64,000 nucleotides of DNA from Variovorax sp. J2L1-78. Lineage in GTDB: Bacteria > Pseudomonadota > Gammaproteobacteria > Burkholderiales > Burkholderiaceae_C. Each line of letters starts with the position of its first letter. Within the stretch, counting starts at the first letter, position 1. Shown here in pieces: positions 1 to 64,000 of this stretch. The stretch is from positions 114,501 to 178,500 of the forward strand of contig NZ_JASZYB010000002.1 in the NCBI RefSeq assembly GCF_030317205.1, read 5' to 3'. The translations under genes and the position numbers were made by a program. The notes under the pieces are model-generated. The model searched no databases and was not told the DNA's origin. It worked only from the letters and a program-made list of their open reading frames with translations.

Positions 1-504
1 GAAGGGCGCTTCGGTGTGGCGCGCGATCAGCGTGTTCACCTGCTCGACCGGCAGGCCACGCGCGCGGGCCACGCGGCTCGCCTGGTAGGCGGCCGCGGCC
101 GGGCTGATGTCCGGGTCGAGCCCGCTGGCCGAGGTGGTGACCAGGTCGACCGGCACCGGCGCCGTGTTGCCCGGGTCGGCCGCACGCAGCGCCTCGACAC
201 GGCCCTTGACCGCATCGACCAGCGCCGGGTTCAGCGGCCCCTGGTTCGAACCGCCCGACGCGGTGGCGTTGTACGCCATCGGCGCCGTGGCCGACGGCCG
301 GCCCCAGAAGTGCTTCGGGTCGGCGAAGTTCTGGCCGATCAATCGAGAGCCGATGACCTGGCCGTCGCGTTCGATCAGGCTGCCGGCGGCCTGGTCGGGG
401 AACACCGCTTTCGCGACGCCGGTGACGGCCAGCGGATAGAGCAGCCCGGTCAGTGCGCTCAACAGCACGAAGAGCACGAGCGCGGGACGAAGAATGGTTT
501 TCAT
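1..504 (-). CDS. kdpC: KdpC, potassium-transporting ATPase subunit C (3' end outside the window)
   Basis: KdpC is the small single-span subunit of the high-affinity K+ pump KdpFABC and links KdpA to KdpB in the inner membrane. The visible 168 codons begin [10 protein letters not shown], with a hydrophobic anchor at residues 7-30. A periplasmic region follows with the family motifs GSxLIGQNF and [12 protein letters not shown] (about residues 50-72) and SGSNxGP-like residues near 85. The gene runs off the left edge, so the last roughly 20-25 residues are not seen. It lies 13 bp after kdpB on the same strand, in the usual kdpFABC order. A kdpDE pair could lie beyond the edge but cannot be seen. 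Confidence 0.97.
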
Positions 505-517
505 GATGGCGATGTCC

Positions 518-2617
518 TTAGACGAGGTGCACGGCGACCAGCAGCCAGTCGATCAGCTTGATGCCGATGAAGGGCACGACCAAGCCGCCGAGGCCGTAGA
601 TGGCGAGGTTGCGACGCAGCAGCGCGGCGGCACCCACCGGCCGGTAGCGCACGCCCTTGAGCGCGAGCGGGATCAGGAACACGATCACCAGCGCATTGAA
701 GATCACCGCGCTCAAGATGGCCGACGACGGGCTCGCCAGCTGCATCACGTTGAGCGCGCCGAGCTGCGGGTAGGTGCTCACGAAGATCGCCGGGATGATG
801 GCGAAGTACTTCGCCACGTCGTTGGCGATGCTGAAGGTGGTGAGCGAGCCGCGCGTCATCAGCAGGGCCTTGCCGGTCTCGACCACCTCGAGCAGCTTGG
901 TCGGGTTGGAGTCGAGGTCGACCATGTTGCCGGCCTCCTTCGCGGCCTGCGTGCCGCTGCCCATCGCCACCGCCACGTCGGCTTGCGCCAGCGCGGGTGC
1001 GTCGTTGGTGCCGTCGCCGGTCATCGCGACCAGCCGGCCTTCGGCCTGGTACTTTCGGATCAGCGCCAGCTTGTCTTCCGGCGTGGCCTCGGCCAGGAAG
1101 TCGTCGACGCCCGCCTCGGCCGCGATGGCGGCGGCGGTGAGCTTGTTGTCGCCGGTGATCATCACCGTCTTGATGCCCATCGCACGCAGCTCGGCGAAGC
1201 GCGACTGGATGCCGGTCTTGACGATGTCCTTGAGCTCGACGACGCCGAGCACGCGGTTGCCTTCGGCCACGGCCAGCGGCGTGCTGCCGCGGCGCGCGAT
1301 TTCGTCCGCGGCGCGCAGCACCTCGGGCGCCATGTGGCCGCCCAGCGCCTCGACATGCTTGCGCACGGCATCGACCGCGCCCTTGCGCAGCGCGATGGCG
1401 TCGGTGTCGAGGCTGTTCGGCGCGGCCGGCAGGTCGACGCCGCTCATGCGCGTCTGTGCGGTGAAGGGCACGAAGCGGGCCTCTTCGACAGCCCGGTCGT
1501 CGATGCCGCCGCGGCGGGCCAGCTCGACGATGCTGCGGCCTTCCGGCGTCTCGTCGGCCAGCGATGCGAGCAGCGCGGCACGCGACAGGCGCTCGGCCGT
1601 CACGCCCGGTGCGGCGACGAAGGCGCTGGCCTGGCGGTTGCCGTGCGTGATGGTGCCGGTCTTGTCGAGCAGCAGCACGTCGACGTCACCGGCGGCTTCC
1701 ACCGCGCGGCCCGAAGTCGCGATCACGTTGGCCTGCATCATGCGGCTCATGCCGGCCACGCCCACCGCCGACAGCAGGCCGCCGATGGTGGTCGGGATCA
1801 GGCAGACCAGCAGCGCGACCAGCGCGGTCAGCGACACCACCGAGCCCGTGCCCATCGCGCTCACGCTGAACACCGAGAAGGGCAGCAGCGTGACCGTGAC
1901 CATCAGGAAGACGATGGTCAGCGCGACCAGCAGGATCGTCAGCGCGATCTCGTTGGGCGTCTTGTGGCGCTTGGCGGCTTCGACCATGCCGATCATGCGG
2001 TCCAGGAAGGATTCGCCCGGGTTCACCGAGATGCGCACCACCAGCCAGTCCGACAGCACGCGGGTGCCGCCGGTCACGGCCGAGAAGTCGCCGCCCGACT
2101 CGCGCACCACCGGGGCCGATTCGCCGGTGATGGCGCTCTCGTCGACCGAGGCCACGCCTTCGATCACCTCGCCGTCGAGCGGGATCACGTCGCCGGTTTC
2201 CACGAGCACGACATCGCCCTTGCGGAGATTCGGCGCCTGCTCCGGCAGGAAGGTCGACCCATGGAACGGCTCCTTCAGCAACTTGGCCCAGGTGTCCTTG
2301 CGCAGCCCGCGCAGCGACGCCGCCTGCGCCTTGCTGCGGCCTTCGGCCAGCGCTTCGGCGAAGTTGGCGAACAGCACCGTGAACCACAGCCAGATGGTGA
2401 TGGCCAGCACGAAGGCCGGCGGCATGCCCGTGTCACCGGGAAAGCTCAGCGCATGCACCCAGAGCAAGGTCGTGAGGATGCTGCCGATGTAGACGATGAA
2501 CATCACCGGGTTGCGCCATTGCACGCGCGGGCTCAGCTTGGCGACGGCGCCCCACAGCGCGGGCCTGACCAGCGCCATGTCGAAGAGCGAAAGGGAACTT
2601 GCAGTTTTCGAGGTCAT
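518..2617 (-). CDS. kdpB: KdpB, P-type ATPase subunit of the K+ pump
   Basis: KdpB is the catalytic P-type ATPase subunit that powers K+ uptake through KdpA. The protein has 699 residues, close to the usual 680-700. Visible motifs are the actuator loop TGES near residue 166, the phosphorylation motif DKTGTIT with Asp318, and the hinge motif GDGTNDAP near residue 530. The ion-path helix carries IPTTIGGL just before the P domain. Several transmembrane segments flank the cytosolic domains. It lies 10 bp after kdpA and 13 bp before kdpC, so it is co-transcribed. All catalytic residues appear intact. Confidence 0.98.
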
Positions 2618-2627
2618 GGTGCGACCC

Positions 2628-4430
2628 TCACTTCCAGAGCATCAGGTGCTCGACGACCGGACCCAGCGCGAGCGCGGGCACGTAATTGAGCAGGCCGACC
2701 AGCAGCACGGTGCCCACCAGCAGCACGACGAACAGCGGGCCGTGCGTGGGCATGGTGCCGGCCGTGACCGGCAGGCGCTTCTTCGCGGCCAACGCGCCGG
2801 CGATGGCGAGCACCGGCACGATCATCCCGAAGCGACCGATCCACACGGCCACGCCGAGCAGCGCGTTGTAGTACGGCGTGTTGGCCGACAGGCCCGCGAA
2901 GGCGCTGCCGTTGTTGTTGCCGGCCGAGGTGAAGGCGTAGAGGATTTCCGAGAAACCGTGCGCACCCGGATTGGCGATGCCCGCCTTGCCCAGCCCCATG
3001 CTCACCGCCAGCGCCGTGCCCGCCAGCACGACGATCGGCGTGATGAGGATGGCGATCGACGTGAGCTTCATCTCGTGCACCTCGATCTTCTTGCCGAGGT
3101 ACTCGGGCGTGCGGCCGATCATCAGGCCCGCGATGAACACCGCCAGGATCGCGAAGATCAGCATGCCGTAGAGCCCGCTGCCGACGCCGCCGAAGACGAC
3201 TTCGCCCAGCTGCATCAGCACGATCGGCACCATGCCGCCCAGTGGCGTGAACGAATCGTGCATGGCATTCACCGCACCGCAGGACGCGGCCGTGGTGATG
3301 GCGGCGAACAGCGCCGACGCGGTGATGCCGAAGCGCGTTTCCTTGCCTTCCATGTTGCCGCCGGCCTGCAGGGCGGACGCCATCTGGTCGACACCCAGCG
3401 GTTGCAGCAACGGGTTGCCCGCCTGCTCGGCCGGGATGATGACGACCACGGCGGCGACGAACAGCACCGTCATCGCGGCCAGCACCGCCCAGCCCTGGCG
3501 CAGGTCGCCGACCACGCGGCCGAAGGCGAAGCACAGTGCCACCGGGATCAGCAGGATCGCCAGCATCTGCACGAAGTTCGTGAGCGCCGTCGGGTTCTCG
3601 TACGGGTGCGCCGAGTTGGCGTTGAAGAAGCCGCCGCCGTTGGTGCCGAGCATCTTGATCGCCTCCTGCGACGCGACCGGGCCCATGGCGAGGGTCTGCG
3701 TCGTCGTGCTGGCGTCTTCCATCATCGGCGCGCCGGCCGCGTCCTTCAGCGGCTGGCCGGCGGCGTCGAGCTTGGGCGTCTGGTAGGCCGTGGCCTCGAC
3801 CGTGGTGATGGTCCGGTAGGCGTCGAAGTTCTGGATCACGCCCTGGCCGGCAAAGAACACCGCCAGCACGAAGGAGATCGGCAGCAGCAGCCAGGTGGTG
3901 ATGCGGGTGATGTCGACCCAGAAGTTGCCGACCGAACCCTGGCCGTCGGTGTTGCGCGCAGCAAAGCCGCGGGCCAGCGCGAAGGCCACCGCGATGCCCG
4001 TGGCGGCCGACAGGAAGTTCTGCACCGTGAGGCCGAGCATCTGCGTGAGATAGCTCATGGTCGCCTCGCCGGCGTAGCCCTGCCAGTTGGTGTTGGTGAC
4101 GAAGCTCAGCGCCGTGTTGAACGACGAGTCGGGCGACACCGCGGCCATGCCGGCCGGGTTGAGCGGCAGCGCGGCCTGCAGGCGTTGAAGGCCATAGACG
4201 GCGAAGACGCCGATGGCATTGAAGGCCAGCAGCGCGAAGGCGTAGGTGCGCCAGTGCATCGAGCGGTCGGCGGAGACGCCGGCCAGTTGGTAGAACGGCG
4301 CTTCGACGCGCTGCATCCAGCGCGGCAGGCGGCCGTCGCACAGCGCGGCGATGAAGCGGCCCAGCGGCCAGCCGAGCACGACCAGCGCGACCAGCAGCAG
4401 GACCAGCAGGCCCCAGGCGGAGGTGGTCAT
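2628..4430 (-). CDS. kdpA: KdpA, K+-binding channel-like subunit
   Basis: KdpA is the K+-selective subunit of KdpFABC and belongs to the superfamily of K+ transporters, with four pseudo-repeated pore loops. The 600-residue length is typical. Pore-type glycine-rich stretches are visible at [10 protein letters not shown] (about 112), [12 protein letters not shown] (about 230), [11 protein letters not shown] (about 345) and [10 protein letters not shown] (about 470). The protein is hydrophobic throughout, with about ten membrane spans. The ATG at 4430 lies one base after the kdpF stop codon. Expression of this operon in other bacteria is induced by K+ limitation through KdpDE. Confidence 0.98.
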
Positions 4431-4431
4431 G

Positions 4432-4530
4432 TCAGAACTCCTCCGCGCAAATCAGCGCGAAGACGAGGTAGGCGAAGAGGATGACGGCGATCAGGCCGCC
4501 CGCGCCATAAAGGACGTCGAGGCTGATCAC
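4432..4530 (-). CDS. kdpF: KdpF, small K+ pump stabilising subunit
   Basis: KdpF is a single-span peptide of about 30 residues that stabilises the KdpFABC complex. This gene has 32 codons, starts with GTG, and encodes one hydrophobic helix (residues 10-28, [18 protein letters not shown]) ending in CAEEF. The GTG start is chosen because it overlaps the stop of the preceding 44-codon gene as GTGA and gives the normal KdpF length; a longer reading of the same frame would be atypical. Its stop codon is one base before the kdpA start. Confidence 0.93.
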
Positions 4531-4661
4531 GGCCGCGCTCCCGACGACGCCGCTTGCGCCTTCTCCCGGCCCTTGGGCGACGCGAGCTTGTTCAGCCCCA
4601 CCACCATCTCGGCAACGGCTACCCACAACACGGCGACTGCCGCAATCCATACGATGTCCAT
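4527..4661 (-). CDS. Small predicted membrane protein at the head of the kdp operon
   Basis: This 44-codon reading frame starts with ATG preceded at good spacing by AGGAG. Its stop overlaps the kdpF start as GTGA, an arrangement typical of translational coupling. The product begins MDIVWIAAVAVLWVAV and has one hydrophobic helix (residues 3-22), followed by a basic, Ala-rich tail (KLASPKGREK). I do not recognise a family. The ribosome binding site, stop/start overlap and operon position argue for a real gene. It could be an additional Kdp accessory peptide or a leader whose translation sets kdpF expression. Both roles are inference. Confidence 0.6.
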   Translation of the reverse strand: MDIVWIAAVAVLWVAVAEMVVGLNKLASPKGREKAQAASSGARP

Positions 4662-4708
4662 CTGTCACTCCTCTGGTCGAGACACGGCCGTGAGTCTCGG
4701 CAAAGGCC

Positions 4709-4757
4709 CGTAAAAACGGGGAACAGAGGCGGCGCGGTGCCGTAAAGAAGGCGTAAA
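4709..4757 (-). promoter_or_regulatory. Putative KdpE-type operator and kdp promoter region
   Basis: On the minus strand, upstream of the kdp operon, two TTTACG hexamers start exactly 11 bp apart (4752-4757 and 4741-4746). A third lies about three helical turns further on (4709-4714). Direct repeats with 11-bp spacing are characteristic of OmpR/PhoB-family response regulators, the family to which KdpE belongs. A 10-bp palindrome (CACGGCCGTG, 4683-4692) lies between these repeats and the first gene. No convincing -10/-35 pair could be assigned by eye. The operator assignment is an inference from spacing and position. Confidence 0.45.
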
Positions 4758-4819
4758 AATGGGCGGGCGGCTGCGCAGCCGCACTCACCCCTCGCCCGAC
4801 AGACCAACCGGAAACCCCC

Positions 4820-5281
4820 GTGCCTTCTCCCATCCGCATCCGCCCCATCGCAGACACCGACTTCGCGGCCTGGAAGCCGCTCTGGGACGGCTACAACACT
4901 TTCTACGGGCGCAGCGGCGAGACGGCCTTGCCCGAGGCGATCACCCGTGCCACCTGGTCCCGTTTTCTCGACACGCGAGAACCGATGCACGCACGGGTCG
5001 CGGAAGGCGCCGACGGACTCGTCGGGCTGGTGCACTTCCTCTTTCACCGCAGCACGATCCAGCTGAATCCGACCTGCTACCTGCAAGACCTCTTCACCGT
5101 GGAGGCCGCGCGCGGCCAGGGCGTGGCCCGCGCGCTCATCGAGGAGGTCTACCGCGCTGCCGCCGAGGCGGGCGCCGGGCGGGTGTACTGGCAGACGCAC
5201 GAGACGAACCACACGGCCATGCGGCTCTATGACCAGGTGGCCGACAAGTCGGGCTTCCTGGTCTACCGCAAGCTGCTGTAA
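4820..5281 (+). CDS. GNAT-family N-acetyltransferase
   Basis: The 153-residue product has the GNAT fold. The acetyl-CoA-binding motif A is VEAARGQGVARALIEE (about residues 95-110), containing the R/Q-x-x-G-x-A loop. The C-terminal half contains YWQTHETNHTAMRLYDQVA, which resembles the family's motif B region. GTG at 4820 is taken as the start because the conserved fold begins almost at once. It is divergent from the kdp operon across 158 bp. The acceptor substrate cannot be predicted; related proteins acetylate amines, amino acids or protein N termini. Confidence 0.88.
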   Translation: MPSPIRIRPIADTDFAAWKPLWDGYNTFYGRSGETALPEAITRATWSRFLDTREPMHARVAEGADGLVGLVHFLFHRSTIQLNPTCYLQDLFTVEAARGQGVARALIEEVYRAAAEAGAGRVYWQTHETNHTAMRLYDQVADKSGFLVYRKLL

Positions 5282-5359
5282 CACCGCTCAGAGGCTGCGA
5301 ATGAATTGGCCGCGTCCGAGCGGCGCGCCAGGGCGGCGTCCATCGAGGCGCAAAGCGCA

Positions 5360-5379
5360 GCCATAGCTGAGGCTATGGC
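5360..5379. repeat. Perfect 8-bp hairpin between convergent genes
   Basis: GCCATAGC and GCTATGGC form a perfect inverted repeat with the loop TGAG. It lies in the 167-bp gap between the convergent GNAT and DUF4189 genes. No T-tract follows on either strand, so a classical intrinsic terminator is not supported. It may still limit read-through or stabilise transcript ends. The rest of this gap shows no recognisable gene. Confidence 0.45.
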
Positions 5380-5448
5380 GAGCATTTGCAACGACGAGGG
5401 GCGCCGTCAGGGCGCGTCGAGCGGCGTGGATGATTCGTTCGCAGCTTC

Positions 5449-5850
5449 TCAGGGCAGCGAGCAGACGCTGACCGCGAGCTTGCAGGGTTCGGTCGGCAGG
5501 TGGCCGTCGCATTGCGACACCGCGGCCTGGCCGGCCGCCTTGCGGTCCGGCCCGACGGCCGTGCCCCATTCACCGAAGTTGCCGGTGGCCAGCGCCGCGC
5601 AGCTGCGGTCGAAGTAGACGCGCACCTCGCAGCGCGTCGAGCGTTCGGCGGCGCCCTCGCACTGGGCACGCGCCACGCGCTCGGCCGCGGCGCGGCTGGA
5701 CTGGTTGAACGCATAGCCATAGCCGCCGGGACGTGCGGCGATCGCGCCCCAGCTGGGCGCGGCGGCCGACGCGGGCGTCGCGCCCAGCGCCAGCCCGGCG
5801 ATGGCCAGCAGCGCGTGCGTCAGGGAATGTCTGAAAGGGAAAGCCGTCAT
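5449..5850 (-). CDS. Secreted DUF4189 domain protein
   Basis: The 133-residue product has a classical signal peptide (hydrophobic residues 12-28, likely cleaved after PASA). A DUF4189 domain follows: WGAIA near 34, YGYAFNQ near 44, and regularly spaced alanines and cysteines at AQC, TRC, RSCAAL, SQC and SVC. The paired cysteines suggest disulfides in the periplasm. The function of DUF4189 is unknown. The start codon overlaps the stop of the CDF transporter gene as ATGA, so the two are likely translated together. A link with metal export is conceivable but unproven. Confidence 0.85.
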   Translation of the reverse strand: MTAFPFRHSLTHALLAIAGLALGATPASAAAPSWGAIAARPGGYGYAFNQSSRAAAERVARAQCEGAAERSTRCEVRVYFDRSCAALATGNFGEWGTAVGPDRKAAGQAAVSQCDGHLPTEPCKLAVSVCSLP

Positions 5851-6752
5851 GCGGGGGCCTCGCCGGCCTCGATGAAAAGTCGCCGGATCATGGGATAACG
5901 CGCGCGCACCTGCTGCTGGATGACCGTGATGGCCGCCGCGGCCTCCTCGGTGCGCGTGCCGGGTTCGAAGTCGAGATCGACGGTGACCAGCACCTCCTCG
6001 GGCCCCATGTACATCGACAGGATGCGGCCGACGTCGCGCACCCGCGGCTGGGCGCGCGCCAGCGTGCGGATGGCCTGCGCCGTCTCGCGCCGGAGGCCTT
6101 CGCCGATGAGCAGCCCGCGCGATTCGCGCACCAGCAGCACCGCCACCCCGGCCAGCAGCAGGCCGATGACGACCGAGGCGGCGCCGTCGAGTTCGGGGAT
6201 GCCGAAGCGATGGCTCAGGTAGATGCCCAGCGCGGCCACGCCCAGCCCGGCCAAGGCCGCGCCGTCCTCGGCCAGCACCGTGTACGTGCTCGGGTCCTTA
6301 CTGGCATGCAGCGCGTTCCAGAAGGGCCGCCCGCGCGATTGCCCGCGGAACTGCCGCAGCGCGATCACGAAGCTCGCGCCCTCGAACAGCGCCGCCGCGC
6401 CCAGCACGATGTAGTTCCACATCGGGTCGGTCAGCGGTTCGGGGTCTCGGATGTGCTGGATGCCTTCGTAGAACGACACGCCACCGCCCAACCCGAAGAT
6501 CAGCACCGCGACCATCAGGCTCCAGAAATACAGCTCCTTGCCGTGGCCGAAGGGATGCTCGTCGGTGGCGGGCCGCTGGCTCAGCTTGAGGCCGACCAGC
6601 AGCAGCACGCCGTTGAAGGTGTCGACCGCCGAGTGGATGCCTTCGGACAGCATGGCCGAGCTCCCGGTGATGCCGGCGACGGTGAACTTGGTGATGGCGA
6701 TCGCCACGTTGGCGGCAATGGCGCCATAGATGGCAATGCGGGATTCGGCCAT
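5847..6752 (-). CDS. Cation diffusion facilitator (CDF) family metal exporter
   Basis: The 301-residue inner-membrane protein has the CDF layout of six transmembrane segments and a cytoplasmic C-terminal domain. The TM2 metal motif reads SEGIHSAVDTFN (about residues 36-47), a HxxxD pair. The loop with DEHPFGHGKELYFW follows, and TM5 contains AEDGAALAGLG. The C-terminal domain (from about residue 215) has the usual ferredoxin-like pattern, including DVGRILSMYMGPEEVLVTVDLDF. Family members export Zn2+, Co2+, Fe2+ or Mn2+ in exchange for protons; the metal cannot be decided here. It is followed directly by the DUF4189 gene. Confidence 0.93.
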   Translation of the reverse strand: MAESRIAIYGAIAANVAIAITKFTVAGITGSSAMLSEGIHSAVDTFNGVLLLVGLKLSQRPATDEHPFGHGKELYFWSLMVAVLIFGLGGGVSFYEGIQHIRDPEPLTDPMWNYIVLGAAALFEGASFVIALRQFRGQSRGRPFWNALHASKDPSTYTVLAEDGAALAGLGVAALGIYLSHRFGIPELDGAASVVIGLLLAGVAVLLVRESRGLLIGEGLRRETAQAIRTLARAQPRVRDVGRILSMYMGPEEVLVTVDLDFEPGTRTEEAAAAITVIQQQVRARYPMIRRLFIEAGEAPA

Positions 6753-6794
6753 GGCCCCGAGGTTAGCCGCTCGATGGCCAACCGGCTGTAGGCC

Positions 6795-7538
6795 CTAATC
6801 GCGCACCACGGCGACCGCCGCCTTGAACACGTAGCCGGCACCGCGCTCGGTGACGATGAGCGTCGGCGCGCGCGGGTCGGCTTCCATCTTGCGGCGCAGC
6901 CGGCCGACCTGCACGTCGACCGAGCGGTCGTACACCTCGGCGTTGTGCAGGCGCGAGAGGTCGAGCAGCTGCTCGCGCGCCAGCACGCGCTGGGGCGCCG
7001 ACAGGAAGGCGATCAACAGGTTGAACTCGCCATTGCGCAGCGGCACGGTGCGGCCGTCGGGCGCCGTCAGGCGCCGCAGGCGCAGGTTCAGGTCCCAGCC
7101 GGCGAAGCGGTAGGCCCGGATGTTCGCCACCGTGTCGGCCAGCGTTTCGTGCATGCGGGTGCGGCGCAGCAGTGCACGGATGCGCGCGAGCAGCACGCGC
7201 GGCGAAAAGGGCTTGGTGAGGTAGTCGTCGGCGCCGAGCTCGAGGCCCATCACGCGGTCGGCATCGTCCTGGCGGCCGGTGAGGATGATGATCGGGAGCT
7301 TGGACGTGGCCCGCAGCTTGCGCGCGATGTCCATGCCGTCCTCGCCCTTGAGGCGCAGGTCCAGCAGCACCAGGTCGACCGCCTCGCGCGTCAGCACCTT
7401 CGACATCTCGCGCTCGTCCGGCACCGCCGTGACACGCATGTCGTAGTCGCCCAGATAAGTCGTGATGAGGTCGCGCACGGACTGGTCGTCGTCCACGGCA
7501 AGGACGTGCGTCAAACCGGTCTCGCCGCTCTCATGCAT
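6795..7538 (-). CDS. OmpR/PhoB-family response regulator
   Basis: The 247-residue product has an N-terminal receiver domain (about residues 12-125) with the acidic pair in VDDDQ, phospho-acceptor Asp in LLDLRLKGEDG, Thr in LTGRQDD and Lys in TKPFS. A C-terminal winged-helix DNA-binding domain follows (about 145-240), with RxVDVQVGRLRRKME and GAGYVF. No histidine kinase gene adjoins it, so it is an orphan regulator within this window. It is divergent from the receiver-only gene at 7705. Its targets are unknown. Confidence 0.93.
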   Translation of the reverse strand: MHESGETGLTHVLAVDDDQSVRDLITTYLGDYDMRVTAVPDEREMSKVLTREAVDLVLLDLRLKGEDGMDIARKLRATSKLPIIILTGRQDDADRVMGLELGADDYLTKPFSPRVLLARIRALLRRTRMHETLADTVANIRAYRFAGWDLNLRLRRLTAPDGRTVPLRNGEFNLLIAFLSAPQRVLAREQLLDLSRLHNAEVYDRSVDVQVGRLRRKMEADPRAPTLIVTERGAGYVFKAAVAVVRD

Positions 7539-7704
7539 GGCTCATTTTCCCTCAGGCCCGGATCATCTCACGCGCCCTCTGTGTCCGATGACACATCGGG
7601 CCATCCGTCGGGCATGCAAAGTGGTCGAAGCCGGTTTTCAATGGCGCCACAACACGCGCATCGGCCATGCCCCTGCGCCCCATCGGAAAGAGACAGTCGC
7701 CACC

Positions 7705-8058
7705 GTGCCCCATGCCTACCGTATCGCCGTCGTCGAGAGCGACGACCTCATCCGCCAATTGATCGTGCAGTGGTTGACGGAGGCCGGCCACACAGTGACG
7801 GTGGCGCAGCCCGGCACGCTGGCCGACCTGCAGGTCGACCTGGTCATCGCCAACGTGTCCAGCCCGCGTTCGGCGGCACCGCTGGTGCGCCGGCTCAAGG
7901 CGCTGCAGCATGTGCCGTTGATCCTGCTCTCGGCCCGCCTGGGCCGCGGCCAGGGCGCGTCGGCGCCCCTGATCGGCCTGCTCGGCGCCACCGCCGTGCT
8001 GCCCAAGCCCTTCACCCATGGCGAACTGATGCAGGCGGTCGAGACGGCGATGGCCTGA
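7705..8058 (+). CDS. Single-domain receiver protein lacking the phospho-acceptor Asp
   Basis: The 117-residue product is a stand-alone CheY-like receiver fold. The N-terminal acidic pocket (VVESDD, residues 9-14) and the conserved Lys (PKPF, Lys101) are present. The residue aligned with the phosphorylated Asp at the end of beta 3 is Asn50 (DLVIAN), so ordinary phosphorylation is unlikely. The GTG start is chosen because the fold begins six residues later; a longer upstream reading would add unrelated sequence. It lies next to an orphan response regulator and a TetR gene, near the giant hybrid kinase. Its role is unknown. Confidence 0.75.
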   Translation: MPHAYRIAVVESDDLIRQLIVQWLTEAGHTVTVAQPGTLADLQVDLVIANVSSPRSAAPLVRRLKALQHVPLILLSARLGRGQGASAPLIGLLGATAVLPKPFTHGELMQAVETAMA

Positions 8059-8083
8059 GAAGCCGTGAATCGTCCACGCCCGG

Positions 8084-8701
8084 TCAGCGCGGCGCCGCAC
8101 CGCCCAGGAACATGTCGACCGCGCGTTCGACCATCGCCGTGATCTGCCGCGCCGACAGCGGCGGCGGGTTCTGCTGGTACAGCCGAAGGTCGGTCTCGGA
8201 GGTCACGAGCCCCAGGAAGTGCAGCGCCATGACATGCGGATCGGCGCGGCGCACCTCGCCACGCTCCATCGCCTTCTTCAGCAGGATCGCGAGCGCCTTC
8301 ACGCTCTCGCGCGGGCCGGCCTCGTAGAACAGCTCGCCGACCGGCGAGCGGCCGGCCTCCGCGACCACCATGCGGTAGACCGCGAGCGCGCACGTATCGT
8401 TGGTCAGCACCATCAGCATCCGTTCCCCGAAACGCACCAGCACGTCGGCGATGGGCACCGGCACCTCCGGTTCGCGCTGGATTTCTTCCACAGCCTCGGA
8501 CAGATGCGAGGTGGCCAGGCACCGGACCACCGCGCCGAACAACGCCTCCTTCGACGGGAAGTAGCGGTAGAGCGTGGCCTTGGAGCCTTGCAGACGGCTG
8601 GCCAGTTCGTTCATGGAGGCGCCTTCGAAACCGAATTCCTGGAACAGCTGACTCGCCGCTTCCACGATGGCCGTGCGACGCGCTTCGGTGAGTACCTTCA
8701 T
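8084..8701 (-). CDS. TetR/AcrR-family transcriptional regulator
   Basis: The 205-residue product has a typical TetR N-terminal helix-turn-helix: RTAIVEAASQLFQEFGFEG, then MNELASRLQGSKATLYRYFPSKEALF, about residues 8-55. A divergent ligand-binding domain follows. The ATG at 8701 is chosen because it places the DNA-binding domain at the usual distance from the N terminus. It lies 49 bp downstream of the giant sensor kinase on the same strand and could share its transcript. No efflux gene adjoins it, so its targets cannot be guessed. Confidence 0.92.
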   Translation of the reverse strand: MKVLTEARRTAIVEAASQLFQEFGFEGASMNELASRLQGSKATLYRYFPSKEALFGAVVRCLATSHLSEAVEEIQREPEVPVPIADVLVRFGERMLMVLTNDTCALAVYRMVVAEAGRSPVGELFYEAGPRESVKALAILLKKAMERGEVRRADPHVMALHFLGLVTSETDLRLYQQNPPPLSARQITAMVERAVDMFLGGAAPR

Positions 8702-8750
8702 TGCGCTCTCATTGTTTGACGAAACCCAACTGTACTTTTTTGTGGATGGC

Positions 8751-15191
<6,441 letters not shown>

Positions 15192-15420
15192 CGTCCGTCC
15201 AGCATGTGTGAGGTTCCTTGCGCCATTCGATCGGGACGGCGCGCCTGCATTGGAGGGCGACCGTCCGCCCGGCATTGTGACCAGCCGGCGACGCTGTTCG
15301 ACAGTTGACACATGCCACGACGGCCTGGCAGCCCTGTATCGGCGGTGCCTGCCTCCAAAGGTCGATGCGCCGGCGCGCGGTTCGAGTTCCCATCGAACGC
15401 GCCATGAATCAGGAGTCTCC

Positions 15421-16401
15421 GTGAACGAATCACCCACCACCTTTCTTGCCGACCTGTCGCGTCGCCAGCTGCTGCTGGCGGGCGGCGCAGCGGCCGCGGC
15501 CGCCGCCCTGGCCCTGCCAGGCTGCGCCGCAGGTGGCCCCTTCTCATCCTCCCAACCCCTCTCCAAAGGAAACCAACCCATGCCCACCATCACCACCAAA
15601 GACGGCACCCAGATCTTCTACAAGGACTGGGGCACCGGCCAACCCATCGTGTTCTCGCACGGCTGGCCGCTCACGGCGGACGACTGGGACAACCAGATGC
15701 TGTACTTCCTCGGCAAGGGCTTCCGCGTGATCGCGGCCGACCGCCGCGGCCATGGCCGCTCGACCCAGACCTGGACCGGCAACGACATGGACACCTACGC
15801 CGACGACCTGGCCGCGCTGACCGAAGCGCTCGACCTGAAGAACGCGGTGCACATCGGCCACTCCACCGGCGGCGGCGAAGTCGCCCGCTACATCGGTCGC
15901 CATGGCACCAAGCGCGTCGCCAAGGCCGTGCTCATCGGCGCCGTGCCGCCCATCATGCTCAAGACCGCGGCCAATCCCGGCGGCCTGCCGATGGAAGTGT
16001 TCGACGGCATCCGTGCCGGCGTGGCCAGCAACCGCTCGCAGTTCTACATCGACCTGACGATGCCCTTCTACGGCTACAACCGCCCGAACGCCAAGGTGTC
16101 CGAAGGCATTCGCCGCGAATGGTGGCTGCAAGGGATGATGGGCGGCATCAAGGCCCACTACGACTGCGTCAAGGCCTTCTCGGAAACCGACTTCACCGAA
16201 GACCTGAAGAAGATCGACGTGCCCACGCTCGTGCTGCACGGCGACGACGACCAGATCGTGCCCTACCAGGACGCCGGCGTGCTGTCGGCCAAGCTGGTGA
16301 AGAACGCCACGCTGAAGATCTACCCCGGCCTGCCGCACGGCATGTGCACGACGCACCCCGAGATCATCAACCCCGACATCCTCGCCTTCATCAAGGGCTG
16401 A
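15421..16401 (+). CDS. Alpha/beta hydrolase with an alternative Tat/lipoprotein N terminus
   Basis: The long form (326 residues) starts with GTG 15421 behind CAGGAG. It carries twin arginines (SRRQLLL, 13-19), an Ala-rich hydrophobic stretch and a lipobox-like LPGC with Cys35. An in-frame ATG at 15580 has its own AAAGGAAA site and gives a 273-residue cytosolic form. The core is an alpha/beta hydrolase of the non-heme chloroperoxidase/esterase type: FSHGWPL oxyanion region, nucleophile elbow GHSTGGGE, acid in GDDDQIVP and catalytic His in GLPHGM. Both starts look usable, so two differently located products are possible. A dienelactone-hydrolase gene follows after 19 bp. Confidence 0.9.
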
Positions 16402-16420
16402 GGCTGACAAGGAGACCGCG

Positions 16421-17116
16421 ATGAACCGCGTGACCATCACCACGCCGGACGGCGACTTCGCGGCCTACGTCGCACGCCCGGCCGCAGGCGCGAAGCCCGC
16501 GCCCGCCATCGTGGTCTGCCAGGAGATCTTCGGCATCAACGCCGACCTGCGCGCCACCTGCGACGAGTTGGCGGCGCAGGGCTTCATCGCCCTGTGCCCC
16601 GACCTGTTCTGGCGCCTCGAACCCGGGCTGGACCTGTCGCCGGACACCGACTGGCCGCGGGCCCTGGCGCTCTACCAGGCCTACGACCTGGACGCCGGGG
16701 TGCGCGACGTGGCCGTCACGCTCGAGACGGCCCGGCACCTACCCGGCGCCTCGGGCAAGGTCGGGCTCATGGGCTACTGCCTCGGCGGCCTCATGACCTA
16801 CCTGACGGCCGCGCGCTCGACGGTCGACGCGGCTGTGGCGTACTACGGCGGCCGCACGAACGAGTTTCTGGCCGAGGCGCCGGCGCTGACCGCGCCGCTG
16901 CTGATGCACCTGGGCGAAGACGACGAGTTCATCGACAAGCCCGCACAGCAGGCCATCGTCGATGCGCTGGCCGGCAAGCCGAACGTCGAGGTCTACCGTT
17001 ACCCCGGCTGCATGCACGCCTTCGCGCGGCACGGCGGCGCGCACTACGACGCGGCGGCCGCACGGCTGGCCAACGTCCGCACCCACGACTTCTTCAAGGC
17101 ACGGCTGCTGGGATGA
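16421..17116 (+). CDS. Dienelactone hydrolase family protein
   Basis: The 231-residue protein matches dienelactone hydrolase in length and motifs. Cys is the nucleophile in GYCLGG (about residue 123), Asp lies in GEDDEFI (about 169) and His in MHAFAR (about 203), making the family's Cys-Asp-His triad. The N-terminal CQEIFGIN supplies the conserved Glu that positions the Cys. The start is supported by AAGGAG eight bases upstream. Family members open lactones such as dienelactone in chloroaromatic breakdown, but many act on other esters. No chlorocatechol genes adjoin it, so the substrate is open. Confidence 0.92.
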   Translation: MNRVTITTPDGDFAAYVARPAAGAKPAPAIVVCQEIFGINADLRATCDELAAQGFIALCPDLFWRLEPGLDLSPDTDWPRALALYQAYDLDAGVRDVAVTLETARHLPGASGKVGLMGYCLGGLMTYLTAARSTVDAAVAYYGGRTNEFLAEAPALTAPLLMHLGEDDEFIDKPAQQAIVDALAGKPNVEVYRYPGCMHAFARHGGAHYDAAAARLANVRTHDFFKARLLG

Positions 17117-17120
17117 AGCC

Positions 17121-17216
17121 CACCCCCCGAAGCGGCGCACTGCGTGTCGCCGCCTCCCCCTCAAGGGGGCGCACCCAGCGGCCTGGCGGAGCCAGTTCCG
17201 CGGGTGCCCTGGCATC
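17121..17216. repeat. Dispersed intergenic repeat, copy 1
   Basis: This segment of about 95 bp shares most of its sequence with 37220-37305. The shared blocks are CCCCCGAAGCG, an imperfect hairpin ending in CGCCTCCCCCT, then GAGGGGGCG or AAGGGGGCG, CCAGCGGCCTGGCG, AGCCAGTTCCGCGG and CCCTGGCAT. Both copies start within 6 bp after a stop codon and end before the next gene on the same strand. The internal CCTCCCCCTCAAGGGGG can form a stem. It looks like a mobile or recombinogenic intergenic repeat of the kind common in Comamonadaceae; its function is unknown. Confidence 0.7.
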
Positions 17217-17301
17217 TGGCCGCGCCGGTTTCATCGGCTGCGCGTGGCGCGCGGCAACAGAGCGTCCGCAGCTTCGACCCACCCACCCCCAGGAGAAGAC
17301 C

Positions 17302-17817
17302 ATGTTCGGATTGACCACGCTCGGTGCGATTCACACCGCCATCAGCCTCGTGGCGCTCGCCGCCGGCTTCGTCTCGATCCTCCGCTTCGGCGAGATCGCG
17401 GCGGGCCGCACGGTCGGTCGCGTGTACGTGTGGGCCACCGTGCTCACCTGCCTCACCGGCTTCGGCATCTTCCAGCGTGGCGGCTTCGGCGCGCCGCATG
17501 TGCTGGGCATCGTCACGCTGGTGGTGCTGAGCCTCGCGGCGCTCGCCGGCAGCGGACGGCTCTTCGGCGGCGCGGCGCGCTATGTGGCGACGATCGCGTA
17601 TTCGACCACCCTGTTCTTCCACATGATCCCGGGCCTGACCGAGACCTTCACCCGCTTCCCGCTGGGCGCACCGTTCTTCTCGAGCCCCGAGGACCCGGCG
17701 CTGCAGAAGGCCGTGGGCGCGTGCTTCGTGCTGCTCGTCGTTGGCTGCATCTTGCAGGTCCGGCGCCTGCGCGCACGTGGCACGACGTCGCTTCCCGGGG
17801 CCGGCCTCATCGGCTGA
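17302..17817 (+). CDS. Predicted four-span membrane protein
   Basis: The 171-residue product has four to five hydrophobic helices (about residues 8-28, 42-60, 66-86, 93-112 and 138-158) and a short basic C-terminal tail. The N-terminal LGAIHTAISLVALAAGF, with its conserved His, and the alternating short loops resemble small uncharacterised membrane families such as DUF2306; this match is tentative. The ATG is preceded by AGGAGAAG. Its last 11 bp overlap the convergent kinase gene. No function can be assigned. Confidence 0.7.
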   Translation: MFGLTTLGAIHTAISLVALAAGFVSILRFGEIAAGRTVGRVYVWATVLTCLTGFGIFQRGGFGAPHVLGIVTLVVLSLAALAGSGRLFGGAARYVATIAYSTTLFFHMIPGLTETFTRFPLGAPFFSSPEDPALQKAVGACFVLLVVGCILQVRRLRARGTTSLPGAGLIG

Positions 17818-19126
17818 TCGCAGGGCCGCGTCCCGCGGCGGCGTTCGTGCGCCTCGCGGCGAAGTGATGCTGGATCAACGCGAGGATGGCGTCGAAATCA
17901 GCGGGCTTTGCCACGTGGCAATCGAAGCCCGACGCCAGCGTTCTGGCCCGGTCGGCGGGGGAGTCATAGCCCGTGAGCGCGATCAGCAGCGGTTCGAGGT
18001 CGTCCTCGTTCTTCTGGAGACGCATGCGTTTTCCGACCTCGTACCCGCTCATGCCGGGAAGGCCGATGTCGCACAGCACGACCTGCGACCGCTGCCTCGC
18101 AAAGGCGGTCAGGGCGGTGAGCCCGTCGCGGGCGACTTCCACGTCATGGCCGGACACCTGCAGCAGCATGGCGAGCATGTCACCCGCATCCTGGTTGTCG
18201 TCGACGACCAGGACGCGCGCGGAACCGACCTCGGGTTCGTTCGCGTGCACCGGGACAGGCTCGGCGACATGGTCGATGCGTGGGAGAACGACCGTGAATT
18301 CGGTGCCTCGACCGATACCGTCGCTGTGGACCGTGATCGACCCGCCGTGCAGTTCCACCATGCTGCGCACCACGGCAAGCCCGACACCCAGGCCGCCATG
18401 GCTGCGGCTCAGAGAGCGTTCTTCCTGCGTGAAGAGATCGAAGATCCCCTCGATCGCCTCTTCGGCAATGCCGCCGCCGTTGTCCTTCAGACGCAGCACC
18501 ACGGAGGCGCCGTCCTGTCGAACGCTCAGGTCGATGGTGCCATCGTCGGGCGTGTACTTGCTCGCGTTGTGCAGCAGGTTCCCGACGACTTGCGCCAGGC
18601 GCGTGGGGTCGCCGTTCACATAGAGCGGGGATGGCGGCAGCGTCAGCGTCAGCGTCTGATGCTGGGACTCGACGAGGGAACGGGTCGTCTCGACCGCTTC
18701 ATCCACGAACTCGGCCACAGAGGTCGGCCTGCGGCGCAAGGTGACCTTGCCGCTGGTCACCCGCGACGCATCGAGCAGATCGTCCAGCAGGCGCGCCATG
18801 TGCGCCACCTGTCGGCCGACGATGTCGCTGATCGCCTTGACGCGCGGGTCGACCGGCTCGATCCGATCCAGCAGCGCCGCCGCACTCCGGATGGGTGCCA
18901 GGGGATTGCGCAGTTCGTGCGCCAGCATCGCAATGAACTCGTCCTGCTGCCGCTTGACCCGCTTCGCGGACTCGCCGAGTTGCTCGGCGGCGAGGGTCGC
19001 GTGAACGAGGTGCGCATTGGCCTCCTGCATGTCCTGCATGCGGCGCTCGGCCGACACCCGCAGGCTCGACGACCGGTCGCGGGCGACACCGGGTTCGTGC
19101 TGAGCGTCGCGGAGCCGGCGGTTCAT
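17807..19126 (-). CDS. Soluble hybrid histidine kinase with C-terminal receiver
   Basis: The 439-residue protein has an N-terminal coiled-coil-like helix (about 20-60) and no membrane span or recognisable sensor domain. HisKA follows with the phospho-His in LAHELRNPLAP (His70). The HATPase domain has N-box NLLHNASKY, G1 DNGGGI and G2 GGLGVGLA. A receiver domain (about 305-430) has the phospho-acceptor Asp353 in LCDIGLPG. The ATG is preceded by GGAG, lying across the end of the KaiC-like gene, whose stop codon is one base upstream. With no sensor of its own, its input is probably supplied by the KaiC-like ATPase or the small upstream protein; this is inference. Confidence 0.92.
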   Translation of the reverse strand: MNRRLRDAQHEPGVARDRSSSLRVSAERRMQDMQEANAHLVHATLAAEQLGESAKRVKRQQDEFIAMLAHELRNPLAPIRSAAALLDRIEPVDPRVKAISDIVGRQVAHMARLLDDLLDASRVTSGKVTLRRRPTSVAEFVDEAVETTRSLVESQHQTLTLTLPPSPLYVNGDPTRLAQVVGNLLHNASKYTPDDGTIDLSVRQDGASVVLRLKDNGGGIAEEAIEGIFDLFTQEERSLSRSHGGLGVGLAVVRSMVELHGGSITVHSDGIGRGTEFTVVLPRIDHVAEPVPVHANEPEVGSARVLVVDDNQDAGDMLAMLLQVSGHDVEVARDGLTALTAFARQRSQVVLCDIGLPGMSGYEVGKRMRLQKNEDDLEPLLIALTGYDSPADRARTLASGFDCHVAKPADFDAILALIQHHFAARRTNAAAGRGPAISR

Positions 19127-19127
19127 C

Positions 19128-20600
19128 TCAGGCTCCGCGGTCGCCCAGAGGCCGGGGGTGTCCCGTGAGCAGGGCGTCCATGGCGGGGGTCGGCCCCCCG
19201 ATCACCAGACCCGCATCGGTGATCTCGTAAGGCCGCAGATCATGGCTGTGGGCACTGTTGCGCACCTTCACGACGCCCATGACCCGCTTGAGCTGGCCCT
19301 GGAGTTCGACATAGCGCTGCACGATGATCGCGTCGGTCAGGAAAGCGGTGCCGTACGGGCTGAAGCGAAGGTCGGTGTATCGGTCTTCGAGTTCGGAAAT
19401 CAGGAGCACCGCCACGCCCAGGCCCGTGAGCACCGCGATCATGCGATGCAGCGACTCCTGGAAGTCCTCCCGGAAGGTCGGTGCCAGGGCCAGTTCGAAG
19501 CCGGAGAGGGAATCGATCACCACCCGGGTGGCACCGGTACGTTCGATCATCTGGGTCAGCGCATAGAGCGTTTCATCGATGGACAGGTCCAGCGCGCGCG
19601 TGTCGACCACGCCCACCTGCCCGCTGGCGATCAGTTCATCCAGCTTGACCTTGTGCGAGCGCGCCGGGCTCTTCTCGAACGCGGCGAGCACGCCCTTTTC
19701 GCCGGCCCGCGCACCTTCTGCCAGGAAGGCCGCCGCGAGTTGCGACTTGCCCGACCCCGAAGGGCCGGAGACCAGCAGCGAATAGCCGGCCGGCAACCCC
19801 CCGCCCATCAGCTCGTCGAGCAGCGGCACGCCCATCGACAGCCGGGCGGGCACCGTGCTCTGCCTGCCGGGGTTGTCGGGCGGCATGTGGCCGCTGGTGA
19901 TCGTGCGGGGAAAGATCTGCAGGCCGTCGCTGCTGATGCGAAAGGTGTGCAGCCCCGGGATCGTGGCGTGTCCGCGCATCTTCATGATCTGGATCTTGCG
20001 GACCATCGAGTTGCGCTCGACGCTCTGCGCCATCCACAAGATGCCGTCGGCCACGGTGAAGATGGGATTGGCCTCCGCCTCCAGGGCCACGTACTCGCCG
20101 ATGAGGAAGGTGGTGGCCTGCCAGGTGGTCAGCAGCATCCCGAGCCGCTGCACGAAGCGCTGAAGATCGAGTTCGTCCTTGCCGACGACCCGTGCGGCCT
20201 GCACGACCGATCGGAAGGAATCGACCATCACCAGGGAGGGCTCGAAGCGCTCCACCTCTTCCACGATCCGCGCGAGCACCCGGTCGTAGTCGCCGGACAC
20301 CAGTTCATCGGCCAGGTTGATGAAGCGGATCGAATCGTTGACCTTGGCCGCGTCGAAGAAGCTGTACTGCTGCTGGTAGCGCAGCATCTTCAGGGGCGGC
20401 TCGCCCAGCACCGTGAAGAAGATGGCGCGACGCTCGGGGTTGGCGAGCGCGAACATGATCTGATGCGCGAGCGTGGTCTTGCCCGAACCGGGGGCTCCCG
20501 CAATCAGGTTGAAAGAGAATTCCGCAAGCCCGCCGGTCAGGAGCGCATCGAGGCCCGGGACGCCTGTGGGCAAGCGCTGGATGACAACCTTGTCGATCAT
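19128..20600 (-). CDS. KaiC-like double-domain ATPase
   Basis: The 490-residue protein has two tandem RecA/KaiC domains. Walker A motifs are GAPGSGKTT (about residue 35) and GPSGSGKSQ (about 280); Walker B-like strands are SLVMVDSF (about 125) and RVVIDSLS (about 365). ATG 20600 overlaps the stop of the upstream small gene as ATGA. In cyanobacterial KaiC the CII domain is phosphorylated on adjacent Ser and Thr just before ITDT. Here the aligned stretch reads GTAFLTDAII, with Ala and Phe at those positions, so the clock-type phosphorylation pair seems absent. No kaiA or kaiB is visible. Non-cyanobacterial KaiC proteins commonly act in stress or signalling modules. Confidence 0.9.
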   Translation of the reverse strand: MIDKVVIQRLPTGVPGLDALLTGGLAEFSFNLIAGAPGSGKTTLAHQIMFALANPERRAIFFTVLGEPPLKMLRYQQQYSFFDAAKVNDSIRFINLADELVSGDYDRVLARIVEEVERFEPSLVMVDSFRSVVQAARVVGKDELDLQRFVQRLGMLLTTWQATTFLIGEYVALEAEANPIFTVADGILWMAQSVERNSMVRKIQIMKMRGHATIPGLHTFRISSDGLQIFPRTITSGHMPPDNPGRQSTVPARLSMGVPLLDELMGGGLPAGYSLLVSGPSGSGKSQLAAAFLAEGARAGEKGVLAAFEKSPARSHKVKLDELIASGQVGVVDTRALDLSIDETLYALTQMIERTGATRVVIDSLSGFELALAPTFREDFQESLHRMIAVLTGLGVAVLLISELEDRYTDLRFSPYGTAFLTDAIIVQRYVELQGQLKRVMGVVKVRNSAHSHDLRPYEITDAGLVIGGPTPAMDALLTGHPRPLGDRGA

Positions 20601-21013
20601 TGAAGGCTCTCGTGAGAAGTGAGTGCGGCATCGGGCATGTTCCAGGCGGAATGCAGCATGCGCCGAGTCAAGGGCTGCCCGATCAGGGAGATGAGGTGAT
20701 CGACCAGGGTGAGAAGCAGGATTTGACCCGCCGAACGGCAGCCGGCTGGCGGGCGTGCCGCCAGGTCCTCGCGCAACGCGTCGAGTGTCTTTTCGGTGAT
20801 GACTGCAGAGGGCGCAATGGTCCATCCGATGGCGTCGCGCGTGCGATGCACGGCATGGGCAATCAAAGAGGAAGCGGCCTGCACGCCCACCACGATGGTG
20901 AGTTCTGCATGCAGGGATTTCAGTGCGCCAATGATGGACTTCGCAACTTCGGCAGAGGGGACGCCGTCACCGGCGCACTGCGAAATCACTCGCTTGACTA
21001 TTTCGCTTGGCAT
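20597..21013 (-). CDS. Unknown 138-residue protein of the KaiC-like/kinase module
   Basis: The reading frame starts at ATG 21013 behind a strong GGAGG and overlaps the KaiC-like gene by ATGA, so it is almost certainly translated with it. The product looks all-helical. It has a mildly hydrophobic segment (ELTIVVGVQAASSLIAHAV, about 38-56) and a second one near 100-118 (GQILLLTLVDHLISLIG), followed by TRRMLHSAWNMPDA. There is no signal peptide, zinc motif or thioredoxin-like pattern, so it is not a KaiB. I do not recognise a family. Its position suggests a regulator or adaptor of the ATPase. Confidence 0.75.
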   Translation of the reverse strand: MPSEIVKRVISQCAGDGVPSAEVAKSIIGALKSLHAELTIVVGVQAASSLIAHAVHRTRDAIGWTIAPSAVITEKTLDALREDLAARPPAGCRSAGQILLLTLVDHLISLIGQPLTRRMLHSAWNMPDAALTSHESLQ

Positions 21014-21092
21014 GGCCCTCCAGCTCAGGATGTGAAGTGCTCTGTTGCCTGTCCCTGGCACCTGCCATGGGGCATGGTATTGCCAAGCTGTT

Positions 21093-21123
21093 GAACGGGA
21101 CCGGGGCTCGAACGGAACCGGGG
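21093..21123 (-). repeat. 17-bp tandem direct repeat upstream of the KaiC-like module
   Basis: GAACGGGACCGGGG (21093-21106) and GAACGGAACCGGGG (21110-21123) form a direct repeat with a 17-bp period and one mismatch. It lies about 80 bp upstream of the first gene of the KaiC-like module, in a 232-bp gap. A short inverted repeat (CCATG ggg CATGG, 21065-21077) sits between it and the gene. This is a plausible activator or repressor site. Nothing else was recognised in the gap. Confidence 0.4.
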
Positions 21124-21245
21124 TGGCCTGACACTACCTCATTTCTGCCGGCCAGGCCGTAGGCATTTTGCCGGCATTCGATGCCGCCAGTGCCTTCGGC
21201 GCCGGGAAAAGCAGCCCAGGTCGCCGCTCGTCGCAACCGGAGGTG

Positions 21246-22712
21246 TCAGTCCTGCAGGCAGAGGTACTTGAGCTCGAGGTAGTCCTCGATGCCATGGCGC
21301 GAGCCTTCGCGGCCCAGGCCCGACTGCTTCACGCCGCCGAAGGGCGCGACCTCGTTGGAGATCAGACCGGTGTTGATGCCGACCATGCCGGTTTCCAGCT
21401 GCTCGCTCACGCGCCAGAGGCGGCGGCGGTCTTCGGTGAAGAGGTAGGCCGCGAGGCCGAACTCGGTGGCGTTGGCCATCGCGACGGCTTCTTCCTCGGT
21501 CTCGAAGCGGAAGATCGGCGCCAGCGGGCCGAAGGTCTCTTCGCGCGCCACGCGCATCGCCTGCGTCACGCCGGTGATCACGGTCGGCGTGAAGAAGGTG
21601 CCGCCCAGCGCGTGCGCCTGGCCACCGGTGCGCAGCTGCGCGCCCTGCGTCAGGGCGTCGTCGATGTGCTGGCGCACCTTGGCGACGGCGCGCGCGTCGA
21701 TCAGCGGACCTTGCGTCACGCCGGCGTCGAGGCCGTTGCCCACGGGCATGGCCTCGACCGCCTGCACCAGCCGTTCGACCAGCGCGTCGTGGATGCCGGA
21801 CTGCACGTAAATGCGGTTCGCGCACACGCAGGTCTGGCCGGCGTTGCGGAATTTGGACGCGACGATGCCCTGCACGGCCGTCTCGAGATCGGCGTCGTCG
21901 AAGACGATCAGCGGCGCGTTGCCACCGAGTTCGAGCGACAGCTTCTTGATCGTCGGCGCACACTGCTGCATGAGGATGCGGCCGACGCCGGTCGAGCCGG
22001 TGAAGCTGAGCTTGCGCACCACGTCGCTCTCGCACAGGGCAGCGCCGATGGCGGGCGCATCGCCTGTCACGATCTGCAACACGCCGGGCGGCAGGCCGGC
22101 TTCGATGGCGAGCACGCCGAGTGCGAAGGCGCTCAGCGGTGTCAGTTCGGCCGGCTTCACGACGATGGTGCAGCCCGCGGCCAGCGCGGGGCCGACCTTG
22201 CGGGTGATCATCGCGGCCGGGAAGTTCCACGGCGTGATGGCGGCGCACACGCCGATGGGTTGCCTAAGCACCACGATGCGCTGGCCCGCGCGCTGCGGCT
22301 GCAGCACCTCGCCGTCGACACGCTTGGTTTCTTCGGCGAACCATTCGAGGAAGGATGCGGCGTAGGCGATCTCGCCCCTGGCCTCGGCCAGCGGCTTGCC
22401 CTGCTCGAGCGTCATCAGGCGGCCGAGGTCGTCCTGGTGCGCGAGCATCAGGTCGGCCCAGCGCCGCAGCACCTGGGCGCGTTCGCGCGCGGTGCGGGCA
22501 CGCCATGCGGGCAGCGCGGCGGCAGCGCCGGCGATGGCGCGTTCGGTCTCGGCGCGGCCCATGTGCGGGACGGTGGCGATGGCTTGGCCGGTCGCCGGAT
22601 CGGTCACGTCGACGGTGCGGCCGCCGTCGGCCTGCACCCATTCGCCGTCGATGAGGCCGGCCTGTTTCACCAAGTCGGCGCGGGCCAGCCCGAAGTCGAA
22701 CGCTGCGCTCAT
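21246..22712 (-). CDS. gabD: NAD(P)-dependent succinate-semialdehyde dehydrogenase
   Basis: GabD oxidises succinate semialdehyde to succinate, the second step of GABA degradation. The 488-residue protein has the aldehyde dehydrogenase signatures: PWNFPAAMITRK cofactor region, SFTGSTGVG, catalytic-base Glu in LELGGNAP (about 261) and catalytic Cys295 in GQTCVCANR. The second cysteine two residues later is typical of bacterial GabD. The start overlaps the gabT stop by ATGA, so the pair is translationally coupled. Regulation is probably by the divergent MocR protein at 24109. Glutarate semialdehyde is another possible substrate in this family. Confidence 0.95.
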   Translation of the reverse strand: MSAAFDFGLARADLVKQAGLIDGEWVQADGGRTVDVTDPATGQAIATVPHMGRAETERAIAGAAAALPAWRARTARERAQVLRRWADLMLAHQDDLGRLMTLEQGKPLAEARGEIAYAASFLEWFAEETKRVDGEVLQPQRAGQRIVVLRQPIGVCAAITPWNFPAAMITRKVGPALAAGCTIVVKPAELTPLSAFALGVLAIEAGLPPGVLQIVTGDAPAIGAALCESDVVRKLSFTGSTGVGRILMQQCAPTIKKLSLELGGNAPLIVFDDADLETAVQGIVASKFRNAGQTCVCANRIYVQSGIHDALVERLVQAVEAMPVGNGLDAGVTQGPLIDARAVAKVRQHIDDALTQGAQLRTGGQAHALGGTFFTPTVITGVTQAMRVAREETFGPLAPIFRFETEEEAVAMANATEFGLAAYLFTEDRRRLWRVSEQLETGMVGINTGLISNEVAPFGGVKQSGLGREGSRHGIEDYLELKYLCLQD

Positions 22713-23977
22713 GCCTTCAGTGCCTCGTCGATGATGTCCAGCGCCCGGTCGAACTGCGCATCGGGGATGGTCAGCGGGTACAGGAAGCGGATCACGTTGC
22801 CGTACATGCCGCAGTTCAGCAACAGCAGGCCGTGTTCGAGCGCCTTGGCCTGCACGCGCTTCACCGCGTCGGCGTCGTGCGCGCCGGTGGCCGGGTCGCG
22901 CAGCTCGATGGCGACCATCGAGCCCTGGGCGCGCACGTCGGCGATGGCCTTGTTCGATTCCTTCGCGGCCAGCAGGCGCGCGACCAGCTTGGCGCCCAGC
23001 GCGGCCGAGCGCTCGCACAGCTTCTCGTCGGCGATCACGTCCAGCACGGCGAGGGCCGAAGCGACGGCCAGCGGGTTGCCGGCGTAGGTGCCGCCCAGGC
23101 CGCCAGGTGCGGGCGCGTCCATGATGGCCGCGCGGCCAGCCACGGCCGACAGCGGCATGCCGCCGGCCAGGCTCTTGGCCATGGTGATCAGGTCGGGCTC
23201 GACGCCGTGGTGCTGCATCGAGAACAGCTTGCCGGTGCGCGCGAAGCCGCTCTGCACCTCGTCGGCGATGAAGACGATGCCGTGCGCATCGCACAGTGCG
23301 CGCAGGCCCTTCATCAGTTCGGTCGGCGCGGGGTTGAAGCCGCCTTCGCCCTGCACCGGCTCGATGACGATCGCGGCGACGCGCTGCGGGTCGATGTCGG
23401 TCTTGAAGAGCTTGGCCAGTGCGGCCAGCGAGTCGGCGGCGCTCACGCCTTCGATGGCGCTCGGAAAGGGCACGTGGAACACGTCGGCCGGGAAGGGGCC
23501 GAAGCCCAGCTTGTACGGCGCGACCTTGCCGGTCATGGCCAGCGTCATCAGCGTGCGGCCGTGGAAGGCGCCGCCGAAGGTCACGACGCCAGCACGGCCG
23601 GTGTGGGCGCGAGCGATCTTCACGGCGTTCTCCAGCGCCTCGGCGCCGGTGGTGAAGAAGGCGGTCTTCACCGGGCCGCTGATGGGCACCAGCGTGTTCA
23701 GGCGCTCGGCCAGCGTGACGACGCTTTCGTACGGAACGATCTGGTAGGCCGTGTGCGTGAACTGCTTCAACTGCGCGGCGATGGCGGCTTCGATGCGCGG
23801 ATGGCGGTGGCCGGTGTTGACCACCGCGATGCCGGCGGCGAAGTCGATGTATTCGCGGCCTTCCACGTCCCACAGGGTCGCGTTCTCGGCGCGCTGGGCA
23901 TAGAAGTCGCACATCACACCCACGCCGCGGGGCGTGGCGGCGAGGCGGCGGGTCTGGAGTTCGCTGTTGCGGGTCAT
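22709..23977 (-). CDS. gabT: 4-aminobutyrate aminotransferase
   Basis: GabT transfers the amino group of GABA to 2-oxoglutarate, giving succinate semialdehyde and glutamate. The 422-residue length is typical. Class III aminotransferase features are visible: NTGHRHP near 50, the PLP-phosphate loop TTGAEALENAVK (about 108), the Asp pair in FIADEVQSG (about 240) and the Schiff-base lysine in AKSLAGG, Lys268. ATG 23977 begins MTRNSELQ, a usual GabT start; longer readings would cross the operator. It is followed directly by gabD and is divergent from the MocR gene. 5-Aminovalerate is a possible additional substrate. Confidence 0.95.
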   Translation of the reverse strand: MTRNSELQTRRLAATPRGVGVMCDFYAQRAENATLWDVEGREYIDFAAGIAVVNTGHRHPRIEAAIAAQLKQFTHTAYQIVPYESVVTLAERLNTLVPISGPVKTAFFTTGAEALENAVKIARAHTGRAGVVTFGGAFHGRTLMTLAMTGKVAPYKLGFGPFPADVFHVPFPSAIEGVSAADSLAALAKLFKTDIDPQRVAAIVIEPVQGEGGFNPAPTELMKGLRALCDAHGIVFIADEVQSGFARTGKLFSMQHHGVEPDLITMAKSLAGGMPLSAVAGRAAIMDAPAPGGLGGTYAGNPLAVASALAVLDVIADEKLCERSAALGAKLVARLLAAKESNKAIADVRAQGSMVAIELRDPATGAHDADAVKRVQAKALEHGLLLLNCGMYGNVIRFLYPLTIPDAQFDRALDIIDEALKA

Positions 23978-24023
23978 GGTCGGGTCCGGTGAAAGGGTGG
24001 GTCGGGCAGCAGAAGGAAAGCGT

Positions 24024-24084
24024 GATTGAATGATGGATTGGCTCCATCGAAAAGATCCGCTTCTTGCGATTGAATGGAGCCAAT
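24024..24084. promoter_or_regulatory. Operator between gabT and the divergent MocR regulator
   Basis: The 131-bp divergent gap contains a perfect 11-bp inverted repeat: ATTGGCTCCAT (24037-24047) and ATGGAGCCAAT (24074-24084), separated by 26 bp. Overlapping it is a 9-bp direct repeat, GATTGAATG, at 24024-24032 and 24068-24076, 44 bp apart (about four turns). Such widely spaced paired sites fit MocR/GabR proteins, which bind DNA as head-to-tail dimers. The operator role is inferred from symmetry and position. Confidence 0.65.
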
Positions 24085-24108
24085 TCAACCCCACCGCTTT
24101 CTCCACCC

Positions 24109-25596
24109 ATGAAGTCCATCTGCGCCGACCTCGTGCTGCAACGGCTGGCACCCGACGCCGCGACCGCGCTCAACCGGCAGCTCTACGAGTGCCTGCGCGA
24201 AGCCATCCTCGACGGCAGCCTGCCGCCGTCGAGCCCCCTGCCCGCCTCGCGCGACCTGGCGCGCGAGATCGCCATGTCGCGCAACACCGTGCTGCACGCC
24301 TATGCGCAGCTGCAGGCCGAGGGCTACGTGCATTCGCATGTGGGCAGCGGGACCTTCGTGGCCGAGACCGCGCCCGACAGCTTTCTCAGCGCCGGCCGCG
24401 CATTCGCCGAGCCGGCCGCTGCCAGCGCCCCGGTACGGCTGTCGAAGCGCGCGCAGGCGCTGCTGGCCAATGCCTCGGCGTCGCCGGTGCAGTGGGGCGC
24501 CTTCATGCCCGGCGTGCCCGACGTCACCCAGTTTCCGCACCGCACCTTCAGCCGCATCCTCACGCGACTGTGGCGGGCGCCGGCACCGGAGCTGCTGACC
24601 TACGCCACCGGCGGCGGCCACCCCGCGCTGCGCACCGCCATCGCCGAGCACCTGCGCGTCGCGCGCTCGGTGCGCTGCGAGCCCGACCAGATCCTCGTGA
24701 CCGAAGGCGTGCACCAAGCCATCGACATGGCGCTGCGCATGCTGGTCGACCCGCGCGACACGGTGTGGGTCGAGGAGCCGGGCTACTGGGGCTTCCACAA
24801 GGTGCTGCAGATGGATGCGGCGCGCGTGCGGCCGCTGCAGGTCGAGACGGCCGACGACGGCCCGGGCGCCGGCTGGCCGCGCGGTGGCACGCCGCCGCGG
24901 CTGGTCTTCGTGACGCCGTCGCACCAGTACCCGCTGGGCGCGGTGATGAGCCTGGCGCGGCGGCGCGAGCTGCTCGACCATGCGCGCGCCGTGGGCGGCT
25001 GGATCGTCGAGGACGACTACGACAGCGAATTCCGCTTCGCCGGCCGCCCCATCCCCGCCATGCAGGGGCTGGAGGCCGACAGCCCGGTGATCTACATCGG
25101 CACCTTCAGCAAGACGCTGTTCCCCGGCCTGCGCGTGGGCTACATGGTGCTGCCGCGCGCGCTGGCGCCAGCCTTCCGCACCGCGCATGCCGACCTGTAC
25201 CGCGAGGGCCACGCCATCACGCAGCAGGCGCTGGCCGAGCTGATCACCCAGGGCCACTACGCCGCGCACATCCGCCGCATGCGGGTGCTGTATGCGCGGC
25301 GGCGCGCGCTGCTGGTCGGGCTCATCACCGAGCACCTGGGCAGCGACTATCTGCACCCGCAGGCCAGCAACGCCGGGCTGCACCTGGTGCTGCGGCTGCC
25401 CGACGGCTGCGACGACGCCGCGGTGGCCGCCGCGGCGCAGGCGCAGGGCGTGCTGACGCGGCCGCTGTCGGCCTACTACCAGCGCAGCGGCCCCCGCCGC
25501 GGGCTGCTGCTGGGCTACGCCTGCGTGCAGGAGGCGCACATCGCGCCGGCGTTCGACGTGTTGCTGCGCTGCCTGCGGGCGGCGGACATCGGGTAG
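24109..25596 (+). CDS. gabR: MocR/GabR-type regulator (GntR DNA-binding plus aminotransferase domain)
   Basis: The 495-residue protein joins an N-terminal GntR winged helix (about 15-80: LREAILDGSLPPSSPLPASRDLA, SRNTVLHAYAQLQAEGYV) to a class I aminotransferase-like domain (about 115-490). PLP-binding features are kept: the lysine in GTFSKTLFPGLR (Lys335), VEEPGYWGF and the Asp in VEDDYDSEFR. GabR in Bacillus uses PLP and GABA to activate gabTD. The divergent arrangement with gabT and gabD supports the same role here. ATG 24109 is chosen because the DNA-binding domain begins soon after. The symbol is assigned from architecture and context. Confidence 0.88.
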   Translation: MKSICADLVLQRLAPDAATALNRQLYECLREAILDGSLPPSSPLPASRDLAREIAMSRNTVLHAYAQLQAEGYVHSHVGSGTFVAETAPDSFLSAGRAFAEPAAASAPVRLSKRAQALLANASASPVQWGAFMPGVPDVTQFPHRTFSRILTRLWRAPAPELLTYATGGGHPALRTAIAEHLRVARSVRCEPDQILVTEGVHQAIDMALRMLVDPRDTVWVEEPGYWGFHKVLQMDAARVRPLQVETADDGPGAGWPRGGTPPRLVFVTPSHQYPLGAVMSLARRRELLDHARAVGGWIVEDDYDSEFRFAGRPIPAMQGLEADSPVIYIGTFSKTLFPGLRVGYMVLPRALAPAFRTAHADLYREGHAITQQALAELITQGHYAAHIRRMRVLYARRRALLVGLITEHLGSDYLHPQASNAGLHLVLRLPDGCDDAAVAAAAQAQGVLTRPLSAYYQRSGPRRGLLLGYACVQEAHIAPAFDVLLRCLRAADIG

Positions 25597-25653
25597 ACAG
25601 GAAGGGGCTGAAGGGCACGGGCTGGCGTCGACCCGGCGCGACGTGGCGGGGGC

Positions 25654-25788
25654 CTACCCACGCAAGCGGCGGACAAATTCGGCGATCGCCACGCCCTCAT
25701 CGAGGTAGGCGATCTTGTGCCCGTGAATGTCGAGGTACTTCTTCTCGGCAAAAGGCTGCTCGGGGGTTCGGGTTGGATGTTGCGTCAT
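25654..25788 (-). pseudogene. In-frame deletion remnant of a haloalkane dehalogenase
   Basis: This 44-codon open frame begins with a normal dehalogenase N terminus: PFAEKKYLDIHGHKIAYLDEG aligns with the start of LinB/DhaA-type enzymes up to the turn before the HGNP oxyanion motif. It then jumps directly to AIAEFVRRLRG, which matches the last residues of the same family. About 250 internal codons, with the nucleophile Asp, the lid and the catalytic His, are missing, yet the frame is intact. It follows the SDR gene after 40 bp on the same strand. Either a precise internal deletion occurred or a residual peptide is still made; dehalogenase activity is not possible. Confidence 0.75.
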
Positions 25789-25828
25789 GTTCTTTGTCAT
25801 CGACAGGTGTGTGATGTCCGAGCGGGGT

Positions 25829-26566
25829 TCAACGCGCAGCGTCGATGATCATTCCGCCATCGGGCGTGAGGCTGTAGCCCGTGATGAACTGGGCATCCTT
25901 GGTGGCGAGGAACAGGATCACCGGCGCGATGTCCTCTTCCGGCGAGCCGTTGCGATCGAACACGTTGGGCAAGGGTGGCCTGTCGCTGCCAAAGGTATCG
26001 GCGATCGGCATGACGTTGTTGACGGTGATCTTGTCGGCACCCCACTCCCGCGCGGCAACGCGCGTCAAGGCACGCACAGCCTCCTTCGCCATGCCATAGG
26101 GCGCATATCCCACCATGCCCAGGAGGCCGCCTGCGGAGCCCAGATTGATGACGCGGCCTTGGCCGCTGGCCTTCAGGTAGGGGTGGCAGGCCTGCATGGT
26201 GCGCAGGTAGGCGACCGGCCCGATGTCGAAGTTGCGCTGAAGTTGCGCCGCGGAAAGGTCGAGCACCGGGGAGAACACCGCGGAGGAATCAAAAGCGTTG
26301 TTTACCAGGATGTCGATGCCGCCCCAGGTCGTGGCCACCTCCGCCACGGCAGCCTTGATCTGATCGGCGTCACCGACGTCGCAGCGAACACCGATGGCCA
26401 CGCCGCCCGCGGCCTCGATGTCGGCCACCACCGCATCGATGTTCGCTTGCGTGAGCGAGAGCACCGCCACCTTCGCACCTTCCGCCGCGAACAGCTTGGC
26501 CGTGGCGCGGCCGATGCCGCGGCCCGCGCCGATGACGATGGCCACTTTTCCATGGAGTCGAGTCAT
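25829..26566 (-). CDS. SDR-family NAD(P)-dependent oxidoreductase
   Basis: The 245-residue protein is a classical short-chain dehydrogenase. The cofactor motif is GAGRGIG (about 13-19), the NNA motif is LVNNAFD (about 88) and the active site is YxxxK in YGMAK (about 155-159), with the Ser in NLGSAGG upstream. The C-terminal GYSLTPDGGM is typical. It sits between a DoxX-like gene and the dehalogenase remnant, in an operon divergent from an HxlR regulator. It may once have oxidised the alcohol formed by the dehalogenase; that is inference. The present substrate is unknown. Confidence 0.93.
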   Translation of the reverse strand: MTRLHGKVAIVIGAGRGIGRATAKLFAAEGAKVAVLSLTQANIDAVVADIEAAGGVAIGVRCDVGDADQIKAAVAEVATTWGGIDILVNNAFDSSAVFSPVLDLSAAQLQRNFDIGPVAYLRTMQACHPYLKASGQGRVINLGSAGGLLGMVGYAPYGMAKEAVRALTRVAAREWGADKITVNNVMPIADTFGSDRPPLPNVFDRNGSPEEDIAPVILFLATKDAQFITGYSLTPDGGMIIDAAR

Positions 26567-26577
26567 GCATGTCTCCT

Positions 26578-26988
26578 TCAGATGAGAGGTGCCCGGGTCA
26601 CCGTCGCCGACGGTGCATAGGGCGACGGGAGTTCGCGAGCGGCGTTTTGCGTCACGAAGGAAGCCACCAGGAGGACCAGTCCCACGGCGGCGGGAACCGC
26701 GCCTGCGGGCTTGCGGACACCGAGGTGCGCCAGACCGGACAGGATCAGGTGATAGAGGATGCCGGCGTAGGCGAGGTCACTGAGCGCCACGTTCATGCGC
26801 GACAGGATCGCGAGAGGACCGAGGACCTTGACCCCGATCATGAAGGGCACCAGGTAGCTCGCGGAGTAGCCAAGGTCCGCCTGCGCCTTGCGGACAAAGT
26901 CGCCCTTCGCGATGTACATGGAGGCGGAGGCCAAATAGAGCAGCGAGAGCAACGCGGTGCTGAGCCAGTAGGTGTAGGTAGCGGCCAT
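26578..26988 (-). CDS. DoxX-like four-span membrane protein
   Basis: The 136-residue product has four hydrophobic helices (about residues 6-25, 45-63, 70-90 and 97-115) and the small-protein layout of DoxX-like families. The motif YLVPFMIGVKVLGPLAIL, with a central Lys in a membrane helix, is characteristic of DoxX-like proteins. The family is often paired with oxidoreductases and redox-responsive regulators. It is the first gene of the operon, 82 bp from the divergent HxlR gene and 11 bp before the SDR gene. A role in quinone or thiol redox balance is possible but not shown. Confidence 0.8.
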   Translation of the reverse strand: MAATYTYWLSTALLSLLYLASASMYIAKGDFVRKAQADLGYSASYLVPFMIGVKVLGPLAILSRMNVALSDLAYAGILYHLILSGLAHLGVRKPAGAVPAAVGLVLLVASFVTQNAARELPSPYAPSATVTRAPLI

Positions 26989-27039
26989 GGGATTCTCTGG
27001 ATCAGTTCTTTGAGTTCAACATGCAGTGAGGATGTCGAC

Positions 27040-27069
27040 TAAGATGAAAACTGACAAGTAGGATGAAAA
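27040..27069. promoter_or_regulatory. Direct-repeat operator candidate between HxlR gene and DoxX operon
   Basis: TAAGATGAAAA (27040-27050) and TAGGATGAAAA (27059-27069) form a direct repeat with a 19-bp period, ending one base before the HxlR start codon. The position overlaps where the ribosome binding site of the HxlR gene should be, so binding there could repress that gene. The wider 82-bp gap is locally AT-rich, as expected for divergent promoters. Operator status is inferred. Confidence 0.4.
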
Positions 27070-27070
27070 A

Positions 27071-27478
27071 ATGCCGCCTAGTCTGGAAAACCAGACCATT
27101 GAGGACTCCGGCCTCAACATGCATGAGGAGATGCGCCGCGCATTCGCCCTGCTCTCGGGCAAATGGAAACTGGAAATCATGTGGCTGATCAATCAGCGCG
27201 TGTATCGCTTCGGCGAGCTGCGCAAGGCCATTCCCGGCATCACCCAGCACATGCTGACGGCGCAGCTTCGCGAGCTGGAGGCAGACGGCTTGGTGGTGCG
27301 CACGGTGTTCGCGGAAGTCCCCCCGCGCGTCGAATACGAAATCACGGAAAAGGCGCGTGGGCTCGGCCCGGCGATGGAGGCACTTGCGGCCTGGTGGCGC
27401 CAGTACGGGCGCAGCGTGCCGGTCAAGACGGCGATGCGCGGCCGCAAAGCCAAGGCAGCCGAATCGAAGTCGCGGTGA
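27071..27478 (+). CDS. HxlR-family transcriptional regulator
   Basis: The 135-residue protein has the HxlR winged helix. LLSGKWKLEIMWLINQRVYRFGELRKAIPGITQHMLTAQLRELEADGLV (about 27-75) corresponds to the family core, followed by the wing VPPRVEYEITEKA. The redox-sensing cysteine often found before the first helix is absent; the protein has no cysteine near it. Proteins of this family usually control the adjacent divergent oxidoreductase genes, which fits the DoxX-SDR-dehalogenase-remnant operon. The basic C-terminal tail (RGRKAKAAESKSR) is unusual. Confidence 0.9.
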   Translation: MPPSLENQTIEDSGLNMHEEMRRAFALLSGKWKLEIMWLINQRVYRFGELRKAIPGITQHMLTAQLRELEADGLVVRTVFAEVPPRVEYEITEKARGLGPAMEALAAWWRQYGRSVPVKTAMRGRKAKAAESKSR

Positions 27479-27520
27479 GGGTCGACACGCACGATGCCCG
27501 CCCCCTTGAACGCGCAGCAT

Positions 27521-27547
27521 CCTCGCCCTCCTCGCCCTCCTCGCCCT
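27521..27547. repeat. Three perfect copies of a 9-bp tandem repeat
   Basis: CCTCGCCCT occurs three times without interruption in the gap before the M20 deacylase gene. The array is too short for a CRISPR or structural element and is probably replication slippage in non-coding DNA. Its copy number could vary between strains. The rest of this 135-bp gap shows nothing else recognisable. Confidence 0.6.
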
Positions 27548-27613
27548 ACATCGGCGCGCTTTCGACAGTGCGCGGCCCGATTCGAACACTCCGCACCCCG
27601 GCCCGGTGAAAGA

Positions 27614-28930
27614 ATGGTTCCCATGCAAGCAACCACCCCCGAAGTCGTGGCGGACGAAGCCGCCATCGCCGCCGCCGCCCATGCCCTGCGGGGCGAGGCC
27701 GTCGCCATGCTGAGCGAACTGGTCACGCACCCGTCGCTGCTCGGCCACGAGCAGAGCGCGCAGACCTTCATGGCGAAGGCCTTCGCCGGCCTCGGCCTGC
27801 AGGTGGACGAATTCCAGATCGACGAGGAGAAGCTGAAGGCCCACCCGGGCTACTCGCCCTCGATCGTCTCGTACGAAGGCCGCACCAACGTGGTCGGCAT
27901 CCACCGCCCTGGTGGCCCGTTCAAGGGCAACTCGCTGATCTTCAACGGCCACATCGACGTGGTGCCCACCGGCGCCGAGGTGCTGTGGACCGATTCGCCC
28001 TTCTCCGGCAAGGTCGACGGCGACCGGCTGTACGGCCGCGGCGCGTCGGACATGAAGGCGGGCATCGTGGCCTACACGATGGCCTTCCAGGCGCTCAAGT
28101 CGCTGGGGCTCGAACCCGCGTCGCCGGTGTACTTCCAGTCGGTGATCGAGGAGGAATGCACCGGCAACGGCGCGCTGGCCTGCCTGGTGGAAGGCTACCG
28201 CGCCGATGCGGCCGTCATCCCCGAGCCGATCGCCGAGAACGGCGTCATGACCTGCCAGATGGGCGTGCTGTGGCTGGCCATCGAGGTGCTGGGCAAGCCG
28301 GTGCACGCCTCGGTCGCGCAGACCGGCGTGGGCGCCATCGACTTCACGATGTACCTCTTCGGCGAGCTGAAGAAGCTCGAAGCCAAGTGGAACGCGCCGA
28401 GCGCGCGCTACCGCAGCTACGCGCACCACAACCATCCGGTGAACTTCAACCTGGGGAAGATCAGCGGCGGCGAGTGGGCCTCGTCGGTGCCCTCGGCCTG
28501 CCGCGCCGACGTGCGCATCGGCTTCTACCCCGACATGAAGGTCGCAGAGGCCAAGCAGCAGGTCGAGGCCGTGCTGGCCGCCGCCTACGAAGCCCACCCG
28601 GCCCATGCGGCGCTGAGCTACAAGATCATCTACGAAGGCTTCCAGGCCGACGGCTGCCATGTGCCGGACGACGCACCCATCGTCGTCGCCATCTCGCAGT
28701 GCCACAAGGACGTCGTCGGACAGACGCTGGTGCCGACCGCCTTCACCGGCACGACGGACACCAAGTTCTTCAACCTCTACGGCGAGACGCCCGCCATCTG
28801 CTACGGCCCCTCGGGCGGCGCCAACATCCACGGCATCGACGAGTGGGTGTCGATCGACAGCCTGATGCAGACGACCGCGGTGCTGGCGGTGTTCATGGCG
28901 CGCTGGTGCGGGGTGAACCAGCGGGCTTGA
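27614..28930 (+). CDS. ArgE/DapE-type M20 metallo-deacylase
   Basis: The 438-residue protein belongs to the M20 family of di-zinc amidohydrolases. The metal and catalytic motifs are NGHIDVVPTG (about 110), GRGASDMKAG (about 143), the bridging Glu and general base in IEEECTGNGA (about 180), EP at about 207, and a late His in GANIHGIDE (about 418). Enzymes of this type remove acyl groups from amino acids or split dipeptide-like amides. An alternative start at 27623 is equally plausible. It leads the importer and hydrolase cluster that follows, separated from it by the opposite-strand AraC gene, and probably acts on the imported compound. Confidence 0.9.
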   Translation: MVPMQATTPEVVADEAAIAAAAHALRGEAVAMLSELVTHPSLLGHEQSAQTFMAKAFAGLGLQVDEFQIDEEKLKAHPGYSPSIVSYEGRTNVVGIHRPGGPFKGNSLIFNGHIDVVPTGAEVLWTDSPFSGKVDGDRLYGRGASDMKAGIVAYTMAFQALKSLGLEPASPVYFQSVIEEECTGNGALACLVEGYRADAAVIPEPIAENGVMTCQMGVLWLAIEVLGKPVHASVAQTGVGAIDFTMYLFGELKKLEAKWNAPSARYRSYAHHNHPVNFNLGKISGGEWASSVPSACRADVRIGFYPDMKVAEAKQQVEAVLAAAYEAHPAHAALSYKIIYEGFQADGCHVPDDAPIVVAISQCHKDVVGQTLVPTAFTGTTDTKFFNLYGETPAICYGPSGGANIHGIDEWVSIDSLMQTTAVLAVFMARWCGVNQRA

Positions 28931-28954
28931 CGGCAACGCCGATCGGCGAGCCGG

Positions 28955-29770
28955 TCAGTCCGCGTCGATGTCGTTTCTGCCCAAGTAGTGCTTGGGCGTC
29001 TTGCCCATCACGCGGCGGAACATGGCGGTGAAGGCGCTGGGGCTCTCGTAGCCCAGGTCCATCGCCACGGTGGTGACGGCGGTGCCCATCGAGAGGCGCC
29101 GCAGCGCCTCCATCAGGCGCAGTTGCTGGCGCCACATCGTGAAGGTGATGCCGGTTTCGTCGCGGAACAGCCGCGTGAGCGTGCGGCGACCCAAGGCCCC
29201 GAAACGCGCCCAGTCCTCGAGGTCGCCTTCGCGGCCCGGGTCGGCCAGCAGCGCCTTGCAGATGCGCAGCAGGCGCGGGTCGTTGGGCATCGGCACGTGC
29301 AGCGGCACCTTGGGCGCCGCGCAGATCTCGTCGAGGATGAGCCGCATCACGCGGCCGTCGCGCCCCGCCTCGTCGTACAGCAGCGGGATATCGATGGCCT
29401 CGATGATGAGCTGGCGCATCAGCGGCGACACCTCGATCACGCAGCATTCGTCGGGCAGGTCGGGCGACGCGTCGGGCTGGATGTAGAGCGAGCGGTTCGA
29501 CACGGGCTGGCCGCGCGCGTGCATTTCATGCTCGATGCCGCCGGGCACCCACACGGCGCGGTTGGGCGGCACCAGCCAGGCGCCTTCCTGGGTGTGCAGC
29601 GTGAACATGCCCTTGACCGCATAGGCCAGCTGCGCGCGCGGATGCGAGTGGCGCGGGACGATCATCGACGGCTCGGGGTCGTGTTCCACGATGATCATCG
29701 AGACCGGTCGCGGGATGTCCTGGTAATCGACGGCGAGCTGGCTGCGGACGGGATTCAGACTGTGCATCAC
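28955..29770 (-). CDS. AraC-family regulator of the import/hydrolysis cluster
   Basis: The 271-residue protein has an N-terminal cupin-like sensing domain (about 25-120, with PRHSHPRAQLAY and PGGIEHEM) and two C-terminal AraC helix-turn-helix motifs (about 165-262, including GRRTLTRLFRDETG and MDLGYESPSAFTAMFRRVMG). It is divergent from the substrate-binding-protein gene across 218 bp and lies just after the M20 deacylase gene on the opposite strand. It is the most likely controller of both. The divergent gap contains a TACACT hexamer near 29912 that could be a -10 element for the importer; the assignment is weak. Confidence 0.92.
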   Translation of the reverse strand: MMHSLNPVRSQLAVDYQDIPRPVSMIIVEHDPEPSMIVPRHSHPRAQLAYAVKGMFTLHTQEGAWLVPPNRAVWVPGGIEHEMHARGQPVSNRSLYIQPDASPDLPDECCVIEVSPLMRQLIIEAIDIPLLYDEAGRDGRVMRLILDEICAAPKVPLHVPMPNDPRLLRICKALLADPGREGDLEDWARFGALGRRTLTRLFRDETGITFTMWRQQLRLMEALRRLSMGTAVTTVAMDLGYESPSAFTAMFRRVMGKTPKHYLGRNDIDAD

Positions 29771-29988
29771 GGTTCTTTCGCACGCAAGAAATGCGCCAAA
29801 ACAGGACGGCCGACTCTGGGGCGCGCAAGCGAAAAGGTCAAGTCGTCGCCACGATGGCCCACGCGAAACAGAACTCGGCTCGAACCGCGCAAACAGCGCA
29901 AGGGGGCGTCCCTACACTGAATTCGCCGTTCGACGGACACCGCACTGCCGGTGCGCAGCCCCCTCTCCTTCTCTCCCAAGGACACCTC

Positions 29989-31590
29989 ATGAAGAAGCGC
30001 GAATTCCACAAGTTGTTGCTAGCGGGCGGCGCCCTGGGCCTGGCCGACTTTCCACTGGGCCTGACGCAGGCCTTCGCCCAGGGCACGGGCGGCGTCAAGG
30101 GCGGCACGCTCAACTCCATCGTCCAGCCCGAACCGCCGATCCTGAACCTGGCCGTGAGCCAGCTCACGCCGACGCAGATGGTGTCGGGCAAGATCTTCCT
30201 GAGCCTCCTGACCTACGACGTCAGCCTCAAGCCGATGCCCAGCCTGGCCAAGAGCTGGACCATCTCGCCCGACGGCAAGACCTACACCTTCAAGCTCGAG
30301 CCCAAGGCCAAGTGGCACGACGGCAAGCCGCTGACGTCCGAGGACGTGGTCTACACGGCGATGGAATTCCTGCCGCTCACGCATCCGCGCGCCAAGGCGA
30401 TCTTCGGCCGCTGCGAATCGATCACCGCGCCCGACGCCCACACCGTGGTCTTCAAGCTCAAGGAGCCCTTCGGCCCCTTCATCGGCGCCTTCGACATCTC
30501 GAACCTGCCGGTGATGCCCAAGCACATCTATGCCGGCACCGACGTGGTCAAGAACCCGGCCAACCTGAACCCGATCGGCTCGGGCCCCTTCAAGCTGAAG
30601 GAATGGGTGCGCGGCTCGCACATCCACCTGGTGCGCAACGACGACTACTTCAAGCCCGGCCTGCCCTACCTGGACGCCATCATCTACCGCGTGGTGCCCG
30701 ACGGCGCCTCGCGCGCGCTGGCGCTGGAGAACGGCACGGTGCAGCTCACGCAGTGGACCGACCTGGAACTGTTCGACGCCCAGCGCCTCTCCAAGAAGCC
30801 GAACCTGGCCGTCACGACCAAGGGCTACGAATACTTCGCGCCCATCATGTGGCTGGAGATCAACAACCGCAACGCGCCGCTGAACGACAAGCGCTTCCGC
30901 AAGGCGGTGATGCACGCGATCGACCGCACGTTCATCAAGGACAAGATCCTCTACGGCTTCGGCAAGGTCGCGACCGGCCCGGTCAACTCGAAGACGAAGT
31001 TCTACGAGCCAAACGTCACGACCTACGACTTCTCGATCGCCAAGGCCAAGGCGCTGCTCGACGAGATGGGCCTCAAGCCCGACGCCAAGGGCGTGCGCAC
31101 CACCGTGCGCCTGCCGGTATCGCCCTACGGCGAGATGGTGCAGCGCACCTGCGAGTACATCCGCCAGTCGCTCGCCAAGGTCGGCATCGCGGTGGTGCTG
31201 GAGTCGACCGACCCGGGCAGCTACACGCAGCGCATCAGCAACTGGGACTTCGACATGAACCTGTCGTGGCTGTACCAGTTCGGGGACCCGGCACTGGGCG
31301 TGACGCGCAACTACGTGTCGAGCAACATCCGCAAGATCCTCTTCACGAACACCGAAGGCTACGTGAACCCGCAGGTCGACAAGCTGGCCGACGAGGCCGC
31401 CGTGGCGGTGGAGGATGCGAAGCGCCAGGCGCTGTACAGCGAGATGCAGAAGATCATCGTGGACGAGGTGCCGATCGCCTGGCTGGTCGAGATGGAATTC
31501 CCGACGATCTACGACAAGCGCCTGCAGAACCTGGTGACGAGCGCCATCGGCATCCACGAAAGCTTCGACACGGTCTACTTCAAGGGCTGA
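29989..31590 (+). CDS. Peptide-type ABC transporter substrate-binding protein
   Basis: The 533-residue periplasmic protein belongs to the family 5 (DppA/OppA-like) binding proteins. It has an N-terminal export signal (KKREFHKLLLAGGALGLADFPLGL, likely cleaved near AFA-Q). The core contains SWTISPDGKTYTFKLEPKAKWHDGKPLTSEDVVY, the family signature, at about residues 85-120, and IGSGPFKLKEW near 195. ATG 29989 is preceded by CAAGGAC. It heads a tightly packed operon with two permeases and a fused ATPase. The flanking hydrolases suggest an amide or ester ligand rather than plain peptides. Confidence 0.94.
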   Translation: MKKREFHKLLLAGGALGLADFPLGLTQAFAQGTGGVKGGTLNSIVQPEPPILNLAVSQLTPTQMVSGKIFLSLLTYDVSLKPMPSLAKSWTISPDGKTYTFKLEPKAKWHDGKPLTSEDVVYTAMEFLPLTHPRAKAIFGRCESITAPDAHTVVFKLKEPFGPFIGAFDISNLPVMPKHIYAGTDVVKNPANLNPIGSGPFKLKEWVRGSHIHLVRNDDYFKPGLPYLDAIIYRVVPDGASRALALENGTVQLTQWTDLELFDAQRLSKKPNLAVTTKGYEYFAPIMWLEINNRNAPLNDKRFRKAVMHAIDRTFIKDKILYGFGKVATGPVNSKTKFYEPNVTTYDFSIAKAKALLDEMGLKPDAKGVRTTVRLPVSPYGEMVQRTCEYIRQSLAKVGIAVVLESTDPGSYTQRISNWDFDMNLSWLYQFGDPALGVTRNYVSSNIRKILFTNTEGYVNPQVDKLADEAAVAVEDAKRQALYSEMQKIIVDEVPIAWLVEMEFPTIYDKRLQNLVTSAIGIHESFDTVYFKG

Positions 31591-31602
31591 GCACCGGCCG
31601 CT

Positions 31603-32592
31603 ATGAATCTTCAATGGCTCCAAGGCCTGGGCGCACTCGGCGTGCGCCTGGGCAAGATGGTGGCGGTCATCCTGCTGATCGCCATCTTCAACTTCATGCT
31701 GGTGCGCGCGGCGCCCGGCGACCCCGCGCTCGTGATGGCGGGCCAGTCCGGCGCCACCGACGAGGCCTTCCTCAAGCGCGTGCGCGCGGAATACGGCCTC
31801 GACCAGCCGATGCCCACGCAGCTCGCCACCTACCTCGGCAAGGTGGTGCGGCTCGACCTGGGCTATTCGCACCGGCAGCAACGCACCGTGCTCAGCGCCA
31901 TCCTCGAGCGCCTGCCCGCTACCTTGCTGCTGACCCTCTCGGCCTTCGCCATCTCGCTCGTGGGCGGCGTGGTGCTGGGCAGCCTGGCCGGTGTGCGCGC
32001 CGGGAAGCTGTCCGACACCCTCATCAGCCTGATCGCGCTGGTGATCTACGCGACCCCCGTCTTCTGGCTCGGCCTGATGCTGGTGCTGCTGTTCTCCGTG
32101 CAGCTGGGCTGGCTGCCGGCCTTCGGCTACGAGACCATCGGCGTGACCATGAGCACCTGGGCCGGCATCGTCGACAAGCTCAGGCACCTGGCGCTGCCCG
32201 CCTTCACGCTGGGCATGCTGTACCTGGCCATCTATGCGCGGCTGATGCGCTCGTCGATCATCGAAGTGAGCCACCAGGACTACGTGAAGACCGCGCGCGC
32301 CAAGGGCGCATCGGATGGCCGCATCCTGTGGCGCCACATGCTGCGCAATGCGCTGTTGCCCGTCGTCACGATGGCGGGCGTGCAGGCCGGCACGCTGATC
32401 GGCGGCTCGGTCGTGATCGAGACCGTGTTCGCCTGGCCCGGCCTCGGCCGCCTCACCTACGACGCCGTGCTGCAGCGCGACTACCAGGTGATGCTGGGCG
32501 TGTTCCTGGTGCTGTCGGTGCTGGTGATCTTCTTCAACTGGCTGACCGATCTTCTCTACCGGGTCATTGATCCACGCATCAAGGCCGCCTGA
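31603..32592 (+). CDS. ABC transporter permease (DppB type)
   Basis: The 329-residue inner-membrane protein has six membrane spans and the DppB/OppB features. An N-terminal extension reads APGDPALVMAGQSGATDEAF. The EAA loop lies at DYVKTARAKGASDGRILWRHMLRNALLPVV (about 225-255). It ends one base into the next gene (shared base at 32592), so it is translated with the second permease. It pairs with the DppC-type permease to form the channel for the cluster's binding protein. Confidence 0.95.
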   Translation: MNLQWLQGLGALGVRLGKMVAVILLIAIFNFMLVRAAPGDPALVMAGQSGATDEAFLKRVRAEYGLDQPMPTQLATYLGKVVRLDLGYSHRQQRTVLSAILERLPATLLLTLSAFAISLVGGVVLGSLAGVRAGKLSDTLISLIALVIYATPVFWLGLMLVLLFSVQLGWLPAFGYETIGVTMSTWAGIVDKLRHLALPAFTLGMLYLAIYARLMRSSIIEVSHQDYVKTARAKGASDGRILWRHMLRNALLPVVTMAGVQAGTLIGGSVVIETVFAWPGLGRLTYDAVLQRDYQVMLGVFLVLSVLVIFFNWLTDLLYRVIDPRIKAA

Positions 32593-33422
32593 TGAAAGCC
32601 ATCGTCCAATCCTTCCTGCGCCACCCGAGCGGCATGCTCGGCCTGGTGATCCTGCTGGCGGTGATCGTGCTGGCCGTGACCGCGCCCGTCTTCTTCCCGG
32701 GCGACCCCTGGGACACCGTGGCCGCACCGTTCACGCCGCCGCAGACCGACGGCATGCTGCTGGGCAGCGACAGCCTGGGCCGCGACATCGCCTCAGGCAT
32801 CGCGCACGGCACGCGCGTGTCGCTGATGATCGGCGTCATCTCCACCTTCGTCGCACTGGTGATCGGCGTGGTGGTCGGGGCGCTCTCGGGCTACGTGGGC
32901 GGGCGTGTCGGCGAATGGCTGATGCGCTTCACCGAGCTGTTCCAGACCATCCCGGCCTTCATGCTGTGCATCCTGCTGGTGGCGATCCTGGAGCCATCGA
33001 TCCGCACGGTCGTGATCGCCATCGCGCTGGTGAGCTGGCCGCAGGTCGCGCGCCTCACGCGGGGCGAGTTCCTCGCGCTGAAGGAACGCGAGTTCGTGCA
33101 GGCGGCGCGCTGCCAGGGCGAATCGCCGCTGTCGCTGATCGTGCGCTACATCCTGCCGAATGCGCTGTCGCCGATCATCGTGGCGGGCTCGCTGGCCGTC
33201 GCGAGCGCCATCCTGATCGAGAGTGCGCTGAGCTTCATGGGCCTGGGCGACCCCAACCTCATGAGCTGGGGTTTCATGATCGGCTCGGCCCGCACCATGC
33301 TGCGCCAGGCCTGGTGGATGAGCTTCTTCCCCGGCCTCGCCATCCTGCTGACCGTGCTGGCCATCAACCTGGTCGGCGAGGGACTCAACGACGTGCTGAA
33401 TCCGAGGATCTCGCGCCAATGA
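32592..33422 (+). CDS. ABC transporter permease (DppC type)
   Basis: The 276-residue protein has an N-terminal membrane anchor and five further spans. The DppC signature near the start (GSDSLGRDIASGIAHGTRVSLMIG, about 58-80) is present, as is the EAA loop FVQAARCQGESPLSLIVRYILPNALSPI (about 166-195). Its stop overlaps the ATPase start by ATGA. It forms the second half of the membrane channel. Confidence 0.95.
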   Translation: MKAIVQSFLRHPSGMLGLVILLAVIVLAVTAPVFFPGDPWDTVAAPFTPPQTDGMLLGSDSLGRDIASGIAHGTRVSLMIGVISTFVALVIGVVVGALSGYVGGRVGEWLMRFTELFQTIPAFMLCILLVAILEPSIRTVVIAIALVSWPQVARLTRGEFLALKEREFVQAARCQGESPLSLIVRYILPNALSPIIVAGSLAVASAILIESALSFMGLGDPNLMSWGFMIGSARTMLRQAWWMSFFPGLAILLTVLAINLVGEGLNDVLNPRISRQ

Positions 33423-35068
33423 CCGCCTCGAATTCATCCTCTGCGCTGCTGTCGATCCAGGACCTGTCGATCGTCCTGCCGAGCTCGGGCGACCGCGCCT
33501 ACGCGGTGGAGCGCCTGTCGCTGGACATCGCCGAGAACGAGATCGTCTGCCTGGTCGGCGAATCGGGCTCGGGCAAGTCGATGACGGCGCACGCCATCCT
33601 CGGGCTGCTGCCGCCGCGCGTGACCATCGACGCCAGGAGCCGTGTCGTGCTCGAAGGCACGGACCTCACGAAGCTCGACGACGCCGCCATGCGCAAGCTG
33701 CGCGGCGAGCGCATCTCGATGGTGTTCCAGGAGCCAATGAGTGCGCTGAACCCGCTGCAGCGCATCGGCGCGCAGGTGGCCGAGGCGCTGCAACTGCACA
33801 ACACGGCGGGCCTGAGTGCCACGGCCATCGAAGAACGCTGCATCGCGATCGTCGACGCGGTGGGCCTGCCCTCGCCCCGGCAGATCGTGCGCAGCTACCC
33901 CTTCCAGCTCTCCGGCGGTCAGCGCCAGCGCGTGATGATCGCGATGGCCTTGCTGAACAACCCGCGCCTGCTGCTGGCCGACGAGCCGACCACCGCACTC
34001 GACGTGACCACGCAGCGCCAGATCCTCGACCTGATCCAGACGCTGCAGGCCGAACGCAAGATGGGCGTGCTTTTCATCACGCACGACTTCGGCGTGGTGG
34101 CGGACATTGCCGACCGTGTGGTGGTGATGCGCCACGGCCGCGTGGTCGAGCAGGGCACGCGCGACGCGGTGCTGCGCCACCCGCAGCACGAGTACACGCA
34201 GGCACTGATCGCCGCGGTGCCGGGGCGCCATGCGCGCAGCACGGCGCTGTCCGGCAAGACGATCGAGCCGCTGCTGAAGATCGAGCAGCTGAAGAAGACC
34301 TTCGTCTCGAAGTCGGGCCTGTTCTCACCGCCGCGCACGGTGGTGGCAGCCGACGGCATCGACCTGGCCATCCAGGACGGCGAGACGGTGTCGGTGGTGG
34401 GCGAATCGGGCTCGGGCAAGTCGACGCTGGGCCGCATGGTGATGCGCCTGATCGAACCCGACAGCGGAAGCATCACCTTCGCCGGCCAGCCGGTGCTGGG
34501 GCAGGACGCGGCGGCGCTGCGCGCGTACCGCAAGGACGTGCAGATCATCTTCCAGGACCCCTTCGCCTCGCTCAACCCACGGCAGAAGGTGGGCGACGCG
34601 ATCGCGCGCGGACCGATGATCTACGGTGCGTCACGCGCCGACGCGCTGAAGGCCGCCGCCGCGCTGCTGGAGCGCGTGGGACTCGGCGCCTCGGCCGTGA
34701 ACCGCTTCCCGCACGAGTTCTCGGGCGGGCAGCGCCAGCGCATCTCGATCGCGCGCGCGCTGGCGCTCAAGCCGCGGCTGCTGATCGCCGACGAGGCCGT
34801 CTCGGCGCTCGACGTGTCGATCCAGTCGCAGGTGCTCGCACTGCTGGCCGAACTCAAGGCCGAGCTGGGCCTGACCATGATGTTCATCACCCACGACCTG
34901 CGCGTGGCCGCCGAGATCTCGAACTCGGTGGTGGTGATGCAGAAGGGCCGGATCGTCGAGCGCGGTGCACCGGGGCAGCTCTTCGCCAACCCGCAGCACG
35001 CGTACACGCGCACGCTGCTCGGTGCGATGCCGGGGCTGGACTTCTTCGAACACAAGCTGGCGGCATGA
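33419..35068 (+). CDS. Fused double ABC ATPase (DppD-DppF type)
   Basis: The 549-residue protein contains two complete ATP-binding cassettes in one chain, as in GsiA-like importers. The first has Walker A GESGSGKS (about 47), signature LSGGQRQR (about 163) and Walker B LLLADEP. The second has GESGSGKST (about 332), FSGGQRQR (about 440) and LLIADEA. Each carries the oligopeptide-type family extension region after the H-loop (ITHDFG, ITHDLR). It overlaps the second permease and the following serine hydrolase by 4 bp each, so the transporter and the first enzyme are one translational unit. Confidence 0.95.
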   Translation: MTASNSSSALLSIQDLSIVLPSSGDRAYAVERLSLDIAENEIVCLVGESGSGKSMTAHAILGLLPPRVTIDARSRVVLEGTDLTKLDDAAMRKLRGERISMVFQEPMSALNPLQRIGAQVAEALQLHNTAGLSATAIEERCIAIVDAVGLPSPRQIVRSYPFQLSGGQRQRVMIAMALLNNPRLLLADEPTTALDVTTQRQILDLIQTLQAERKMGVLFITHDFGVVADIADRVVVMRHGRVVEQGTRDAVLRHPQHEYTQALIAAVPGRHARSTALSGKTIEPLLKIEQLKKTFVSKSGLFSPPRTVVAADGIDLAIQDGETVSVVGESGSGKSTLGRMVMRLIEPDSGSITFAGQPVLGQDAAALRAYRKDVQIIFQDPFASLNPRQKVGDAIARGPMIYGASRADALKAAAALLERVGLGASAVNRFPHEFSGGQRQRISIARALALKPRLLIADEAVSALDVSIQSQVLALLAELKAELGLTMMFITHDLRVAAEISNSVVVMQKGRIVERGAPGQLFANPQHAYTRTLLGAMPGLDFFEHKLAA

Positions 35069-36282
35069 CGACCACCACATCGCCCTCCGTCGATCTGGGC
35101 TGGCACATGGGCGCGCCCTCGCTGGCGATCGACCCCGATGCGCTGTCGCCCGAACGCATGCGTGCGCGCTTCAGCGGCATGCGCGAGACCAGCCCGACGG
35201 TGAACGTATGGCGCGGCGCCGGGCCGGTCAGTGCCTTGCCGCGCGCGCTGCGCAACGACATCGATGCTCTGACCTTCGTGCCGCTCGGCGCGCAGACGCC
35301 GATGCGCTGTGACGCCTCGCTCGCCGCGAACCACACCGACGGCATCGTCGTGCTGCACCGCGGCCAGGTCGTCTACGAGTCCTTCGACGGTCCGCTCAAG
35401 CCCCACAAACCGCACGTCTGCATGTCGGTGACCAAGTCGTTGGTCGGCACGCTGGCCGCGGCGGAGATGGTGGCCGGCCGCATCGACCCCGACGCGCTGG
35501 TGCCCGTGTACGTGCCCGAACTCACCGACAGCGCCTGGGGCAACGCCACCGTGCGCCAGGTGATGGACATGACCACCGCGCTGCAGTACGACGAGGACTA
35601 CGCCAATCCAGCCGCCGAGGTGTGGGCCTATCTGCGCGTGGCCGCCCAGCTGCCCGGCATGCCCGCGCCCGCCGGCAGCCCGATCGGCATCCGCGCATTC
35701 CTGCAGACCCTCCGCGCCAACGGCACGCACGGCGAACGCTACGCCTACAAGACGGTCAACACCGAAGTGCTCGGCTGGATCCTCTGCAACGTGACCGGCC
35801 TGCCCCTCGAGCAACTCATCGAGGAACGCCTGTGGACGCCGATGGGCGCCGTGCAGGACGCGTACTTCGTGGTCGACCCGCGTGGCCAGGCCGGTGCCGG
35901 CGGCGCCTTCAGCGGTGCGCTGCGCGACATGGCGCGGTTCGGGGAGACGATGCGCTGCCGGGGCTTCTTCAACGGCCGGCAGATCGTTCCGGAAGCCGCC
36001 GTGGCCGACGTGGAGCGCGGCGCCGACCCCGCGCACTTCGCGCAGGCCGGCTACACGCTGCTGCCCGGCTGGAGCTACCGCAACCAGTGGTGGATGACGC
36101 ACAACGCGCACGGGGCGTACTGCGCGCGCGGCATCCACGGCCAGAATATCTATGTCGATCCGAAGGCCGAGATGGTGATCGCGCGCTTCGCATCGCACCC
36201 GAAAGCGGCGAGCGCGAACACCGACCCGACCACGCTGCCGGCGTACCACGCGCTGGCTCAACATCTGATATCCGCTTCATGA
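35065..36282 (+). CDS. NylB-like serine hydrolase (class C beta-lactamase fold)
   Basis: The 405-residue protein has the penicillin-recognising fold. The nucleophile motif SxxK is SVTK (Ser121, Lys124), and YAYKTVN near 235 supplies the second motif region. The stretch MDMTTALQYDEDYANP is very like the area around the substrate-contacting tyrosine of 6-aminohexanoate-dimer hydrolase NylB. No signal peptide is visible, so it is cytosolic, unlike true beta-lactamases. Its start overlaps the importer ATPase gene by ATGA, strongly suggesting that it cleaves what the importer brings in. Linear amides or carboxyl esters are the likely substrates; which one is unknown. Confidence 0.88.
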   Translation: MTTTTSPSVDLGWHMGAPSLAIDPDALSPERMRARFSGMRETSPTVNVWRGAGPVSALPRALRNDIDALTFVPLGAQTPMRCDASLAANHTDGIVVLHRGQVVYESFDGPLKPHKPHVCMSVTKSLVGTLAAAEMVAGRIDPDALVPVYVPELTDSAWGNATVRQVMDMTTALQYDEDYANPAAEVWAYLRVAAQLPGMPAPAGSPIGIRAFLQTLRANGTHGERYAYKTVNTEVLGWILCNVTGLPLEQLIEERLWTPMGAVQDAYFVVDPRGQAGAGGAFSGALRDMARFGETMRCRGFFNGRQIVPEAAVADVERGADPAHFAQAGYTLLPGWSYRNQWWMTHNAHGAYCARGIHGQNIYVDPKAEMVIARFASHPKAASANTDPTTLPAYHALAQHLISAS

Positions 36283-37214
36283 CTGCTCCTACCGTCGTCG
36301 CCCTCCTGAGCCAAACGGCCAAGCTCGATTTCCTGCGCCCCATGCTGGAGGCCGCCAACCCCTCGCTCGATGTCGTCATCTGGCCCGATCCGCGCTGCTT
36401 CGAGGCCGAAGTCGCAGTGTGCTGGAACTCCCCGCCCGGGGTCTACGCGAAGATGCCCCGGCTGCGCCTGGTGCACAGCATCGCCGCCGGCGTCGACAAC
36501 GTGGTCGCCGGGCAGGACGTGAGCGCCTTGCCTGTCTGCCGTGTGGTCGACCCCATGCTGGCCGAAGGCATGCTGCAGTTCGTGCTGTGGGGCGTGCTGC
36601 ATTTCCACCGCAAGCTCGACCAGGCGATGGCCAGCCAGCGCATTCAGGAGTGGAAACGCCCGCGACAGACGCCCGCGTCGTCGTGCCGCGTCGGGCTGAT
36701 GGGCATGGGCGAACTCGGCGGCCACATCGCCAAGCGCTTGCCCTCCCTCGGCTACCCCGTGAGCGGCTGGGCACGCACGCCGCGCGAGATCCCGGGCATG
36801 ACGATGTTCAGCGGCGAAGAAAGCTACGACGCCTTCCTTGCGCAGACCGACGTGCTGGTGTGCCTGCTGCCGCTGACGGCGCAGACGCGCGGCATCCTCG
36901 GCGAACGCACCTTCTCGGCCCTGCCCCAGGGCGCGGCGCTGATCCACTGCGGCCGCGGCGAGCACCTGGTCGAGGACGACCTGGTCGCGGCGCTGGGCAG
37001 CGGCCAGCTGCGTGGCGCCATCGTCGACGTGTTCGAGCAGGAGCCGCTCCCCGCCGACCACCCGTTGTGGACCACGCCGGGCCTGGTCGTCACGCCCCAC
37101 ATGGCGACCATGGCCACCTACGACGTGGTGGTGCAGCAGGTGGTGCGCAACATCGGCCAGATGCACGAAGGCGCCCCCTACTTCAACCAGGTCGACATGG
37201 CGCGCGGGTATTGA
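36279..37214 (+). CDS. GhrA-like D-2-hydroxyacid dehydrogenase
   Basis: The 311-residue protein belongs to the NAD(P)-dependent D-isomer 2-hydroxyacid dehydrogenases, closest in form to glyoxylate/hydroxypyruvate reductase A. The Rossmann motif is GLMGMGELGG (about 137-146). Catalytic Arg is in HCGRGE (about 228), Glu in FEQEPLP (about 257) and His in TPHMATM (about 275). It overlaps the serine hydrolase by ATGA. It would interconvert a 2-keto acid and a 2-hydroxy acid made from the hydrolysis product; that placement is inference. Confidence 0.92.
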   Translation: MTAPTVVALLSQTAKLDFLRPMLEAANPSLDVVIWPDPRCFEAEVAVCWNSPPGVYAKMPRLRLVHSIAAGVDNVVAGQDVSALPVCRVVDPMLAEGMLQFVLWGVLHFHRKLDQAMASQRIQEWKRPRQTPASSCRVGLMGMGELGGHIAKRLPSLGYPVSGWARTPREIPGMTMFSGEESYDAFLAQTDVLVCLLPLTAQTRGILGERTFSALPQGAALIHCGRGEHLVEDDLVAALGSGQLRGAIVDVFEQEPLPADHPLWTTPGLVVTPHMATMATYDVVVQQVVRNIGQMHEGAPYFNQVDMARGY

Positions 37215-37219
37215 TGGAA

Positions 37220-37305
37220 CACCCCCGAAGCGCCTTCGGCGCCTCCCCCTCGAGGGGGCGGCACCAGCGGCCTGGCGAAGCCAGTTCCGCGGTGTCCCTG
37301 GCATT
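37220..37305. repeat. Dispersed intergenic repeat, copy 2
   Basis: This is the second copy of the repeat seen at 17121-17216. It starts five bases after the dehydrogenase stop. It carries a cleaner hairpin (GAAGCGCC TTC GGCGCCTCC, then CCCCTCGAGGGGG) and the shared blocks CCAGCGGCCTGGCG, AGCCAGTTCCGCGG and CCCTGGCATT. The same orientation relative to neighbouring genes in both places suggests read-through control or simply tolerated insertion. It separates the first six genes of the cluster from the last two. Confidence 0.7.
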
Positions 37306-37356
37306 GGCTGAAGTCGTTTCGACCTGTCCGAATCTTCACCCGTCACACCCATCGAC

Positions 37357-38343
37357 ATGAGCCAGCTCGACCCCGCCTTCGCCGCATCGACCCAGGGCGC
37401 CAAGCCCGCGCCGCTCGACCCGCAGATTCGGACCTTCGTTCAGCGCATGAGCGCCGACGCATCGAAGTTTCCGCGGCGCGACACGGTGTCGATCGCCGAA
37501 GGCCGCGCCATCGCCGAACAGGTGCGCGCGCCCTGGGCGGCCGGCGGCCCGGTGATGGCGCGCACCACCGAGCAGCGGGTGCCGACGCGCCACGGCGAAG
37601 TGCTGATCCGCACCTACGAGCCGAAGGAACGCCGCATGCCCGGCGCCTTCTTCTATATCCACGGCGGCGGCTTCGTGCTGTTCAGCATCGACACGCATGA
37701 CCGGCTGATGCGCGAGTACGCCGAGCGCGCCGGCATCATGGTGATCGGCATCAACTACACGCGCGCGCCGGAAGCGCAATTCCCGCAGCCGATCGAGGAA
37801 TGCATCGACACGGTGAACTGGCTCGTCGCGCACGCGGCCGACATCGGCTTCGACCCGAAGCAGTTCTTCATCGGCGGCGACTCGGCCGGCGGCAACCTGT
37901 CGCTGTGCACCGCGATGCACTTTCGCGATGTCGGCCACAGCCCGATCCGCGGCATGGTGCTCAACTACGCGGGCTGCAGCACCGACCTGTACCAGGACTC
38001 GGTGGTGCGCTACGGCGCGGGCGACTACGGCCTGTCGCTGCACATGATGGTGTGGTTCTACCGGAACTACCTGGGTCGCAAGGCCGACTACACCGACCCG
38101 CGCATGAACCTGCTGGACGCCGACCTGCACGACATTCCGCCGGCCTTCCTGGTCATCGCCGAATGCGATCCGCTGTACGACGGTCAGATCGAGATGATCG
38201 ACACGATGCAGGCCGCCGGCGTCGATGTCGACGCGAAGGTCTACCAGGGCACGGTGCACAGCTTCCTCGAAGCCGTCTCGATCGCCGATGTGGCGAGCGC
38301 GGCCTTCGACGACACGGTGCGCTGGCTGCAGAAGCACGCCTGA
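37357..38343 (+). CDS. HSL-type alpha/beta hydrolase
   Basis: The 328-residue protein is a hormone-sensitive-lipase-type esterase. The oxyanion motif HGGGFV (about 102-107), the nucleophile elbow GDSAGGN (about 175), catalytic Asp in ECDPLYD (about 270) and His in VHSFLE (about 302) are all in place. Such enzymes cleave short-chain esters in the cytosol. It follows the intergenic repeat and precedes the aldolase gene on the same strand, so it probably belongs to the same catabolic cluster although the repeat may separate transcripts. Confidence 0.92.
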   Translation: MSQLDPAFAASTQGAKPAPLDPQIRTFVQRMSADASKFPRRDTVSIAEGRAIAEQVRAPWAAGGPVMARTTEQRVPTRHGEVLIRTYEPKERRMPGAFFYIHGGGFVLFSIDTHDRLMREYAERAGIMVIGINYTRAPEAQFPQPIEECIDTVNWLVAHAADIGFDPKQFFIGGDSAGGNLSLCTAMHFRDVGHSPIRGMVLNYAGCSTDLYQDSVVRYGAGDYGLSLHMMVWFYRNYLGRKADYTDPRMNLLDADLHDIPPAFLVIAECDPLYDGQIEMIDTMQAAGVDVDAKVYQGTVHSFLEAVSIADVASAAFDDTVRWLQKHA

Positions 38344-38392
38344 ACCCGCCGCCGTGCATACCCCCCCAGAAAAGCACACGGAGCAACCTGAC

Positions 38393-39115
38393 ATGACCCA
38401 CTTCACCGACGCCGAAATCCAAACCCGCCGCGACCTCGCGTCGCTGTACCGACTGGTCGCCCATTTCAAGATGACCGACCTGATCGACACGCACATCAGC
38501 GCGCGCATCCCGGGCACGCCCGACCACTTCCTCATCAACCGCTACGGCGTGCTGTTCCACGAGATGCGGCCGGAAGACCTGGTGAAGATCGACCCGACGG
38601 GCGCGGCGGTGGAGGCCAAGGACACGACCGAACGCGTCAACGCCGCCGGCTTCACCATCCACTCGGCCGTGCACATGGCGCGCCACGACCTGGCCTGCGT
38701 GATCCACACGCACACGGCCGACGGCATCGGCGTCTCGTGCCAGGAAGAAGGGCTGCTGCCGATCTCGCAGCACGCCTTGAAGTTCTACGGCCACCTCGCC
38801 TACCACGACTACGAGGGCATCGCGCTCGACCTGGACGAGCGCGACCGCCTGGTAGCCAGCCTGGGCCCGCACCGCGCGATGATCCTGCGCAACCACGGCC
38901 TGCTGGCCGCGGGCCGCACGATCGCCGAGGCCTTCCTGAACATCTATTTCCTGGAACGCGCCTGTCAGGCGCAGACGAAGGCGTTGAGTGGCGGGCAGAA
39001 GATCATCTACCCGCCCGTGGCCGTGCGCGAACGCACCGCCGACCAGTTCAACCGCGAGGATGGGCTGGAACATGCGCAGATGGCGTGGGAGTCGGCGCTG
39101 CGGCTGATCGCCTGA
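38393..39115 (+). CDS. Class II aldolase/adducin domain protein
   Basis: The 240-residue protein has the fuculose-aldolase fold. The zinc ligands are seen in VIHTHTADG (His at about 103 and 105) and RNHGLLAAGRT (His at about 166), and DTHISARIPG near 32 is the typical substrate-phosphate loop region. Bacterial members cleave or decarboxylate sugar-derived hydroxy acids; others have lost lyase activity. As the last gene of the cluster, before a terminator hairpin, it may cleave the hydroxy acid handled by the GhrA-like enzyme. This is inference. Confidence 0.9.
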   Translation: MTHFTDAEIQTRRDLASLYRLVAHFKMTDLIDTHISARIPGTPDHFLINRYGVLFHEMRPEDLVKIDPTGAAVEAKDTTERVNAAGFTIHSAVHMARHDLACVIHTHTADGIGVSCQEEGLLPISQHALKFYGHLAYHDYEGIALDLDERDRLVASLGPHRAMILRNHGLLAAGRTIAEAFLNIYFLERACQAQTKALSGGQKIIYPPVAVRERTADQFNREDGLEHAQMAWESALRLIA

Positions 39116-39151
39116 GCCCGGCCCGGCGCTGGGACAGACCCGGAAACGAAA

Positions 39152-39175
39152 AAGGCCACCGGGTGCGGTGGCCTT
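39152..39175 (-). terminator. Intrinsic terminator of the tRNA-Gly gene
   Basis: AAGGCCACC (39152-39160) and GGTGGCCTT (39167-39175) form a perfect 9-bp stem with a 6-base loop. On the minus strand the stem is followed by five T residues, giving a standard terminator 14 bases after the tRNA. On the plus strand it lies 36 bases after the aldolase stop and may act there too, although the T-run is short. Confidence 0.88.
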
Positions 39176-39188
39176 CTCGATTCGAATG

Positions 39189-39264
39189 TGGAGCGGGATA
39201 AGAGACTCGAACTCTCGACCTATACCTTGGCAAGGTATCGCTCTACCAACTGAGCTAATCCCGC
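39189..39264 (-). tRNA. tRNA-Gly (anticodon GCC)
   Basis: The 76-base cloverleaf includes an encoded CCA. The acceptor stem pairs GCGGGAT with ATCCCGC. The D arm contains AGCTCAGTTGGTAGAGC. The anticodon stem ATACC/GGTAT closes the loop TTGCCAA, with anticodon GCC for glycine. The T arm has GAGAG TTCGAGT CTCTT. The discriminator base is T, as in bacterial glycine tRNAs. A strong terminator follows. No integrase gene or duplicated 3' end is present nearby, so there is no sign of an inserted island. Confidence 0.97.
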
Positions 39265-39310
39265 ATTCAAGCCCACGATTATAGCCCAAAGAATCGTGGC
39301 TTTTCCAGCG

Positions 39311-40204
39311 TCAGCGCTGACGCGGGTCCAGCGCGTCCCGCAGGCCGTCGCCCAGCAGGTTGAAGGACAGCACCAGCAGGAAGATCGACAGCCCCGGCCA
39401 GATCGCCATCCAGGGCGCGTTGTCGATGAAGTTCTTGGCGGTGTTCAGCATGCTGCCCCAGCTCGGCGCCGGCGGCTGCTGGCCCAGGCCGAGGAAGGAC
39501 AGGCTGGCCTCTGCGATGACCGCCGAAGCGATGGCCAGCGTCGACTGCACCATCACCGGCGCCGTGACGTTGGGCAGCACGTGGCGCAGCGCGATGCGCA
39601 GCGGCGAATTGCCGACGGCGCGCGCGGCCTCGATGTAATCCTCGACCTTCACGTTGAGCACCTGCGCCCGCGTGAGCCGCACGAAGATCGGCGTGGCTGA
39701 GACGCCGATGGCGATCATCGCGTTGGTCAGGCTCGGGCCGAGGAAGGCCGCCAATGCGATGGCGAGGATCAGGAAGGGGCAGGCCAGGAAGGCGTCGGTG
39801 ACGCGCGAGATCAGGCTGTCGACGAAGCCGCCGAGGAAGCCCGCCGCCAGGCCGATGGGCACGCCCAGCATCAGCGAGATCGACACCGACACCACGCCCG
39901 CGAGCAGCGAGGCGCGCGTGCCCCAGATGACGCGCGACAACACATCGCGCCCGATCTCGTCGGTGCCGAACCAGTGCTCGGCGCTGGGCGCCTTGCGGAT
40001 CGCGCTCCAGCTGGTGGCGATTGGGTCCTGCGGCGCGATCCACGGCGCGAAGACGGCTAGCGCAATGAAGATCAGCACCACGGCCAGGCCGAGCAGCGCG
40101 CCGCGGCGGCGGCGCAGACGGCGCCAGGCGCGACGCCACGGGCCCGCAGGCTGCACCGGTGCGCGCGACGCGGTCGAAGGAGAAGAAGGAAGAACGGCCG
40201 ACAT
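39311..40204 (-). CDS. ABC transporter permease (DppC type) of the second importer
   Basis: The 297-residue protein has a cytosolic Arg-rich N terminus (RRAWRRLRRRRGALLG), then six membrane spans. The DppC motif FGTDEIGRDVLSRVIWGTRASLLAG lies near 78-102, and the EAA loop DYIEAARAVGNSPLRIALRHVLPNV near 190-215. It lies two bases after the DppB-type gene and is the last gene of the minus-strand operon. ATG 40204 begins MSAVLPSS; longer readings run through the neighbouring permease in another frame and are not credible. Confidence 0.95.
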   Translation of the reverse strand: MSAVLPSSPSTASRAPVQPAGPWRRAWRRLRRRRGALLGLAVVLIFIALAVFAPWIAPQDPIATSWSAIRKAPSAEHWFGTDEIGRDVLSRVIWGTRASLLAGVVSVSISLMLGVPIGLAAGFLGGFVDSLISRVTDAFLACPFLILAIALAAFLGPSLTNAMIAIGVSATPIFVRLTRAQVLNVKVEDYIEAARAVGNSPLRIALRHVLPNVTAPVMVQSTLAIASAVIAEASLSFLGLGQQPPAPSWGSMLNTAKNFIDNAPWMAIWPGLSIFLLVLSFNLLGDGLRDALDPRQR

Positions 40205-40206
40205 GT

Positions 40207-41148
40207 TCAGCGCCTCAGCCGCGGGTTGACGAGAAAGTAGGCCATGTCCGCCAGAAGATTTAGCAGGATGTATGCGCTGGCCGTGACCAGCACCACGCCC
40301 TGCACCACCGAGTAGTCGCGGTTGAACACCGAGTCGACGATCAGCTTGCCGAAGCCCGGGATGGTGAACACCTGCTCGGTGAGCACCGCGCCCGACAGCA
40401 GCGTGCCGAGCTCCAGCGCACCGAGCGTGATGATGGGCGTGAGCGCATTGCGCAGTGCGTGCTTGAGCACCACCGTGCGCTCGCTCAGCCCCTTGGCGCG
40501 CGCGGTGCGCACGTAGTCGGCCGACAGCACCTGCAGCATCGCGCTGCGCGTGTGGCGCATCAGCACCGCGGCGATGGCATTGCCCAGCACGAAGGCCGGC
40601 ATGATCATCGCGGCCAGGTTGGCGCCCAGATCTTCGAAGGGACTCACGTAGCCCGAGGCCGGCAGCCACCCGAGCTGCACCGAGAACAGCAGGATCATCA
40701 GGATGCCGAGCCAGAAGTTGGGCGTCGACAGCCCCCACAATGCGAACACGTTGGCCGCGTAGTCCCACGGCGTGCCGCGCCCGACCGCCGAGACGATGCC
40801 TGCAGGGATGCCGATGACCAGCGCGATGGCGAAGGCCAGCAGCGCGAGTTCGAGCGTGACCGGCAGCTTCTGCCACACCAGCTCGGTCACCGGCTGCTGT
40901 GAGCGTATCGACTCGCCCAGGTCGCCGCGCAGCACCCCACCGACCCAGTACGCATAGCGCACCGGCAGCGGCTCGTCGAGGTGCAGCTTGGTGCGCAGGT
41001 AGGCGATGACGGCCGGGTCCTGGTCCTCGCCCGCGAGGATCTTCGCCGGATCGCCGGGCAGCAACTGCTGCAGCCCGAAGATCAGCATCGACACGAAGAT
41101 CAGCGTCGGCACCAGGGTGGCGATGCGCTTGACGAGGTACTCGAACAT
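40207..41148 (-). CDS. ABC transporter permease (DppB type) of the second importer
   Basis: The 313-residue protein has six membrane spans, beginning MFEYLVKRIATLVPTL as usual for DppB proteins. LPGDPAKILAGEDQDP and the EAA loop DYVRTARAKGLSERTVVLKHALRNALTP (about 205-233) are visible. It lies 18 bp after the binding-protein gene. With the DppC-type subunit it forms the channel for the second peptide-type importer, which is not interchangeable by position with the importer at 29989-35068. Confidence 0.95.
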   Translation of the reverse strand: MFEYLVKRIATLVPTLIFVSMLIFGLQQLLPGDPAKILAGEDQDPAVIAYLRTKLHLDEPLPVRYAYWVGGVLRGDLGESIRSQQPVTELVWQKLPVTLELALLAFAIALVIGIPAGIVSAVGRGTPWDYAANVFALWGLSTPNFWLGILMILLFSVQLGWLPASGYVSPFEDLGANLAAMIMPAFVLGNAIAAVLMRHTRSAMLQVLSADYVRTARAKGLSERTVVLKHALRNALTPIITLGALELGTLLSGAVLTEQVFTIPGFGKLIVDSVFNRDYSVVQGVVLVTASAYILLNLLADMAYFLVNPRLRR

Positions 41149-41166
41149 CGGTGGCCGGTCAGTGGA

Positions 41167-42699
41167 TCAAGGGGCCATCGACAGGCCGCTCACCCGCAAC
41201 AAGCCGTCGGGGATGTTGCGGATGCCGGTGAGCTTGGGGTTGTAGGCCCACAGCCAGTTGCGGTGGTAGAGGTAGACGATGGGGCGCTCCTTCATCACGC
41301 GCGCCGCGATCTGCTCAAAGACCTTCTTGCGCTCGGCCGGCTCGCGCAGGGAGCGCGACTGATCGAGCAGCTTGTCGGTCTCGGCATCGCAGTAGCCGGT
41401 GTAGTTCAGCGGCTGCTTGCAGCCGTGGAAGCTGAACAGGTTGCCGTCCGGGTCGGCACGGCCGCTCCACGACAACACCAGTGCCTCGAAGTCTCCCTTG
41501 TCGGCCATGTTCAGCGAAGTCGCGAACTCGGTCGACTGGATCTTCACGTCGAAGCCGGCCTCGCGCGTCATGGCCTGCACCACCAGCGCGATGCGCTGCG
41601 CGTCGGAGGTGGTCGGCGTGACCAGCGTGAAGCTCGGGTTGGGCACGCCGGCCTCCTTGAGCAAGGCCTTCGCGCGCGCGATGTCGCGCTTGGGCATCGG
41701 CACGTTCTTCGCGTAATAGGCGTTGCCCGGCGCGACCCACTGGTTGCCGGCGGTCGCTTCGTTGTCCATCACGACCTGCACCAGGCCCTGGCGATCGAGC
41801 GAGAGCTCGAAGGCCTCGCGGATGCGCGGGTCGCGCGCCAGCACGCTGGTCTTGGCCTTGTCGCCCTTGGCCAGGTTCACCGTGATGCCCTGGTAGCCGA
41901 TCTCGGTGATGCGCGAGGTCTTGAGCTTCTTCTCGGCCAGGATCTTCTCCATGTCGCTCGGCGCCACGCGCTCGATGAAGTCGAGCTGGCCCGAACGCAA
42001 GTTGGCCAGGCGCACGGTCGCGTCGGGGATCGGCGTGTAGATCACCTTGTCGAAGTGGATCGCGTCCTTGTTCCAGTACTGCGGGTAGCGCTCGAGCACG
42101 ATGCGGTCCTGCGCGATGCGCTCGGTGAACTTGAAGGGGCCCGAGCACACTGGCTTGATGCCGAACTTGTCGCCGGCCACCTGCGCCGCCTTGGGCGACA
42201 CCATCATCCCGGCGCGGTCGGCCAGCTGCGCGAGCAGCGGCGAGAACGGTGCCGACAGGTTGAGCCGCACGGTGGCCGGATCGACCACGTCGACGCTCGC
42301 CACCGGCGCGAGCTCGCCGCGGCGCGCCGAGCCCGGCAGGTTCTTGTGGCGCTCGATGTTGAACTTGACCGCGGCCGCGTCGAATTTCTCGCCGTCGTGG
42401 AAGGTCACGCCGGGGCGCAGCTTCATCGTGAGCGCCTTGCTGTCGGCCGACCACTCGTACGACGTGGCGAGCTGCGGCACGATGTTGAGCTTGTCGTCGA
42501 TGTCCAGCAGCTTGTCGCACAGCCCGCTGAACACGATGCGGCCGACGAAGCTGCGTGCGAGCGACGGGTCGAGCACGTCGGGGTCTTCGGCCAGGCCGAC
42601 ACGCAGCGTCTGGGCTTGCGCGGCCATCGGCGCGAGCGGCAGCAGCGGGGCCAGCGCGAGCAGCAGCGCTGGCAGGAAGGTTGGTTTAGGGCGTGTCAT
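41167..42699 (-). CDS. Substrate-binding protein of the second peptide-type importer
   Basis: The 510-residue periplasmic protein is a family 5 binding protein. It has a Sec signal peptide (hydrophobic residues 8-27, cleavage after AAQA) and the family signature [39 protein letters not shown] at about 72-110. [20 protein letters not shown] lies near 185. Its first 14 bases overlap the end of the upstream ATPase gene. The ligand is unknown; members of this group bind di- and oligopeptides, opines or glutathione. Confidence 0.94.
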
Positions 42700-43783
42700 G
42701 GGCGAGGTCTCCGGAAGGGGAAGGAACGACGAAGGCGGATTGCAGCCGGTCGAGACGGCGTTGCAAGGAGGTGGACGCAGCGCGCGCAGGCAGCACCGCC
42801 GGCGGCGAGATCTCGCGCCAGAAGTGGCAGGCCACCGACTGCGTGCCGGCGTCTTCGAGCTGCGGCGCCTGCTGCGAACACAGTTCGCGCGCATGCGGGC
42901 AGCGGGTGTGGAAGTGGCAACCCGTGGGCGGGTTCATCGGGCTGGGCACGTCGCCGGCCAGCACCACACGCTCGCGCCGCACACCGGGCTCGGGCAAGGG
43001 AATGGCGGACAGCAGCGCCTGCGTGTACGGGTGCCGCGGCGACGCGAACAGCGCGCGCTTGTCACCGATCTCGACGATGCGGCCGAGGTACATCACGGCG
43101 ATGCGCGTGGCGATGTGCTTGACCACCGCGAGGTCGTGCGCGATGAACATGTAGGCCAGGCCGTAGCGCTGCTGCAGGTCCTGCAGCAGGTTGACGACCT
43201 GCGCCTGCACCGACACGTCGAGGGCGGACACGGCCTCGTCGCAGACGATGAGCTTGGGCTCGACCGCCAGCGCCCGTGCAATGCCGATGCGCTGGCGCTG
43301 CCCGCCCGAAAACTCATGCGCGTAGCGCTGCGCATGCTCGGGCGCCAGGCCCACGGTGCGCAGCAGCTCGGCCACGCGCTCGCGATGTCGCCCCGTGTAC
43401 AGGCCGTGCAGCATCAGCGGCTCGGCCAGCGTCTGCCCCACCGTCATGCGCGGGTTCAGTGAAGCGTACGGGTCCTGGAAGATGATCTGCATTTCGCGCC
43501 GACGGGCGCGCAGCGCGACGGCATCGAGCGTGCCGAGGGGCTGGCCGTCGAGTCGAACGTTGCCGGCGGTCGGCTCGATCAGCCGCAGCACCAGCCGGCC
43601 CAGCGTCGACTTGCCGCAGCCCGACTCACCGACCACGCCCAGCGTCTCGCCGCGCGCGATCTGCAGGTCGACGCCATCGACCGCGCGCACCGCGCCCTTC
43701 ACCCGGCCGAGCAGGCCGCGGCGCACCGGGAAGTGCTTGACCAGGCCGTCGACCTGCAGCAAAGGCGTCGTCGCTTCGTTCAT
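42686..43783 (-). CDS. ABC ATPase (DppF type) of the second importer
   Basis: The 365-residue protein has Walker [10 protein letters not shown] (about 50), the signature FSGGQRQR (about 152), Walker [16 protein letters not shown] (about 170) and H-loop IAHDLA. The oligopeptide-type C-terminal extension has four cysteines or histidines in [15 protein letters not shown] (about 297-312), followed by an unusually long tail ending [12 protein letters not shown] 43783 overlaps the stop of the DppD-type gene by ATGA. It ends 14 bases inside the binding-protein gene. Confidence 0.95.
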
Positions 43784-44793
43784 GCGGCCACCGATTCGGC
43801 GGCGTGCGCCATCAGCACGTCGGGGTCGAGCGGCGCGCGCCAGCAGGCGGAGCGATGCTGCGGCGCGACCTCCATCAGCACCGGGTCGTCTTCGCGGCAC
43901 TTCGCGACGGCGAACGGGCAGCGTTCGGCGAAGCTGCAACCCGGTGGCCGACGCAACGGGCTGGGCACCTGGCCTTCGATGGAAGCGAGGCGCGTGCGTT
44001 CGCCGTCGAGCCGCGGGATCGAGCCCAGCAGGCCGATCGTGTACGGATGCTGCGGCGCGTCGAACAGCGCCTGCACCGGCGCCTGCTCCACCACACGGCC
44101 GGCGTACATCACGACCACTTCGTCCGCCACCTCGGCCACCACGCCCAGGTCGTGCGTGATGAGGATGATGGCCGTGCCCGTTTCCTGCTGCAGCTCGCGC
44201 ATGAGTTCGAGGATCTGCGCCTGGATGGTCACGTCCAGCGCGGTGGTGGGCTCGTCGGCGATCAGCAGGCGCGGATCGCAGGCCAGCGCCATCGCGATCA
44301 TGGCGCGCTGGCGCATGCCGCCCGAGAGCTTGTGCGGGTGCTCGTGAAAACGCTGCTCGGGCGCCGGGATGCGCACCTTGCGCAGCATGGCGATGGCGCG
44401 CTCGGCGGCTTCGGCACGTCCGATGCGACGGTGCCGCATCAGCCCTTCGACGATCTGCTCGCCGATGGTGAAGACCGGGTTGAGCGAAGACATCGGTTCC
44501 TGGAAGATCATCGCCATGCCGTTGCCGCGCAGGTCCTGCATGTCGCGCTTGGACGCGCCGACGAGCTCGCGACCTTCGAACACGATCGACCCGCCGCGGA
44601 TGCGGCCGGGCGGGTTCGGCACCAGACCCATGATCGACAGCGAGGTCACGCTCTTGCCGCAGCCCGATTCGCCGACGATGGCCAGCGTGCGCCCGGCGTC
44701 CACGGAGAAGCTGACGCCGTCGACCGCCGGAAATTCGCCGTCGTCGGTCGTGAAATGGGTGCGCAGGTCGCGCACGTCGAGCAAGGCCGTCAT
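43780..44793 (-). CDS. ABC ATPase (DppD type) of the second importer
   Basis: The 337-residue protein has Walker [12 protein letters not shown] (about 39), signature LSGGMRQR (about 153), Walker [16 protein letters not shown] and H-loop ITHDLG. The C-terminal extension contains [15 protein letters not shown], the probable iron-sulfur or metal site of peptide importers. It begins three bases after the DUF1028 gene and overlaps the DppF-type gene by 4 bp. Here the two ATPases are separate genes, whereas the first importer uses one fused chain. Confidence 0.95.
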
Positions 44794-44796
44794 GGA

Positions 44797-45504
44797 TCAG
44801 CGGGGTGTGGCGTGGAAGCGCTCGATGCGCGCTTCGATTTCGGCGCGGTCGATCACCCCGACGGGGTCGTGGCGACCCGCCAGGCACGCCATGAAGGGCT
44901 GGTAGCGCACCAGGCTCGTGCGGTAGAGGCGCTGCAGTTCGACGATCGGCTCGGCGTGGTCGTCGACGCGCAGGTCGAGCTGCGGATAGTCCTCGTCGGC
45001 ATGGATGCGCAAGGCCGCGGCCTGCTTGCCGCGCTTGTCGCCACCGGCCGCCTCGCCCGCCGCCATGGCGGCCAGCAGGCGCTCGGCCATCGGCAGGGCC
45101 GCCGTGTCGCGGTACGCCTGCGCGGTGGCGGCGATCACCTGCGGGCCGGCGAGCATGTTGCCGGCGACGCTGAAGTCGTCGCCGATCAGGTGGCCGCACC
45201 AGTCGACACAGTGGTCACCCGTCCACGCCGCGGCGGGGCCCGTGGCCGGCAGCACATGCAGCTGGCGTTGCGCCCGGCCGGCGTCGGCCGATGTCAAGGC
45301 CTCGACGACCTCGACGGCCGGACGGCCGCCGCTCAGGAGGTCGAGGCCCGCAGGCCCGTACAGGGGGTTCATCAGCGCCTGCGTGGCGATGGCGCCGATG
45401 CCGCGCCGCGTGTGGACGCACAGCGCGCCCACCGCGAAGAAGCGGCTGGCGATCGCGACGCCGACATGCCCACGCGCGTCGCGGGCGAGGATCGACCAGG
45501 TCAT
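44797..45504 (-). CDS. DUF1028 family protein heading the second importer operon
   Basis: The 235-residue protein is a DUF1028 member, with the N-terminal pattern [29 protein letters not shown], then [15 protein letters not shown], and Asp in GWxD-like DHCVDW. The fold is related to N-terminal-nucleophile hydrolases, and Thr2 could become the nucleophile after Met removal. The start is chosen for that conserved N terminus; no strong ribosome binding site is seen. The C-terminal part (about 170-235) holds [24 protein letters not shown], typical of family members tied to peptide importers. It probably processes an imported peptide-like compound; unproven. Confidence 0.85.
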
Positions 45505-45721
45505 CGCGCTGGGCGAACCCGCAGCCCCGGCCGGCTCATCGAGCCCGTCGCTGTGGCTGCCATGGCATATGTCTCTGGACGCATCGTGCACTCGTGGTGG
45601 AAGAACACGATCTTGTGTGCAAGAGCTGTGCCAAGGGGCTGCCGCGCACCACGGCATCGCCCCGAGACAGCTCGCTCGGCGAGCGATATGCTTCGCGGCT
45701 TCGCGACTGCGGAGGGTTCAG

Positions 45722-46141
45722 ATGCTTCCCACGGTCATGGCGCTCATGGCGACCGTCGTCCTGCTCGTCTGGATGGGGTTCTTCATGATGGGCTCGCTGC
45801 CCCTGCTGGTGCTCAAGCACGACACCCCGCTGGACGCGCGCTTCATCCGAGGCCTGTTCAACGTCTACTACCTGGCCATGATGCCGACCGCGAGCGCGGC
45901 CGCACTCAGCTATGCCTGGACCGGCAGACCGATCTTCGCGCTGGGCATGGCCTGCATCGCGGCGCTGGCGTTCTCGCTGCGCCGCTGGCTCATCATCCCG
46001 CGCATGGACGCCCTGCGCGGGACAGCCCCGGCCACCGACACCGCGATCCTCCAGTTTCGCCGGCTTCACATCGCCGGGATGGTGCTCAACGTGGCGCAGC
46101 TCGCTGCCGTGGCCTGGGCCCTGACGCGGCTGGGTCTCTAG
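45722..46141 (+). CDS. Small four-span membrane protein of unknown function
   Basis: The 139-residue product begins MLPTVMALMATVVLLVWMGF behind a strong GGAGGG. It has about four hydrophobic helices (residues 4-30, 45-63, 70-88 and 112-135) and a basic loop RRWLIIPRMDALRG. I do not recognise a family with certainty. It is divergent from the DUF1028 operon across 217 bp, which holds no other recognisable gene. Its stop codon TAG lies inside the CTAG target site of the hairpin element that follows, so the present C terminus may have been set by that insertion. Confidence 0.75.
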   Translation: MLPTVMALMATVVLLVWMGFFMMGSLPLLVLKHDTPLDARFIRGLFNVYYLAMMPTASAAALSYAWTGRPIFALGMACIAALAFSLRRWLIIPRMDALRGTAPATDTAILQFRRLHIAGMVLNVAQLAAVAWALTRLGL

Positions 46142-46409
46142 GGCCTGTTAACGCTATTTTCGGAGTTGCGAAGGCATGCCCAGGCCGACCAATCAAGGCG
46201 CGCGACGCCGCATGTGCGTTGGCACATGCAAGGAGCGCAACGCCGAGTGGCCGGCCTGGGCATGCCTTCCCTTCGGGTTGCCCGGCCCAGGGGCCGTCTA
46301 CGGCGTTGCCCGCGCTTGCAAGGCTTCAGCCTTGCTGCGCCCGGGCGCCTTGCATCCAGCCCCTGGGTCGGGCAACGCAATCTCCGGAAATAGCGTTAGC
46401 AGGCCCTAG
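46138..46409. mobile_element. MITE-like element with two long hairpins, flanked by CTAG
   Basis: The element spans 46142-46405 between direct CTAG copies (46138-46141 and 46406-46409). Its 23-bp terminal inverted repeats begin GGCCTGTTAACGC and GGCCTGCTAACGC and differ at two positions. Inside are two arms. Arm A pairs 46171-46186 with 46253-46268 (16 bp, perfect) and has an apical stem 46210-46217/46222-46229. Arm B pairs 46277-46294 with 46359-46376 (18 bp, one mismatch) and has an apical stem 46318-46325/46328-46335. There is no transposase gene. Four-base CTAG-type duplications are known for IS5-family transposases, so a non-autonomous IS5-type element is the best guess. Confidence 0.8.
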
Positions 46410-47785
46410 CCCGGACCGGGCAGCGCAAAGTCGACGCGGAACGCCGTGCCGGGCGGGTGCACCACATCGCCCGCGCTCAGCCGCCACCCATGCGCCATCG
46501 CGATCTCCTCGCAGATGGCCAGGCCCAGGCCGGCACCTTCATGGGTGCTGCCCGGGCCACGCCAGAAACGGGTGAAGAGTTTGGGCTTGTCGTCCTCGGC
46601 GATGCGCGGACCCGGGTTGCGCACGCGCAGGCCGGTCGCGTCCAGGCGCACCGTCACGGCGTCACCGGGCGCCGTGTGCTGGATCGCGTTCTCGACCAGG
46701 TTCTTGACGAGGATGAACAGCGCGCTGCCATCGGCCTGGAGCGGCACGGGCGCGGGCGGCGGCAGGTGGTCGACGCGCACGCCGTGCCGTTCGCCCAGGC
46801 GTGCCAGGTACGACACGGCGTCGGCCACGACGGTCGAGGCATCGCAGGCCTCGAACGCGTAGTTGCGGGTTTCACTGACCTCGGCCAGGTGCAGCAGCTG
46901 GTGCACCTGCCGCGCCATCAGGTCGACGTCCTTGAGCAGGTGCTCGCGGCCCGGCTGCGCAGCGATCTCGATCTCGGCACGGATCAGCGCCAGCGGCGTC
47001 TTCAGCTCGTGCGCGGCCGACGCGAGAAATTCCTGCTGCACCCGGTAGCCCTTCTCGAGCCTTTCCAGCGCGCTGTTGAAGGCGTCGATGAGCGGCGTCA
47101 GTTCGCTGGGCAGGCGCTGCGCGTCGAGCCGCGCCGTGAGGTTGCGCGGTGCGATGCCAGCGGCCACGGCGGAAGCGTCCCGCAGCGGCCGCAGGATGCG
47201 GCGCGACGTCCACAGCACGAGCAGGCAGAAGAAGAACACGCCCAGCACCATCGCGCCCACACCGGCCATGAGGGCGATCTTTCCGCCGTTGGTCACCAAC
47301 AGCGAGACCATCCGTTCGCTGCGCGCGACCTGGACGATGTAGGTCTGGCCGTGCTGCCGCACGGTGGTCGTCAAGAGGCGCAGCTTGACGCGGTCGATCG
47401 TCGCGCTGCTGTAGTGCGCCGCCGCATCGAGGGGCTCGCGCTGCAGCGCCGTCAACGCGGGGCCGGCGGGCGACGTAAGCAGGGTGGCGCCCTGCGCATC
47501 CATCACGCGGTAGGCCACGTCCTTGGCCAGTCCGTCGTACATGTGGACGATCTTCTCCGGAAGCTCGACCGCCACCAGGCGGCCTGCCGCGTCGAAGACC
47601 ATGCCTTTTTCCAGCCGCTCCACGTGGCTCGTGAGATCGTCGCGCGCCAGCGAAGCGGCCGGCAGCGACATCACCACGGCAACCCCCGCCCCGATCACCG
47701 CCATCACGAGCAGCAGCGAGCCGACCGAGATGGTCAGCAGCTGGACCGTGAGGCTACGGGGCCACCGAAGCGGTGCGAAGCGCAT
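46406..47785 (-). CDS. Membrane sensor histidine kinase
   Basis: The 459-residue protein has a first membrane span (about 13-41), a periplasmic sensing region (about 42-172), a second span (about 175-200) and a HAMP linker. HisKA has the phospho-His in SAAHELKTPLALIR (His259). The HATPase domain has LVKNLVENAIQH, a G1-like region and GAGLGLAI. The start overlaps the response-regulator gene by 32 bp, which fits a two-gene unit. The resemblance is to QseC/PmrB-type kinases. Its TAG stop lies within the CTAG beside the hairpin element, so the last residues (ALPGPG) may be insertion-derived. Confidence 0.92.
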   Translation of the reverse strand: MRFAPLRWPRSLTVQLLTISVGSLLLVMAVIGAGVAVVMSLPAASLARDDLTSHVERLEKGMVFDAAGRLVAVELPEKIVHMYDGLAKDVAYRVMDAQGATLLTSPAGPALTALQREPLDAAAHYSSATIDRVKLRLLTTTVRQHGQTYIVQVARSERMVSLLVTNGGKIALMAGVGAMVLGVFFFCLLVLWTSRRILRPLRDASAVAAGIAPRNLTARLDAQRLPSELTPLIDAFNSALERLEKGYRVQQEFLASAAHELKTPLALIRAEIEIAAQPGREHLLKDVDLMARQVHQLLHLAEVSETRNYAFEACDASTVVADAVSYLARLGERHGVRVDHLPPPAPVPLQADGSALFILVKNLVENAIQHTAPGDAVTVRLDATGLRVRNPGPRIAEDDKPKLFTRFWRGPGSTHEGAGLGLAICEEIAMAHGWRLSAGDVVHPPGTAFRVDFALPGPG

Positions 47786-48440
47786 AGCCGTGTCCCCGGA
47801 CATTGACGATCTGCAGCGCGCTGCCGATGGCCAGCAGTTTCTTGCGCAGGCGGTGCAGCGCGACATCCAGCGCGTTGGGCGTGACCGCTTCGCTCAGACC
47901 CCAGGCCGCGTTCTCGATGACGCTGCGGCGCACGATCAGGCCGGCGGCGCGCACCAGGCTCAGCATGATCTGGAGTTCGGCCGGTGCCAGCGAGATCGTT
48001 TCGTCGCCACAGGCCATGCAGGCCGCCTCAGGCCTCACCTGCAGGTCGGCATAGGCCGGCGCCAGGCTGCGCAGCGCCGCGGGGCGGCGCATCAGCGCAC
48101 GCACGCGCGCGACCAGTTCTTCCATCGCAAAAGGCTTGGGCAGGTAGTCGTCGGCACCGGCCTCGAGCCCGGCCACGCGGTCGTGCAGCGCATCGCGCGC
48201 GGTGAGCATCAGGCAGGGCATCCGGTGCCCGCCCTGCCGAAGGCGCTTGACCAGGTCGAGCCCGTCGCCGTCGGGCAGGCCGCGGTCGACCACCGCCACG
48301 GCATAGCCGCCGGCCAGCAGCGCCGCGGCGGCCGCGTCGGCGCGGCCGAAGGTGTCGACCTCGATGCCCGAGGCCGCCAGGGCGCGGGCGATCAGTTCGC
48401 CCAGGCGCGCATGGTCCTCGACCAGGGCCACACGGTTCAT
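47754..48440 (-). CDS. OmpR-family response regulator paired with the sensor kinase
   Basis: The 228-residue protein has a receiver domain (acidic pair VEDHAR, phospho-acceptor Asp in VVDRGLPDGDG, Thr in LTARDAL, Lys in PKPF) and a C-terminal winged helix ending VNVRGHGYALRTA. ATG 48440 begins MNRVALVEDHARLG; an upstream reading is not supported. Its own kinase gene follows with overlapping ends, and a MipA-family outer membrane protein gene lies 19 bp upstream on the same strand. The three probably form one operon, with mipA as a likely target. Confidence 0.94.
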   Translation of the reverse strand: MNRVALVEDHARLGELIARALAASGIEVDTFGRADAAAAALLAGGYAVAVVDRGLPDGDGLDLVKRLRQGGHRMPCLMLTARDALHDRVAGLEAGADDYLPKPFAMEELVARVRALMRRPAALRSLAPAYADLQVRPEAACMACGDETISLAPAELQIMLSLVRAAGLIVRRSVIENAAWGLSEAVTPNALDVALHRLRKKLLAIGSALQIVNVRGHGYALRTASVAP

Positions 48441-48459
48441 CGGCGGGATTCTCGCGGGT

Positions 48460-49236
48460 TCAGAAGCGGTAAAGATAGCCGATGGCGACGGCCGGAACAG
48501 TCTTCTTGTCGACCAGCGGGCTGTCCTTGATCTCCTTGCCCAGCGCCGTGGCACTGAGGTCGAGGAAGACCGACTGGTGCGCGTCGAGCACGTAGGCCGT
48601 GCGCAGGCCGGCCTGGAAATTGACCGTCGACTTGCCGTCGTACGCAGCGCGCGACGCCGTGGCTTCGGCGCCGGTCACGCCGTAGTAGTAGTTGACGTAC
48701 TTCTTGTCGGCCCACAGCAGCGACGCGCGCGGCGTGAAGACGAAGCGGCCGGCCGTGAAGCTGCGCTCGATGCCCAGCCGGGCCTGGGTGCCCTTGCTGT
48801 TGCCCGACACGTCGCCCAGCACCTCGAGCGACAACTTGGCGAAGTCGGCGTTCCAGGTGGCGGCGCCGCCGACCCAGAAGCCGGCCTTGCGCTCGTCCAT
48901 GCCGTAGAGGATGGGCGCGTCGTCGGCCTTGTAGCCGTCGGCGAGCGCGTACTTGCCGCGCAGCGCGAAGGTGAACTGCTCGGTCCTGGCGAATTTCCAG
49001 TCGGCGGTCAGGCCCGAGAGGCGGAAGTACTCGCTGTCGTAGGTCAAGAGCGGCAGCAGCCGCTTGTTGTTGTCGATGCCGGTGTAGGGCAGGCGCTCGA
49101 CGCCGGCGCCGATGCCGAGCCCCCAGACACCGGGGGTTCCGGGTTTCCATTCCTGGGCAGCGGCTGCGAAAGACACAGAGAGGGTGCACAGCGACAAGGC
49201 GAGGGGCGCACAGCGGCGCAGGGAGGGCAAAGGCAT
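48460..49236 (-). CDS. MipA/OmpV-family outer membrane protein
   Basis: The 258-residue protein has a Sec signal peptide (hydrophobic residues 9-24, cleavage near AAA-QEW). A beta-barrel of the MipA/OmpV family follows: WGLGIGAGVERLPYTGIDNNKRLLPLLTYDSEYFRLSG near the start, alternating hydrophobic strands, NYYYGVTGAEA (about 180) and a terminal aromatic (IGYLYRF), as required for barrel insertion. Family members scaffold murein hydrolases or respond to antimicrobial stress. It leads an operon with a two-component system. The 202-bp gap upstream shows no other gene. Confidence 0.92.
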   Translation of the reverse strand: MPLPSLRRCAPLALSLCTLSVSFAAAAQEWKPGTPGVWGLGIGAGVERLPYTGIDNNKRLLPLLTYDSEYFRLSGLTADWKFARTEQFTFALRGKYALADGYKADDAPILYGMDERKAGFWVGGAATWNADFAKLSLEVLGDVSGNSKGTQARLGIERSFTAGRFVFTPRASLLWADKKYVNYYYGVTGAEATASRAAYDGKSTVNFQAGLRTAYVLDAHQSVFLDLSATALGKEIKDSPLVDKKTVPAVAIGYLYRF

Positions 49237-49438
49237 GGAAGATCCAGGGAAAATGACAGAGGGCCGCATGGTCGCGGCTGTGGACTTACTGACGTCTTAC
49301 CGGGCTTTCCGGTCGCGCCGGGAGGGCGCATGGGGGGACGAAGGGCACACCACATCAACGCGAACATGCAAGGCTCCGGAACGCAAACCGGCATGCTCGG
49401 GCGGGCCGTCTTACCCCCGACTTACCGGCCGCCGCCTG

Positions 49439-49696
49439 TCAGTCCGGCACGAACTTCGCCTTGAACTTGGCCTCGTCGGCCGCGTCCTCGAAGGTGGCGA
49501 GCTGGCCGGCCTTGTTGTCGGCCAGCCGATGCGCCGCGAACAGGCTGTAGCGGCCCTTCAGGTAGTAGCTCTCCATCTCGATGAACATGTACGGGTAGGG
49601 CACGAACACCTGGTGTGCGAACACCACCCGGTGCAGGTTGCGCGGGTTGGGAAAGAGCTTGTACTCCCCCGTGGTGATGGCTTGGGCGGTGGCCAT
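49439..49696 (-). CDS. Small conserved-looking protein after the SDR gene
   Basis: The 85-residue product starts nine bases after the SDR gene and ends in KFKAKFVPD. It is rich in aromatic residues (EYKLFPNP, YPYMFIEMESYYLKGRYSLF), has no membrane span or cysteine pair, and has no motif I recognise. The tight spacing in a Crp/Fnr-SDR-small-protein unit and the normal codon pattern support a real gene. It may modify or partner the SDR or the CoA ligase encoded across the divergent promoter; this is only context. Confidence 0.65.
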   Translation of the reverse strand: MATAQAITTGEYKLFPNPRNLHRVVFAHQVFVPYPYMFIEMESYYLKGRYSLFAAHRLADNKAGQLATFEDAADEAKFKAKFVPD

Positions 49697-49705
49697 GGCG
49701 TGCGC

Positions 49706-50470
49706 TCAGGCGGGGTCGCGCACGTCGGCGGTCGGCTTGGCGCCGAAGTCCGCGCGGGCGAGGTAGGCCAGCACCTTGCCGGCCGCCGTGGCGGGCGAAT
49801 CGAGCAGGCCGTCGGCCTTGAGCTTCTCGAAGCGGCCGCGGTCTGGGAACAGCGCCGCATCGGTGCCGCGCATGGCGATCTGCATGTCGGTGTCGATCAC
49901 GCCGGGGGCGAGCGAGACGATCTTCGCGCCGTTGGGGCGCAGCGCCTCTTCCAGCGCGACCGCGCGCGAGAAGTGGTCCATGCCGGCCTTGGCGGCGCAG
50001 TACGGGGCCTGGCTGGCCATCGAGTTGCGGCCGAGGCCCGAGGAGATGTTGAGCACCTTGCGCACGCCGCGCCAGTCGGCCGTGGCGCGCAGGAACGCCG
50101 CCGTGAGCAGCAGCGGCGCTTCGAGGCCGATTCGCAGCGACTGCACCAGGTCGGTGGCCTCGGCCTTCTCGAGCGGGCCCAGGCGGCCGACGGTGCCGGC
50201 GTTGTTGATGAGGGTGACGCTGTCGAAGGTCTGTGCGTCTTGTTCCTTGAGCCAGGCGCCGACGCGCTCGGCGGCGGCTTCGGGTGCGGCCAGGTCGAAG
50301 GACCACTGCAGCAGCGTGGCTCCGCTCTGCTTGGCCTTGGCGGCCAGCGCATCGTCGGTCTTGCGCGAGATGCACACGAGCGTGTGGCCGGCGTCGAGCA
50401 GCTGCTCGGCCATGGCGCGGCCCATGCCGCGGGAGGCGCCGGTGAGGAGGGTGAGATGTGTTGCGCTCAT
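49706..50470 (-). CDS. SDR-family oxidoreductase, sepiapterin-reductase-like
   Basis: The 254-residue protein is a short-chain dehydrogenase: TGASRGMGRAMAEQL (about 9-23), NNAG (about 90), Ser in NISSGLGR (about 142) and YCAAKAG as the YxxxK active site (about 155-159). The spacing of the cofactor motif and the region LVCISRKTDDALA suggest NADP and resemble sepiapterin reductase or BzrB/YueD-type benzil reductases. Its start overlaps the Crp/Fnr gene by ATGA. The substrate is unknown but is probably related to the acids handled by the divergent CoA-ligase/importer operon. Confidence 0.9.
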   Translation of the reverse strand: MSATHLTLLTGASRGMGRAMAEQLLDAGHTLVCISRKTDDALAAKAKQSGATLLQWSFDLAAPEAAAERVGAWLKEQDAQTFDSVTLINNAGTVGRLGPLEKAEATDLVQSLRIGLEAPLLLTAAFLRATADWRGVRKVLNISSGLGRNSMASQAPYCAAKAGMDHFSRAVALEEALRPNGAKIVSLAPGVIDTDMQIAMRGTDAALFPDRGRFEKLKADGLLDSPATAAGKVLAYLARADFGAKPTADVRDPA

Positions 50471-51234
50471 TGCTTCTTGTCCTGAGGAAGAGAGGTGGGA
50501 GAGATGGAATTGGGTGCGAGCGCGCTGCTGCGCAGGGCCGCGAGGTCGAGCACGCGCAGGCCGCCGTACTCGACCTGGATCATGCCCTGTGCTTCGAGCG
50601 TGCGCAGCGCCTCGTTCACGCGCTGGCGCGACAGACCGATCAGGTAGGCCAGCTCCTGCTGCGTGATGCGCAGCAGCTCGCCCACGCCCGGGAACAGCAC
50701 CGGGTTGAACAGCGCCGCGAGGTTGCGCGCCACGCGCACGTCGGGGTTGTTCTGCCGGTCGGCCTCGCGCGCGGCGATGAACTGGCCCAACCGCTCGTTG
50801 AGCTGGTTCATGACGAAGCGGTTGAAGCCGATGGAATGGTCGAGCAGCCAGTGGAAGTCGTCGATCGGCAGGCCGGCCACCACGCTGCGGCGCAACGCCT
50901 GGATGTTGTAGCGATAGGGCTCGCGCTTCATCGCCGTGCCTTCGCCGAACCAGCCGCCGGGCGGCAGGCCGCTGTAGGTCATCGAGGTGCCGTCGGCGTT
51001 GTCGTTGCTCATCTTGAGCAGGCCTTCGACCACGCCGAACCAGTAGGTCGGCGAGCCGCCGATGCGGCACACCAGGTCGCCTGGCTCCGCTTCGCCGACC
51101 ACCAGGGCGACCTCGGTGCGGCGGCGCTCGGTGGCGCTCAGGGCGTCGAGCCAGGGAATGTTGCGCAGTTCGTCCGGCCGCGCGGCGCGGGCGCGGTCAC
51201 GGATGGCGTTGCGACCGCGATCGGCATGAACCAT
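50467..51234 (-). CDS. Crp/Fnr-family transcriptional regulator
   Basis: The 255-residue protein has an N-terminal cyclic-nucleotide-like beta-roll (about 30-150, with PGDLVCRIGGSPTYWFGVVEGLLKMS and PPGGWFGEGTAM). The C-terminal helix-turn-helix (about 180-235) includes LTQQELAYLIGLSRQRVNEALRTLEAQGMI. Fnr-type N-terminal cysteines are absent, so it is not an oxygen-sensing iron-sulfur protein. It is divergent from the acyl-CoA ligase gene across 85 bp that contain an 18-bp palindrome. It likely controls both directions in response to an effector, perhaps an acyl-CoA. Confidence 0.92.
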   Translation of the reverse strand: MVHADRGRNAIRDRARAARPDELRNIPWLDALSATERRRTEVALVVGEAEPGDLVCRIGGSPTYWFGVVEGLLKMSNDNADGTSMTYSGLPPGGWFGEGTAMKREPYRYNIQALRRSVVAGLPIDDFHWLLDHSIGFNRFVMNQLNERLGQFIAAREADRQNNPDVRVARNLAALFNPVLFPGVGELLRITQQELAYLIGLSRQRVNEALRTLEAQGMIQVEYGGLRVLDLAALRSSALAPNSISPTSLPQDKKQ

Positions 51235-51266
51235 CGGGAAAGTCCGGGGGAGTGGTGACCCTAGGA

Positions 51267-51284
51267 TTGTCGTTGGAACGACAA
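51267..51284. promoter_or_regulatory. 18-bp palindromic operator candidate
   Basis: TTGTCGTT and AACGACAA form a perfect 8-bp inverted repeat with a 2-bp centre (GG). It lies 33 bp from the regulator start and 36 bp from the ligase start. TTG at one end and CAA at the other are typical of Crp/Fnr-family sites, though the half-site spacing is wider than the classical FNR box. Binding here could control both transcripts. Inferred from symmetry and position. Confidence 0.65.
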
Positions 51285-51319
51285 CTTGGCGTCAAAGCGA
51301 GGCCTACAGTCCGCCCATC

Positions 51320-53299
51320 GTGAACACTCGCACACCGGTCCCCCCCGCCGCCGACACCTTCCCTCGCCTGCTGCTCGCCCACGCGGCGCAGCAGCCCGAC
51401 GCGCCCGCGGTGCGCGAAAAAGACCTCGGCATCTGGCAGACCTGGAGCTGGGCCGACACGGCACAGGCCGTGCGCGAGATGGCCTGCGGCCTGGCGAGCC
51501 TGGGCTTCAAGCCTTTCGACAACCTGGCCATCGTCGGCGCCAACCGGCCGCACCTGTACATGGCCGTCGTCGCGGCGCAGAGCCTGCGCGGCGTGCCGGT
51601 GCCGCTCTACCAGGATGCGGTCGCGGCCGAGATGGTCTTCATGCTGAACGATGCATCGATCGAATTCGTGATCGCCGAAGACCAGGAGCAGGTCGACAAG
51701 CTGCTCGAGTGCCGCGAGCTGCAGCTGGCGCAGGGCCAGGCCCACGCCATCCGCCACATCATCTACGACGACCCGCGCGGCCTGCGCCACTACACGCAGC
51801 CGGGGCTGATGAGCTTCGAGCAGCTGCGCGAACGCGGGCGCGCCTTCGAGGCCCTGAACCGTGGCTTCTACGACGCGGCCGTGGCCAGCGGCGTCAGCAG
51901 CGACGTCGGGGTGATCCTCTACACCTCGGGCACCACCGGCCGGCCCAAGGGCGTGTGCCAGACGCATGCGAGCTTCATCGCCGCGGGCCACGGCGGCGTG
52001 GTCACCGACAAGCTCGGGCCGGGCGACAACATCATGAGCTACCTGCCGATGGCGTGGGTGGGCGACCACCTGTTCTCGGTGGCGCAGTGGTTGGTCGGTG
52101 GCTTCACGCTCAACTGCCCCGAGTCGGCGGCGACGGTGATGAACGACATGCGCGAGATCGGCCCGAGCTACTACTTCGGCCCGCCGCGCACCTTCGAAGG
52201 CCTGCTGACGGCCGTGTCGATCCGCATGGAAGACGCCGCCGCGCCCAAGCGCTGGCTCTATGCCAAGTGCATGGCGCTGGCCCAGCGCGTGGGCGCCGAC
52301 ATCCTCAACGGCGCGCCGGTGAGCGCCTTCGACCGCTTCAAGTACGCGCTGGGCGACCTGCTGGTGTACGGGCCGCTGCGCAACGTGCTGGGCATGAGCC
52401 GCATCCGCGTGGCCTACACCGCGGGCGCGGCCATCGGGCCGGACCTGTTCCGCTTCTACCGCTCGATCGGCGTCAACCTCAAGCAGTTCTACGGCCAGAC
52501 CGAGACCTGTGCCTACGTCTGCCTGCAGCAGGACGGCAAGGTCAAGCTGCAGACAGTGGGCACCGCGGCGCCGGGCATGGAACTGCGCATCGCCGACAAC
52601 GGCGAGGTGCTGGTGCGCGGCGTGTCGGTGCTCAAGGAGTACTACAAGCGCCCCGACGCCACGGCCGAAGTGCTCGATGCCGACGGCTACTTCCACACCG
52701 GCGACGCCGGCGTGCTCGACAGCGAGGGCCACCTGCGCATCATCGACCGCGCGAAGGACGTGGGCCGCATGCACGGCGGCGCGATGTTCGCGCCCAACTA
52801 CATCGAGAACAAGCTGAAGTTCTTCCCGCAGATCAAGGAGGCCGTGTGCTTCGGCGACGCACGCGACCAGGTCTGCGCCTTCATCAACATCGACTACGAA
52901 GCGGTCGGCAACTGGGCCGAGCGGCGCGGCCTGGCCTACGGTGGCTACGTCGACCTGGCGGGCAAGCCGGAGGTGCTGACGCTGATCGCCGACTGCGTGC
53001 AGAAGGTGAACGCCGACCTGGCCGCCGAAACCGGCATGGCCGACACGCAGATCGCGCGCTTCCTGGTGCTGCACAAGGAGCTCGACCCCGACGACGACGA
53101 GATGACCCGCACGCGCAAGGTGCGGCGTGGCTTCGTCGCGCAGAAGTACGCGGTGCTGGTGGATGCGCTGTACGGCGGCAAGGCCGAGCAGTTCATCGAG
53201 ACGCAGGTGAAGTTCGAGGACGGCCGCACGGGCTCGGTCAGCGCGACGCTGACGATCGTCGATGCGAAGCGTTATCCGGCAGTGAAGGCGGCGGCATGA
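51320..53299 (+). CDS. Long-chain-type acyl-CoA synthetase (AMP-forming)
   Basis: The 659-residue enzyme activates a carboxylic acid with ATP and CoA. ANL-family motifs are present: YTSGTTGRPKGVCQTHASF (about 202-220), YGQTET (about 394-399), GDAGVLDSEGHLRIIDRAKDV (about 464-484) and the C-terminal lysine region TRTRKVRRGFV (about 596). The GTG at 51320 is taken as the start; the fold begins shortly after. It is the first gene of a seven-gene operon with a branched-chain-amino-acid-type importer. The length and MxxY...FFP region fit long-chain or arylalkanoic acid ligases. The substrate is undetermined. Confidence 0.93.
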   Translation: MNTRTPVPPAADTFPRLLLAHAAQQPDAPAVREKDLGIWQTWSWADTAQAVREMACGLASLGFKPFDNLAIVGANRPHLYMAVVAAQSLRGVPVPLYQDAVAAEMVFMLNDASIEFVIAEDQEQVDKLLECRELQLAQGQAHAIRHIIYDDPRGLRHYTQPGLMSFEQLRERGRAFEALNRGFYDAAVASGVSSDVGVILYTSGTTGRPKGVCQTHASFIAAGHGGVVTDKLGPGDNIMSYLPMAWVGDHLFSVAQWLVGGFTLNCPESAATVMNDMREIGPSYYFGPPRTFEGLLTAVSIRMEDAAAPKRWLYAKCMALAQRVGADILNGAPVSAFDRFKYALGDLLVYGPLRNVLGMSRIRVAYTAGAAIGPDLFRFYRSIGVNLKQFYGQTETCAYVCLQQDGKVKLQTVGTAAPGMELRIADNGEVLVRGVSVLKEYYKRPDATAEVLDADGYFHTGDAGVLDSEGHLRIIDRAKDVGRMHGGAMFAPNYIENKLKFFPQIKEAVCFGDARDQVCAFINIDYEAVGNWAERRGLAYGGYVDLAGKPEVLTLIADCVQKVNADLAAETGMADTQIARFLVLHKELDPDDDEMTRTRKVRRGFVAQKYAVLVDALYGGKAEQFIETQVKFEDGRTGSVSATLTIVDAKRYPAVKAAA

Positions 53300-54093
53300 G
53301 CGACAGAAAGACCGGCGATGTCATCCTCGACATCCAGAACATCTCGCTGAGCTTCGGCGGCGTGAAGGCGTTGACGGACATCAGTTTCGACGTGCGCGAG
53401 CACGAGGTGCGCGCCATCATCGGCCCCAACGGCGCGGGCAAGAGCTCGATGCTCAACTGCATCAACGGCGTGTACCAGCCGCAGCAGGGTTCCATCACCT
53501 TCCGCGGGCAGGTCTTCAAGCACATGAACTCGCGCCAGGTCGCGCAGATGGGCGTGGCGCGCACCTTCCAGAACCTGGCGCTCTTCAAAGGCATGAGCGC
53601 GCTCGACAACATCATGACGGGCCGCAACCTGCAGATGAAGAGCGGCCTGCTGGCACAAGCCTTCCGCAATCCCTTCGGCTGGGGCTCGGCCGAGCGCGAG
53701 GAGCTGCAGCAGCGCGAATTCGTCGAACGCATCATCGACTTCCTCGAGATCCAGGCCTTTCGCAAGACGCCGGTCGGCCAGCTGCCCTACGGCCTGCAGA
53801 AGCGCGTCGACCTCGGCCGCGCGCTGGCGATGGAGCCGCAAGTGTTGCTGCTCGACGAGCCGATGGCCGGCATGAACGTGGAGGAGAAGCAGGACATGAG
53901 CCGCTTCATCCTCGACGTGAACGACGAGTTCGGCACGACCATCGTCCTGATCGAGCACGACATGGGCGTGGTGATGGACATCTCCGACCGCGTGGTGGTG
54001 CTCGACTACGGCAAGAAGATCGGCGACGGCACCCCGGACGAAGTCCGCAACAACGAAGACGTGATCCGGGCGTACCTCGGCGTGGAACATTGA
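53296..54093 (+). CDS. LivG-type ABC ATPase
   Basis: The 265-residue cassette has Walker A GPNGAGKSS (about 43), the Q-loop RTFQNLALF typical of LivG, the signature LPYGLQKRVDLGRAL (about 170; the usual LSGG is replaced by LPYG, common in this subfamily), Walker B VLLLDEPMAGM and H-loop IEHDMG. It overlaps the ligase gene by ATGA and precedes LivH by 2 bp. It energises import with the LivF-type cassette at 57547. Confidence 0.94.
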   Translation: MSDRKTGDVILDIQNISLSFGGVKALTDISFDVREHEVRAIIGPNGAGKSSMLNCINGVYQPQQGSITFRGQVFKHMNSRQVAQMGVARTFQNLALFKGMSALDNIMTGRNLQMKSGLLAQAFRNPFGWGSAEREELQQREFVERIIDFLEIQAFRKTPVGQLPYGLQKRVDLGRALAMEPQVLLLDEPMAGMNVEEKQDMSRFILDVNDEFGTTIVLIEHDMGVVMDISDRVVVLDYGKKIGDGTPDEVRNNEDVIRAYLGVEH

Positions 54094-54095
54094 CC

Positions 54096-55025
54096 ATGGG
54101 ATTTTTTCTTGAGACCCTGTTCGGTGGCCTGATGGTCGGCATGCTGTACGCGCTGGTCGCGCTCGGCTTCGTGCTGATCTTCAAGGCCTCCGGCGTCTTC
54201 AACTTCGCGCAGGGCGCGATGGTGCTGTTCGCGGCGCTGGCGATGGCGCGCTTCTCGGAATGGTTCCCGCAGTGGTTCCATTTCGAGAGCAAGCTGCTGG
54301 CGAACGTGCTCGGCTTCGTCGCCGCCGCGCTGTGCATGGTGGCGGTGGCCTGGGCGGTCGAGCGCTTCGCGCTGCGGCGGCTGGTCAACCAGGAAGGCAT
54401 CACGCTGCTGATGGCCACGCTGGGCATCGCCAACGTGCTCGACGGCGGCGGCCAGCTGATCTTCGGCAGCGCCACCTACAAGATCGACATCGGCATGCCG
54501 AAAGACCCGATGCTGGTGCTGGAGAGCGCTTTCGAGGGTGGCCTGCTGCTCAACAAGGAAGACCTGTATGCAGCGGTCGCTGCGGCGGCACTGGTCGCGC
54601 TGCTCACCCTCTTCTTCCAGAAGACGCGCACCGGCCGCGCGCTGCGGGCGGTGGCCGACGACCACCAGGCGGCGCAGTCGATCGGCATTCCGCTCGGGCG
54701 CATCTGGGTCATCGTGTGGTCGGTGGGCGGACTCGTGGCACTGGTCGCCGGGATCATCTGGGGCAGCAAGCTGGGCGTGCAGTACTCGATTTCGCTGGTG
54801 GCGCTGAAGGCCTTCCCGGTCGTGATCCTCGGCGGGCTCACCTCGGTGCCGGGCGCGATCCTGGGCGGGCTGATCATCGGCGTGGGCGAGAAGCTGTCGG
54901 AGATCTACCTCGGCCCGTATGTGGGTGGTGGCATTGAGAACTGGTTCGCCTACGTGCTCGCACTCGCCGTGCTGCTGATCCGGCCGCAGGGCCTGTTCGG
55001 CGACAAGATCATCGACCGCGTCTGA
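54096..55025 (+). CDS. LivH-type ABC permease
   Basis: The 309-residue protein is a hydrophobic HAAT-family permease with about eight spans. It has the N-terminal MLYALVALGFVLIFKASGVFNFAQGAMV region, and the EAA-like loop TRTGRALRAVADDHQAAQSIGIPLGRIW near 185-212. ATG 54096 is chosen; a TTG two codons upstream overlaps the LivG stop and is an alternative. It pairs with LivM to form the channel. Confidence 0.94.
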   Translation: MGFFLETLFGGLMVGMLYALVALGFVLIFKASGVFNFAQGAMVLFAALAMARFSEWFPQWFHFESKLLANVLGFVAAALCMVAVAWAVERFALRRLVNQEGITLLMATLGIANVLDGGGQLIFGSATYKIDIGMPKDPMLVLESAFEGGLLLNKEDLYAAVAAAALVALLTLFFQKTRTGRALRAVADDHQAAQSIGIPLGRIWVIVWSVGGLVALVAGIIWGSKLGVQYSISLVALKAFPVVILGGLTSVPGAILGGLIIGVGEKLSEIYLGPYVGGGIENWFAYVLALAVLLIRPQGLFGDKIIDRV

Positions 55026-55037
55026 AGAAGCCACACC

Positions 55038-56102
55038 ATGTTCTACAGAGAAAACGGTCAATTCAAAAGCAGCTACCGCGCGGACCTGGCGCTGTTCCCG
55101 ATCGCGCAGGACCGCTGGGCGATGCTTGCGCTGATGGCGATCTGCTTCGTCGCGGTGCCGATGCTGGTGAGCGACTACGCCTTCCGCGCGGTGCTCATCC
55201 CCTTCCTCATCCTGTCGCTGGCGGCCATCGGCCTGAACATCCTGGTGGGCTATTGCGGCCAGATCTCGCTGGGCACCGGCGCCTTCATGGCGGTGGGCGC
55301 CTATGCGGCCTACAACCTGCAGGTGCGCATCGACGGCATGCCGCTGGTGCTGTCGATCCTCGGCGGCGGGGTGGCGGCGATGGCGCTGGGCGTGGTCTTC
55401 GGCATTCCGAGCCTGCGCATCCGCGGGCTGTACCTGGCGGTGGCGACGCTGGCCGCGCAGTTCTTCATCGACTGGTTCACCAACCGCGTGAAGTGGGTGA
55501 CCAACGACTCGCCCTCGGGCTCGGTGGGCGTGCGTTCGCTGGAAATGCTGGGCTACGAGTTCAGCACGCCGGTGCAGAAGTACCTGCTGTGCCTGTGCTT
55601 CGTGGTGGTGTTCGGCATGCTGGCGAAGAACCTGGTGCGCGGGGCCATCGGCCGCGAATGGATGGCGATGCGCGACATGGACGTGGCGGCCGCCGTCATC
55701 GGCATCCGCCCGGTGTACGCCAAGCTCACGGCCTTCGCGGTCAGCAGCTTCATCGTCGGCGTGGCCGGTGCGCTGTGGGGCTTCGTGCACCTGGGCGCCT
55801 GGGAGCCGGCGGCCTTCGGCATCGAGAAGTCGTTCCAGCTGCTGTTCATGATCATCATCGGCGGGCTGGGGTCGATCGCCGGCTGCTTCTTCGGCGCGGC
55901 CTTCATCGTGCTGCTGCCCCTGCTGCTGAACTACGTGCCGCACTGGCTGGGCCTGCCGATCTCGACGGCGACGGCGTCGCACCTGGAACACATGATCTTC
56001 GGCGCGCTGATCGTGTTCTTCCTGATCGTCGAGCCGCACGGCCTGGCGCGGCTCTGGTCGACCGCGCGGCAGAAGCTGCGGCTGTGGCCCTTCCCTCACT
56101 GA
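55038..56102 (+). CDS. LivM-type ABC permease
   Basis: The 354-residue protein has about ten membrane spans and LivM features: ILSLAAIGLNILVGYCGQISLGTGAFMAVGAYAA near 55-88 and the loop GREWMAMRDMDVAAAVIGIRPVYAKLTAFAVSS (about 205-237). The N-terminal roughly 20 residues (MFYRENGQFKSSYRADLALF) form a polar cytosolic extension common in importers linked to CoA ligases. It follows LivH after 12 bp and precedes the binding protein by 43 bp. Confidence 0.94.
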   Translation: MFYRENGQFKSSYRADLALFPIAQDRWAMLALMAICFVAVPMLVSDYAFRAVLIPFLILSLAAIGLNILVGYCGQISLGTGAFMAVGAYAAYNLQVRIDGMPLVLSILGGGVAAMALGVVFGIPSLRIRGLYLAVATLAAQFFIDWFTNRVKWVTNDSPSGSVGVRSLEMLGYEFSTPVQKYLLCLCFVVVFGMLAKNLVRGAIGREWMAMRDMDVAAAVIGIRPVYAKLTAFAVSSFIVGVAGALWGFVHLGAWEPAAFGIEKSFQLLFMIIIGGLGSIAGCFFGAAFIVLLPLLLNYVPHWLGLPISTATASHLEHMIFGALIVFFLIVEPHGLARLWSTARQKLRLWPFPH

Positions 56103-56145
56103 TTTCGTTCCCGCACACACCGTGCTCATTACAAGGAGACAAGCC

Positions 56146-57462
56146 ATGCAATTCAGGAATCTCGCACGCACCGCGGCACTCGCCGCCGCGGGGCTTTCGA
56201 TGGTCGTCGCGGGCACGCTCGCGCAGGCCCAGCCGGCCGAGCAGTTCGTGCCGCTCTTGGTCTACCGCACCGGCCAGTTCGCACCGCTGGGCATCCCATG
56301 GGCCGACGGCAAGCAGGACTACCTCAAGCTGGTGAACGCGCGCGACGGCGGTGTCAACGGCGTCAAGCTGACTTTCGAGGAATGCGAATTCGCCTACGAC
56401 GCGGCCAAGGGCGTGGAGTGCTACGAACGCCTGAAGGGCAAGGGCACGGGCGCCTCGGGCTTCGACACGCAGTCGACCGGCGTGACCTTCGCGGTGAGCG
56501 ACAAGGCCATCGTCGACAAGATCCCGGTGGAGACGACCGGCTACGGCCTCTCGCAATCGGCCGACGGCACGGTGTTCGAGTGGAACTTCCCGCTGCTGGG
56601 CACCTACTGGACGGCCGCCGACGTGATGATGCAGGACATCGCCAAGAAGGAGAAAGGCAACCTCAAGGGCAAGAAGATCGCGCTGGTCTACCACGACTCA
56701 CCCTACGGCAAGGAGCCGATCGCACTGCTGCAGAAGCGCGCCGCGGCGCAGGGCTTCGAGCTGGCGCTGTTCCCGGTCACGCCGCCCGGCGTGGAGCAGA
56801 AGTCGGTGTGGCTGCAGATCCGCCAGCAGAAGCCCGACTACGTGCTGTTCTGGTCGGCCGGCGTGATGACGCCTGCCGGCATCCGCGAGGCGCAGGCCAG
56901 CGGCTACCCGCGCGAGAAGATCTATGCGGTGTGGTGGGCCGGCTCCGACCACGACGTGAAGGACATCGGCGCCGGTGCCAAGGGCTACAACGCCATCACC
57001 ATCCACAACAGTGCGGCCAAGGACAAGGTGCACGACGAACTCAAGAAGGCCGTGTACGACAAGGGCCAGGGCACCGGTCCGGCCGACAGCATCGGCTCGC
57101 TGGCCCACACCCGCGGGATGATGATCTCGATGCTGCAGGTGGAAGCCATCCGCGCTGCGCAGGAGAAGTACGGCAAGGGCAAGTCGCTCACGCCCGAACA
57201 GGTGCGTTGGGGCTTCGAGAACCTGAACCTCTCGGCCGACAAGCTCAAGGCCCTGGGCTTCGGCGAGATCATGCGGCCGGTGAAGACCTCGTGCGCCAAC
57301 CACATGGGCGACGACTGGGCGCGCATCGTCCAGTGGGACGGCGGCAAGTGGGAGATCAAGTCCGATTGGTACCAGTCCGACAAAAGCTTCATCGACCCGC
57401 TGGTGAAGGAGTACGCCGCCAAGTACGCCAAGGACAAGAACATCAAGCCGCGCACCTGCTGA
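56146..57462 (+). CDS. Periplasmic binding protein of the Liv-type importer
   Basis: The 438-residue protein has a Sec signal peptide (hydrophobic residues 9-28, cleavage after AQA) and a type I periplasmic binding fold. YRTGQFAPLGIPWADGKQDYLKLVNARDGGVNG lies near 36-68, and the hinge-type repeats LKGKKIALVYHDSPYGKEPI near 170 and YVLFWSAGVMTPAGIREA near 230 follow. AAGGAG precedes the start. It is longer than true leucine-binding proteins, like those that bind aromatic or fatty acids. Two hairpins directly downstream may raise its level over the following genes. Confidence 0.93.
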   Translation: MQFRNLARTAALAAAGLSMVVAGTLAQAQPAEQFVPLLVYRTGQFAPLGIPWADGKQDYLKLVNARDGGVNGVKLTFEECEFAYDAAKGVECYERLKGKGTGASGFDTQSTGVTFAVSDKAIVDKIPVETTGYGLSQSADGTVFEWNFPLLGTYWTAADVMMQDIAKKEKGNLKGKKIALVYHDSPYGKEPIALLQKRAAAQGFELALFPVTPPGVEQKSVWLQIRQQKPDYVLFWSAGVMTPAGIREAQASGYPREKIYAVWWAGSDHDVKDIGAGAKGYNAITIHNSAAKDKVHDELKKAVYDKGQGTGPADSIGSLAHTRGMMISMLQVEAIRAAQEKYGKGKSLTPEQVRWGFENLNLSADKLKALGFGEIMRPVKTSCANHMGDDWARIVQWDGGKWEIKSDWYQSDKSFIDPLVKEYAAKYAKDKNIKPRTC

Positions 57463-57475
57463 TCGGCCTCTTCCG

Positions 57476-57527
57476 TGCCGGCTCGCGAGAGCCGGCATGT
57501 GAAAGGCGCGCAGCGTCGGCGCCTTTC
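57476..57527 (+). terminator. Two hairpins between the binding-protein and LivF-type genes
   Basis: The first stem pairs TGCCGGCTC (57476-57484) with GAGCCGGCA (57489-57497) around GCGA. The second pairs GAAAGGCGC (57501-57509) with GCGCCTTTC (57519-57527) around nine bases. Both are perfect 9-bp stems in the 84-bp gap. The second ends in a short T-rich arm, making partial termination plausible. Together they could protect the upstream mRNA and lower expression of the last two genes. Confidence 0.6.
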
Positions 57528-57546
57528 GCATGCTTCGGACACCACC

Positions 57547-58359
57547 ATGAGCGAACCCAACATCCTTCTCAACGTCAACGGCATCGAGGTCATCTACAAC
57601 CACGTGATCCTGGTGCTCAAGGGCGTCTCGCTCACGGTGCCCGAAGGCGGCATCGTGGCGCTGCTCGGCGGCAACGGCGCGGGCAAGACGACCACGCTGC
57701 GCGCCGTGAGCAATCTGCTCGCCGGCGAACGCGGCGCGGTGACCAAGGGCACGATCGAGCTGCGCGGCGAGCGCATCGAGGCGCTCACGCCCTCGGCGCT
57801 GGTGCAGCGCGGCCTGGTGCAGGTGATGGAAGGGCGCCACTGCTTCGCGCACCTCTCCATCGAGGACAACCTGCTGACCGGCGCCTACACGCGCACCGAC
57901 GGCAAGGCCGCGGTGGCCCAGACGCTGGAGAAGGTCTATGCCTATTTCCCCCGGCTGAAGACGCGGCGCACCTCGCAGGCGGCCTACACGTCCGGCGGCG
58001 AGCAGCAGATGTGCGCCATCGGCCGCGCACTGATGGCCAACCCGACGATGGTGCTGCTCGACGAGCCGTCGATGGGCCTGGCACCGCAGATCGTCGAGGA
58101 GGTCTTCGCCATCGTGAAGGACCTGAACGAAAAAGAGCGCGTGACCTTCCTGCTGGCCGAGCAGAACACCAACATGGCGCTGCGCTTCGCCGACTACGGC
58201 TACATCCTGGAGAACGGCCGCGTCGTGATGGACGGCGAGGCGAAGGGCCTGCGCGAGAACGAGGACGTCAAGGAGTTCTACCTGGGTGTCGGCGGCGCCG
58301 ACCGCAAGAGCTTCCGCGACGTGAAGAGCTACAAGCGCAGGAAACGGTGGTTGGCATGA
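57547..58359 (+). CDS. LivF-type ABC ATPase
   Basis: The 270-residue cassette has Walker A GGNGAGKTT (about 40), the LivF-type Q-loop GLVQVMEGRHCFAHLSIEDNL, the signature TSGGEQQMCAIGRAL (about 150), Walker B TMVLLDEPSMGLAP and H-loop LAEQNT. The signature begins TSGG rather than LSGG. It follows the hairpins and overlaps the PaaK-like gene by ATGA. The C-terminal tail (DVKSYKRRKRWLA) is basic and longer than in typical LivF. Confidence 0.94.
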   Translation: MSEPNILLNVNGIEVIYNHVILVLKGVSLTVPEGGIVALLGGNGAGKTTTLRAVSNLLAGERGAVTKGTIELRGERIEALTPSALVQRGLVQVMEGRHCFAHLSIEDNLLTGAYTRTDGKAAVAQTLEKVYAYFPRLKTRRTSQAAYTSGGEQQMCAIGRALMANPTMVLLDEPSMGLAPQIVEEVFAIVKDLNEKERVTFLLAEQNTNMALRFADYGYILENGRVVMDGEAKGLRENEDVKEFYLGVGGADRKSFRDVKSYKRRKRWLA

Positions 58360-59600
58360 GCGACTTCTACGACAAGCTCGAGGTGCGCGACCCGGCCGAG
58401 CGCGAGGCCGATCTGCTCGCCACGTTGCCGAAGCAATTGGTGCATGCGCAGACGGCAGCGCCGGCCTTCGCGGAGATCCTGGCTGGCATCGACTGCGCCG
58501 CCGTCACCACCCGCGAAGCGCTGGCGCGCCTGCCGGTCACGCGCAAGTCGGAGCTGCTGGAGCGCCAGAAGCGGCAACGCGCGAGCGATCCCTTCGGCGG
58601 CTTCAGCGCCACGGTGCGCGGCCCGGCGATGCTGCGCGTGTTCGCCAGCCCCGGCACCATCTACGAACCGGAAGGTGCATCGCGCGACTACTGGCGCACC
58701 GCGCGCGCGCTGCATGCCGCCGGCTTCCGCGCCGGCGACCTGCTGCACAACAGCTTCAGCTACCACATGACGCCCGCCGGCGCGATCCTGGAGAACGGCG
58801 CCCATGCCCTGGGCTGCACCGTGTTCCCCGGTGGCACCGGCCAGACCGAGCAGCAGCTCGAAGCCATGGCCGAACTGCGGCCCGACGGCTACGTCGGCAC
58901 GCCCAGCTTCCTGCGCATCCTGCTGGAGAAGGCGGCGACGCTGAACATGGCGCTGCCCAGCCTCACCAAGGCGCTGCTCACCGGCGAGGCCTTTCCGCCG
59001 AGCCTGCGCGACTGGCTGGCCGAGCGCGGCGTCGTCGGCATGCAGTGCTATGCCACTGCGGACCTGGGCCTCATCGCCTACGAGACCAGCGCACACGAAG
59101 GCCTGGTGCTCGACGAAGGGGTGCTGCTGGAGATCGTGCGCCCCGGCACCGGCGACCCGGTGCCCGACGGCGAGGTGGGCGAAGTCGTCGTCACCACCTT
59201 CAACCGCGACTACCCGCTGGTGCGCTTCGGCACCGGTGACCTCTCCGCCGTGCTGCCCGGCCCCTGCCCGACCGGCCGCACCAACACCCGCATCCGGGGC
59301 TGGCTCGGCCGCGCCGACCAGACGACGAAGGTACGCGGCATGTTCGTGCACCCCGGCCAGGTCGCGGCGGTGATCAAGCGCTTCCCCGCCGTGCTGCGCG
59401 CCCGCCTGGTGGTCGAGGGCGAGATGGCTGACGACCGCATGACGCTCCATGTCGAGACGCCGGCCGACGAAACCCTCGAGCCCCGCATCGCCGAAGCCAT
59501 GCGCGAGGCCACCAAGCTGCGCTGCACCATCGTGCGCGTGGCACCGGGCGCGCTGCCGAACGACGGCAAGGTGATCGAGGACGCGCGCAGCTACAAGTAG
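58356..59600 (+). CDS. Phenylacetate-CoA-ligase-like (PaaK family) enzyme
   Basis: The 414-residue protein is an ANL-superfamily adenylating enzyme of the PaaK type. It opens with a PaaK-like region (YDKLEVRDPAEREADLL), then VTRKSEL near 67, FSYHMTPAGAILENGAHALGCTVFPGGTGQTEQQ (about 134-167), YATADLGLIAYET near 230, RFGTGDLSAVLPG (about 289-301) and the hinge/C-terminal lysine region DDGK-like NDGKVIED at the end. It may activate an acid or a CoA-bound intermediate different from that of the first ligase in the operon. Its precise substrate is not predictable. Confidence 0.88.
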   Translation: MSDFYDKLEVRDPAEREADLLATLPKQLVHAQTAAPAFAEILAGIDCAAVTTREALARLPVTRKSELLERQKRQRASDPFGGFSATVRGPAMLRVFASPGTIYEPEGASRDYWRTARALHAAGFRAGDLLHNSFSYHMTPAGAILENGAHALGCTVFPGGTGQTEQQLEAMAELRPDGYVGTPSFLRILLEKAATLNMALPSLTKALLTGEAFPPSLRDWLAERGVVGMQCYATADLGLIAYETSAHEGLVLDEGVLLEIVRPGTGDPVPDGEVGEVVVTTFNRDYPLVRFGTGDLSAVLPGPCPTGRTNTRIRGWLGRADQTTKVRGMFVHPGQVAAVIKRFPAVLRARLVVEGEMADDRMTLHVETPADETLEPRIAEAMREATKLRCTIVRVAPGALPNDGKVIEDARSYK

Positions 59601-59630
59601 GCGCGGGGCGCTGCACCACACGTCACCCGG

Positions 59631-60512
59631 TCAGCGGCGCACCGAGGCGCCGTTGAATGCGGCGTTTCGCTTCATCACCTCGACGAGAAAATCCATCGCT
59701 GCGCGCACCGGTCCCGTGCTCTTCAGGTCGCGATGGACCACCAGCCAGATGTCTCTGGCAAACGATGGCTCCTCATCGGCGACGCGCAGCAATGTCTCGT
59801 CGGCATCGCCCAGGAAGCAGGGAAGCCCGCCCACGCCTGCGCCCGCACGGACTGCCGCGTGGTGACTGTTGATGTCACTGAGTTCGCAGGCAATGGCCCG
59901 CTTGCCTGCCAGGCTGCGAAGCCACTTTTGCTGTGGCATGTCTTCGAATCGCGCGTCGTAGGCGACGAACTCCCAGCGCTCCGGATGCGTGAGCGCTTCG
60001 TAGCTGCGACTCGCGTACAGAGCGAACGCCATGGTTCCCAACTTCCGCACGACGCTGCCCGCTTCCGTGGGACGCACCAGTCGAACGGCAATGTCCGCCT
60101 CGCGCCGACTCAGTGACACCTGCTGCGCCTGGCCGGCCACGGACAACTGGATGGCAGGAAACCGCCGGCGGAACTCGGTCAGATGCTGCGCCAGGAAGCT
60201 GGCCACCAAGACCGGCGGCACGCTGAGAGATACCTTGCCGGCGAGTGGCGACTGGCTGGCGCGGACCGCTCGCTCGATGGCGAAGGCATCGTCCTGCAAG
60301 GCCTGCGCCAGCGTGAACACGTGCGACCCCACGTCGGTCAGGCGGCAGGCGCGCGGCAGCCGCTCCACGAGGCGCACCTGCAAGTCGCGCTCCAAGGAGG
60401 CCAATCGGCGACTGATGGTCGCGTGGTCGACCTTCAATTCGCGTGCCGCGCCCGACAGCGTGCCCACGCGGCCGACCGCGAGGAAATGCCTCAAGTCTTC
60501 CCAATCGAACAT
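59631..60512 (-). CDS. LysR-family transcriptional regulator
   Basis: The 293-residue protein has the LysR N-terminal helix-turn-helix (WEDLRHFLAVGRVGTLSGAARELKVDHATISRRLASLERDL, about residues 4-45) and a periplasmic-binding-type effector domain (about 90-290). The DHATISRR recognition helix is typical of the subgroup near DHATISR regulators that control efflux or detoxification genes. It is divergent from the MFS exporter gene across 100 bp containing a direct repeat and a short palindrome, so it most likely controls that exporter. Confidence 0.93.
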   Translation of the reverse strand: MFDWEDLRHFLAVGRVGTLSGAARELKVDHATISRRLASLERDLQVRLVERLPRACRLTDVGSHVFTLAQALQDDAFAIERAVRASQSPLAGKVSLSVPPVLVASFLAQHLTEFRRRFPAIQLSVAGQAQQVSLSRREADIAVRLVRPTEAGSVVRKLGTMAFALYASRSYEALTHPERWEFVAYDARFEDMPQQKWLRSLAGKRAIACELSDINSHHAAVRAGAGVGGLPCFLGDADETLLRVADEEPSFARDIWLVVHRDLKSTGPVRAAMDFLVEVMKRNAAFNGASVRR

Positions 60513-60515
60513 CTG

Positions 60516-60548
60516 TGCATTTTCTCCAGCATGGAGTGCATTTTCTGG
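60516..60548. promoter_or_regulatory. LysR operator candidate
   Basis: TGCATTTTCT occurs at 60516-60525 and again at 60537-60546, a 21-bp period (two helical turns). Between the copies lies CTCCA gca TGGAG (60524-60536), a short inverted repeat of the size of LysR T-N11-A boxes. The site begins four bases from the LysR start codon, so binding would repress that gene while leaving room to activate the exporter promoter. Inferred. Confidence 0.5.
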
Positions 60549-60612
60549 GAATTTACGCACGGTGATGCCCTGCCTAGCATTCGCCCTTCTCTTTCTCATG
60601 GGGCGCCGATCG

Positions 60613-62007
60613 ATGGCTACCGTTTCACTTGACCGCCGCCAGCGCGCGACCTTGGTCGCAGCAGGCCTGGGCTTCGTCGTGGTGCTGCTCGATGTCAGCG
60701 TCGTCAACGTCGCGCTCGAGACGTTGCGCCTCAATTTCGGCACCGATGTCGCGGGGCTGCAGTGGGTCGTCAATGCCTACACATTGGTGTTTGCGGCGCT
60801 GCTCCTGACCTGCGGCGCGCTGGGTGACCGGCTAGGCGCCAAGAGGATCTTCGTGGCGGGGTTCGTCGTGTTCACGATAGCCTCCCTCGCATGCGGTCTT
60901 GCGCCGAGCCTGGCCTTGCTGGTGGTCGCGCGCATCGTCCAGGGCATGGGCGCGGCGCTGCTGGTTCCCAGTTCCCTGATGCTGCTTCAGCAGGCATTTC
61001 CGACCCCTTCTCAACGCAGCCGCGCGGTCGGTTGGTGGGGAGCGGCCGGAGGTATCGCGCTGGCCGCCGGCCCGGTGCTGGGCGGCCTGCTCATCGCGCA
61101 GGTGGGATGGCGCGGCATCTTTCTCATCAACCTGCCGATCGGCGCGCTCGGATTGGCACTGACCCTGCGCTATGCGCCCACCGCCGTCGCGAAGGCAGGC
61201 CGTGGACTCGACGTGCCGGGTCAGCTCGCAGCCATCCTCGCACTCGCATCGCTGACCGCCGCGCTGACGGAGGCGGGTCGGCTGGGATGGTTGCATCCCT
61301 GGGTCTGCGGCGGCATGGCCCTGTCGTTCCTCAGCGCAACCGCGTTCTATTGGCTGGAGCAACGCAGCCAGGCGCCGATGCTGCCACTGTCGCTGTTCCG
61401 GAGCGCGACCTTCTCGATCGCGACTGCCGTGGGCCTGGTGGTGAACTTTGCCTACTACGGGCTGGTGTTCGTCTTCAGCCTGTTCTTTCAGGCGGTCCAG
61501 CAGCTCTCTCCGCAACAGACCGGCCTGGCCTTCTTGCCGATGACGGCCATCCTGATGGTCATGAACATCGTTGCCGGACGGCTGGTCGCGCGCGTCGGCA
61601 CGCGAGCACTGATGGTCGCCGGACTGGCGCTCGCGTCGCTGGGCTATCTGCTGCTCCTTCCGGTCAGCGCAGACCACGCCTATCTGACACTGGTATTGCC
61701 GATGCTGCTCGCAGCCAGCGGCATCGCGCTGGTTGTCCCCACCATGACCAACGCGACGTTGTCATCGGTCGATGCCGCGCACGCAGGCATCGCTTCAGGC
61801 GTCCTCAATTCGGCTCGTCAGATCGGCGGCATGCTGGGGGTGGCCGTGTGCGGGTTCTTCGTGCGGGACACGGAACCAGGCCTCTTTCTGCATGGCATGC
61901 ATGTGTCGATTGCCCTGGCGGTCGCTCTCCTGGCCGCGGGAGGCGTCCTGAGCTACCTCGGTTTGAACAAGCATGCCCATGCGGAGACGGCGGTACAGCG
62001 CGGTTGA
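60613..62007 (+). CDS. MFS drug exporter, DHA2 (EmrB/QacA) type
   Basis: The 464-residue protein has 14 predicted spans, as in DHA2 exporters. The family motifs are LDVSVVNVAL in TM1 (motif D1), GALGDRLGAKRIF (motif A, about 70-82), the TM4 region VARIVQGMGAALLVPSSL (motif B, about 95-112) and GPVLGGLLIAQVGWRGIFLIN (motif C, about 150-170). ATG 60613 is chosen; in-frame ATGs up to 17 codons upstream are possible. It probably exports a toxic compound by proton antiport, controlled by the divergent LysR protein. The substrate is unknown. Confidence 0.93.
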   Translation: MATVSLDRRQRATLVAAGLGFVVVLLDVSVVNVALETLRLNFGTDVAGLQWVVNAYTLVFAALLLTCGALGDRLGAKRIFVAGFVVFTIASLACGLAPSLALLVVARIVQGMGAALLVPSSLMLLQQAFPTPSQRSRAVGWWGAAGGIALAAGPVLGGLLIAQVGWRGIFLINLPIGALGLALTLRYAPTAVAKAGRGLDVPGQLAAILALASLTAALTEAGRLGWLHPWVCGGMALSFLSATAFYWLEQRSQAPMLPLSLFRSATFSIATAVGLVVNFAYYGLVFVFSLFFQAVQQLSPQQTGLAFLPMTAILMVMNIVAGRLVARVGTRALMVAGLALASLGYLLLLPVSADHAYLTLVLPMLLAASGIALVVPTMTNATLSSVDAAHAGIASGVLNSARQIGGMLGVAVCGFFVRDTEPGLFLHGMHVSIALAVALLAAGGVLSYLGLNKHAHAETAVQRG

Positions 62008-62127
62008 GCGCTTCCCCGCCATCTTGCATGCCGCCTTGGCAATGGCTCGAAGGCGAGATGGCTTGCAGGAGGGTCAGGCCGCGCGCGGCGAACCGCTCCG
62101 GCGCACGCTCTCGCGACGGTCCGTCCG

Positions 62128-62622
62128 TCAGTCCCGCAGAAGGGCCATCGCGACGGCGTCGAAGTACTTGCCGTCCAGCCTGAAGGCGCGGCGCAGCAGG
62201 CCTTCGGCCGCGAAGCCGTGACGTTCGTACAGCGCCCTGGCTCTTGCGTTGTCGCAGCGCACGGACAGTTCGATGCGGGTAAGACCGGATGCCCAGGCCG
62301 CCTCCACGGCAGCGCGCAGGAGCGCCGAACCAATGCCTCGTCCTCTTGCCTCCGAGACGACGCCCATTCCCAGGTGACCGACATGCGCGCGCGCTTGACC
62401 ATGCGTCGGCAGGACGTCGCACCATCCGACGACCAGGCCTTCCACAGTGGCCACCCGAAGGCACCATCGGTTGGTGAGCACGGCGGTGTAGAAGGCCAAC
62501 GCTTGTTCTGGGGGTGGCGCCTCCGTGAAGGCAAGGAAGCGCCGCTCGCGTGCAACGGAGTCCAGCGCCTCTCGAAGGCCGGGAAAGTGGCGCTCTTCCA
62601 ACGGTTCGATCGATAGCGTCAT
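62128..62622 (-). CDS. GNAT-family N-acetyltransferase (RimI/phosphinothricin-type)
   Basis: The 164-residue protein has motif A VVSEARGRGIGSALLRAAVE (about 90-109) and ELSVRCDNARARALYERHGF (about 117-136), with the Asn and Tyr typical of GNAT enzymes acting on amino acids or protein termini. ATG 62622 begins MTLSIEPLEERHF; longer readings are unlikely. It converges with the MFS gene over 120 bp and is divergent from the ParD-like gene over 158 bp. The substrate is unknown. Confidence 0.92.
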   Translation of the reverse strand: MTLSIEPLEERHFPGLREALDSVARERRFLAFTEAPPPEQALAFYTAVLTNRWCLRVATVEGLVVGWCDVLPTHGQARAHVGHLGMGVVSEARGRGIGSALLRAAVEAAWASGLTRIELSVRCDNARARALYERHGFAAEGLLRRAFRLDGKYFDAVAMALLRD

Positions 62623-62736
62623 GGTGCGTACGGCCGTTGCGTGGAACGGGGTCTCCGCCACAAATAACTCGGCATGGACTGAATGCCCGGATTTTGCAGC
62701 AGCGCCGACGGCAGGCGGCCGAAGGGCCATCGCCAC

Positions 62737-62767
62737 ATGAAATGCATATACTTCGTATACGTTTCAT
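62737..62767. promoter_or_regulatory. Autoregulatory operator candidate of the ParD-like/aminopeptidase operon
   Basis: ATGAAATGCATATAC (62737-62751) and GTATACGTTTCAT (62755-62767) form an imperfect inverted repeat about TTC, with outer ATGAAA/TTTCAT and inner ATAC/GTAT arms. It ends 13 bp before the ParD-like start codon and includes TATACT, a good -10 element. This AT-rich palindrome in GC-rich surroundings is what ribbon-helix-helix antitoxins usually bind to repress their own operons. Inferred, not shown. Confidence 0.6.
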
Positions 62768-62780
62768 ACAAAGGCCATCC

Positions 62781-63035
62781 ATGGGTATCGTCAAGATTTC
62801 AGACCTGATGCACGAGAACCTGCGTGTCGCAGGGAATGCTCTCAGCCGGTCGATCAATGCGCAGGCAGAGCACTGGATGCGGGTCGGCATGCTGACCGAG
62901 ATGCATCCGGAACTGGACCACCGCGAGATCTGCCAGCTGTTGATACGGGCCGAACTCGCGGGGGGGCTGGACATCACCATGGCTGCCACGCCCCAACCGG
63001 GCAAGCCTCGCGCGGCTGCGACGAGAAAGCACTGA
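62781..63035 (+). CDS. ParD-like ribbon-helix-helix protein
   Basis: The 84-residue protein matches the ParD-like family (formerly DUF3423). The short N-terminal beta strand is GIVKISDLMHENLRVAGNALSRSINAQAEHWMRVGMLTE, the ribbon-helix-helix part (about 2-45), followed by a helix REICQLLIRAEL and a basic tail. Such proteins are usually antitoxins that bind their own promoter. No ParE-type toxin follows. Instead the stop shares one base with the start of a methionine aminopeptidase gene. AAAGG precedes the start. Whether the pair is a toxin-antitoxin system is open. Confidence 0.85.
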   Translation: MGIVKISDLMHENLRVAGNALSRSINAQAEHWMRVGMLTEMHPELDHREICQLLIRAELAGGLDITMAATPQPGKPRAAATRKH

Positions 63036-63826
63036 TGGCGCACGACGTGCCCATCCAATCCGCCGAACAACTGGAGATGGCGCGGCGGGCCGGCCGGCTT
63101 GCTGCGGAAGTCCTCGGCATGATCGCGCCCCATGTCGTGCCGGGTGTGAGCACGGAGACGCTCGACCGGATCTGCCACGAGCACATCGTGAATGTCCAGG
63201 GTGCCATTCCCGCCAACGTCGGGTACCAGGGCTATCCCAAGACCATCCTCACCTCCGTCAACCAGGTGGTGTGCCACGGCATCCCGTCCGCGAGCAAGAT
63301 CCTGAAGAGGGGCGACATCGTCAACATCGATGTCGCCGTCATCCAGGATGGCTGGTTCGGCGACACCAGCCGCATGTACTTCGTCGGCGAGCCCAGCCCC
63401 CTGGCTCGGCGTCTGGTGGAGACAAGCTACGAAGCCCTGCTGGCCGGCATTCGGCAGGTGAAGCCCGGCGCGACGCTGGGCGATGTCGGCCATGCCATCC
63501 AGTCGGTCGCGCAACGCGAGCACTTCAGCGTGGTGCGCGAATACTGCGGGCACGGCATCGGGCAGATCTACCACGACGAGCCGCAGGTGCTGCACTACGG
63601 GCGGCGCGGAGACGGGCTCCGGCTCGAGGCGGGGATGGTCTTCACCATCGAGCCGATGCTCAACGCCGGCCAGCGCGAAACCCGTCAATTGCCCGATGGG
63701 TGGACGGTCGTGACCAAGGACCGGTCCCTGTCCGCGCAGTGGGAGCACATGGTCGCGGTCACGCCCGAGGGTTACGAGGTGTTGACGCCGTGGCCGGGCG
63801 GCACGGGCTCCTACGCGCCGGTCTGA
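63035..63826 (+). CDS. map: Type I methionine aminopeptidase
   Basis: The 263-residue enzyme removes the N-terminal Met from new proteins and contains all five metal ligands: Asp99 (NIDVAV), Asp110 (GDTSRMY), His173 (GHGIG), Glu206 (TIEPML) and Glu237 (QWEHMVAV), plus the substrate His in VCHGIPS. It should therefore be active. Housekeeping map genes usually lie beside rpsB. Here the gene is coupled (TGATG) to a ParD-like regulator gene and is probably a second, regulated copy. It ends 16 bp inside a convergent gene. Confidence 0.93.
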   Translation: MAHDVPIQSAEQLEMARRAGRLAAEVLGMIAPHVVPGVSTETLDRICHEHIVNVQGAIPANVGYQGYPKTILTSVNQVVCHGIPSASKILKRGDIVNIDVAVIQDGWFGDTSRMYFVGEPSPLARRLVETSYEALLAGIRQVKPGATLGDVGHAIQSVAQREHFSVVREYCGHGIGQIYHDEPQVLHYGRRGDGLRLEAGMVFTIEPMLNAGQRETRQLPDGWTVVTKDRSLSAQWEHMVAVTPEGYEVLTPWPGGTGSYAPV

Positions 63827-64000
63827 AGCTCAATGGCCCCTTCGCCTTGGGGCCGCGCACGCAGTGCATCGACCTCGGCCTGCAACGCCTCCAGCTTTTC
63901 CCGGAGCGGGCGGACCGCCTCGGTGACCTGTTCCTCCGTGAAGCGTGGCGTGATGTGCTGCGGGCAGTTCCAGTCGAAAGCCTCCAGCCGCACGCGGAAG
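63811..64000 (-). CDS. C-terminal end of a pyridoxamine-phosphate-oxidase-like flavin protein (5' end outside the window)
   Basis: The visible 60-odd codons include EAFDWNCPQHITPRFTEEQV, a C-terminal signature I associate with pyridoxamine 5'-phosphate oxidase-like, flavin-binding family proteins. It is followed by a coiled-coil-like tail (REKLEALQAEVDALRAR). The N-terminal FMN-binding domain lies beyond the right edge. The last 16 bp overlap the convergent methionine aminopeptidase gene. Confidence 0.7.
   Translation of the reverse strand, partial: FRVRLEAFDWNCPQHITPRFTEEQVTEAVRPLREKLEALQAEVDALRARPQGEGAIELQTGA

What the first reader, a model, noticed from the sequence alone, without database searches (positions are those of the whole stretch)
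62737..63826. ParD-like antitoxin-type gene coupled to a complete methionine aminopeptidase: a possible non-canonical toxin-antitoxin or processing module
Seen: an 84-residue ParD-like protein whose stop shares a base with the start of a type I methionine aminopeptidase having all five metal ligands, preceded by an AT-rich palindrome with a -10 element. Known: ParD-family proteins normally repress their own operon and neutralise a ParE toxin, and housekeeping map genes are usually elsewhere. Inference: a regulated second aminopeptidase could alter N-terminal processing under stress, or be held in check by the ParD-like partner.
Basis: partly seen in the sequence, partly recalled or inferred. 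Interest (0 to 1): 0.7.

Follow-up and report, generated by a model that had tools for sequence, protein, structure and literature searches.

The report
Self-regulated spare methionine-clipping enzyme cassette
A small DNA-binding protein from a family of antitoxins is paired, in many bacteria and on many plasmids, not with a toxin but with a spare and altered copy of the enzyme that trims the first amino acid off new proteins; the pair looks like a self-controlled backup enzyme, not a poison and antidote.

Summary
An 84-aa PF11903 protein (62781-63035) overlaps a complete type I methionine aminopeptidase (MAP, 63035-63826) by one base. The pair is widespread: all 80 relatives kept (of 318 found) have a MAP match just downstream, one broken, and it occurs on alpha-, beta- and gammaproteobacterial plasmids. 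In 26 of 26 sampled pair genomes this MAP is a second copy.

Reading: an autorepressed accessory-MAP cassette, not a toxin-antitoxin system. The repressor family has a ribbon-helix-helix profile. Half-sites ATAYGAA cover the -10 region just before its ATG; a matrix finds them in 33 of 36 further loci and 0 of 59 PF11903 genes without MAP. The MAP keeps all metal ligands but has a remodelled Met pocket: its cysteine, present in 47 of 47 other MAPs compared, remains in 8 of 114 linked ones, 6 of 26 in the even sample. Against a toxin: MAPs of these lineages persist without the repressor; in Sulfitobacter the repressor is divergent from a MAP of another lineage.

Boldest untested reading: the invariant Met-Gly start lets the repressor sense MAP activity. 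No report of the pair was found in the open-access library.

The parts
62736..62770 (+). Operator array: CATGAAATGCATATACTTCGTATACGTTTCATACA, alternating ATAYGAA / TTCRTAT half-sites
   Evidence: A matrix from 80 upstream regions (mostly Burkholderiales, plus Zoogloea and Methylomonas) finds the element (p<0.01 against shuffles) in 42 of 45 other loci, 33 of 36 after dropping 9 loci fetched twice, and in 0 of 59 unlinked PF11903 genes. In the whole genome: one exact match of the 18-base core and one match with 3 mismatches; the backward control pattern has 2 matches.
62747..62752 (+). -10-like hexamer TATACT inside the operator
   Evidence: Sequence; the family consensus at these columns is TATAAT. 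The sigma-70 scan found no full promoter, so promoter use is inferred.
62770..62774 (+). Shine-Dalgarno-like AAAGG of the ParD-like gene
   Evidence: Sequence; purine columns AGAG follow the operator in the family alignment. Inferred.
62781..63035 (+). ParD-like (PF11903) protein, 84 aa, inferred ribbon-helix-helix autorepressor; starts Met-Gly (Gly2 codon 62784-62786)
   Evidence: Pfam 106.2 bits; hhalign of the 33-member family alignment to 24 RHH_1 proteins 86% probability, E 5e-6, against 0.2% for a MazE control; Gly2 in 130 of 130 linked loci; model with helices 8-21, 28-41, 47-59.
63035..63826 (+). Second type I methionine aminopeptidase, 263 aa, overlapping the stop of the ParD-like gene (TGATG)
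   Evidence: TIGR00500 309.8 bits. The other type I map of this genome, 56% identical, lies at G000:C1:376043-376810.
63215..63217 (+). MAP Asn61 = E. coli Cys59 position of the Met side-chain pocket
   Evidence: N 89 / S 25 of 114 linked MAPs, never Cys; 11 of 47 other MAPs have Cys; pocket residues from PMC10724148 Table 2 (passage).
63248..63250 (+). MAP Leu72 = E. coli Cys70 position of the Met side-chain pocket
   Evidence: Cys in 47 of 47 other MAPs compared; L 81 / N 25 / C 8 of 114 linked MAPs; in the 26 linked MAPs of the even phylum sample N 17 / C 6 / L 3.

Best explanation
A mobile, two-gene accessory methionine-aminopeptidase cassette with its own switch. The ParD-like protein is a ribbon-helix-helix autorepressor. 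It binds the array of ATAYGAA half-sites over the -10 region and keeps the operon low (inferred from operator conservation, position and near-uniqueness). MAP is made from the same message by translational coupling through the TGATG overlap (inferred). When repression is lifted, a second, catalytically complete MAP with a remodelled Met pocket, mostly without its cysteine, is produced. It tops up or replaces the housekeeping MAP when that enzyme is insufficient or disabled, most plausibly by oxidants, electrophiles or inhibitors that hit its pocket cysteine (trigger inferred, weakest step). The ParD-like protein controls expression; it does not neutralise a toxin.
For: A MAP match lies just downstream in 80 of 80 kept genome-contig loci (in L087 it is broken) and at 25 of 85 inspected PF11903 places of the phylum sample, plus this genome. 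Pair genomes carry exactly two type I MAPs over the cut-off in 26 of 26. Operator. RHH profile. Metal ligands 114 of 114 and altered pocket; cysteines per linked MAP 2-5, others 4-8. In three Sulfitobacter plasmid records the same ParD-like type is divergent from map with an ATTATACGAAT...ATTCRTATAAT repeat between them, and that MAP groups with MAPs of another class, not with the linked MAPs (98/95). So repressor and operator go with a MAP even when the MAP is of another lineage. Purifying selection. No third gene is conserved near the pair (next cluster 6 of 96 loci).
Against: No binding, expression or enzyme data exist. Loss of the pocket cysteine is not universal (8 of 114 keep it; 6 of 26 in the even sample; also L258), and replacing it is reported to lower MetAP1 activity (PMC12028322, passages), so linked MAPs could be weak or differently specific and not stress-proof. 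The trigger is unknown. The operator matrix fails in 3 of 36 loci (L116, L241, L248). Fold searches and a profile search of the PDB returned no RHH structure, and linked members alone give only 23.6% probability to RHH_1.
Confidence: 0.55

Rival explanations
1. A real type II toxin-antitoxin pair: an over-active or altered-specificity MAP is toxic and the ParD-like protein holds it in check by binding it.
For: Same architecture as the PF11903 pairs with ParE-like and zeta toxins; plasmid-borne and patchy; remodelled substrate pocket; repressor and MAP distances correlate, as binding partners would, though shared descent gives the same.
Against: Complete MAPs of the same lineages occur in genomes with no PF11903 match: L230 deep inside linked clade II, L213 and L211 within the clade I branch. 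In Sulfitobacter the same ParD-like type sits beside a MAP of another lineage. The linked proteins lack the EYxF-like end of the ParE-partnered members. Excess MAP is tolerated by E. coli (recalled).
Confidence: 0.12
2. The MAP has gained a different substrate range (for example oxidised or non-standard N-terminal Met), and the pair is a special-purpose processing system, not a backup.
For: Clade II has a wholly changed and more polar pocket (S59 Q62 N70 M177) in 25 of 114 linked MAPs and 17 of 26 in the even sample have N70; most of clade I has N59 L70 Y177; the P1' residues M206, Q233 and, in 111 of 114, Y168 are kept.
Against: Both clades keep all catalytic residues and Trp221; no substrate data; two different pockets share one operator type and repressor family.
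Confidence: 0.15
3. Resistance gene: a MAP insensitive to natural or synthetic MetAP inhibitors, induced in their presence.
For: Pocket altered at the residue that covalent inhibitors of a bacterial MetAP1 can attack (PMC12028322 passages); many plasmid records are from Pantoea, Rahnella and Erwinia, often plant isolates.
Against: No conserved neighbour of any kind within the fetched flanks, so nothing ties it to a producer cluster.
Confidence: 0.1
4. A neutral hitch-hiker: a plain extra map copy kept by its self-repressing partner, with no specific role.
For: Patchy even within the genus (about 50 of 101 genomes by my count); the housekeeping MAP is retained in 26 of 26.
Against: Low dN/dS in both genes; conserved operator and clade-wide pocket changes.
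Confidence: 0.08

Closest known systems
PF11903 with ParE-like toxin (PF15781) type II toxin-antitoxin pairs
   Same: Same Pfam family for the first gene, same order, usually a short gap or overlap (annotated in Duffyella)
   Different: Second gene is MAP; the EYxF-like end is missing; N-terminus one residue shorter with invariant Gly2; a different conserved operator
PF11903 with zeta/PezT-like toxin (Mycobacterium MHSD3, PMC5728571; Rv0366c-Rv0367c, PMC6362051; passages read)
   Same: First gene of the same Pfam family, RHH-type N-terminus
   Different: Kinase-type toxin partner and an added C-terminal part in the antitoxin, which those authors liken to epsilon/PezA
Housekeeping type I MetAP (TIGR00500; E. 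coli Map)
   Same: All five metal ligands, His79, His178, Trp221
   Different: Pocket positions 59, 62, 70 and 177 changed in most; fewer cysteines; a second copy in 26 of 26 sampled genomes; own putative repressor
Other bacterial second MetAPs (M. tuberculosis 1a and 1c, PMC12028322 passages; B. subtilis YflG, recalled)
   Same: More than one type I MAP in one genome
   Different: M. tuberculosis 1c keeps the pocket cysteine (Cys105); no RHH gene coupled to those enzymes is known to me (recalled, not searched)

Membership tests
PF11903 ParD_like | Score above the Pfam cut-off (23 bits) | tested here: met
   106.2 bits
Ribbon-helix-helix DNA-binding proteins (Pfam clan CL0057) | Profile similarity to RHH from the first residue on | tested here: met
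   hhalign 86%, E 5e-6 for the whole family (33 members) to RHH_1; 92.6% for unlinked, 23.6% for linked members alone; MazE control 0.2-0.8%. Clan in PMC7354421 Table 2 (passage).
Ribbon-helix-helix DNA-binding proteins (Pfam clan CL0057) | Structural match of the model to a solved RHH protein | tested here: inconclusive
   Monomer model, nothing significant; profile against PDB sequences no RHH
Type II toxin-antitoxin system | Partner belongs to a known toxin family | tested here: not met
   Partner is TIGR00500 MAP; no PADLOC match for either protein at E 1
Type II toxin-antitoxin system | Second protein is toxic and the first neutralises it by binding | not testable with these tools
   No growth or binding assay available
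Type II toxin-antitoxin system | Active toxin gene is not kept without its antitoxin | tested here: inconclusive
   MAPs L230, L213, L211 keep all ligands in genomes without a PF11903 match, which speaks against; their activity and any other inhibitor are unknown
Type II toxin-antitoxin system | Antitoxin represses its own operon at an upstream operator | tested here: inconclusive
   A conserved operator-like element is present; repression itself not testable
Type I methionine aminopeptidase | TIGR00500 score and five metal ligands | tested here: met
   309.8 bits; ligands 114 of 114 linked MAPs
Type I methionine aminopeptidase | Substrate-pocket cysteine (E. coli Cys70), called conserved in MetAP1 by PMC12028322 (passage) | tested here: not met
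   Leu72 in the window; Cys in 8 of 114 linked and 47 of 47 others. The score and ligands still make it a MAP, so it is filed as a variant MAP.

The most novel reading that the evidence does not exclude
The repressor is a sensor of methionine-aminopeptidase activity. Its start, Met-Gly-Ile-Val-Lys, is at once a likely MAP substrate and the DNA-contacting strand. With enough MAP activity the Met is removed and the repressor binds the ATAYGAA array; when the housekeeping MAP is oxidised, inhibited or outrun, Met stays on, binding weakens, and the pocket-altered spare MAP is made until processing recovers. This would be a feedback loop in which N-terminal processing is the signal.
Probability: 0.18. 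Interest if true: 0.88.

Novelty: new variant of a known kind. Interest (0 to 1): 0.6.

Why it matters
If right, a family labelled as an antitoxin is, in one large branch, the switch of a mobile spare for an essential protein-processing enzyme. The spare mostly lacks the pocket cysteine that is described as conserved in MetAP1 and as a drug target, so plasmid-borne copies (Pantoea, Klebsiella, Salmonella, Acinetobacter records) bear on MetAP inhibitor work. It also warns against calling a toxin-antitoxin system from an antitoxin domain alone, and offers a simple test of whether N-terminal Met removal can act as a regulatory signal.

Tried and rejected
Toxin-antitoxin reading: kept as a rival at 0.12 for the reasons given there.

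Loss of ribosome binding by the spare MAP: tested through the lysines K211, K218, K224, K226 (ribosome role recalled). The loop charge is not clearly different (mean 0.42 linked, 0.62 others), so no claim.

One or several origins of the linked MAPs: the quick tree showed two clusters. A 95-row test favoured one clade (p-AU 0.74, held tree 12.29 log units better). The careful 76-row tree gives clade II 100/100 and clade I with L213 and L211 99/85; one clade of all has p-AU 0.058 (40 rows) or 0.123 (42 rows). Unsettled, except that the Sulfitobacter MAP groups elsewhere (98/95).

Fold search of the ParD-like model (pLDDT 82, monomer): nothing significant; profile against PDB best E 0.44. Phages: no match. 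IMG/VR: one contig, L200, whose upstream region reads the same as Methylomonas koyamae L103, not followed. E. coli: no place covers 80% of the Klebsiella pair or of the window pair in 5,426 genomes; the 5,374 and 5,372 genomes with a match have one place each, annotated map in the rows listed. PMC3948609 looked promising, but in the passages seen its map and RHH genes are apart. Searches for pocket cysteine and for a second map in bacteria gave no paper on this pair.

Rows dropped before counts: L242 (Sulfitobacter), L147 (a MAP elsewhere in the fragment) and orphans L230 (Asn at position 70), L213 and L211 (both Cys) from the linked/other pocket comparison; the six very divergent MAPs L233-L238 and the distant M24 peptidase L002. 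The 47 'other' MAPs include some second copies, not housekeeping ones only. Three of 88 PF11903 places were not (own locus; second G172 fragment; G201 contig end). One search listed 36 MAP places, 30 of which were loci. Many linked loci are close kin, and some were fetched twice: the 129 hold 117 distinct upstream regions and 114 distinct proteins. The regular expression demanded Gly2, so the unbiased one search is the one to cite. The selections each hold one misplaced row (L030 among linked, L241 among unlinked). The operator consensus was read off the same loci; one search is the out-of-sample test, though its 36 loci include four of the same family and its training set kept only upstream regions that fit the consensus.

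Full report
What is there. The ParD-like ORF is 62781-63035 and the MAP ORF 63035-63826, sharing the A of TGATG. The first scores 106.2 bits to PF11903, the second 309.8 bits to TIGR00500; neither matches PADLOC. The genome (5.69 Mb; the nearest named relatives are Variovorax) has one other type I MAP, 56% identical, on contig 1, and a distant M24 peptidase. Five comparisons with Variovorax loci give dN/dS 0.07-0.10 for ParD-like and 0.11-0.18 for MAP.

How general it is. Of 318 genome-contig stretches encoding a relative, the best 80 were kept; all 80 have a MAP match just downstream on the same strand, one of them broken (L087). In an even sample of 299 genomes of the phylum, 83 have PF11903, at 88 places. 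I read 85 of these: 25 are followed by MAP and 60 are not. With the window's own this makes 26 pair genomes, and all 26 carry exactly two MAPs over the TIGR00500 cut-off. By my count of the listing, 44 of 299 genomes have two such MAPs, 26 of them the pair genomes; at the 30 of 36 MAP places of the other 18 genomes that I could read, no ParD-like gene lies in the fetched flanks. In the window's genus 70 of 101 genomes have PF11903, and by my count about 50 have the MAP-type form (MAP adjacency not checked in each).

Plasmids. 163 records match the ParD-like protein. I opened 20 places. In 12 with annotation, ParD-like is followed by map on the same strand (Polaromonas, Pantoea, two Acinetobacter, Klebsiella, Salmonella, Sphingomonas, Rahnella, Catenovulum, Psychrobacter, Indioceanicola, Erwinia); three Sulfitobacter records have the divergent form; Duffyella has a RelE/ParE toxin instead; four without annotation here show the pair by script. 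No phage record matches.

Two branches of one family. PF11903 members without MAP have other partners: of 60, 39 have a downstream ORF of 85-100 aa, 7 of 185-215 aa and 14 neither. Of nine tested, seven are PF15781 ParE-like toxins and two are zeta-type. The MAP-linked branch differs: residue 2 is Gly in 130 of 130 loci, against 1 of 60 in the others, where A, P and S prevail. The N-terminus is one residue shorter. The end is not conserved, whereas the unlinked branch has a partly conserved EYxF-like end (Tyr in about 70%, Phe in about 60% of 19 selected rows). As a profile the family matches RHH_1 proteins (86%, E 5e-6; unlinked alone 92.6%, linked alone 23.6%) and not the MazE control (0.2-0.8%), aligned from the first residue on. 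So the invariant start lies in what should be the DNA-contacting strand; that placement is inferred.

The operator. Upstream of the ATG the linked loci share an array of ATAYGAA / TTCRTAT half-sites over a TATAAT-like hexamer; the 40-base consensus, purine-rich ribosome-site columns included, ends 7 or 8 bases before the start codon in 89 of 111 fitting loci. A matrix from 80 loci, mostly Burkholderiales, finds it at p<0.01 in 42 of 45 other loci (33 of 36 after removing duplicates; misses L116, L241, L248), and in 0 of 59 unlinked PF11903 genes. In the whole genome the 18-base core has one exact match, at 62752-62769, and one more with 3 mismatches; the control pattern read backwards has 2 matches whose mismatch numbers are not shown. 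This points to a dedicated autorepressor with a regulon of one promoter (inferred).

The enzyme. Metal ligands, His79, His178, Trp221 and Met206 (E. coli numbering) are kept in 114 of 114 linked MAPs. The Met side-chain pocket, listed for E. coli as Cys59, Tyr62, Tyr65, Cys70, Phe177 and Trp221 in PMC10724148 Table 2 (passage), is changed: position 70 is Cys in 47 of 47 other MAPs compared but L 81, N 25, C 8 of 114 linked; position 59 is never Cys in linked; one clade also has Q62 and M177. The 114 hold many close kin; among the 26 linked MAPs of the even sample position 70 is N 17, C 6, L 3. Linked MAPs have 2-5 cysteines, the others 4-8. PMC12028322 (passages) calls this cysteine conserved in all MetAP1 and reports reduced activity when it is replaced. 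So these are complete but altered enzymes. Whether they are oxidation-proof, inhibitor-proof or differently specific is open.

Why not a toxin-antitoxin pair. L230 lies deep in the linked clade II (87% identical to the Klebsiella plasmid MAP), and L213 and L211 fall in the clade I branch; their genomes have no PF11903 match, and all three keep every ligand. What stays constant is repressor plus operator next to a MAP. Repressor and MAP distances correlate (Spearman 0.88, 83 non-redundant pairs), which shared descent alone would also give.

Most likely mechanism. Shown: gene order, overlap, conserved operator-like element, second-copy status, altered pocket, mobility, selection. Inferred: RHH binding and self-repression, translational coupling, derepression when MAP activity is short, and rescue by a spare enzyme without the vulnerable cysteine. 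Boldest: the repressor's own Met-Gly start is the sensor (probability 0.18), resting on Gly2 invariance and its place in the DNA-contacting strand; against it, Gly2 may simply be needed for DNA contact.

Literature. Searches of the held open-access library for ParD-like with methionine aminopeptidase (0 papers), PF11903 (3 papers, passages read, none on MAP), MAP with antitoxin and RHH (1 paper, not this), and type I methionyl aminopeptidase with toxin-antitoxin and operon (0) gave no report of this pair as a system. Searches were swamped by one of their terms; none of the papers they listed first holds both. Subscription papers were not searched. The plasmid records name the two genes separately, 'ParD-like family protein' and 'map'.

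Noticed in passing
window 62128-62736 (-): A GNAT-family acetyltransferase gene is divergent from the pair; its listed start abuts the operator, so the operator might also touch its promoter. It is not among the neighbours conserved in other loci.
   Followed up: partly
L242, L253, L254: Sulfitobacter plasmids: ParD-like and map divergent around an operator-like repeat, next to an rRNA-methylation-annotated methyltransferase and rpsU (30S S21).
   Followed up: partly
L087 and L069 (same contig): A Burkholderiales metagenome contig holds two pairs; in one the MAP match is broken while the ParD-like gene reads intact.
   Followed up: no
L239, L240, L241: Pairs on a Klebsiella pneumoniae IncFIB/IncHI1B plasmid near iroE, a conjugative Salmonella IncFIA plasmid, and an Acinetobacter baumannii plasmid beside blaOXA-58.
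   Followed up: no
L213 upstream of MAP: An orphan second MAP without ParD-like gene has a TTTCGTATCGAAA palindrome upstream, perhaps an operator remnant.
   Followed up: no
   Followed up: no
L200: One IMG/VR contig carries the pair; its upstream region reads the same as that of Methylomonas koyamae L103.
   Followed up: no
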